In this document: piece after piece, positions 1 through 33,635 of the stretch
Position numbering within the stretch: position 1 is the first letter of the stretch
How the letters are laid out: every line of letters begins with the position of its first letter
DNA from: a virus
DNA: 33,635 nt
Reading direction: 5' to 3' (one strand)
Virus record (IMG/VR): IMGVR_UViG_3300022185_000201
Location: 1 to 33,635 of that record
The notes under the pieces: model-generated
Seen by the model: only the letters and a program-made list of their open reading frames with translations
Database searches by the model: none
What the model was told of the DNA's origin: nothing
Translations under genes and position numbers: made by a program

Positions 1-11
1 CCCTTATTGGC

Positions 12-446
12 TTATTTCAGTAAGAATTTCACTACTAAAGCTATAGAACTATCGATAAGTTCTTCTTCTATTACTACACCCTCAGAGTTTAAAGCATTTA
101 TGATATGGCTTTTTACAAACTCGTGTCGCCTAGCATTTGCTACATCGTGTGACAGACCACTTATGGTTTCATCAAAGTTAGGTAATACATCAGCAATCTT
201 AACAAGCGTTTCCGCATGGAAGAATACCTTTTCTATAATGTTACGTTGGGAGGGGTCTTTGTCAATAGCTCTTAGGATAGACCCTCCTATATCACCTGCA
301 GTTTTTGCAATTTCTACACCTGCTACATATTGCTTCCTTTTGTTTCTATACATATAAGGTGCTAAAGTAAAGAACATTATCGTCAATGATACTGCGAGAA
401 TCACTGCGATTATTATATTAATATTACTCAATAGTAATTGTGTCAT
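12..446 (-). CDS. Putative holin, LLH family-like
   Basis: 144 residues from the ATG at 446, which overlaps the previous stop as ATGA and has GGGGA 8 bases upstream; an in-frame ATG at 461 lacks a ribosome site. One N-terminal membrane segment (IIIAVILAVSLTIMFFTLAPY) is followed by a long soluble helical part. The C-terminal stretch HEFVKSHIINALNSEGVVIEEELIDSSIALVV resembles the Lys-helix-Gly-Ile then Ile-Glu-Ala end of LLH-type holins (Phage_holin_6_1). It is the last gene in the window; only 11 bases follow. Confidence 0.62.
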   Translation of the reverse strand: MTQLLLSNINIIIAVILAVSLTIMFFTLAPYMYRNKRKQYVAGVEIAKTAGDIGGSILRAIDKDPSQRNIIEKVFFHAETLVKIADVLPNFDETISGLSHDVANARRHEFVKSHIINALNSEGVVIEEELIDSSIALVVKFLLK

Positions 447-835
447 TTTATTTTTCCCCATTTCTTAAATAATATGAATATGGCTTTGGTATCAACGAAT
501 TTTTGGTAGTTGTTAGTTAATAGTTGATATCCCAAAATAAAGACTAATGTAGACTTTACAATGTACATCAAAGACCACCATAATGTCATTTCTATTTCCC
601 AACCATAATGGTAATATCTATCTATCCTAATTAGTATAGACATTATTTCTTTAACAAAGTCTATTCCCAATATAGCCCAAAGTGTTAATATTAGACAACT
701 TATATGTTCTTGTCTTTTGACTTTGTATAGAATGTAAGTCGTTATCATAATAACACTTAAACCTATCATTATAGCAGTCATTGAATACAAGGATAATAAT
801 CTAACATTATAATCAAAGTCCATATAAATCAACAT
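443..835 (-). CDS. Multi-pass membrane protein, lysis cluster
   Basis: 130 residues with about three membrane segments: MTAIMIGLSVIMITTYILY, CLILTLWAILGIDFV and SLMYIVKSTLVFILGYQLL. There is a Lys-rich C-terminal end (LFKKWGKIK). No clear ribosome site stands before the ATG, which overlaps the previous stop; translation is probably coupled. Candidate holin or holin partner by position and topology. The next gene overlaps its stop codon. Confidence 0.58.
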   Translation of the reverse strand: MLIYMDFDYNVRLLSLYSMTAIMIGLSVIMITTYILYKVKRQEHISCLILTLWAILGIDFVKEIMSILIRIDRYYHYGWEIEMTLWWSLMYIVKSTLVFILGYQLLTNNYQKFVDTKAIFILFKKWGKIK

Positions 836-1047
836 TCGTTAGTTGGAGATTTGATTAGAACCAACACTTTTGCAAAACCATTATCTTCAATAGACTTTCT
901 TGCTTGTTGGTCTAAAACTGTAAAGTCGCTTATTAGCTGATTAGTTTTTGTGCGACTAACCTTTATTTCCTTAGAGAGATTCCATACCATTATAGGTCGG
1001 AACATCTCTAAGACATCATTAATTAGACTTACACTTTTATTTACCAT
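829..1047 (-). CDS. Small protein with helix-turn-helix-like stretch, unknown
   Basis: 72 residues, no membrane segment. The stretch WNLSKEIKVSRTKTNQLISDF has the length and spacing of a helix-turn-helix, but this is only a resemblance. It sits between two membrane-protein genes and overlaps both (11 bases upstream, 7 downstream). GGAGGT lies 10 bases before the ATG. It may regulate or interact with the lysis proteins (inference). Confidence 0.5.
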   Translation of the reverse strand: MVNKSVSLINDVLEMFRPIMVWNLSKEIKVSRTKTNQLISDFTVLDQQARKSIEDNGFAKVLVLIKSPTNEC

Positions 1048-1276
1048 CAGTATGGTTACCTCCCATTTGTTGCTTATAACTAGCCAACGTAACCGCTTGA
1101 GTATGGTTTAAATCCATTGACTTAGCCAAGCTAGCTCTTAATTCTTTATTTTCATCTTGTAAGCGTGCATAATATAATTTTGGTACAAGCTGACCAGTGA
1201 TAATTAATAATAACACCACCCCCAAAAAACCATACTCGCTGAAGTTCAAACTTGTTAATGCTGTTTCCATTCTCAT
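1037..1276 (-). CDS. Small single-membrane-segment protein, holin-like
   Basis: 79 residues. One hydrophobic segment (FLGVVLLLIITGQLVP, about 17-32) is followed by a charged helix (YYARLQDENKELRASLAKSM). This layout is common in small phage lysis-cluster proteins (holin, antiholin or spanin-like), but none can be assigned by sequence alone. AGGGGG precedes the ATG. Its 3' end overlaps the next gene by 11 bases, and its own final codons contain that gene's GGAGGT site. Confidence 0.6.
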   Translation of the reverse strand: MRMETALTSLNFSEYGFLGVVLLLIITGQLVPKLYYARLQDENKELRASLAKSMDLNHTQAVTLASYKQQMGGNHTDGK

Positions 1277-1310
1277 TGCCCCCTAATTTCTGCTTTTTAT
1301 TCTATTAATA

Positions 1311-1327
1311 TCATTTACCTTAAATGA
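1311..1327 (-). other. AT-rich hairpin between hydrolase and membrane genes
   Basis: TCATTTA (1327-1321) and TAAATGA (1317-1311) pair perfectly with a 3-base loop in the 100-base gap after the hydrolase gene. No U-run follows, so it is not a clear terminator. The rest of the gap holds nothing else that I could support. Confidence 0.35.
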
Positions 1328-1377
1328 CATTGCAGTAATAAAGCCTAACTTGGGGAATTAAACAACAATACAATGCC

Positions 1378-1860
1378 CTATAAACGATGAGGATTATTGA
1401 GCAAGTCTTCAAATGTTATTAGACTTTCATGCTTGTTAGATAACTCTATGCCCAACCCCTCCCTATAACAGTACGTGATAGCTTCTAAACATATGAAGTT
1501 TTTAGGATTATCAAACCTCCCAACTATGTTTAAGTTTAGTTTACTGTAAATCTTGGTAACAGTAGATTGAAATATCCAACCAAGAACTTCTGTAATATCA
1601 TAGTCCCTACCTAGTACATCACTTGTTTGTATATAGAGAACAAGTTTATATCTTTCTTCATATGTTAAGTTCATAGGTATAACTTCATAATCATCAAAGT
1701 ATATTTCAGTTATCCTAGAGCCAAAACCTTTCTGTGCTTCAAAAACCTTGGTTGAAGAGATAGCCATACAAACATGGCTAAACTCTCCTCCCATTAGGAA
1801 TCTTACGCATTTTCCAATAAAGCTATGAGGTCTAACGAATATTAGGTCTCCTGCTTTCAT
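1378..1860 (-). CDS. Permuted papain-fold hydrolase, YiiX/NlpC-P60-like
   Basis: 160 residues from the ATG at 1860. The pattern is that of circularly permuted papain-like enzymes, where His precedes Cys: MKAGDLIFVR at the start, GEFSHV with His29, VFEAQ with Glu41, GRDYDITEVLGW at 84-95 and FICLEAI with Cys124. Members of this group cleave amide or ester bonds in peptidoglycan peptides or lipids. It has no secretion signal, so it would need a holin or would act from the virion. Its place right before the membrane-protein cluster suggests a lysis or wall-processing role (inference). A start at TTG 1872 is possible but is too close to AGGAG. Confidence 0.72.
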   Translation of the reverse strand: MKAGDLIFVRPHSFIGKCVRFLMGGEFSHVCMAISSTKVFEAQKGFGSRITEIYFDDYEVIPMNLTYEERYKLVLYIQTSDVLGRDYDITEVLGWIFQSTVTKIYSKLNLNIVGRFDNPKNFICLEAITYCYREGLGIELSNKHESLITFEDLLNNPHRL

Positions 1861-1861
1861 A

Positions 1862-2191
1862 TTACTTACCAAATACTCCTGCTGATAATTGTGCTTTTAA
1901 ATACCTCTCACCAACAACACGTGTTTCAGCTTTATACTCAACAGTTTTAGGAATCTTGTAAGATTCTAGTTGATGTGTTAAGTTATTAAAGTTGATAGAC
2001 GAATGTTTAAGAATACTTTTTAGCATTTCAACTCTTTGTTGCGCTGGTACTGATAAGGAAACACCTTCAGATAAGTCAACAAGTAATTGTGACATTAAGT
2101 CCATTTGGTGCTCTACATAAGCAAGTGTTATAATTGGGTCTGGTAACATAGCTTTTGCATTTTCACGTAGTTCATCTCTTTTATCAGCCAA
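1862..2191 (-). CDS. Unrecognised small helical protein
   Basis: 109 residues, mainly helical and likely coiled coil in the middle (VEHQMDLMSQLLVDLSEGVS and VEMLKSILKHSS). Start is TTG at 2191 with GGAGGG 5 bases upstream. Not recognised. It lies between the fibre-linked gene and the hydrolase and its end almost touches the next start, so it is co-translated with them. There are no cysteines or membrane segments. Confidence 0.6.
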   Translation of the reverse strand: MADKRDELRENAKAMLPDPIITLAYVEHQMDLMSQLLVDLSEGVSLSVPAQQRVEMLKSILKHSSINFNNLTHQLESYKIPKTVEYKAETRVVGERYLKAQLSAGVFGK

Positions 2192-2201
2192 GATAACCCT
2201 C

Positions 2202-3224
2202 CTATACTAATAACACGAATGAATGTAAATCTATTCGCTTATCAGTCGTATTTTTGAATAACACATAAACTTCAGTTATTGAAGTTGCAAATTGTACTTC
2301 GTTCTTTTTATCAAGAGGTCTTAAATCACTTGCTAAGTTTCCTATAGAAATAGTTAAACCACCAACATTAACTTCAGTTTTAATCCCCACGTATTTCGAC
2401 GCTGCTGGTAATAATAACTTAACAGTCCTAGCTTGACCACCACTAGGTATTGAGATAAAGTCAAAGCCTAAGTCAGCGTTGTAATTAGCTAGTTCATTAT
2501 CGAACACACCATCCATAGATTCAAACAATACCGCATCTACATAGAAAGTTCCGTATTTACATTGTTTTTCTTTGAAGGAAACAATATCATCATAATGGAA
2601 TAAACTTGGGTCATCTTCAAAAGTTATAGTTTTAAAAGCTTCCACTTCGGCAGTTGCTTTTTCTAAACCTTCTACATATAACTCATTATCAGAAGTAATT
2701 TCAATAGGTGGTTGTTCTACAAGAACATCAGATGGTACTGATTCAACTTTGTAGAACAACGGTTTTTCATCTTCATCTACTTTTTGTACTTCTACTTCTT
2801 CAGATGTATAACATTTGTTAAAGATACCAGTTCCGACTATTTCAGTTGTTTCTGGTTCTAATACTTCACCATCTTCATCTAATACAGGTGGTGTCACTAA
2901 TACACTAGTTAACTCATATTGTATTTGTTTACCATCTTTATCAAGCAAAGGTATTTTATTCAATACTTTGACTAAAACAGGCTCTTCAGTTACTTCAGTT
3001 GTTTCTACCTTAACATCATTATTTACTACTTCTATAATTGATTCTTGTGGTAATAGATAAAGAACATTGTTTTCTTCATCTAATTTACCCACAACATTTG
3101 TATAAGAATGCTGTTTTGTTAAATTAGCAATATCTACATTTAATACTTCAGATTCAAAAGGTAATTTCTGTCTACTATGACCAGTCGAATTTAAAGTTTC
3201 TTTATTAAATAGTACGTTTGTCAT
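2202..3224 (-). CDS. Unrecognised acidic protein after tail fibre
   Basis: 340 residues. I do not recognise the family. The first two thirds are very rich in Glu, Val, Asp and Thr with a repetitive, extended look (KVETTEVTEEPVLVKVLNKI). The last 85 residues look like a compact beta-rich domain (ISIPSGGQARTVKLLLPAAS to IDLHSFVLLV). A strong AGGAGGT precedes the ATG. Being next to the fibre it may be a fibre tip, accessory fibre or fibre-assembly factor (inference). No membrane segment or signal peptide is seen. Confidence 0.65.
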   Translation of the reverse strand: MTNVLFNKETLNSTGHSRQKLPFESEVLNVDIANLTKQHSYTNVVGKLDEENNVLYLLPQESIIEVVNNDVKVETTEVTEEPVLVKVLNKIPLLDKDGKQIQYELTSVLVTPPVLDEDGEVLEPETTEIVGTGIFNKCYTSEEVEVQKVDEDEKPLFYKVESVPSDVLVEQPPIEITSDNELYVEGLEKATAEVEAFKTITFEDDPSLFHYDDIVSFKEKQCKYGTFYVDAVLFESMDGVFDNELANYNADLGFDFISIPSGGQARTVKLLLPAASKYVGIKTEVNVGGLTISIGNLASDLRPLDKKNEVQFATSITEVYVLFKNTTDKRIDLHSFVLLV

Positions 3225-3248
3225 GTTGACCTCCTATTTCTTAATACA

Positions 3249-3268
3249 AGCGGAGAATTAACTCCGCT
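3249..3268 (-). other. GC-rich hairpin after fibre gene
   Basis: On the minus strand AGCGGAG (3268-3262) pairs perfectly with CTCCGCT (3255-3249) around a 6-base loop, 7 bases after the fibre stop. The following bases (TGTATTAAG) are not a U-run, so it is more likely an RNA-stabilising or weak terminator-like hairpin than a full terminator. Confidence 0.45.
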
Positions 3269-3275
3269 CATTTAA

Positions 3276-6200
3276 TTAAGTTGTGATTACTTTACCTTGG
3301 TCGTTTAGATACCCTTGAATCTCGCCATTAGGTGTTCTCCAAGCAGTAGGGAAAGGAATATAAGTCCTAGAATTACCTTCCTGTTCTTTGGATAGTATCT
3401 TACCTTCTATCGGAACTAATATAGATATACTATTCCCAGTGGAATTACCTATTTGGAAAGCACCTGCTGTTGAATAACTTGTAATAATAAGCATTTTTAA
3501 CTCACCATCTTGCAATACTAAGAACCTTACAATCCCCAACATAGGTTTTTTAATAGAGAGTATTGCATATTGTGTAGTGAAATAGTTGATAAGTCCACCT
3601 ACAGAGAACTGAACCTTTGTACCAACATTTATTCCTTTTGAATCAGCTGCAAATGGTGCATTACCAAAACCAATATCTCCAAAAACTGATAAAATATCAT
3701 TTGAAACTCTATACAATGGGTTCATGTAATGATGTATTCCTTGTTTATTCCCCACAGAAGATGATAAATCACTTAGTAATAGACCATCTGATTCAGCCAA
3801 TATTGTACCTAACATACTTGTAGATATCTTAGGTTCTTGAGGTAGATGTTTATAAAATAACTCAATCACATCTTCCCTACCTGTAGTAACCGATTTACGT
3901 GGATACTGGGTCTTGATTTCTTTAGTAACAGGTCGTACTTTGATAACGTTTTTCTTAACTTGGTCTACATAAGGTGCCAGTTCAACTTCTAAAGAAATAT
4001 AGTCTGTATAAATTTCAGAAGGTGAAGCTGCTCCCGCTGGGTATGTTGAGTGAACTAACATGTATACTTTCTGTTCCTTATTAATATAAGCAGAAGGTAT
4101 TCCACCTTCAGATATTGAAGCAGTTATTAGAGAAGGAACTGATGTAACGTTAGTTTGTGGACTAACCCATGCATTGGTAGTATTAACCCACCACTTAGTT
4201 GTTGCACCATTAGTTATAACTCCTGTATTATCACCAACACCATATCCAGTCCATTTAGCAGACATTTTCTTAATAGCAAGTTTTAATTCCACTAGAGATA
4301 ACCCTAAGTGAGATAAATCAAATTCAAATAGATGTTGAGAGTATGTCCCTTCTGTAGAACTAGTCCTAGGTCTTAACGCACCATCTAACTTATCTACATT
4401 TGTGTACCACGACTGTGGAGCATTAATATAATTTGCAGTCACCAATGGACTTTCAAAAGTAGCTCTACCTGCATACTTCATTACATGTGGATTCTCGAAA
4501 GAACTACCTTCAATCTTACCTTTTAAATCTAAGACTCTTCTGCGTTTAATAAATTTGTTGAATGGTACGAATGGTTTAATTACGTTACCAAGTGTAAGCA
4601 TTGGGTTTTTGAAATACACTTCTAGCAAGTTAGAAGAAGTTTTATCTAAACTAATCGCTATAGTAGTGTTTTGACCACTGTTAAACAATTTGGAACTAAC
4701 TAAACTAACAGAACCCAATGCTGATAATGTTGTCCCTGTTTGAACTCCAGTTATTAGTGAACGTCCAAGATTTGAATCAACATTAAATGCATAATTTGTA
4801 TTAGGAGAAACATTCAAATATATAGCTGAACCTGCACTACTACCCGCTGTGTTTTCCGGTATTTTCCATTCATAAGGACTAATTATCTGTGCTACTGTAG
4901 CCATTCCCCAACCTATATTTAAAGGTGTTATCATGTTTTCACCTTCAACAAACATTTCCGGTGAATCTACTAATAAAGGTTTAGTAATATCTGGAACAAA
5001 TGTATCATAACCTGTTTCTGCTACATTTATTAATATCTCTAATTCCATATAATCCGAATTAATTATAGAAGGTGTTGTTCCGTCTGATGGTTCTGCATAT
5101 GCAATGAAATATACAAAACCATTTGCATCAATTGCGTTAGCAGAACTCAAAGTTATAACTCTATTCAGAGAAGAAACAGTTGAATTACTATGAGATGTTG
5201 CACTTGTCCAAGCCAAACTAGTATGACTCCAAAAAGCAACAGTTGCTTTATTACCACCAACAGATGAGCCAAAACCACTCCAAATACCGTTGTAACTAGT
5301 TACATTATCTTTAATCCATTGAATCTTTTCTGCAAGAGTTAATTTAGGGATACGTCCATAACTACGTTCTACTGCTTCAATTATGTTGAATGAAAATAGT
5401 GATTGAGCGATACCACCAACAACAGAAGTTGAACGCACCCATAAAGAACCATCTAATTTACTTATTGTTGTAAATGTAACTTGTGATGGGTTAGTTTGGA
5501 TATTACTTGGTGTTTCCAAAATGATAGGGTCTGCTTTAAATTTTATTTCATGTGGGTTCTCAGATGTACTTAATACAATTTTTCCATCTAAGTTCTCAAC
5601 AAGTTTCAAAGTATTACTTTTCACATAATTCAATCCATTTACTTTTGCACCCAACACTTCACTAGGTAGATAACTCAAGCCTTTTCCTGCTGTATAATTA
5701 GTCGAATACTGTACTTGAATAACAGAAGTATTCGTAGTAGGTGCAGTCGTGATAGTGAAAGTAGCTTCCTTAGTCCCTAAATTAGTCCATGTACCTACTA
5801 ATCCATTTGCAGTTGTTACAGGTGAAGAAGTTGACGCAGTTGTTTCATACACTCTAGAACCTGCGTACAGATTTGAAAGTGACCCATTAATTGTAATAGT
5901 ATTATTAACTGAGTCTACAGATGTTACTATTTTATCTGAGTAAACCGTCCCTTCTGGTCTGATGAATGTAATAACATCATTAATCGCAATTCCAATTACT
6001 TTGTCTAACTTTATAAGCGTTCCACTTGTGATATCAATTGTTTCCAATGTAGTAGCTATTGCTGTATCAGCATCAATTACACCACTAACTACTCCTTCTA
6101 AAGATGAAACTTTGATTGTATCATTTACCGCCCACACCCCTGCAGTTGCTTGAGTTGTTTTAATATGTGGCAAGTGAGAGTTAGAAACTGGGTCAATAAA

Positions 6201-8480
6201 GTCTACATACGTTTCAGAAGTTTGAGCGTCAGAGAATGCTTGTCTACGAACATGGTTTACCGTGTCTTTTAATCTTGTTGGTGTTAATCCTTGTGCATAG
6301 TCATTTGGTAACAACCATCTTCCATAAGGGGTATATACTTCTGACAATGAATCCAAGTTTCTACCCATTACTACTGCCAAATCTTTATCATCTGATGTTG
6401 AATAAAATTTAACAAAATAACAATTACTAGGTGTAGTAAAAGATGTCCTTCCGTCAGAAAAATCAATTCTATTTTTGTTAATATCATAGAATAGAACCCA
6501 AAAAGCTGCCCCAGTGGTAAAGTTAACTAATTTTGTTTTGTATAATGTGCTAGGTGCTACCGCATTAAATTCTTTTGACCTCCTACCTGCAGTATCTACT
6601 GATGCACCACTACCAGAGTCATATCTCCCATATTCAATAGGAGAAGATACTATATTTTCACAAATGTTTTGATAAGAAGATACATAAGGGAACTTTTTAC
6701 CCAATTCTTCACCAGTATATAATGGGTCTACGTCAATCTTGTCGTAGGTTGCTTGGTCAATTTCATAAACTCTAATTTCATCAAATATAGAGTAAGAGTT
6801 AGCAACTGTTCCAGTATTATGTTTAAATCTAGGAATAAAAGTAGTCGCACCAATTAATTCTGAAGCACTTACTTTTGCATAAGATGGTGCATAGGTATTT
6901 GAAGTTATCTGTGTACCATGCTTAAACGTTGCCCCAAATTCAACATACACTGCCCCATATCCACCTGAATTAAACTTAACATCTGCTATTACTAGATAAT
7001 TTTTTGTTGTATTTATCTTACTTAGCAAGTTAGGAAAATACCCATAATAGTTTCCATTAGAGCCTGAACCTAATATTTTTATTCCTTTTCCATTCTTGCC
7101 GTCTGAATCAATAGTCATAGTCGCGTTTGTAGTAATATTAGCTATAGATTCGCAATTTCCATCAGAACCCAACAAATTTACTAAGTCACGCTCTACTCCA
7201 TCATTTCCTTTTACTTTTGTTGGTATAAGTTGTAACATAGTATCCTTAGGGGCTTCCATTAGACCAAAGCGTTCTTTTGCCATAACAGGTTTATCAGATG
7301 ATAACTCACCACGCATAAACTTATCAAAGTTCTCAGCAAGAAGTTTGTTGTAATTATAACCTGTTAAGGAAACTTTATGTCTAAGGTCGATGATATCATC
7401 TTTGTCTATGATGTTAGCAAATTTCAAGTCTGGTCTACGTGCTTTAATATAATAAGTATTGGTTGTACCATTACCTGCATATAATCCAATAGTAGTTATA
7501 TATAAATCTAAACCACCAAGTGCATTACCATCCTTAGAAACAACTTTACTTGTATCAGTACTTCCTACTGATATAGTATCTCCAACAATTATATTATCAT
7601 ATAAAATGGAATCTATTTTTACTTGTTGTAATACCCCCACTTTTGAATTTCCTACATTTGTATAATTTACCATTCCTGATACATAATTATCTGCACCATT
7701 TAAGTTATCCTCACGATAACCGCCTGAGTTCCTACGTTTAACTCTGAATAATGGAATAGCATAAACATATCCATCAGCAGTTTTGAGAGTGTCTTTAGAT
7801 AATTGATTACCATTTCCTGCGATGTATAACCCTACATCATTTTGTTCAATATAAGATGATGTGCTGCGTTGTTTATAATTCTGAAAAACAGTTAAATAAT
7901 TTTGTACCGTTCCGATATTAGGGTTATTTAACCCACCTTGTGGTGCAACTTGTAGATTCATATTTCCTGCATTAACTATATTATTATCCTTTGTGAATCC
8001 ATCTAGAGGATAACTTGTAAAGTCTACTCCCTCAACTACACGAATCCTCCAAGACATCTTTTCAGAATCATCTTGTGGAAACCAAGTTTCTAAGAAAATT
8101 AGGTCATCCCTAGTTCCAAATGTAGGTGGTTGAGTTAAATCTATATAATTAAGCTCATTAACATTCGCATATATCCATTTATCAATAAATAACTTGTTGC
8201 CGTTTATTATTGCATTAAACGAACGAACTCCAAATCTATTAGCGTAATAATTCCCTGACAAAAGACCTGCTTGTAATTGACCTCTGCCTCCACTAGTTCC
8301 TGAAATAGCACTACCAATAGAATTATCTAATCCCAATAATCCACTGTGTATACTATCACGTAATATATCAGAAACACGAAGTTGTGTATCATCCAATACT
8401 TGTAAAGCTGTATTTAATTTCCTAGCACCTACTTCTAAACTATCAGGTGCTAGTGGGTCTAATATAATCTTTTTTAACAT
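3276..8480 (-). CDS. Large tail fibre or receptor-binding protein
   Basis: 1734 residues, rich in Thr, Ser, Asn and Gly with strand-like segments, as in tail fibres. The N-terminal 300 residues (LEVGARKLNTALQVLDDTQL, later YVYAIPLFRVKRRNSGGYRE) match baseplate-attached fibres of large Bacillus-type phages. The middle contains carbohydrate-binding-like modules. A domain of about 180 residues occurs twice (around 4995-5585 and 3955-4500), each ending in a DY-LE strand. The last 200 residues form a separate C-terminal domain, probably contacting the receptor. GGGTGA precedes the ATG. No intramolecular chaperone or hydrolase motif was recognised. Confidence 0.85.
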   Translation of the reverse strand: MLKKIILDPLAPDSLEVGARKLNTALQVLDDTQLRVSDILRDSIHSGLLGLDNSIGSAISGTSGGRGQLQAGLLSGNYYANRFGVRSFNAIINGNKLFIDKWIYANVNELNYIDLTQPPTFGTRDDLIFLETWFPQDDSEKMSWRIRVVEGVDFTSYPLDGFTKDNNIVNAGNMNLQVAPQGGLNNPNIGTVQNYLTVFQNYKQRSTSSYIEQNDVGLYIAGNGNQLSKDTLKTADGYVYAIPLFRVKRRNSGGYREDNLNGADNYVSGMVNYTNVGNSKVGVLQQVKIDSILYDNIIVGDTISVGSTDTSKVVSKDGNALGGLDLYITTIGLYAGNGTTNTYYIKARRPDLKFANIIDKDDIIDLRHKVSLTGYNYNKLLAENFDKFMRGELSSDKPVMAKERFGLMEAPKDTMLQLIPTKVKGNDGVERDLVNLLGSDGNCESIANITTNATMTIDSDGKNGKGIKILGSGSNGNYYGYFPNLLSKINTTKNYLVIADVKFNSGGYGAVYVEFGATFKHGTQITSNTYAPSYAKVSASELIGATTFIPRFKHNTGTVANSYSIFDEIRVYEIDQATYDKIDVDPLYTGEELGKKFPYVSSYQNICENIVSSPIEYGRYDSGSGASVDTAGRRSKEFNAVAPSTLYKTKLVNFTTGAAFWVLFYDINKNRIDFSDGRTSFTTPSNCYFVKFYSTSDDKDLAVVMGRNLDSLSEVYTPYGRWLLPNDYAQGLTPTRLKDTVNHVRRQAFSDAQTSETYVDFIDPVSNSHLPHIKTTQATAGVWAVNDTIKVSSLEGVVSGVIDADTAIATTLETIDITSGTLIKLDKVIGIAINDVITFIRPEGTVYSDKIVTSVDSVNNTITINGSLSNLYAGSRVYETTASTSSPVTTANGLVGTWTNLGTKEATFTITTAPTTNTSVIQVQYSTNYTAGKGLSYLPSEVLGAKVNGLNYVKSNTLKLVENLDGKIVLSTSENPHEIKFKADPIILETPSNIQTNPSQVTFTTISKLDGSLWVRSTSVVGGIAQSLFSFNIIEAVERSYGRIPKLTLAEKIQWIKDNVTSYNGIWSGFGSSVGGNKATVAFWSHTSLAWTSATSHSNSTVSSLNRVITLSSANAIDANGFVYFIAYAEPSDGTTPSIINSDYMELEILINVAETGYDTFVPDITKPLLVDSPEMFVEGENMITPLNIGWGMATVAQIISPYEWKIPENTAGSSAGSAIYLNVSPNTNYAFNVDSNLGRSLITGVQTGTTLSALGSVSLVSSKLFNSGQNTTIAISLDKTSSNLLEVYFKNPMLTLGNVIKPFVPFNKFIKRRRVLDLKGKIEGSSFENPHVMKYAGRATFESPLVTANYINAPQSWYTNVDKLDGALRPRTSSTEGTYSQHLFEFDLSHLGLSLVELKLAIKKMSAKWTGYGVGDNTGVITNGATTKWWVNTTNAWVSPQTNVTSVPSLITASISEGGIPSAYINKEQKVYMLVHSTYPAGAASPSEIYTDYISLEVELAPYVDQVKKNVIKVRPVTKEIKTQYPRKSVTTGREDVIELFYKHLPQEPKISTSMLGTILAESDGLLLSDLSSSVGNKQGIHHYMNPLYRVSNDILSVFGDIGFGNAPFAADSKGINVGTKVQFSVGGLINYFTTQYAILSIKKPMLGIVRFLVLQDGELKMLIITSYSTAGAFQIGNSTGNSISILVPIEGKILSKEQEGNSRTYIPFPTAWRTPNGEIQGYLNDQGKVITT

Positions 8481-8505
8481 TCAGTTCACCCTTTCTTTTC
8501 TAAGA

Positions 8506-9024
8506 TTAAAATTCTAAAATGAACTCTAAGAACTCTTTTGAGTCAGTTTCACGTGGAATAGGTGAACGGTTATTAAGAGCCATCAAATATCCTACATCAG
8601 AAATTTCAGCTGGTAGTAAGATTGTCTTAGCTTCAGAACCTGCTGCTTTAATTAAACCTGCGAATACACCGCTTTGTCGATATGTTACAACTGGTACTTC
8701 AGCATACTTCAACCAAACTGCCACATACACAAACCTTGCACCTGCTGCAATTGCACTAGCTTTAGTAGCTGTAATTGTTTTATACATTTGACCTTGAAAC
8801 TCAATAGTACCAGTTGCATCTGGTACAACTAAAGATAATACTTCAGCTTTCTTAACCGCTTGCAAAGTATCAATAGTAGTAGATGCTTGATTTACATCTG
8901 GTACAGGTTCATTTGTTCCCCACGTTGCCGTTCTACCGTACCCAACCCAAACGTTGTTAGTCAAAACTAATTGCAACGCTTGATAAACTCTTGATACAGT
9001 TACTGAATCCATTTTCGTAGCCAT
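8506..9024 (-). CDS. Baseplate or fibre-connector structural protein
   Basis: 172 residues. The segment LTNNVWVGYGRTATWGTNEPVPDVN resembles the fxGR-xxW-xxExxPP segment seen in several large-phage baseplate wedge proteins of T4 gp8/gp10 style. The rest alternates strands. GGAGGT stands 7 bases before the ATG. It lies between the tail protein I gene and the large fibre, which fits an adaptor role. The family is not certain. Confidence 0.6.
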   Translation of the reverse strand: MATKMDSVTVSRVYQALQLVLTNNVWVGYGRTATWGTNEPVPDVNQASTTIDTLQAVKKAEVLSLVVPDATGTIEFQGQMYKTITATKASAIAAGARFVYVAVWLKYAEVPVVTYRQSGVFAGLIKAAGSEAKTILLPAEISDVGYLMALNNRSPIPRETDSKEFLEFILEF

Positions 9025-9091
9025 TCAACAGACCTCCATATAAAGTATTATTTTTAGTATTGTCAAGCTATTTGAAGTAAGCTCAGTAAGA

Positions 9092-10063
9092 TTATGCATA
9101 CTTAACAGTAGAGTTATTAGCTCTAGTTTTAACTATCCTACCGTATTGCTTCGTATTTACTGTATCTAACCAATTTACATTATCTAAGAAGTTTATTGGG
9201 CTGTTAAATGAATATTCTTTTCTAGAATCGACTTTAGTCGTTGCGTTTATAATCCTAGACTCATCTATAATAGATTTATCAATAGGTATCAAACTCGAAC
9301 GACTGTTAGTAACAACTATTGATTCCTTTTTAGGTTTCATTATAGCCAAGTTACCATAACCTCTTGTAGTCATCTCGAAAGATGTTTTAAACCTACCATT
9401 ATTTAACCAATCAACAGGTGACAAGAAATTATATAATGGATTGAACCAAGACATTGGTTTCAAGTTTATCAATGAACTAGAGTACATATCACCACGATTA
9501 AATCTTGGCATTATAATATTCATTTTAGCAAGTGCTACCATATATTTCTCAACATCAGAATGTAATAACTGTTTAGGATATTTCAGACCTTCCGTTGAGT
9601 TTGCTACTAACAAATATTTAAAACCTGCCATACCTGCATAGTCAACAAGTTTTCTAGCTTTATCATAGTCTTTAGGTTGATGTAATACCCAACTAATCAA
9701 ACGACCATATTCAATACCATCATGTGGAACTCCTAGGTTATAAGTTTCGATTGCTCTAAAACCATTAGACCTAATCATTTCCATACTTAATGTACCAGTC
9801 GTAGATAGTTTGATAATTGCTTCTTCCTTACTACTTACACCTAATTCATAAAACCAGTCTTCTAAATATTCATCTGGTGTCGTTTTAAAGAATATTACTT
9901 TCCAAAGACCATCGGGGTCAGATAGTATATTTGGGTTCCCCATAATATCGAGCATATTCATTGCAGATACTCTCATTATTTCTTGCATTTGTGGAGAGTC
10001 CCAATAATAATCTGGAAGATACCTAGTTAAGTCTATCTTATTCTCTTTTACCTCGACTATCAT
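9092..10063 (-). CDS. Tail protein I-like baseplate protein (XkdU position)
   Basis: 323 residues. The N-terminal part (LTRYLPDYYWDSPQMQEIM, DPDGLWKVIFFKTTPDEYLEDWFYELG) resembles gpI/XkdU/YmfQ proteins that follow gpJ and connect the baseplate to fibres. It is longer than the usual 190-200 residues. The C-terminal 120 residues carry two related segments, YNFLSPVDWLNNGRFKTSF and INFLDNVNWLDTVNTKQYG, likely an added fibre-binding part. It begins in an ATGA overlap with the J-like gene. Confidence 0.75.
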   Translation of the reverse strand: MIVEVKENKIDLTRYLPDYYWDSPQMQEIMRVSAMNMLDIMGNPNILSDPDGLWKVIFFKTTPDEYLEDWFYELGVSSKEEAIIKLSTTGTLSMEMIRSNGFRAIETYNLGVPHDGIEYGRLISWVLHQPKDYDKARKLVDYAGMAGFKYLLVANSTEGLKYPKQLLHSDVEKYMVALAKMNIIMPRFNRGDMYSSSLINLKPMSWFNPLYNFLSPVDWLNNGRFKTSFEMTTRGYGNLAIMKPKKESIVVTNSRSSLIPIDKSIIDESRIINATTKVDSRKEYSFNSPINFLDNVNWLDTVNTKQYGRIVKTRANNSTVKYA

Positions 10064-11082
10064 GAAATCACCACCGTCGGGTTAACTACCTTATCAATAT
10101 CAACAAGTACATTAGTCGAAGGTTCTGTTACCATAGCATCCAATGCACCTGCTTTAACTAATGCACTAGCAATTTGTGATAAGTAAATAGTTGTTCCTGG
10201 AACAATAGACTTGATATGTGCCATTGCTGTATTATAAGCAATAACTGGGTCTAAACCTACTACTGTTATTCTAAATAGCTCCGCAACTTGTGTCATCTTA
10301 CGAACTTCTACATCTAACCCTAAAGGTTTCTTTAAGTTGATAATGTCTTGTACATCTAATACAACCGCATCAACTATTTCTAAATCAGCACCGATAATAA
10401 CATCAACAGAGCCAATCCCTCTAGGTTTATCAATAGACCTTACAAACTCAACACCTGCAACAGTCAATGACCAACGTTCATAATCCGTTTTAGTACCACC
10501 TTGCTCTGGATTACGTTTTTGGAATAATACCCTAGCTCTTAATTGTTCATCATCTTCTCTTTCTACTCCACCAGTTCCTGCGGATTCATTAATAACATAC
10601 TCCACATCACTAATAGGACTAATGAGATAGTTGATAAACTCGGGCATCACATTACCAACAACTCCTACTTGATTACAAATAGCAGAAACTGTAGCAATTC
10701 CACTAGCACCAATAATAACATCAGATACTGTAGTAAAATATAACTCATTATTATCTAAGTTACCTACTTGAGTACCTATCGGTATTGGAGTATCTACCTT
10801 TGCAACAATCTTAACTACTACAAAAGAGAAAGTTGCCATCTGTCTAAGTATTCCATAATCATCAGCTTCATAATCTAGGAATATACCAGTCGCACGTGAA
10901 GCAAACGAATTATCACGAACATCCCTAAAGTACTCATATTGAAATGATTGCTCTAAAGCTATAGGTGCTAAAGCGTCGTAAATAATCGAACCTTCCCTTT
11001 TGTCGAAACTATCATCGACTTCATCCAACATTCGTTGTAGAATACCATTTGGACTATTATCTAAGTCGGGAAATTGTGTCAT
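10060..11082 (-). CDS. Baseplate J-like protein, XkdT-like
   Basis: 340 residues, the gpJ/T4 gp6-type wedge ring protein. Signatures: EVDDSFDKREGSIIYDALAPIALE near the start, ATGIFLDYEADDYGILR, GTGGVEREDDEQLRARVLFQK and GTKTDYERWSLTVAGVEFVRSI in the middle, all strongly characteristic. GAGGAGGTG lies about 5 bases before the ATG. It overlaps both neighbours by four bases (ATGA). Confidence 0.93.
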   Translation of the reverse strand: MTQFPDLDNSPNGILQRMLDEVDDSFDKREGSIIYDALAPIALEQSFQYEYFRDVRDNSFASRATGIFLDYEADDYGILRQMATFSFVVVKIVAKVDTPIPIGTQVGNLDNNELYFTTVSDVIIGASGIATVSAICNQVGVVGNVMPEFINYLISPISDVEYVINESAGTGGVEREDDEQLRARVLFQKRNPEQGGTKTDYERWSLTVAGVEFVRSIDKPRGIGSVDVIIGADLEIVDAVVLDVQDIINLKKPLGLDVEVRKMTQVAELFRITVVGLDPVIAYNTAMAHIKSIVPGTTIYLSQIASALVKAGALDAMVTEPSTNVLVDIDKVVNPTVVIS

Positions 11083-11498
11083 CTAAACACCTCCTCTATT
11101 GACATAATACCTTCCACCGTATCTACTGAGAATGACACAAATACACCATCATCTATATTGGAAACTGTAAAATCATAAACACTACTTATTCTATCATCAT
11201 AGACAATAGCTTCAGTTACCATCCTAATAATTTCAGACTCAATAAAATCATCAGTAAAACCTTTACCGAATAGTGACTTTATTTCACAACCATAATCATC
11301 ATCTTCTGTAATATCATAAATACGATAATTGAACCTAATAGTATTTATAGACTTTGATATGAATTGTTTTAAAGCTTCATAACCATCTATTTGGTAAGAG
11401 ATAACACCAGTGATTAAATCTAGCTTGTAAGTTTTGGAAGGTTCTACTACATTTGTTATGATTTCTGGGTATTCTACTTCTGGCAGAATAGAAACCAA
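11079..11498 (-). CDS. Baseplate wedge protein, XkdS-like (DUF2634, gp25-like)
   Basis: 139 residues. Start is TTG at 11498 with AAGGGGGA upstream. The TYKLDLITGVISYQIDGYEALKQFI stretch and the YDDRISSVYDFTVSNIDDGVFVSFSVDT end are the XkdS/gp25-like pattern, which ties the sheath to the wedge. Its stop overlaps the next start as ATGA. It stands in the expected R-S-T order. Confidence 0.87.
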   Translation of the reverse strand: MVSILPEVEYPEIITNVVEPSKTYKLDLITGVISYQIDGYEALKQFISKSINTIRFNYRIYDITEDDDYGCEIKSLFGKGFTDDFIESEIIRMVTEAIVYDDRISSVYDFTVSNIDDGVFVSFSVDTVEGIMSIEEVFR

Positions 11499-11511
11499 TT
11501 AAATTCCCCCT

Positions 11512-11895
11512 TCAATAAGTAATAATCCTATCAAGTATGAAGAATTTTTGACCTCCTGGAAAAGCTGCTAATAATACTTTATCACCTTTTTTAAGTTCAT
11601 CTAGGAACTCTAAAGTTCCTTCGGACAAATTAAAAGTACCATCGCTAATAGATGTTTGCGTATTACTTATACTCGCATTCCCATTAGCAGTATCATTTAA
11701 TTTAACTGTCCTTTTATGATTAGTTAGGTGTTGTGGTACTATTAACAACTCTTTCGGAAGGATTAATTTTTCATTAGAAAGTAATTTTACTTTTAGATTC
11801 GGTGGTGCATTTACAACTTCACCTTCAGAAAGTGACATAGGCTTACTAGCATTGATTGTTTGAACAACAATTTGTTGAATTAATCCTTTCAACAT
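11512..11895 (-). CDS. Baseplate protein, XkdR-like (DUF2577)
   Basis: 127 residues from the ATG at 11895 (AAAGGA about 7 bases upstream). A longer reading from 11952 would overlap the hub gene by 47 bases and is rejected. The start MLKGLIQQIVVQTINASKP, the ILPKELLIVPQHLT segment and the end KGDKVLLAAFPGGQKFFILDR are the DUF2577 pattern. It is a small OB-like baseplate component between hub and wedge, fitting a gpV/gp5-type spike-adaptor role (inference). Confidence 0.85.
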   Translation of the reverse strand: MLKGLIQQIVVQTINASKPMSLSEGEVVNAPPNLKVKLLSNEKLILPKELLIVPQHLTNHKRTVKLNDTANGNASISNTQTSISDGTFNLSEGTLEFLDELKKGDKVLLAAFPGGQKFFILDRIITY

Positions 11896-11905
11896 TATCA
11901 GTCCT

Positions 11906-12940
11906 TTATTTTTTCTTAACAACCTTCTTAACTTCTGGCTTTTCACCATCACCTGCGGTCATTTCATCTATATCCCAAGCTTCTAATAAGTTTAAGTCCA
12001 TATCATGATTACTACCAGTGAAAGTATGTTTATCTTCCTCTACATAATAAGCTCTCTTAATAGATAAATCTGGAATAATAATATAGACTGCTTTTCCAGT
12101 GGTTATTTCTGCTACACCGTTTGTATGTTTTATCTTAAACGTTTTTTCTTCCTTGGCTTTGTTTTTAAGAATACCTGAAGCTCTAGAATCAACTTGGGTT
12201 TTAGTTAGTTTATCACCAGTCTTTTCAAAATGTTGTAATACACCAAACGTTTTCGCCAATGTACTTTTCTTAACAACAGTGATTACTTTTTTCTCTTCGC
12301 CTGCTTGAAGTTTTACTTGAGTAACAGTATTTTCAATAGAGCGATTATAATCGTACTCACCTAGACTAACTCCACTTTCTATTGCCCACATAACAACTTG
12401 CTCAGAACGTCTAATAAGGTTTATCTTTCCTTCAGTTACTGTTATTGCATATTTTATATTCTTTTCTTTGTAAGTAAGATACAAATAAGTTTGAATCATA
12501 TCATACAAAGTATCACCATCAAACAACCGATAAGGAACAACATATCCTGTACTAGCTATACTTCCTACTTTAAGACCAAAGTCTTTGCATATACGAGAAA
12601 AAACTGCGTTGGCAGTTTGTTTAGTGAATAAGTAAGTATCTTTGTTCTTAACTAGATAAATACCAATATCATATGCAATTATCTTTTGTTTAGCAGTAGA
12701 CCCCTCACCATTTTGGAAAACTATTCCCCTAAACAATTCCTTATCATTAAACCTAAAGATAATCCCATCACCATTATTAATAGTAGCGTAATCATGACCA
12801 CCATGTTTCCACTTTGACATATCTAACGTTAAAGTACGTGAAGCAACGTTCTTTTTACCACTCCACGTAACTTTTTCTGTTAGCTCTGTTATATCAATCA
12901 TTTGTGAAGTTCCCTTTAATATAAATACTTGTACAGTCAT
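11906..12940 (-). CDS. Baseplate hub protein, XkdQ-like
   Basis: 344 residues, related to the late-control gene D/T4 gp27 group that forms the hub ring below the tube. Features: N-terminal TEKVTWSGKKNVASRTLTLD, a FRGIVFQNGEG strand, IIAYDIGIYLVKNKDTY, and a C-terminal YYVEEDKHTFTGSNHDMDLNL region, all usual for XkdQ. It starts one base after the previous stop without a clear ribosome site, so it is probably translated by coupling with the LysM gene. It ends in a Lys-rich tail. Confidence 0.87.
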   Translation of the reverse strand: MTVQVFILKGTSQMIDITELTEKVTWSGKKNVASRTLTLDMSKWKHGGHDYATINNGDGIIFRFNDKELFRGIVFQNGEGSTAKQKIIAYDIGIYLVKNKDTYLFTKQTANAVFSRICKDFGLKVGSIASTGYVVPYRLFDGDTLYDMIQTYLYLTYKEKNIKYAITVTEGKINLIRRSEQVVMWAIESGVSLGEYDYNRSIENTVTQVKLQAGEEKKVITVVKKSTLAKTFGVLQHFEKTGDKLTKTQVDSRASGILKNKAKEEKTFKIKHTNGVAEITTGKAVYIIIPDLSIKRAYYVEEDKHTFTGSNHDMDLNLLEAWDIDEMTAGDGEKPEVKKVVKKK

Positions 12941-12941
12941 A

Positions 12942-13589
12942 TTAAGGCAACTTCAGCTTCTGATTAGGGTATATGGTATACGGTGATTTAATACCATTTA
13001 AGCTTGCAATCTTCTTATACATCATATAATCTTTGTATATCGCAACTGCAATCTCAGTTAAACAGTCTTTACTTTTAACATTGTAAGTTTTTGGCGTCAC
13101 TTTAGGATTAGGTCTAGAATTAGATTTAGGTGGAGTTGCTTTCTTTTTCTTTATCGTTATTTTCTTGGCTTTTAAAAACCTATATTCAGATAAGATTATA
13201 TCGAAGTAGATAGTTCCTACATCGCCACCTTTTTCATAGAAGTTGAAATCTTCTATAGATACTGCAACATTTATAGGTGTACCAGTAACAATAAATCGAG
13301 ATGGCATATCCTTACTTTTAAACTCTTGAATCTTTTTAACATAACTCCAAGGTTGAGATAATTTAGACGGTGAAACACCACAATAAGGTCCATGTTCCTT
13401 TGGAAAGAAACCTGCAAACTTGTAAACGTTCAATATACCTTTTTGTATAACAGTCGCCTCACCCAACCTATGAACCATATACGATTGGTTTTTTGTACCA
13501 TTAGATACATCAAGCTGAGAAGGGTTCACAGGAAACATAAACCTCTCATTGTTGTTGTCATGGGTAAGCCAAAGTTCTATCTTACTCAT
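12942..13589 (-). CDS. LysM tail protein, XkdP-like
   Basis: 215 residues from ATG 13589, which overlaps the tape-measure stop as ATGAGTAA and has GGAGGAGAGG shortly upstream. Residues 1-145 form the usual XkdP N-terminal part (MFPVNPSQLDVSNGTKNQ, then GDVGTIYFDIILSEYRFLK). A Lys/Pro-rich linker follows. The last 48 residues are a LysM domain (TYNVKSKDCLTEIAVAIY to IYPNQKLKLP). It joins tube and baseplate hub, and LysM may touch peptidoglycan or act only as a structural module, as in gp53-like proteins. Confidence 0.88.
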   Translation of the reverse strand: MSKIELWLTHDNNNERFMFPVNPSQLDVSNGTKNQSYMVHRLGEATVIQKGILNVYKFAGFFPKEHGPYCGVSPSKLSQPWSYVKKIQEFKSKDMPSRFIVTGTPINVAVSIEDFNFYEKGGDVGTIYFDIILSEYRFLKAKKITIKKKKATPPKSNSRPNPKVTPKTYNVKSKDCLTEIAVAIYKDYMMYKKIASLNGIKSPYTIYPNQKLKLP

Positions 13590-16500
13590 GTACACCCTCT
13601 CCTCCACCTATAATTTCAGCTTCTAACATTTGTCTTAATTTATCAATAAATCTATCTTCATCAGCTTCGTTATGGATATGAACTTCGCCAACCAATTTAT
13701 CAATTTTTGTCATAGTAGTTGCAACAGTTTTAGTTGCATCAGATTTAGAGGACATACTTCTAATAATATTATCATTATTATCCTTAGGAGTACGAACATC
13801 AGATGGACTACCTGTTACTCCACCATTAGCATATTGTTTGATTTTTGAATTATCATTAAATACACCTAAGATTCGACCAGTTTTTCTCCATAGACTTAAA
13901 GCAACAGATTTTCTTGACTCACTTAAAGGAATAATAGCTTCAGCACCTGCTTCGCCTGCAATACCACGTCCACCATCAACTAAATGAGGTCTATTGATAA
14001 TACCACTACCTGCGAATCCGTTTCTATCAGCCATCCCAACAATACCACCATTAGCATATTGGTCTTTTGCACCACCACGACCATCGCTTCTACCTTGATT
14101 AAACGCGTCACCGATATTTCTACCTAAACTTACAACTGCATTCATACCTCCAGTAGCTTTATCCAATGCCCATTTAAGTGCACCACCGATAGAACCAACT
14201 ACTGAATTCCAACCACTCTTAATACCATTGACAATAGATGTACCTATACTCATTGCTGCACTAAAAGCAGATGAAGCTGCACTATAAAGTTTACCTGGAA
14301 TACCACCAATCATTTCACCTAGAGCAGAAGTTATATCATTAAAGGATTGTACTGCACCTTCTTTTATTGAAGTCCAATAACCTTGAATTTTACCTGGAAG
14401 TGAAGAGAACCAAGCTGCAATCTTATCTGGAACTCCGCCAACCCATTCAACTAACTCATCGAATTTAGCAATGGCTTTTGTTTTAGTATCAGAGAACCAA
14501 ACTGCAATCTTATCACCCATAGTAGAAAACCAAGCTGCAACTCTATCTGGAACTCCTTGAACCCATTCGACTAATTCATCAAATTTCCCTTTAGCCTTAG
14601 TTTTCACATCATCGAACCAAACCGCAATCTTATCACCTTGAGTAGCAAACCAAGCTGCAATCCTATCTGGAACACCTTGAACCCACGTTACAAGCTCATC
14701 GAATTTCAGAATAGCTTTATCCTTAGTATCAGTGAACCATACACCAATCTTATCACCAATACCTGAGAACCATGCAACCAATTTATCTGGTACACCTTGA
14801 ACCCATGTAACTAGTTCATCAAATTTAAGGATAGCTTTATCTTTGGTATCTGTGAACCAAACACCGATTTTATCGCCAATGCCTGAGAACCATGCCACTA
14901 ATTTATCTGGAACTCCTTGGACATAAGTAACAAGTTCATCAAATTTAGTTTCAGCCCAACCTACTGCATAACCTATCCAATAAGCAATCTTTTCTGGTAA
15001 TTCAGCAAAGAAGGTATCAATTTTCTCTGGTATTTCACTAAAGAACTTCAATACTTTATCTTTAGTTTCCATTACCTTATTAACAATACCATCTTTAACT
15101 TCGTTGAATTTATTTACTGCACCATCTTTGATTTCAGTAAACTTGTTAACTATACCATCTTTTATTTCAGTGAATTTATTAATTGCTTTATCTTTCAGCT
15201 CATTAAACTTGTCAGTAACTTTTCCTTTAATCTCACTACTTTTATCGGAAATCTTACCACCCATATCACTGAACCAGTCGCTAGTTTTATCCCAAGCTTC
15301 TTTTGATTTATCAGCAATATATTTATAAGCATCAGATGCACCATTTTTAGTCTTTTCCCAATTAGTTTCTGGAGAAACACTTTTCGTAACCTTTTCAGCA
15401 CCATTACCTTGGGAACTAGCACTCACTTTATCTTCCTGTTTATTACCAGTGAAGAAACCTTTTATGCTTTCCCACTTATCACCAATGGCTTCTCCGCCTT
15501 TAGAACCTGCCATTGAACCTGCGATACCACCACCGATTCCTCCTAGTGCACCGCCAATTGCTGTACCTATACCTGGAAGAATCATAGTACCAATCGCTGC
15601 ACCACCCATAGCTCCAAGTTTACCACCTGCAAGACCACCTGCTAATGCACCACCAACTCGACCAGTTGTTTTTTGTCGTTCTTTACCTGCTTCAGCAGTA
15701 GCAATTTGATGTGCTCCAATACCTATAGCTACTGGCATTGCTAATTTCTTAGTTACACTTATCAATCCTTTTCCTACAGTTGTAGCACCTTTTCCTAAAC
15801 TAGTTAATCCGTTACCAATCTTTTCATTCATTGGTACTTTAGGAATATAACGTGTTGTTTTTGGAACTGGTGTTGGTTTAACTATAGGAGTTGGAACTGG
15901 TTTAACGGGTCCTGCAGTTCTATAACCATTAAACGCAGAACTAATTCTACCTTTACCGTCATTACGATTACCTCTATAAGCAGTGTAGGCTTCTTTTACA
16001 TTAGTGTTACGAACAGTATTTGCAATGTTCTTAGTAGTTTGTATTGGGCTATAGATAGCTTTTGCTGTCGCTGCAGTCCCATGTGCCACTGCTTTAGTCC
16101 CATCGACAACTTTCTTACCAGTGCCCACAACAGTATCTACACCTGCTTTTGTATTCTTAACACCTTTAACTATTACATTTGTTAATGCACCAGTCGCCAT
16201 CATTAATGCAACACCTGCTAGAATATCAGCTGCAATAGCTGTACCTATTTTAGATGCATCGCCTGAAGCAAACGCTTCTTTATTAAAGTCGAATAAATCT
16301 TTTAATCCTTCTTTTAATGCACTTGCCATACCTTTAACAATCATAACTCCAATATCAACACCAAACTCAAAAGCTGATTGGAAGTCGAAATCGTTAAAGA
16401 AGTCAGATAATAGCTCACCCATCTTTTTAGCAACTTCTTCTAATGATTTACTAGCACCTGCATAATCTCCATTAACAATCTTAGCAAAAGCTTCGAATAA

Positions 16501-18624
16501 AGGAGTCACGACTTCGAGTGCATTAACCAAAGTATTACCTGCTATTACTGCTATTTTGTCGATAGCGTCCCAAAAGCCTTTCGCACCTTCACTATTAGAA
16601 GTAGCATCAAAGAACTCTTTAAGTGGTTCTATAGCTAATTTAAAAGCATCTTTAATTCGTTCAAACAAAGGTGCGATTCTATCCCAGTTCTGATACATTA
16701 AGTATGCAATACCACTCAATGCTAAGAATAATGGATTAATCTTCACAAAGTCTGCTGCGAATTTAAGCAATCCTAAAGGAGCTGCTCTTAACATCGTCAA
16801 CATAGCTGGGAATAAAGATAAAACCATACTCGGTAATCCTAGTAAGGCTTTTCTGAACATTCCTATTCTACTAGCTAACATTCTTACTTTAGGGTCTGCA
16901 ATAGCTGTACCTTTGCCCATTACACCAATCGCATCAGCTAATCCTTTAAAGTGATTTCTAGCTACCATAAGTCCGAATGCTATAGGAGAAAGTACTCCAA
17001 TAATCGCTACTAAAGCAACTAATCCTGCACCTAGATAAGCCACGAATGTTGCAATGCCTGGGTTCGCTTTAAGGAAAGCCGTTGCCGACTCAGCCATTTT
17101 ACGAATACCATCAGCAATTTTTGATACCATAGGTCCTAAAGGTGCGAAGTATGTTTTGAACATAACCCCTACCGCTCTCAATGCTTTCATCATTTTCTCA
17201 ACAGGTCTAGCTGCATCATCAGTTATTGTCATAAACGCATTAACACCATCTAATTTGTTTAATCTCTCAAACTCATCGACTTGACCTTTAACATACTTTT
17301 CTATTTGTTTATTTTTCTCAGCTCTAGTACCTTCGGTAAATTGAAGTTCTCCTGCTTTACGAGCCAGTTTTTCAACTTCACCATTAGAAACCTTTTGACC
17401 ACTTGTTAACTTCTCATATAAACTATTATAAGTAGTCATATGCTCTATAGCATAAGCCATATCACCCTTGCTTACAGTCATAGCTAATGCAGTTGCATTA
17501 ACAGAAGTATCACGATTACCTTTGAATATTTTCTTTTGTATATCATCTAAATTATTTACTACCTTTTTCGCCTGTAAATCCCATGCATCTGCAAACTGTA
17601 ACGATTGCTCAGCATAGGATTCGATTAGGTTATCTTTAGTTCCTTTATTCTTGAGTTCAGCTAACACGACTCCAATTTCAACAGGTGTTTTACCTACTTC
17701 GATGTGTAATCTTTCAATCATACCATCATAGTCTTTAAGTTCTATAGTAGGAGTAATAGTCTGTTGCTGGAATTTAGTTAAACCATCCTCATAATATTTC
17801 ATAATCGCAACTGTTAGACCCGTCAGAGCTGCAACACCCATCAACCCAAATGTAGTAACAGTCGTTGTTAACATCATATAAGCACCTTGTAGTTTCATAA
17901 CTTGTTTTTTCTGATAGTCTACACTGTCAGAAACACCAACAATTCTATTTATGCTATTATCAATGCTCTTATAAGTGGTATTAGCTAAACCTGCTAAATC
18001 CCTATTAAAGAATTGATTAAGCCTTCCACTAATTGCATCCATAGAATTACTAAAAGGTTTGTATATGACATCCCTACCAAAAGCTTTGCCTAACTCATAA
18101 CCATGTACCTGAGCAAACTTCTTAACCACATCAGAATCTTGAAGTTCCCTTTTATAAATAGCGAGAGCATCTTGTGCTCTCTTTATTTCATTAACATATT
18201 TATGAGAGTCAGCAGAGTTTTGCATTTGTTTAAGGGCATTTTCAGTCCCCTTTATTTCATCTTGTAACTTCTTAAAACGAATGTTAGCAAACTTATGGAG
18301 TTGGTCTTCTAGCTTTTTGTTTTCATGTTCTAGTCTACCAAACCCCAACTGCTTCATTTCATTACGAGATTTTCTTATACCTTTTTCTAGCTCTTTAAAA
18401 GCCATCGTAGCTTGGGCTGGATTAGATGCCTTATTAAATGCTTTAAAGTGAGTAGTAGAATCTTGTAATCTACTTGTCACACTAGCTAGAGTATGCTCAG
18501 TTCCTTTAAGAGCAGTTTTCATAGCATCAGCAGTTTCTCTTACTTGCCGAAGGTTTTGATTAACTCTTTTCAGCTTATTTGATATTTTATCTTCCATATC
18601 AAATACTGCTGTTAAATTTGCCAA
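13582..18624 (-). CDS. Tail tape measure protein, XkdO-like
   Basis: About 1680 residues from the TTG at 18624, preferred because GGAGGTG stands 6 bases before it; the alternative GTG at 18633 is part of that site. It sets tail length: at the usual 1.5 angstrom per residue, about 250 nm. The N-terminal 200 residues are coiled coil. Hydrophobic segments occur near residues 255-280 and 530-560 (AYLGAGLVALVAIIGVL). A long Gly/Ala zipper lies near 985-1050. Five 11-residue repeats (KFTEIKDGIVN type) and five 40-residue repeats (KFDELV-WVQGVPD type) follow. The YANGG and GEAGAEAIIPL motifs near the end are family hallmarks. No lytic domain was recognised. Confidence 0.93.
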   Translation of the reverse strand: MANLTAVFDMEDKISNKLKRVNQNLRQVRETADAMKTALKGTEHTLASVTSRLQDSTTHFKAFNKASNPAQATMAFKELEKGIRKSRNEMKQLGFGRLEHENKKLEDQLHKFANIRFKKLQDEIKGTENALKQMQNSADSHKYVNEIKRAQDALAIYKRELQDSDVVKKFAQVHGYELGKAFGRDVIYKPFSNSMDAISGRLNQFFNRDLAGLANTTYKSIDNSINRIVGVSDSVDYQKKQVMKLQGAYMMLTTTVTTFGLMGVAALTGLTVAIMKYYEDGLTKFQQQTITPTIELKDYDGMIERLHIEVGKTPVEIGVVLAELKNKGTKDNLIESYAEQSLQFADAWDLQAKKVVNNLDDIQKKIFKGNRDTSVNATALAMTVSKGDMAYAIEHMTTYNSLYEKLTSGQKVSNGEVEKLARKAGELQFTEGTRAEKNKQIEKYVKGQVDEFERLNKLDGVNAFMTITDDAARPVEKMMKALRAVGVMFKTYFAPLGPMVSKIADGIRKMAESATAFLKANPGIATFVAYLGAGLVALVAIIGVLSPIAFGLMVARNHFKGLADAIGVMGKGTAIADPKVRMLASRIGMFRKALLGLPSMVLSLFPAMLTMLRAAPLGLLKFAADFVKINPLFLALSGIAYLMYQNWDRIAPLFERIKDAFKLAIEPLKEFFDATSNSEGAKGFWDAIDKIAVIAGNTLVNALEVVTPLFEAFAKIVNGDYAGASKSLEEVAKKMGELLSDFFNDFDFQSAFEFGVDIGVMIVKGMASALKEGLKDLFDFNKEAFASGDASKIGTAIAADILAGVALMMATGALTNVIVKGVKNTKAGVDTVVGTGKKVVDGTKAVAHGTAATAKAIYSPIQTTKNIANTVRNTNVKEAYTAYRGNRNDGKGRISSAFNGYRTAGPVKPVPTPIVKPTPVPKTTRYIPKVPMNEKIGNGLTSLGKGATTVGKGLISVTKKLAMPVAIGIGAHQIATAEAGKERQKTTGRVGGALAGGLAGGKLGAMGGAAIGTMILPGIGTAIGGALGGIGGGIAGSMAGSKGGEAIGDKWESIKGFFTGNKQEDKVSASSQGNGAEKVTKSVSPETNWEKTKNGASDAYKYIADKSKEAWDKTSDWFSDMGGKISDKSSEIKGKVTDKFNELKDKAINKFTEIKDGIVNKFTEIKDGAVNKFNEVKDGIVNKVMETKDKVLKFFSEIPEKIDTFFAELPEKIAYWIGYAVGWAETKFDELVTYVQGVPDKLVAWFSGIGDKIGVWFTDTKDKAILKFDELVTWVQGVPDKLVAWFSGIGDKIGVWFTDTKDKAILKFDELVTWVQGVPDRIAAWFATQGDKIAVWFDDVKTKAKGKFDELVEWVQGVPDRVAAWFSTMGDKIAVWFSDTKTKAIAKFDELVEWVGGVPDKIAAWFSSLPGKIQGYWTSIKEGAVQSFNDITSALGEMIGGIPGKLYSAASSAFSAAMSIGTSIVNGIKSGWNSVVGSIGGALKWALDKATGGMNAVVSLGRNIGDAFNQGRSDGRGGAKDQYANGGIVGMADRNGFAGSGIINRPHLVDGGRGIAGEAGAEAIIPLSESRKSVALSLWRKTGRILGVFNDNSKIKQYANGGVTGSPSDVRTPKDNNDNIIRSMSSKSDATKTVATTMTKIDKLVGEVHIHNEADEDRFIDKLRQMLEAEIIGGGEGVHE
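14347..14946 (-). repeat. Five 120-bp (40-residue) repeats in tape measure
   Basis: Units start at exact 120-base steps on the minus strand: 14946, 14826, 14706, 14586 and 14466. Each begins KFDELV and contains VPD(K/R), AWF and GDKI-VWF motifs. Units 1 and 2 differ in only one residue over most of their length, whereas unit 5 is the most diverged. This points to recent duplication at the upstream end. Confidence 0.9.
15046..15210 (-). repeat. Five 33-bp (11-residue) repeats in tape measure
   Basis: Units start at 15210, 15177, 15144, 15111 and 15078 on the minus strand. Each encodes a variant of KFTEIKDGIVN; the fifth, KVMETKDKVLK, is the most diverged. Eleven-residue spacing is that of hendecad coiled coils. 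The bases as well as the residues are similar, indicating tandem duplication. Confidence 0.85.
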
Positions 18625-18636
18625 ATATTTCACCTC

Positions 18637-18788
18637 CTATTTAGGTGGTGGATTATCCTCAATATATTTATCTATAGATGCATATATGAAGGCTTTGCGG
18701 TATACGTCCATTTCCCACAAATCATGTGGAAGTATCTTTAAGTTGTGGAGAGCATAGTGGGAGTAGCCTGCGTCACCGTCTCCGCTTT
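18637..18788 (-). CDS. Frameshift extension of tail chaperone (gpG-T type)
   Basis: The -1 frame relative to the chaperone is open from about 18815 to the TAG at 18639-18637 and encodes SGDGDAGYSHYALHNLKILP then LWEMDVYRKAFIYASIDKYI, the style of T-type extensions (AFIxASI helix) in Firmicute phages and in the place of PBSX xkzB. It has no start codon with a ribosome site before its conserved part. A slip at A-AAA-G (AAA codon 18788-18786) would join 150 chaperone residues to 49 extension residues. The heptamer there (ATTAAAA) is not a canonical slippery site; an upstream A-AAG (18801-18798) is another choice. The stop overlaps the tape-measure ribosome site. Confidence 0.72.
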
Positions 18789-19235
18789 TAATGAGGGCTT
18801 TGCGTCTTCTACCAACTCATTAAAGTCCTCATCATAACCGTTGATACGTTGAACTGCATTTAACCACTCAGCATATTCTCCACCAATACTCAATACTTCT
18901 TTAGCAAGGTCAACTGGGTCAACCAAATTATATGATTGTAATATAGCTGGGTCTTTAAAATCTGGATAAAGAGTAGACTCAATACCTAGACGTGCTGCAA
19001 AACGTTGAGCATCTAGTTTTTCATCGACCTTTTTCCCTTTTTTATAGACAGGCTTTGTACATTCATCTTGTAATAGGTCAATTAGGGTAGTATCAATAGG
19101 TTTGATTACGAAAGGAATTGGATTACCCTTTTCATCAAGGTAGCGAGTTGTTACAATTACATCTTCTTCCTTAGTAACTTTTGCTTTACCCTTCATAAAA
19201 AATTGCATATTACGTTCTTTATTTGTGTTTGTCAT
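18738..19235 (-). CDS. Tail assembly chaperone, XkdN-like (short form)
   Basis: 165 residues. This is the G-type chaperone that binds the tape measure before the tube is built. The pattern fits XkdN: FMKGKAKVTKEEDVIVTTRYLDEKGNPIPF near the start, LQSYNLVDPVDLAKEVLSIGGEYAEW in the middle and INGYDEDFNELVEDAK near the end. The ATG at 19235 has GGAGG 8 bases before it; the ATG at 19250 lies inside that site and is rejected. A -1 frame extension follows (separate entry). It is the first gene after the terminator and promoter-like pair. Confidence 0.88.
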   Translation of the reverse strand: MTNTNKERNMQFFMKGKAKVTKEEDVIVTTRYLDEKGNPIPFVIKPIDTTLIDLLQDECTKPVYKKGKKVDEKLDAQRFAARLGIESTLYPDFKDPAILQSYNLVDPVDLAKEVLSIGGEYAEWLNAVQRINGYDEDFNELVEDAKPSLKAETVTQATPTMLSTT

Positions 19236-19262
19236 TTCAATTTCCTCCATATCAGTAAGTTT

Positions 19263-19282
19263 ATTATAGTAAACGAATATTC
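19263..19282 (-). promoter_or_regulatory. Candidate promoter with palindrome, before tail chaperone
   Basis: TATAAT (19268-19263) in the context ACTATAATA, with no good -35 box, lies just after the intrinsic terminator. A start near 19256 would give a leader of about 20 bases that contains the GGAGG site of the chaperone. A perfect 10-base palindrome, CGAATATTCG (19273-19282), lies a few bases upstream of the -10 box, where a regulator could bind. The terminator-promoter pair suggests separate control of tape measure and baseplate genes. Confidence 0.4.
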
Positions 19283-19320
19283 GAATTAACTGTACGCAAC
19301 GTCATAAGGCGTGGCACTAA

Positions 19321-19359
19321 TTTTATAAAGAAAACACCCCAACTAAATTAATTGAGGTG
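19321..19359 (-). terminator. Intrinsic terminator after tail tube gene
   Basis: On the minus strand CACCTCAA (19359-19352) pairs with TTGGGGTG (19342-19335) through 8 pairs including one G-U, with a short AT loop. The following bases are U-rich (TTTTCTTTATAAAA, 19334-19321). It stands 12 bases after the tube stop codon. It would end or thin out transcripts of head, sheath and tube genes before the tape-measure and baseplate genes. Confidence 0.75.
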
Positions 19360-19371
19360 ACTTCCTATTTA

Positions 19372-19804
19372 TTAAAGATTTTTTAAAGCTTCGTCTAAGT
19401 TCATACCTTCGAACGTGAAAGGAATTTCTTCTTCAAGAGATTCTTTATCAACGTCTAATTGTGATACTGTAACGCTGTCAATATTTACATCAAAGATTGT
19501 TACACGTTCTTTCCCACGACCTGAACCTGGGTCATCATTTACACCTTGTAAAGTGAAATATGGGTCAACACCTGATTTAGCATACTCTAACATTAATTTA
19601 GTGAAACGTGAAGTAACTTTGTAAAGAGTTAGGCTTCCTGTTCCAGTTAAACCTGCAGTCTTATTAGAATCCCAACGATTACCCATAATAGAAACTGCTG
19701 CTTTACGTTTTGCAACGTCAGCTTTGAACACACGTACTTCAGCAACTTCTAATCCATAGAAATAATCTACCTTCACGTCCATTGATAGTTTGATTTCCAC
19801 GCAT
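19372..19804 (-). CDS. Tail tube protein, XkdM-like, frameshifted N-terminus
   Basis: Inner tail tube. The main frame has an XkdM-like core, GLEVAEVRVFKADV then GLTGTGSLTLYKVTSRF, and could start at GTG 19800, but that GTG is 14 bases from GGAGGT and gives the unusual N-terminus MEIKLSMDVKVD. The ATG at 19804, 10 bases from GGAGGT, opens another frame reading NQTINGREGRLFL up to about 19757. This is the expected family N-terminus, which normally continues into DG. The two frames join properly if two bases (GA) are restored near 19757, or with a +1 slip at TTT-C (19762-19759). So the gene is either hit by a small deletion or sequence error, or uses a frameshift. Coordinates given span both frames; the continuous open frame is 19372-19800. 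Confidence 0.85.
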
Positions 19805-19807
19805 CTA

Positions 19808-21127
19808 CTATTTCACCTCCACAGTAAAGTAGAATTTTTCCATACTGTCAACTGGTTGTACTCCGACTGTAGCAATTACTACGTCACCAATTGATTTTAC
19901 TGCATCAATAATAAAGTCTGTTAATGGGTCGAAGTTAGTAATAGCACCTGCATCTTCTAAAGTTTGGAAGTACATGTTAACTCCACTTTTTAGAACAAAC
20001 TGACCATCTTCATCATTATCAATTTTACCTACATAACTTTCAGAGAAAGTTGAAAGTAAGTCATTGTTAATAGCATCTAATACACGAATAACTCGGTTCT
20101 TAGAGAAACGTTTATTCTTATCTTGTGTATAAGAGTATAGAGAGTTAATATCTTGTTCAACTTTAACATTTTTACCATCAAAGAAGAATAAGAATTCACC
20201 TGCACCAAGTTTAGTCATAATCTCACTATGCTTGATACGAGGATTAGCATCAACTGCACCTTCATACACACGATAAGTATTAGATTGAACATATGAAGCT
20301 CCTGCAGTGATACCTGCTACATAAGGAACTGCACCAACTGCATCTAACGCTTGACCACCTGCTAAGATGACACCATTTGTTACATTGATAATACCTTCAT
20401 AATCACCTACATGATTAGCTACTACACCTTGAATCTTTTTACCTTCATCATCACGTAAACGTTGGATATAAGATACGAAAGATGTTTTAAGTGTTGGGTC
20501 AGCAACTGGGAAAGCAATTGTATTGAATATTTGTACTTCAGCTGCTGCAAGGAAGTCGGTATAATCACCATTAATTACTGCTGCAGTAGAACCAGTTGCT
20601 AATGAAACACCTGCTGATGCAACAATAGCTCCAGTGCCTGACCATACTACCCAAGCATTCGGTTTAAGGTCAACAACGTTAACTGCTAATTGCTCATCGA
20701 CTACTTTTCCACTTAGCAAAGTTCTAACTAATTTCTTAGTCGGTTGTACAACATCAGTTGTAATAACAATAGAAACATTGTTACCACGTGTACCTGAATA
20801 TTTAGCAGTTGCAGTCAAAGGTGCTACTGTAACAGTCGCCTTAACTCCATCAGATAAACGATATACAAGAACTTCTTTTGCACCTTTAAGTGTTTCACGA
20901 ACTGCAGACATTTCTGTCGAGTTGATATCATAGCCTAACAAATCGTAGGCATCTGATTCTTTCCTGATTGCGGTAAACTTGCGTACTTCACCCCAACCTA
21001 ACAATAGTGGTAAAACAACAGTCCCACGTTCAGCAACTGTAATACCTGCTAATGCTTTTGCTTTGAAGTTCATGTATAAGCCTGCACGAACCTTATCAGA
21101 ACCTGGTGTAAATGTTCCACCTGCCAT
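19808..21127 (-). CDS. Tail sheath protein, XkdK-like
   Basis: 439 residues; forms the contractile sheath. The N-terminus MAGGTFTPGSDKVRAGLYMN is the family signature, followed by GTVVLPLLLGWG. The C-terminal part has the strand-rich GQFVLKSGVNMYFQTLED and the final DSMEKFYFTVEV strand that links neighbouring subunits. GGGAGGTT precedes the ATG by 6-7 bases. It is followed immediately by the tube gene, as in all PBSX-type phages. This is the strongest single proof that the phage has a contractile tail. Confidence 0.93.
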   Translation of the reverse strand: MAGGTFTPGSDKVRAGLYMNFKAKALAGITVAERGTVVLPLLLGWGEVRKFTAIRKESDAYDLLGYDINSTEMSAVRETLKGAKEVLVYRLSDGVKATVTVAPLTATAKYSGTRGNNVSIVITTDVVQPTKKLVRTLLSGKVVDEQLAVNVVDLKPNAWVVWSGTGAIVASAGVSLATGSTAAVINGDYTDFLAAAEVQIFNTIAFPVADPTLKTSFVSYIQRLRDDEGKKIQGVVANHVGDYEGIINVTNGVILAGGQALDAVGAVPYVAGITAGASYVQSNTYRVYEGAVDANPRIKHSEIMTKLGAGEFLFFFDGKNVKVEQDINSLYSYTQDKNKRFSKNRVIRVLDAINNDLLSTFSESYVGKIDNDEDGQFVLKSGVNMYFQTLEDAGAITNFDPLTDFIIDAVKSIGDVVIATVGVQPVDSMEKFYFTVEVK

Positions 21128-21321
21128 TATTTAACCTCCCTTGCTAAGAAAGCTTCAATTAATTTCTTAGCTTCCTCTTTTGAAATTTCTTTTTCTTCAT
21201 AGCCATACAAAGCACCATCGAATACTTCACGTGCTACACCCATTGCTTTATCAGCATGTTTACTGAGCAACGCTACTTCAAACTTCTCTTCTACTTCAGC
21301 AACTTTTGTTTCTTTAGCCAC
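21127..21321 (-). CDS. Small helical protein, XkzA position
   Basis: 64 residues, highly charged and helical (EEKEISKEEAKKLIEAFLAREVK at the end). Start is GTG at 21321 with GGAGGT 8 bases upstream; the GTG overlaps the previous stop and its own stop overlaps the sheath ATG by one base. PBSX has a similarly small gene, xkzA, between xkdJ and the sheath gene. Its function is not known. It may be a small sheath- or assembly-associated factor (inference). Confidence 0.65.
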   Translation of the reverse strand: MAKETKVAEVEEKFEVALLSKHADKAMGVAREVFDGALYGYEEKEISKEEAKKLIEAFLAREVK

Positions 21322-21814
21322 TTGGTGATACCTCCTTTAAATTGGTATTAATATCAAGATACCCCATCTTAACAGTGACTTCATTAAAGTAATTATGCCT
21401 AGTTGCCCACGACAAGATAACTTGATGAACACCATAGTCTAAACGAGATACTTCAATACCTCTTGTTAAATTAACAACATGACCTGTAGGTTTACCTTCA
21501 GAATCCACTAAGGGAAAGCGTTTCCTTTTCTTCCTAAACTCGTTAGCTATTAAAGATGCATGATTATATGATTCGTTTGAGTTCGCACCCATAACTTTCA
21601 TAGTAAGCATATATTCAACTTTATAAGAATTTAGAGTATCATTAAAGTCATGATGGTAAGGTTGAGGTAAGTATATAGAAGGAAAAACAAATCCCTCTGG
21701 AATTTCCTTTAGATATACTTCACAAGGAAACATATCATGTATACATTTCATAATAGAACCAAACTCAATATCAATTTCATCTGACTCTATAGTATATACA
21801 CCTTGGTCATTCAT
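21314..21814 (-). CDS. Tail terminator protein, YqbJ/XkdJ-like
   Basis: 166 residues. Position directly before sheath, and an alpha/beta pattern with PSIYLPQPYHHDFNDTLNSY, fit the tail terminator (joining) protein that caps the finished tail and joins it to the head connector. GGAGGAAGTAGATT precedes the ATG. The last bases overlap the GTG start of the next small gene. The assignment is by order and length. Confidence 0.62.
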   Translation of the reverse strand: MNDQGVYTIESDEIDIEFGSIMKCIHDMFPCEVYLKEIPEGFVFPSIYLPQPYHHDFNDTLNSYKVEYMLTMKVMGANSNESYNHASLIANEFRKKRKRFPLVDSEGKPTGHVVNLTRGIEVSRLDYGVHQVILSWATRHNYFNEVTVKMGYLDINTNLKEVSPSG

Positions 21815-21817
21815 AAT

Positions 21818-22360
21818 CTACTTCCTCCTTTTCCTTGTACTTTTACTAAAATCAAAGTAGCTATTAATCCACTCGTCTAATTTTCTATCTAAATCTTTAT
21901 CGAACATGTTAGAAAAGATAAGTTGTGCACTATCCCAATAATGTTTTCCATCTACCCACTTGCGTTTAAGCATCATACCAGTTGTAGCATTCGGGTCATA
22001 AGTAAACTTATTTCCACTCCAACTCCCTGGAACCCACCTTTGAGATACACCTTTTGGGGTAGTCCAATGACCACTATTGACCCAAACTGCATACTCTACG
22101 TTCGTTCCTACTTCTAAAGACAATCCATCAGAAGAAGTAATCCAAACGTTATCTTTTGTTCCTATCTTAAAAGAATTTAATAACCTTTCGGTATCAATAG
22201 TATCAGTTTCAATTATTTGCCTTTGGACAATATCTAGGAAATCTAATCCTTTTTCTTGTAACCAATTAGCAACCTCAGCCTTAAATGCACCATGCCTAGC
22301 AGAATCTATACGAGCAATGAATTCATCTAAACCTTCTATATACACTCCATTTCTTTTCAT
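21818..22360 (-). CDS. Tail completion protein, HK97 gp10-like
   Basis: 180 residues. The pattern of an N-terminal helix, a VEYAVWVNSGHWTTP segment and a C-terminal helix is the signature of HK97 gp10/YqbI-type neck proteins (the YA..V..G motif). The central insert has WVPGSWSGNKFTYDPN, usual in the Bacillus versions. It lies in the YqbI place between stopper and tail terminator. The start overlaps the previous stop (TAATG) and AAAGGA lies shortly upstream. Confidence 0.75.
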   Translation of the reverse strand: MKRNGVYIEGLDEFIARIDSARHGAFKAEVANWLQEKGLDFLDIVQRQIIETDTIDTERLLNSFKIGTKDNVWITSSDGLSLEVGTNVEYAVWVNSGHWTTPKGVSQRWVPGSWSGNKFTYDPNATTGMMLKRKWVDGKHYWDSAQLIFSNMFDKDLDRKLDEWINSYFDFSKSTRKRRK

Positions 22361-22719
22361 TAGCTATCCTTTTGACGAATAGCAATTACATCAATTGCAA
22401 CAGTGTGTAATTTTTCTGGTACTTTAAATGTATATTCATTACCATCATATAAAGCCTTGCTATTCAATCGTATATGTTCAGACATGTTAGGTTCAAATAT
22501 AACTGAATAAATGGTATACTGTGTCCTATTAGGATGGGAATCATCAGTGTCGGGTATTTTATCTTCTATTAGTTCCCAATAACAAGGAACATTAACAACA
22601 TCTGGTGTAGACTTATATTGGAAGTTACCTTGTGCTTCCACACCATATATCTTCCTACCTTTTATCTCTACCAAATGAGTTATATCGCATCTGTGTATAA
22701 GACCATTAATTAAAGGCAT
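22360..22719 (-). CDS. Head closure (stopper) protein
   Basis: 119 residues with alternating strands (IKGRKIYGVEAQGNFQYKS, YTIYSVIFEPN, EYTFKVPEKLHTV), as in the small beta-barrel stopper proteins of SPP1 gp16/YqbH type that plug the filled head. It overlaps the genes on both sides through TAATG stop-start junctions, so the connector genes are likely translated in a coupled way. GGAAGG precedes the ATG by 8 bases. The function is inferred from order and fold style. Confidence 0.62.
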   Translation of the reverse strand: MPLINGLIHRCDITHLVEIKGRKIYGVEAQGNFQYKSTPDVVNVPCYWELIEDKIPDTDDSHPNRTQYTIYSVIFEPNMSEHIRLNSKALYDGNEYTFKVPEKLHTVAIDVIAIRQKDS

Positions 22720-23186
22720 TAGTAATACCTTCCAGTGTAGTTATTCTTCATAACACCGAATTTTAGTCTTCCACCTTGGCTTTGTCTACCTTCATTAGAA
22801 TTAGTCCTAATATTGTCAGAGGTCATATAAACTGCCAACTCTTTACGCATACTATCTAGGTCAGACATTTCTTCATCCCTTAGCATTTTAAAGTGGGCAA
22901 ATATATCACCATCCTTAATACTCAAACCTTTAACATCTAAATTCGTAAGAACTGCCTTGTTTTGGAGAACATAGTTGTAGATGTAAACCATTGCTCTTTT
23001 CAAAGTAAATACATCTACATCAAATAGAAACTTGAATTCCAAAGGTAGGTTCGAAACCAGTTGATTAGCTTCGTTATAGGCAATACCAAAGGAATTATCT
23101 ATAATAGGATAATTCCCCTCAGCATCGACAAGAACTGCAACTAAACTAGGGTGTATGAAAGTTTCACGAAACATGATAGCATCCAT
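22719..23186 (-). CDS. Head-tail connector protein, YqbG position
   Basis: 155 residues, mainly helical. By order it is the first head-completion (adaptor) protein, equivalent to YqbG of skin/PBSX-type phages, which binds under the portal. A weak AAGGGGTGA ribosome site precedes the ATG. The stop codon overlaps the start of the next gene as TAATG, suggesting coupled translation. The Gly/Arg/Asn-rich tail after residue 125 is probably flexible. The assignment rests mostly on gene order. Confidence 0.65.
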   Translation of the reverse strand: MDAIMFRETFIHPSLVAVLVDAEGNYPIIDNSFGIAYNEANQLVSNLPLEFKFLFDVDVFTLKRAMVYIYNYVLQNKAVLTNLDVKGLSIKDGDIFAHFKMLRDEEMSDLDSMRKELAVYMTSDNIRTNSNEGRQSQGGRLKFGVMKNNYTGRYY

Positions 23187-23206
23187 TTAATATCACCCCT
23201 TGCTTT

Positions 23207-23770
23207 TTATTCGTTATACTTAGCAAGCTCTTCAGCGATTAGTTCTTTAACTGTTTTAGCTTCAGCAACTTGTTGATATTCGTTAAGTAGTTCATATAAC
23301 TCATCATCAGTTACTTCATCGTTAGTAGCATTTAAAAGAACTAATTCGTTGATATACTCTTTTTGTTTTTTGGCATTTAGTTTATCAAACTCTTCCTTAG
23401 GAAGATATACTTCGACTAAACCATCATGACCATCTTCATCCTTATCGGAAACGATAATGTCATTACCATCACCTGCGTCACTTAAATCATCACCATTATT
23501 GTCAAGGCTTTCACCAAGATTATCATTAGGTGGGATTAAAGAGTTAACATCAACATTATCATCGTTATTATCAATAACCTCGACAGACTCAACGACATCA
23601 TTTAGGAATACAACAGAACGTTCGTTTAAAGGAATATTTTGTTCTTTTTCATATTGTGCCACTCGCACTAAATCATCTACATTGGGTAGACTCGGAGTAG
23701 GATATTCTCCTATTTCCCAAAGTCTACTTCCTGCATAGATAGTGTGAGTAACTCGTAATTTATGCGACAT
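23207..23770 (-). CDS. Acidic head-cluster protein, YqbF position
   Basis: 187 residues. Not recognised with certainty. Residues 1-65 form a compact part with YAGSRLWEIGEY, similar in style to the short N-terminal domain of skin-element YqbF proteins. Residues about 66-125 are a very acidic, Asn/Asp/Gly-rich linker. The C-terminal 60 residues are helical and may be a small LEM/HeH-like domain (inference). It lies between major capsid and the first connector gene, exactly the YqbF place. GGAGGT stands 7 bases before the ATG. Confidence 0.6.
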   Translation of the reverse strand: MSHKLRVTHTIYAGSRLWEIGEYPTPSLPNVDDLVRVAQYEKEQNIPLNERSVVFLNDVVESVEVIDNNDDNVDVNSLIPPNDNLGESLDNNGDDLSDAGDGNDIIVSDKDEDGHDGLVEVYLPKEEFDKLNAKKQKEYINELVLLNATNDEVTDDELYELLNEYQQVAEAKTVKELIAEELAKYNE

Positions 23771-23814
23771 TCAACATACCTCCGTAGTTACTCTTATTTT
23801 GGTTCACCGTAAAA

Positions 23815-24855
23815 TTAAGCGAATAGACTAGATACGTTACTGAAGCTGTATGGGTTAGCCAATACGTTCTTAATGAAGAAGAATTGAATTGGACGTCCAA
23901 CATGCACCTTCGATTTATGCCAGTAACGAACATAGTAGAATAGACGGTCTGGAGTAATAAATTGGTCTACACGATTAATATCGTATTGACGTTCAGCAAT
24001 TACTTCATCATCACCAAGAGTTGTAATAACTGCTTGATTTTCAAAGATAGGTCGTAATACAGGTGCTGCATCAGTACCAGTGTTTTTACGTCCTTGAGAT
24101 ACAAATACATTCAACCCACGAATAGAATAACGTGCACCTGCCATTGTAGCTGGTTTAGATTCGAATGAGAATTTATCAAATGATTCCAAAGCAGATGCAA
24201 CATCACCAGTGATAAGTAATGAGTTAGGATTACGTCCACTCAAGAATGCTAAACGGTTTGCCATTTGTGAGATTAGAACAAATGGGTCAACTTTCTGATT
24301 ACCGAAAGCGTCACGTTCTAAGTTATCCCATTTAGCTGCTGGGTCAGTAACCGTTACCACGTTGTTAGCATTTAAATCAGCTGTACGTGATGGGTCAAAT
24401 TTGAATGCGTTATTAATAGCAGTCGCACGATTAAACTCACGTCGGTTATCAATAGACACCATGATGTTCTTGATAAGACGTTGTAATTCAGCTTGACCTG
24501 CATAACGAGATGCAGAACCTTCTGGATTAAGTAACTGACGTCCAACTTCAGCATTGATTTTTGCTGCTTGACGATATTCGTGCACTTGGTCAGTTACCCA
24601 ACGGAATTGGTCTCCAACCAACGGGTCGTCAGCATTCATGTCAACTTCTGGAGTTTGGTTAAGGTCAATACGGTCATCAATCATAGCTTGGAATAATTTA
24701 TCCGCAACTGGTACAGTTGGTACGATTGTACGAAGAATATTTTCCTCTGGTAAAGTTTGTTTCTTCATAATACCGATTACTACTTTTGGTTGTAAATCTG
24801 GTACTGCGTTAAAGTCAAAGTTATTTGAGCCGATTTGGCCTGCAAATTGTGTCAT
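23815..24855 (-). CDS. Major capsid protein
   Basis: 346 residues in the major-capsid position after scaffold. It has features of HK97-fold capsid proteins: a helical N-terminal arm, a central alpha-rich part (DDPLVGDQFRWVTDQ, then a long helix with RREFNRATA), a conserved-looking NSLLITGDVASALE segment, and a C-terminal strand region (VHVGRPIQFFFIKN). AGGAGG lies 9 bases before the ATG. The N-terminus MTQFAGQIGS has no long delta domain and no AGE motif, so if the prohead protease acts here the site is different. Confidence in the role rests on position, length and overall pattern. Confidence 0.85.
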   Translation of the reverse strand: MTQFAGQIGSNNFDFNAVPDLQPKVVIGIMKKQTLPEENILRTIVPTVPVADKLFQAMIDDRIDLNQTPEVDMNADDPLVGDQFRWVTDQVHEYRQAAKINAEVGRQLLNPEGSASRYAGQAELQRLIKNIMVSIDNRREFNRATAINNAFKFDPSRTADLNANNVVTVTDPAAKWDNLERDAFGNQKVDPFVLISQMANRLAFLSGRNPNSLLITGDVASALESFDKFSFESKPATMAGARYSIRGLNVFVSQGRKNTGTDAAPVLRPIFENQAVITTLGDDEVIAERQYDINRVDQFITPDRLFYYVRYWHKSKVHVGRPIQFFFIKNVLANPYSFSNVSSLFA

Positions 24856-24889
24856 TTAGTGTTTCCTCCTAATTTTGGTTGAGAGTAAA

Positions 24890-25561
24890 TTACTCCCAAA
24901 CAATTCCTGTTAGTTTGGCTTTTAAGTTAGCTGTTAAGTTGACTAAGTTAGCTTCAATCAACTGTGCAAAGATATAACAAGAAGTCGCATAGTTTTCAGA
25001 GATGTTAACTTGACGTAAGTTAGGTGCAAGAGTTTGGTCCTTGTTAGTTTCAGCAAAACCTGAAATTACACGAATAACATCGAATGTTGCAATAGTATCA
25101 TCATAAGCAGGTGCCCATTTGCCTTTATTAACGCCTGAAGCGAAACGTCCAACAACAGTTCCTGGAATGATATAAGTTTGGTCGCCTTCTACTTGGAACT
25201 CAGCATAGTCACCTAAAACTGTACCTGTAGTATCAGCAATTGTTAAGTTAACACCTGCAATAAGACCTGCTTGTGCAGTTGCAGAAGTTAAGATGTTAGC
25301 AGAAACAGTTCCATGGTCTAAGTCATGAATTTTATATGCCCCTACCCCTACTGCTCCAACGATAGCAACTTCAACTCGGTAATTACCTTCTGGAAGTGCA
25401 ACGTTAGTATTTCGAACAGTTACAAGTTTACCTGCAAGTGCTGTACCTGTAACGTTATAAGCTGCTTTGATACCACCACGAATATATGATTTTGGTAACA
25501 ACTGAACTGTATCAAGTTGTAATGGTTGAATTCTATTAATCATTTTGATTTGCTTTGCCAT
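24890..25561 (-). CDS. Putative capsid decoration or fibre protein
   Basis: 223 residues, not firmly recognised. It is rich in Val, Thr, Ala and Gly with alternating strand-like segments (for example NYRVEVAIVGAVGVGAYKI) and resembles beta-rich head decoration proteins. Its place between scaffold and major capsid genes supports a head role. An AGGAGG precedes the ATG by 11 bases. There is no signal peptide or membrane segment. It contains no AGE-type motif, unlike its upstream neighbour, so it is less likely to be a protease substrate. Confidence 0.6.
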   Translation of the reverse strand: MAKQIKMINRIQPLQLDTVQLLPKSYIRGGIKAAYNVTGTALAGKLVTVRNTNVALPEGNYRVEVAIVGAVGVGAYKIHDLDHGTVSANILTSATAQAGLIAGVNLTIADTTGTVLGDYAEFQVEGDQTYIIPGTVVGRFASGVNKGKWAPAYDDTIATFDVIRVISGFAETNKDQTLAPNLRQVNISENYATSCYIFAQLIEANLVNLTANLKAKLTGIVWE

Positions 25562-25590
25562 TAGTAGTAGTTCCTCCTCTTAGTATGAAA

Positions 25591-27435
25591 TTAGTATCCT
25601 AATGAAGCTGCTGCTTCTTCAGAAGACATTTCATCAAATGTTTTTGCTTTAGATTCTTTATCAACTTTAGAAGTTGACAAGTTGTTACCGAAGTTTACAA
25701 TCGCAGACATTTCACCTGCAAGAGTTGCGTTAGTAGTAAGTTTGCCAAAACGCTCACCATGTTTAGTAATACGTTCAGCCATACGTGCTTCTAAAACAGC
25801 AATTGACTTAGCTTCAAAGTCATCAGCTAAAGTAGCTGGGTCAGCAGTTAAGATTGCTTCGAAATCATCATTTAGATATTCTAATACGATTTCATTATCA
25901 ACATCAGCAGTTAGTTCAGCAAATTTTGCTTTAACATTATCTAAGATTGACTTGTTAATAGTAACTAGCTCAGCATTAACTAAGTTCGTTACTTTCTCAA
26001 CGACAGGAGTTTCAGCATCACCGAATTTAGCAACTGCATTAGATACCGCTTCTACTTCGCCTTCAGCTTTTAGTTTAGCATCAACGATTAATTGTGCTTC
26101 AGCTAATACATCATTAAGAGCTGGCGGTGCTTCCTCAGCAACTGCTGATTCACCTGCATATTTAACCATACCTAATGTTTTTGCTAATTGAACAGTGAAT
26201 GTTTTAAAATCTTGTGCAGATTTAACTCCCATACCACTCATAGCTGACATTTCACCTGCTAGAGATTTAACTGTTTTATCATCTTCTACAAGATTTAATT
26301 CATCTTGCATAGCTTTAAATAAACCTGGATTGTGTAACTTAATATCATTTAACGTGCTTTTAGCTAATACACCTGAAATATCCATCTCGCCTGCGTCCTC
26401 CTCTTCATCCTTTTCAGAACAATTTTTACATCCTGCTTTTTTACATTGTGCTTTGGTTTTATGCTTAGAGCATTTCCAACCTTTTTCGCCTTCACCTGCT
26501 AAATCTTCTTTAATTTCATAAGACACTTCTTGTTCACCTGCCTCTCCGCTTTCTACAAAGTTAACGACACGTCTTACTGGGACAAGTCCACTTGTAAAGA
26601 TAACCGTATCATTTTCTATTTTGTAGTCAGCTTTTGCATAACCATGCGGAACATCGCTACCTTCTATTTCTAAAACTACATAATTTTCATACACGTCTTG
26701 AACGTAATGATATGAACCTTCAGAGTTAAAGTTAGCTCGTGCTGCACTCCTAACAAACTCGATTAACTGACCATAACTACCTTCCATTTCAAAGGCTTCT
26801 TTCCATTTGTCTTGTAAGGTCATAACAACTCCACCTTCTGTAATTTCATTCATCTCACCTGCTAACTTAACAATATAAGCTGGCAGTCCTTCACCAAGTT
26901 TCCTTGAAAGGTCGATTGATTTTAGGTCAACTTCTAATATATCTTGAACGTCACCGCTCATTATATATCTTACTTTGCCCCAAACTGAAATACTATCGAT
27001 GGCTTTGGACTTAATCCAAACTTTAGCTTTATCAGCTGTTGGTAAGACGTATCCTTTTAACCACACTCTGATTTGCCCACCATCTAACACTTCAGACTTA
27101 GAGCCGAACCAAACAATCTGTGGGTCTGGCAATACGAAACCAACTTCATCTGGTTTGATATGTCCCAAATGACCAACTGGTAATTTTTCAAGGACTTGAA
27201 CACCAATAGATAAAACTACCTCTGGCTTCCAGTTTCGATTGTTAGCAGAAACACCTGACACTGTATACGCATAGATAAACTTATCATCTGATGTATCATT
27301 CTTAGTGATTAAATCATAATCAAAGTTTTGTCCAACTTCGAAATCTGTTGGTACTTCTAACGTAGCATCATGCATCTCACCTACAATATTAAAACTGAGG
27401 TTCATATCCTCCGTTACCTGTTTCGGCTTACCCAC
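25591..27435 (-). CDS. Prohead protease fused to scaffold, XkdF-like
   Basis: 614 residues from the GTG at 27435, which has GGAGGT 6 bases upstream. Residues about 40-160 fit the herpesvirus/HK97-type prohead protease fold: HLGH at 89-92, a VWLKGYVLP strand at 124-132 and DSISVWG at 147-153, giving a candidate His and Ser. Residues about 205-295 form a second small domain often seen in XkdF-like proteins. A Cys-rich segment (Cys322, His325, Cys331, Cys336, Cys339) follows. The rest, to the end, is acidic, Ala/Glu-rich and helical like a scaffold. Seven Ala-Gly-Glu tripeptides (first residues 192, 299, 313, 348, 393, 427, 573), three inside LAGEM, lie between or at domain borders and are candidate self-cleavage sites. 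The place between MuF and capsid genes fits. Confidence 0.82.
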   Translation of the reverse strand: MGKPKQVTEDMNLSFNIVGEMHDATLEVPTDFEVGQNFDYDLITKNDTSDDKFIYAYTVSGVSANNRNWKPEVVLSIGVQVLEKLPVGHLGHIKPDEVGFVLPDPQIVWFGSKSEVLDGGQIRVWLKGYVLPTADKAKVWIKSKAIDSISVWGKVRYIMSGDVQDILEVDLKSIDLSRKLGEGLPAYIVKLAGEMNEITEGGVVMTLQDKWKEAFEMEGSYGQLIEFVRSAARANFNSEGSYHYVQDVYENYVVLEIEGSDVPHGYAKADYKIENDTVIFTSGLVPVRRVVNFVESGEAGEQEVSYEIKEDLAGEGEKGWKCSKHKTKAQCKKAGCKNCSEKDEEEDAGEMDISGVLAKSTLNDIKLHNPGLFKAMQDELNLVEDDKTVKSLAGEMSAMSGMGVKSAQDFKTFTVQLAKTLGMVKYAGESAVAEEAPPALNDVLAEAQLIVDAKLKAEGEVEAVSNAVAKFGDAETPVVEKVTNLVNAELVTINKSILDNVKAKFAELTADVDNEIVLEYLNDDFEAILTADPATLADDFEAKSIAVLEARMAERITKHGERFGKLTTNATLAGEMSAIVNFGNNLSTSKVDKESKAKTFDEMSSEEAAASLGY

Positions 27436-27455
27436 TTTCTCACCTCCCCTCAAGG

Positions 27456-28901
27456 TTAATTATTGTCGTACTCATTTTTGGCGTCACTGTAATCTACAAC
27501 CGCTTTCTTTAGTTGTAGCTCTTTACGTTTTAGCTTCAGTACGCTACGTTCACGTTTAACCTCAGCAATCAACGTTCGCCTATCAGTACCACCATCCCTC
27601 AATACTTCATTAGGTATAGCTTTGTATACTTCTAATTTAGTGTTAAGGAACTTTTCATACTCATTAAGTTCTTCCGTATGGGTCATTTTATTAACTGACT
27701 GTGTAGGAAGTTTCTCTTTAAGTCCCTGTATAAGGTTACGAGCATTATCTAAATCGGTTAGTTGCTCTTTTAATTCTTTAATAGCTTTCGTTTTGCTTAG
27801 TTCATCTAAAGTAGCGACACGATTTCCTTTGACCAATTCTTTTAGGTCAAACTCACCTGCTTGCCAAAGTTGATATTTGGTTTTACCTAATACACGTTCC
27901 TTATCCTTCTTAGATAGCTTTTTAAACCATTGTTCAAAAGAATCTTTTCGTCTCCGCTTTCCTTTTAAACCTTGGCGGTAAACAATATCGCCATCCTCAA
28001 CTTTAACAGGAACATCCTTACCTCGACAATTAGGATGTATACGTCCCATTCGTTTATTAGATACTTGACCATCTACACTCGAACATATTAAACAGGTTCT
28101 ACCGTCTAATACTTCTACCCTTTGCCATTTGTTAGGAAGAAGATGTTTATTAGTTTCCATAACATCAGCTTCAGCTTCCTCAGATACACCTTGAATTTCC
28201 ATTTCAATAGCTCGCTTAGATAATTTACGAATGTTATTGTTTAAAGCTTTTTCCATCCCTTTTAATGTACTTATATAAGTCCTACCTTTTTTATCAGATA
28301 GTGGTTCTAAAGCGTCATTAAATACTGCCTTCAAAGCAATATCAGTTTGGGCAATAGCTTGAGCAATACGCTCCGACATTGTTTTCTTATAGCGAGGTTT
28401 ATTTATTAGCTCCTCAAGTTTCTCTTTAGTAAAGCCTATGTCATAAAGCTTTTTACTTTCTTTTGACTCACCTACGAACATTTCTCCTTGATATTCCTTT
28501 ATATTAGGTTTTTCGTATATGTCCAATTCGGGAATACGTTCATCTAATACCCATAAGAAATACTGTCGGTTGTAGTTATATGTGGCACGAATAACCTCTT
28601 GTCCATAAATGATAAGCTCTTTATGCATTTTAGCTCTAAGCTTATCCCAACTATTAATGAAAGCAACTTTCTTTTTAAGATGTGTCGTATCGAATCGTTC
28701 GACTTTTCCAAAATGCTTTGATAGGATAGAACCAAGTTGTTCTAAGTAACCATAATCACCAGTGAACATTTTATCAATATCGGATAGCTTTTTCTTTTCA
28801 TATTGTGCCATATACACTTCATTTTCTAATAGCATCAACATATACTCAATATCAGCTTCGGGATATTGTTTTTCAAGTTTCGATTTACTTAACTTCACCA
28901 T
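27456..28901 (-). CDS. Minor head protein, MuF/SPP1 gp7 type
   Basis: Minor capsid protein that associates with the portal in Mu- and SPP1-like phages. In the 481-residue form the MuF signature lies at about 256-298: KWQRVEVLDGRTCLICSSVDG followed by IHPNCRGKDVPV, with the conserved C-x2-C and H-x2-C residues. The block SFEQWFKKL to TLDEL (about 321-368) is also usual in this family. The C-terminal 110 residues are charged and look like coiled coil; no toxin domain is visible. The ATG at 28901 is 8 bases from AGGAG and is preferred over the GTG at 28910. The sequence QGEM-FVGES near 138-146 and QAGEF near 347 resemble the scaffold AGE motifs. Confidence 0.85.
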   Translation of the reverse strand: MVKLSKSKLEKQYPEADIEYMLMLLENEVYMAQYEKKKLSDIDKMFTGDYGYLEQLGSILSKHFGKVERFDTTHLKKKVAFINSWDKLRAKMHKELIIYGQEVIRATYNYNRQYFLWVLDERIPELDIYEKPNIKEYQGEMFVGESKESKKLYDIGFTKEKLEELINKPRYKKTMSERIAQAIAQTDIALKAVFNDALEPLSDKKGRTYISTLKGMEKALNNNIRKLSKRAIEMEIQGVSEEAEADVMETNKHLLPNKWQRVEVLDGRTCLICSSVDGQVSNKRMGRIHPNCRGKDVPVKVEDGDIVYRQGLKGKRRRKDSFEQWFKKLSKKDKERVLGKTKYQLWQAGEFDLKELVKGNRVATLDELSKTKAIKELKEQLTDLDNARNLIQGLKEKLPTQSVNKMTHTEELNEYEKFLNTKLEVYKAIPNEVLRDGGTDRRTLIAEVKRERSVLKLKRKELQLKKAVVDYSDAKNEYDNN

Positions 28902-28941
28902 CAATATCACTCCTTACCTTATTGTCGTATATGTCAACGTT

Positions 28942-28947
28942 ATTATA
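28942..28947 (-). promoter_or_regulatory. Candidate -10 box before MuF gene
   Basis: TATAAT (followed by AA) on the minus strand in the short gap after the amidase-like gene. No convincing -35 box is seen. A start about 7 bases downstream would leave a short leader containing the AAGGAG ribosome site of the next gene. The context resembles the two other TATAATA sites in the window. The evidence is weak because the DNA is AT-rich. Confidence 0.22.
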
Positions 28948-28966
28948 TAGAAGGAACACGAATATT

Positions 28967-29734
28967 TTATAAGTGGTTTTCACCTGGTTTCAACGCAACG
29001 TCGATAGACCTCGTAACACTATCAGTAACAACTTTAACCATATTTGCATATAGGAAAGCTAACTCACCTCGTGTTACTAAAGAGTTTGGATAGAACGAAC
29101 CATCAGTTGATAATCCTAGTACACCATCATTAACTGCCTGATTAATAGCAGACTCATAACGATGACCTTCGCAATCACGAAACTCTACATAATCTAATAC
29201 CGAACTTCCTGTACGCTTAACTTTATCAAGTATCTCATTCTTATTTAAAGAACTACCTGGTGAAGTACGAGGACTATGCTCCGAATGGAATATGAATTTA
29301 TCATCGCCTACATTATGAACATCGAATAATAATTTCAAAGTATCAATAAGAGTTACTTCTTGTTCGCCTTCCAAAACTTCTTTACCTTTATCAAAGTTAC
29401 CTAAGATGATAACTGACATAGGTCCAAACTTATCATTACCATTGCGTCCTTTAATACTAGAAGGTGGCTCATTAAGGTCTCTTAATACCCATACCATTCC
29501 ATCTGGAGTCAATAACAAGTTTTGCCCAAAGTCATTTAGACCTCTAACATCTTTATCTCTACGATAAACATCAGCAATAACCTTTTCCTTATTTTCCGCT
29601 AGAGCATACGCATGCTTATCTGGCTTCCAATTATGATGTAAGTGAACCTCCGTAATGAAACGTTTAGGCTTGTTGTCTTTATACCATTTTGCAAACTCGG
29701 CAAATGTTAATGGTTTAAGTTCATGTTGTGACAT
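28967..29734 (-). CDS. Amidase-fold protein with SLH domain, possibly inactive
   Basis: 255 residues. Residues about 25-165 match the PGRP/Amidase_2 fold of phage N-acetylmuramoyl-L-alanine amidases: HLHHNWKP at 31-38, a DFGQNLLLTPDG strand at 68-79, GNFDKG at 112-117 and FHSEHSPRTSPGSSL at 149-163. Residues about 184-234 are one SLH repeat with the usual GHRYESAI and VTRGELA signatures, which binds pyruvylated wall polymer. Key residues differ from the family. The Cys/Asp zinc ligand before PG is Ser158, the usual Tyr-His of DIGYHF is Gln71-Asn72, and the usual Lys is Arg156. His34 and His150 remain. It sits between portal and MuF genes with a strong ribosome site (GGGAGGTG). It may be a wall-binding or structural protein rather than an active endolysin. 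Fold confidence is high, activity doubtful. Confidence 0.82.
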   Translation of the reverse strand: MSQHELKPLTFAEFAKWYKDNKPKRFITEVHLHHNWKPDKHAYALAENKEKVIADVYRRDKDVRGLNDFGQNLLLTPDGMVWVLRDLNEPPSSIKGRNGNDKFGPMSVIILGNFDKGKEVLEGEQEVTLIDTLKLLFDVHNVGDDKFIFHSEHSPRTSPGSSLNKNEILDKVKRTGSSVLDYVEFRDCEGHRYESAINQAVNDGVLGLSTDGSFYPNSLVTRGELAFLYANMVKVVTDSVTRSIDVALKPGENHL

Positions 29735-29756
29735 TTATTTCACCTCCCTCAGTAGT

Positions 29757-31397
29757 TTATTTTTTCATCTCACCTAACAAAGCTATTAATTGATTAACCA
29801 TGTTATCAGATACCATCATTTCACCAACATCTACACCATCTTCATCGTCTATAAGAACCGAATTTGGATTGATACCAACTTTAGATGCTATTTCATCTAC
29901 CATAGCTTGAGTTTCAGCCTGAGAACCAACTTTACCTGCAAATTGTGCTTTAGCTCGTTTTAACTCACCATCGCCATCGCCTACTACTTTCAACAAACGC
30001 ATATACGTCTCATCAGTTAATAGACCTGCATCCCTAGCCATTTTCAATCGTACATCAAGCGACATATCTTCATCGGGTAATACTTCGCCCCATTTGATTG
30101 TAGAAATAATATCATCAATATTAATATCTTTATTATAGAAAGCTGATATTTGTGCGATAGTATCATTAGTTTTAACGAAAGAGTCATGTACGTCTAAACG
30201 TTTACTTTGTATCCGTTGTACTAGAGGACTCGACTGCATTTTTACACTAGCATAAGTTGAACTCATACTAACTCCAAGTGTCCACTCGGGAACACCTGAC
30301 ATTTGAACGAATATATAGAAGATGAGTTCCAATAACGCTTTCGCATTACTTACTGTATCATTTACCTGGAGGTAACTTACTTTTGCACCTCCCTTTAAAT
30401 AATATCCACCCATCATGTTATATATACCTTCATTAACTGTTCCACCTGAAGGGTCAACTTGCCCATACATTTCAGCAATGAAATTATTAGGGTCATCCAA
30501 TCCACTAAATACAATAGTCGGTTGACCATTATACATGTTAGCATCGATTGCACGTTCTAAGATTTGATGATAAACACCTGATAATTTAATCAATCCATTC
30601 GCATCAGCAAAACCATTTATATCACCTATTAGTCGTCCTTGATTAAATTCAACTATAGGCATCACACCCCATGGATTAGTCATTTGTGCTTTATGAATAG
30701 TTTCTTTATCATCTTCTATTCGCAACACCTTGACAAAGTGTTTAAACTCATCAATATTAGAAGCGTCTTTCTTCTTAGTAAGAGCATCTTCAAATTCTTG
30801 GTTATTTTCCTTCCAATATATCTTATCGAAGTATACATGATTTTTATCATATTTACTTTCATCGGATTCACGTGCATTAGTGTCTTTTACTTCGAACTTC
30901 TCCACTATAGTACGAACCCTTGCATAAGTTATATCATCGGGGTCACTCCAATTCTCCCTACGCACTTCTAAAATAGATTGCTTAGTATGAGGATGAAAAG
31001 TAACAAGTTTCTTTCGCTGATTATAACCTAACTCTAAATAAGACTGACCATATAATCCTAAGTACTTCAATGTATCGTATATTTTAGATTTGTTTTGTTC
31101 ATATGTGAAGTCCAACAATTTATCTAATTCACGATTACCTTTAGCCTCTGGGTCGGGCAACCCCATGTAATGTAATAAGTTATCAGTTACTGCTTTTATT
31201 ATCCATCCACCTAGGAAATAGTCTGGGTTCTCACCACGATATAGTTTGTTAATAAACTCAATATCAGTTTCATCTTCGTTTATTAGCTGAGATAAGTCGA
31301 GTGCTTTATTACCACCACTCATTGTGCGTTCCAAACTTAAACCTGCGGAAGTCATAAAGCCAGTTCCAATCATATCGTAATCGCTTGCGTATGCCAT
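29757..31397 (-). CDS. Portal protein, SPP1 gp6-like
   Basis: Forms the ring at the head vertex through which DNA is packaged and to which the connector binds. At 546 residues the length and the pattern (an N-terminal IIKAVTDNLLHYMGLP region, a central GLYGQSYLELGY strand region and a long helical C-terminal part) fit SPP1/Mu-type portals, as does its place directly after the terminase. AAGGAGGTG lies about 6 bases before the ATG. The last residues are LLGEMKK and another VGEM lies about 20 residues before. These resemble the repeated AGEM sites in the protease-scaffold and may be processing sites (inference). Confidence 0.9.
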   Translation of the reverse strand: MAYASDYDMIGTGFMTSAGLSLERTMSGGNKALDLSQLINEDETDIEFINKLYRGENPDYFLGGWIIKAVTDNLLHYMGLPDPEAKGNRELDKLLDFTYEQNKSKIYDTLKYLGLYGQSYLELGYNQRKKLVTFHPHTKQSILEVRRENWSDPDDITYARVRTIVEKFEVKDTNARESDESKYDKNHVYFDKIYWKENNQEFEDALTKKKDASNIDEFKHFVKVLRIEDDKETIHKAQMTNPWGVMPIVEFNQGRLIGDINGFADANGLIKLSGVYHQILERAIDANMYNGQPTIVFSGLDDPNNFIAEMYGQVDPSGGTVNEGIYNMMGGYYLKGGAKVSYLQVNDTVSNAKALLELIFYIFVQMSGVPEWTLGVSMSSTYASVKMQSSPLVQRIQSKRLDVHDSFVKTNDTIAQISAFYNKDINIDDIISTIKWGEVLPDEDMSLDVRLKMARDAGLLTDETYMRLLKVVGDGDGELKRAKAQFAGKVGSQAETQAMVDEIASKVGINPNSVLIDDEDGVDVGEMMVSDNMVNQLIALLGEMKK

Positions 31398-31409
31398 TTA
31401 TTCACCTCC

Positions 31410-33299
31410 TTACTTGCGTAGACTATTTGGTAATGTTTTTGGTATTTTACCCAATCCACCTTGTCGAGTGTTAGCTGGCTCACCGACACGTCTAGCATAA
31501 CCTTGTCTACCTGACCAATGAGGGTTATTTTTCATACCGACTGATGCAACTGCACCTGTACCTACTTCAGCTGTCATAATCATACGAGCAACTTTTCGAT
31601 ATAAGTTTGCGTGTGCTAGATGGTCATGACCTGTCCTAATAAAGTATTCTTTGCGTTCACCAGTATCATCATTTTCTTCAGTTTCCTTTTTAAGAGCAAT
31701 ATGGTGTGAATTAAATCGTTCCATAATGTCGAAACCTGAAGGTGTAATAAGTTTATTGGTTACTATGTCATTGAATAAACCTTTAAACATTTCTGTTCGG
31801 TCTATATTAGCCATACCTTCATCAAGTCGATAACTCATATCCCCATCACGTGTAGCAGTGTAGAAAGCCATACATACTCTACCTGGATATTTATTCTTAA
31901 ACCATCGTGCCGAGTTTTTATTTGGGTTTCCATCTATAACCGCATATTGTATGTTATATCTGTCCCATAGCTCGGGTAGACGTTGGAAAGGGTCTTCATC
32001 ATCATAATCTTGGGAGTCAATTGATTCCACATAGATTATCTTTTCCTTAGAAGGGTCAATTTCATCTGGGACACTTATTGTTACCCATAATATATCACCT
32101 TGGTCAATTCCCATTACCGCTTGGTGTTCCTTTTTAGCAGAACCCCACATTTGATAAGGTCGTTGTATACCACGCATTATCTCTAACGTTAAAGCTGTAG
32201 ACTTCTCACTATAGGATTCACCTAAGTCGAAGTTGTAAAAGTCAGAGATACGTCTATAACCATTTTTGGAATCTACCAACTCATTAGCAGTGAAACGTGG
32301 GTTCATCATTTTACTTATATGGTATCCACGAACACCTGTATTAGATGGTGATGAAGCAATCCATATACCATTACGAATTGTATCGGGCTCTATAAGAGAT
32401 TGACACCCATGACACTGGTAAATATATCCCTTACCAAATGCCAACTCCTTAACATGCCTATCGAATTCCATTTTGAATTGTGCGTTACACTTAGGACATT
32501 TCACATGCCACATTTGCATATCCGATTTTTGGAACATAGTCGATACACCATAACCTGGAATAGTTGGTGTACTAAAGTTATACTCCCATTTCATATCGGA
32601 TGCACCAAGACGTGATTTGAATTTGTTCAATACGTTTTGATTTGAGAAGTTTACCTCATCATGTATATTCCAGTCACTATCCACCGAGATGGCAGAACCA
32701 TCACCGAACGTCCCTTTATAATATATGAAGAAGTCATTTATACGTCGCATAGATGCATTATTCACATATAGCATTGACTGGATATATGTTTTAGGATTAT
32801 CAACCATCTTCATATTCCAATAAGGGTCATCAGGTGTACAGTCGATAGAACCTTCTATTATTTGTGGTAAACGTGAAGCTGCATACTGCAACATGTCTTT
32901 AAAGGTTGGGAATGTATATATTGCTTTTCCCATATTATAATCACCGAACCAAAATAACTTGGTCAGCATTATTTCAGATATACCCATTTGGGCTGATTTT
33001 TCTATAACCTGCTTAGGGTGTAAGTCATCTAATATTTGCCTTTGATATGGGAAGTTATGATAAGTCATTGGCTTTCCTTTGAATAGCCTATACTTCAATG
33101 CCCAATCGGATGGCTTTAATATTTCCCTATCAGTATTATCTCTTAACCCCTCTAAACGAAACTCATCACTGTCGACCTCGTTAGGATTTTGTATAATGTG
33201 AGCCAAGTAAGAACTCATATCGATAGCCGACTTTAGATGGTCTTCTTTATTAGGAGTCAAACCTGGTATTAACAGTTGCGATAACAAGTCAATATCCAA
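31410..33299 (-). CDS. terL: Terminase large subunit, GpA-like
   Basis: ATPase and nuclease subunit that drives DNA into the prohead and cuts it. In 629-residue numbering, a Walker A-like segment KSAQMGISE lies at 101-109 and an acidic pair DE near 214-215 fits Walker B. A four-cysteine zinc-finger (Cys 268, 271, 296, 299) is of the kind seen in GpA-type terminases. Acidic residues at 399 (GIDQGD) and 456 (VIDGNP) fit the nuclease domain. I prefer the TTG start at 33299 because GGAGGT stands 7 bases upstream; the in-frame ATG at 33314 overlaps that ribosome site and has none of its own. The stop overlaps the portal ribosome site. No small terminase subunit is visible in the window. Confidence 0.93.
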   Translation of the reverse strand: MDIDLLSQLLIPGLTPNKEDHLKSAIDMSSYLAHIIQNPNEVDSDEFRLEGLRDNTDREILKPSDWALKYRLFKGKPMTYHNFPYQRQILDDLHPKQVIEKSAQMGISEIMLTKLFWFGDYNMGKAIYTFPTFKDMLQYAASRLPQIIEGSIDCTPDDPYWNMKMVDNPKTYIQSMLYVNNASMRRINDFFIYYKGTFGDGSAISVDSDWNIHDEVNFSNQNVLNKFKSRLGASDMKWEYNFSTPTIPGYGVSTMFQKSDMQMWHVKCPKCNAQFKMEFDRHVKELAFGKGYIYQCHGCQSLIEPDTIRNGIWIASSPSNTGVRGYHISKMMNPRFTANELVDSKNGYRRISDFYNFDLGESYSEKSTALTLEIMRGIQRPYQMWGSAKKEHQAVMGIDQGDILWVTISVPDEIDPSKEKIIYVESIDSQDYDDEDPFQRLPELWDRYNIQYAVIDGNPNKNSARWFKNKYPGRVCMAFYTATRDGDMSYRLDEGMANIDRTEMFKGLFNDIVTNKLITPSGFDIMERFNSHHIALKKETEENDDTGERKEYFIRTGHDHLAHANLYRKVARMIMTAEVGTGAVASVGMKNNPHWSGRQGYARRVGEPANTRQGGLGKIPKTLPNSLRK

Positions 33300-33349
33300 T
33301 ACTTTGACCTCCATTCGTTACTTATTATCGGCTTACCTCAGTAATTGGT

Positions 33350-33567
33350 TGATAGTATAGATATATTATAGTTCATATCACATCGTGTTTATTATCAAGC
33401 AACGTCACATTAATGCATAACGTTTATCTATACTATCAGTAGGAGTAATAAAGCAGATATACTTCATCGAAACCGATTTTGCATCTACCATAGAAGGTGA
33501 CTCATGTGACTTATCAATCCACAAGTCTTATTATTACTCCTACTCATAGTACATATGCCATCAGTAG
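33350..33567 (-). other. Structured non-coding element upstream of terminase
   Basis: This stretch has no gene but is rich in pairing. Two perfect 14-bp inverted repeats are present: 33438-33451 pairs with 33531-33544, and 33350-33363 pairs with 33425-33438, so the two helices meet at 33438. Inside the first are smaller stems 33508-33512/33523-33527, 33453-33458/33483-33488 (one G-U pair) and 33466-33469/33474-33477. Inside the second is 33401-33405/33420-33424. An imperfect hairpin at 33540-33567 would compete with the first long helix. Read on the minus strand, this would be a compact multi-helix RNA just before the terminase. It could instead be a DNA-level site such as operators or a packaging site. 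The pairing is seen directly; the role is unknown. Confidence 0.6.
33365..33370 (-). promoter_or_regulatory. Candidate -10 box before terminase
   Basis: A TATAAT hexamer on the minus strand sits in the context ACTATAATA. No good -35 hexamer is found 16-18 bases upstream. Transcription from it would start near 33358, inside one arm of the 14-bp inverted repeat, about 60 bases before the terminase start. The same nine bases ACTATAATA occur before the tail chaperone gene, which supports a phage late-promoter motif, although AT-rich DNA gives such matches by chance. Confidence 0.3.
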
Positions 33568-33583
33568 AGTTAACAAACGTGGC

Positions 33584-33621
33584 TAGAGCGTCCTCTATAC
33601 CATAGAGTGATAATAATCACT
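33584..33621. repeat. Cluster of short hairpins at right edge
   Basis: Three short inverted repeats follow one another: 33584-33588 with 33593-33597 (5 bp, 4-base loop), 33593-33598 with 33602-33607 (6 bp, 3-base loop, sharing bases with the first), and 33606-33611 with 33616-33621 (6 bp, 4-base loop). None is followed by a U-tract on the minus strand, so they do not look like simple terminators. They continue the paired character of the adjoining element. No open reading frame of useful length covers them. Confidence 0.4.
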
Positions 33622-33635
33622 TCATATAGCTACCA

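Follow-up and report, generated by a model that had tools for sequence, protein, structure and literature searches.

A candidate structured leader RNA upstream of the terminase large subunit gene in a contractile-tailed phage record

The region upstream of the terminase large subunit gene (terL) in the virus record IMGVR_UViG_3300022185_000201 contains a real and unusual fold that most likely belongs to RNA of the terL leader. We tentatively read this element as a structured leader at the 5′ end of the terL mRNA, restricted to the lineage of this phage. The fold evidence comes from a single sequence, and a homologous element was found nowhere in the sets searched. The record comprises 33,635 bases, is linear and complete as deposited, and probably represents a genome fragment; its whole length was analysed and is called the window below.

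Genomic context and the terL start

The record carries a phage structural module of the contractile-tailed type, and its evident genes are located on the minus strand. These include terL, the portal gene, head morphogenesis and major-head-like genes, and genes for the tail sheath, tape measure and baseplate. The tail genes are of the PBSX type known from Firmicutes phages (XkdN, YqbQ-like, BW3TFN), and the tail sheath matches that of a Bacillus pumilus phage at 44%. Strong GGAGG-like Shine–Dalgarno sites precede most genes of the record. The PBSX-type tail, the distantly SPO1-like TerL and these Shine–Dalgarno sites together suggest that the host belongs to the Firmicutes and that the genome is mosaic; the stretch 8506–33314 combines PBSX/Firmicutes-type tail genes with the SPO1-type TerL in one mosaic module. 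The coding fraction of the annotated part is about 98%. In four ORFs (31410–33314, 18738–19250, 25591–27453 and 12942–13607), a GGAGG-like site falls a short way within the ORF as called from its first start, and the true starts of these genes are therefore probably situated downstream.

The gene next to the element, taken for a terminase in the initial annotation, indeed encodes a true large subunit (Table 1). At about 25%, TerL is similar to terminases of the SPO1 type, among others, the Kayvirus TerL being a distant relative. The longest terL ORF starts at ATG 33314, which has no Shine–Dalgarno sequence in place, while a GGAGG motif is found at a proper position 8 nt upstream of TTG 33299; hence, the latter is the probable start codon. 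As a counterpoint, ATG 33314 matches the terL start of the nearest TerL relative (L153) in length, which leaves some doubt about TTG 33299.

The gap before terL is the largest of the record, the next largest being 121 nt, and no ORF longer than 39 aa is present in 33300–33635. A pattern scan of 31300–33635 yielded no terminator-like sites, which suggests that the leader would be transcribed jointly with terL. Promoter-like sites occurred no more frequently than in shuffled sequences, with none above chance.

Inverted repeats, folding and strand preference

As the initial annotation had described, two perfect 14-bp inverted repeats (33350–33363/33425–33438 and 33438–33451/33531–33544) are present and meet at base 33438; this base is common to both. 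The annotation's rough estimate that such a pair is very unlikely to arise by chance is borne out by dinucleotide shuffles of the whole window, where 14-bp seed matches with a spacing of up to 120 nt averaged 0.06 against the two observed. At a spacing of up to 120 nt, the 33.6-kb window has just a single further inverted pair with an exact match of 12 bp (2711/2749). That repeat, spanning 2711–2760, lies inside ORF 2202–3224, and adjacent windows have z-scores of −4.6 to −4.9. In the minimum-energy fold of the element, base 33438 is assigned to the 33438–33451/33531–33544 pair, giving helices of 14 and 13 bp, designated P1 and P2, which abut with zero unpaired bases between them. The features of the region are listed in Table 1.

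Table 1. Features of the region upstream of terL, with positions given in the window
Feature	Coordinates	Strand	Description
terL	31410–33299	−	phrog_675, 1.7e-98; Pfam GpA_ATPase; from the probable start TTG 33299
Shine–Dalgarno GGAGG	33308–33312	−	8 nt ahead of TTG 33299
Non-coding region upstream of terL	33300–33635	−	At least 336 nt; reaches the record end and may be cut off
S1	33554–33577	−	Imperfect copy of S3 (18/24); direct repeat
S2	33531–33556	−	Complementary to S3 (26 nt, 88%), weakly to S1
S3	33425–33452	−	Central strand common to P1 and P2
S4	33350–33363	−	Complementary to the outer half of S3
Helix P1, 5′ arm	33531–33544	−	Minimum-energy fold, inverted-repeat search
Helix P1, 3′ arm	33438–33451	−	14 bp, perfect; minimum-energy fold, inverted-repeat search
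Hairpin P1a	33499–33527	−	Inside P1, with G-U pairs; minimum-energy fold
Hairpin P1b	33452–33489	−	Inside P1; minimum-energy fold
Helix P2, 5′ arm	33425–33437	−	13 bp; 14 counting base 33438
Helix P2, 3′ arm	33351–33363	−	Inverted repeat and fold
P2 interior	33364–33424	−	Irregular stem; z = −0.6, chance level
Closing helix P0, 5′ strand	33571–33579	−	Predicted; pairs with 33312–33320 at the terL start

The minus strand of 33340–33570 folds with an energy of −67.7 kcal/mol, well below its dinucleotide shuffles (z = −6.1, with none of 200 shuffles as good); the plus strand of the same interval gives −52.3 kcal/mol (z = −3.6). A sliding scan of 1118 windows on both strands ranked 33416–33635 of the minus strand as the most extreme (z = −6.7), although with 24 shuffles per window the ranks are rough, and rescoring with 200 shuffles gave z = −5.3. 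Other windows come close. The second strongest fold (z = −6.6, 24 shuffles) belongs to 6721–6940 of the plus strand, so the top rank is suggestive and falls short of proof. This second window is antisense to ORF 3276–8480 (1734 aa), and its signal may reflect repeated coding sequence. A strong fold signal (z = −5.5) was also found at 30241–30460 of the minus strand, in the portal ORF.

Inverted repeats fold on either strand, and the choice between RNA and DNA thus turns on other, strand-specific features. The excess of minus-strand over plus-strand stability is −15.4 kcal/mol, compared with a shuffle mean of −5.9 kcal/mol, and was reached by 0.7% of the shuffles. The five smaller stems proposed initially within the two repeats fared unequally. 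The 79 bases enclosed by P1 (33452–33530) fold better than shuffles on the minus strand (z = −2.8, shuffle fraction 0.008) and at chance level on the plus strand (shuffle fraction 0.22), whereas the 61 bases enclosed by P2 are unremarkable on both strands. The strand asymmetry and the minus-only significance of the P1 interior favour, with moderate strength, an RNA read in the terL sense over a strand-neutral DNA site. The proposal of a structured minus-strand RNA before terL is thus backed by the fold energy, the strand asymmetry and the position in the largest non-coding gap.

Regulatory or packaging sites ahead of terminase genes are common in phages, and the same repeats could be inverted copies of a 24–27 bp unit bound by the terminase small subunit, as a pac/cos site, or by a regulator of the late operon. 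The position upstream of terL suits such a DNA site, as does the alternating orientation of the repeat units (at 33350, 33425, 33531 and 33554); the strand-asymmetric folding, with interior hairpins significant on the minus strand only, and the arm spacing of 61 and 79 nt, unusual for a dimer operator, make it unlikely. Of the readings offered in the initial annotation, the structured RNA in the terL sense therefore agrees with the data, nothing specific was found for a packaging RNA, and the pac/cos site fits the strand bias more poorly.

Search for relatives and known RNA types

Related phages were searched for a counterpart of the element. A scan of IMG/VR with the single TerL protein returned no relative, and alignment-based scans, one of whose queries included a made-up consensus-like variant of a TerL segment to loosen the pattern, returned one relative at 45% identity (L153) and many at about 23–34%. 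Four relatives (23–27%) came from a scan of genome contigs. Tail-sheath relatives are present in IMG/VR at up to 62%, and none of them showed a match to the TerL of the record. In L153, the leader position is occupied by a 210-aa gene, which ends 33 nt before terL and has weak matches to phage families including a DNA repair protein; no such element is present there. In the other relatives, this position is mostly coding.

Several of these regions were considered as possible counterparts and rejected. In about 15 relatives (about 30% identity), an apparent gap of 300–700 nt before terL contains an ORF overlapping the terL start. Of the terL-upstream regions of about 50 relatives, one gave a z-score similar to that of the element, namely the 300 nt before terL in L045 (z = −5.2), but the region is coding; the unusually strong fold of this coding stretch (3533–3952) is an observation in its own right. 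A long sparse region (4636–5535) lies upstream of terL in the relative L235, a virus contig. It contains repeats resembling TATGATAT and a small ORF of regulator-like character, and looks like a regulatory switch region. The presence of this ORF and the lack of a match to the covariance model R1 speak against a counterpart of the element. R1 was built from the window sequence alone, entered twice, and is weak for distant homologues; it matched only the window itself and nothing in the L153 record or L235. Exact DNA patterns derived from the helices or a hairpin gave no match in IMG/VR, or one match in seemingly unrelated coding sequence. The blastn comparison of the leader with phage and plasmid records gave no useful match, only matches at E = 4. 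Thus, the search upstream of terL proposed with the initial annotation revealed no homologous element in the relatives examined. This result covers the records that remained in the search sets, which may omit those very near the window, and as far as seen the element appears to be lineage-specific.

Such a distribution is also what a recent or decaying insertion would give, such as a small mobile element that carries inverted repeats and has no present function. The element is missing from the nearest TerL relative, where the gap is 33 nt, it has no homologue in the databases searched, and S1 repeats S3 imperfectly. The perfect 14-bp arms, however, look undecayed, there is no second copy in the window or, by exact patterns, in IMG/VR, and the direct repeats include no obvious target-site duplication. 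We regard a functionless relic as improbable.

The initial annotation did not recognise a tRNA, a group I intron or a known pRNA, and the database scans agree with it. No Rfam 15 family reached the gathering score in the window, the only matches up to the cut-off of E = 10 being at chance level (E 0.6–7), and ARAGORN detected no tRNA or tmRNA there. The pRNA of phage phi29 is a small structured phage RNA tied to DNA packaging and is similar in size to the element. A phi29-type packaging RNA was rejected as unsupported: the scan of all Rfam families gave no match, and the neighbouring protein is a TerL with matches to phrog_675 and GpA_ATPase and not a gp16-type ATPase. The neighbour here is of the SPO1 type, and a role in the motor is unsupported.

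More generally, the element may be a free-standing small RNA of about 200–300 nt with its own transcription or processing that works in trans or serves as a scaffold, perhaps in packaging with a pRNA-like role. Its compact two-domain fold (z = −6.1) and the non-coding region adjoining a packaging gene are consistent with that. Pattern scans, on the other side, gave neither a terminator-like site nor a promoter above chance, Rfam had no match, and we know of no RNA cofactor for a TerL of the SPO1 type. An independent small RNA is accordingly rather unlikely.

ROOL and GOLLD are structured phage RNAs whose function is undefined, as is the case here. Members of GOLLD are often longer than 800 nt, and ROOL and GOLLD RNAs alike are often found near tRNA islands (PMC12286853); assignment of the element to either was rejected, with no Rfam match and no tRNA in the window. 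Non-coding RNAs of phage K (Kayvirus) were detected by RNA-seq (PMC9241854). Like the element, they are intergenic and have no assigned family, but they occupy other positions and no sequence link to them was found.

Possible strand exchange and control of terL

The four related segments S1–S4 allow competing pairings, namely S1:S2, S2:S3 and S3:S4. The complementarity of S3 to S2 extends over most of S3 and includes mismatches; that to S4 covers half of it. The likeness of S1 to S3, noticed post hoc, was reached by 2 of 1000 shuffles. In computed folds of the growing transcript, S1:S2 forms first and is replaced by a long S2:S3 helix, which gives way to P1 and P2 once S4 has been made; the crossover to P1 and P2 falls at about 33355–33340. 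In the predicted final fold, the closing helix P0 extends as far as the first Shine–Dalgarno base of the GGAGG motif. The pairing probability of P0 varies from 0.27 to 1.0 with the length folded and is 0.27 in the longest transcript, and the predicted exposure of the Shine–Dalgarno sequence changes with transcript length as well.

Tested singly against shuffles, most of these alternatives are not significant. S1:S2 is reached by 5–7% of shuffles, the outer half of S2:S3 by 18% and the extended S2:S3 helix by 8.6%; the duplex energy of P0, reached by 18%, is in the chance range. With most alternative pairings at 5–18%, the switch is unsupported on its own, and strand exchange among S1–S4 is put forward here as a hypothesis only.

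Attenuators of the trp type are mRNA leaders with mutually exclusive hairpins. The element resembles them in having segments able to pair 1:2, 2:3 and 3:4 directly before a gene. The mutually exclusive hairpins are predicted here, mostly at the shuffle fractions given above, and the element differs further in that it lacks both an intrinsic terminator and any convincing leader peptide. An attenuator dependent on an intrinsic terminator was rejected, with zero terminator-like sites in 31300–33635. An element of this kind would therefore have to act on translation.

Besides the helices, the fold energy, the strand preference and the large gap, the strong GGAGG at the edge of the predicted P0, the stepwise refolding of growing transcripts and the likeness of S1 to S3 count in favour of the structured terL leader that we tentatively prefer; the coding gene at this position in the TerL relative of 45% identity counts against it. 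For such a leader, a speculative course of events may be outlined. During transcription, the pairing may shift from S1:S2 to S2:S3 and then to S3:S4, and the final fold would free the 5′ segment to pair with the terL start in P0, up to the first Shine–Dalgarno base. P0 might then delay or lower terL translation; alternatively, translation may be opened by a change of the fold caused by a ligand, by a protein or by the ribosome. That the element founds a new class of leader RNA in phages, with this three-step cascade ending at the terL start and timing TerL synthesis, is quite improbable; if true, the cascade would link the supply of the packaging motor to transcription or to a ligand.

For now, the element is an orphan: its fold is strong, any function is putative, and it is useful mainly as a well-defined target. 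To our knowledge, RNA-level control of the packaging motor has no known case in SPO1-type phages, and it is such control that the leader would represent if it does govern terL.
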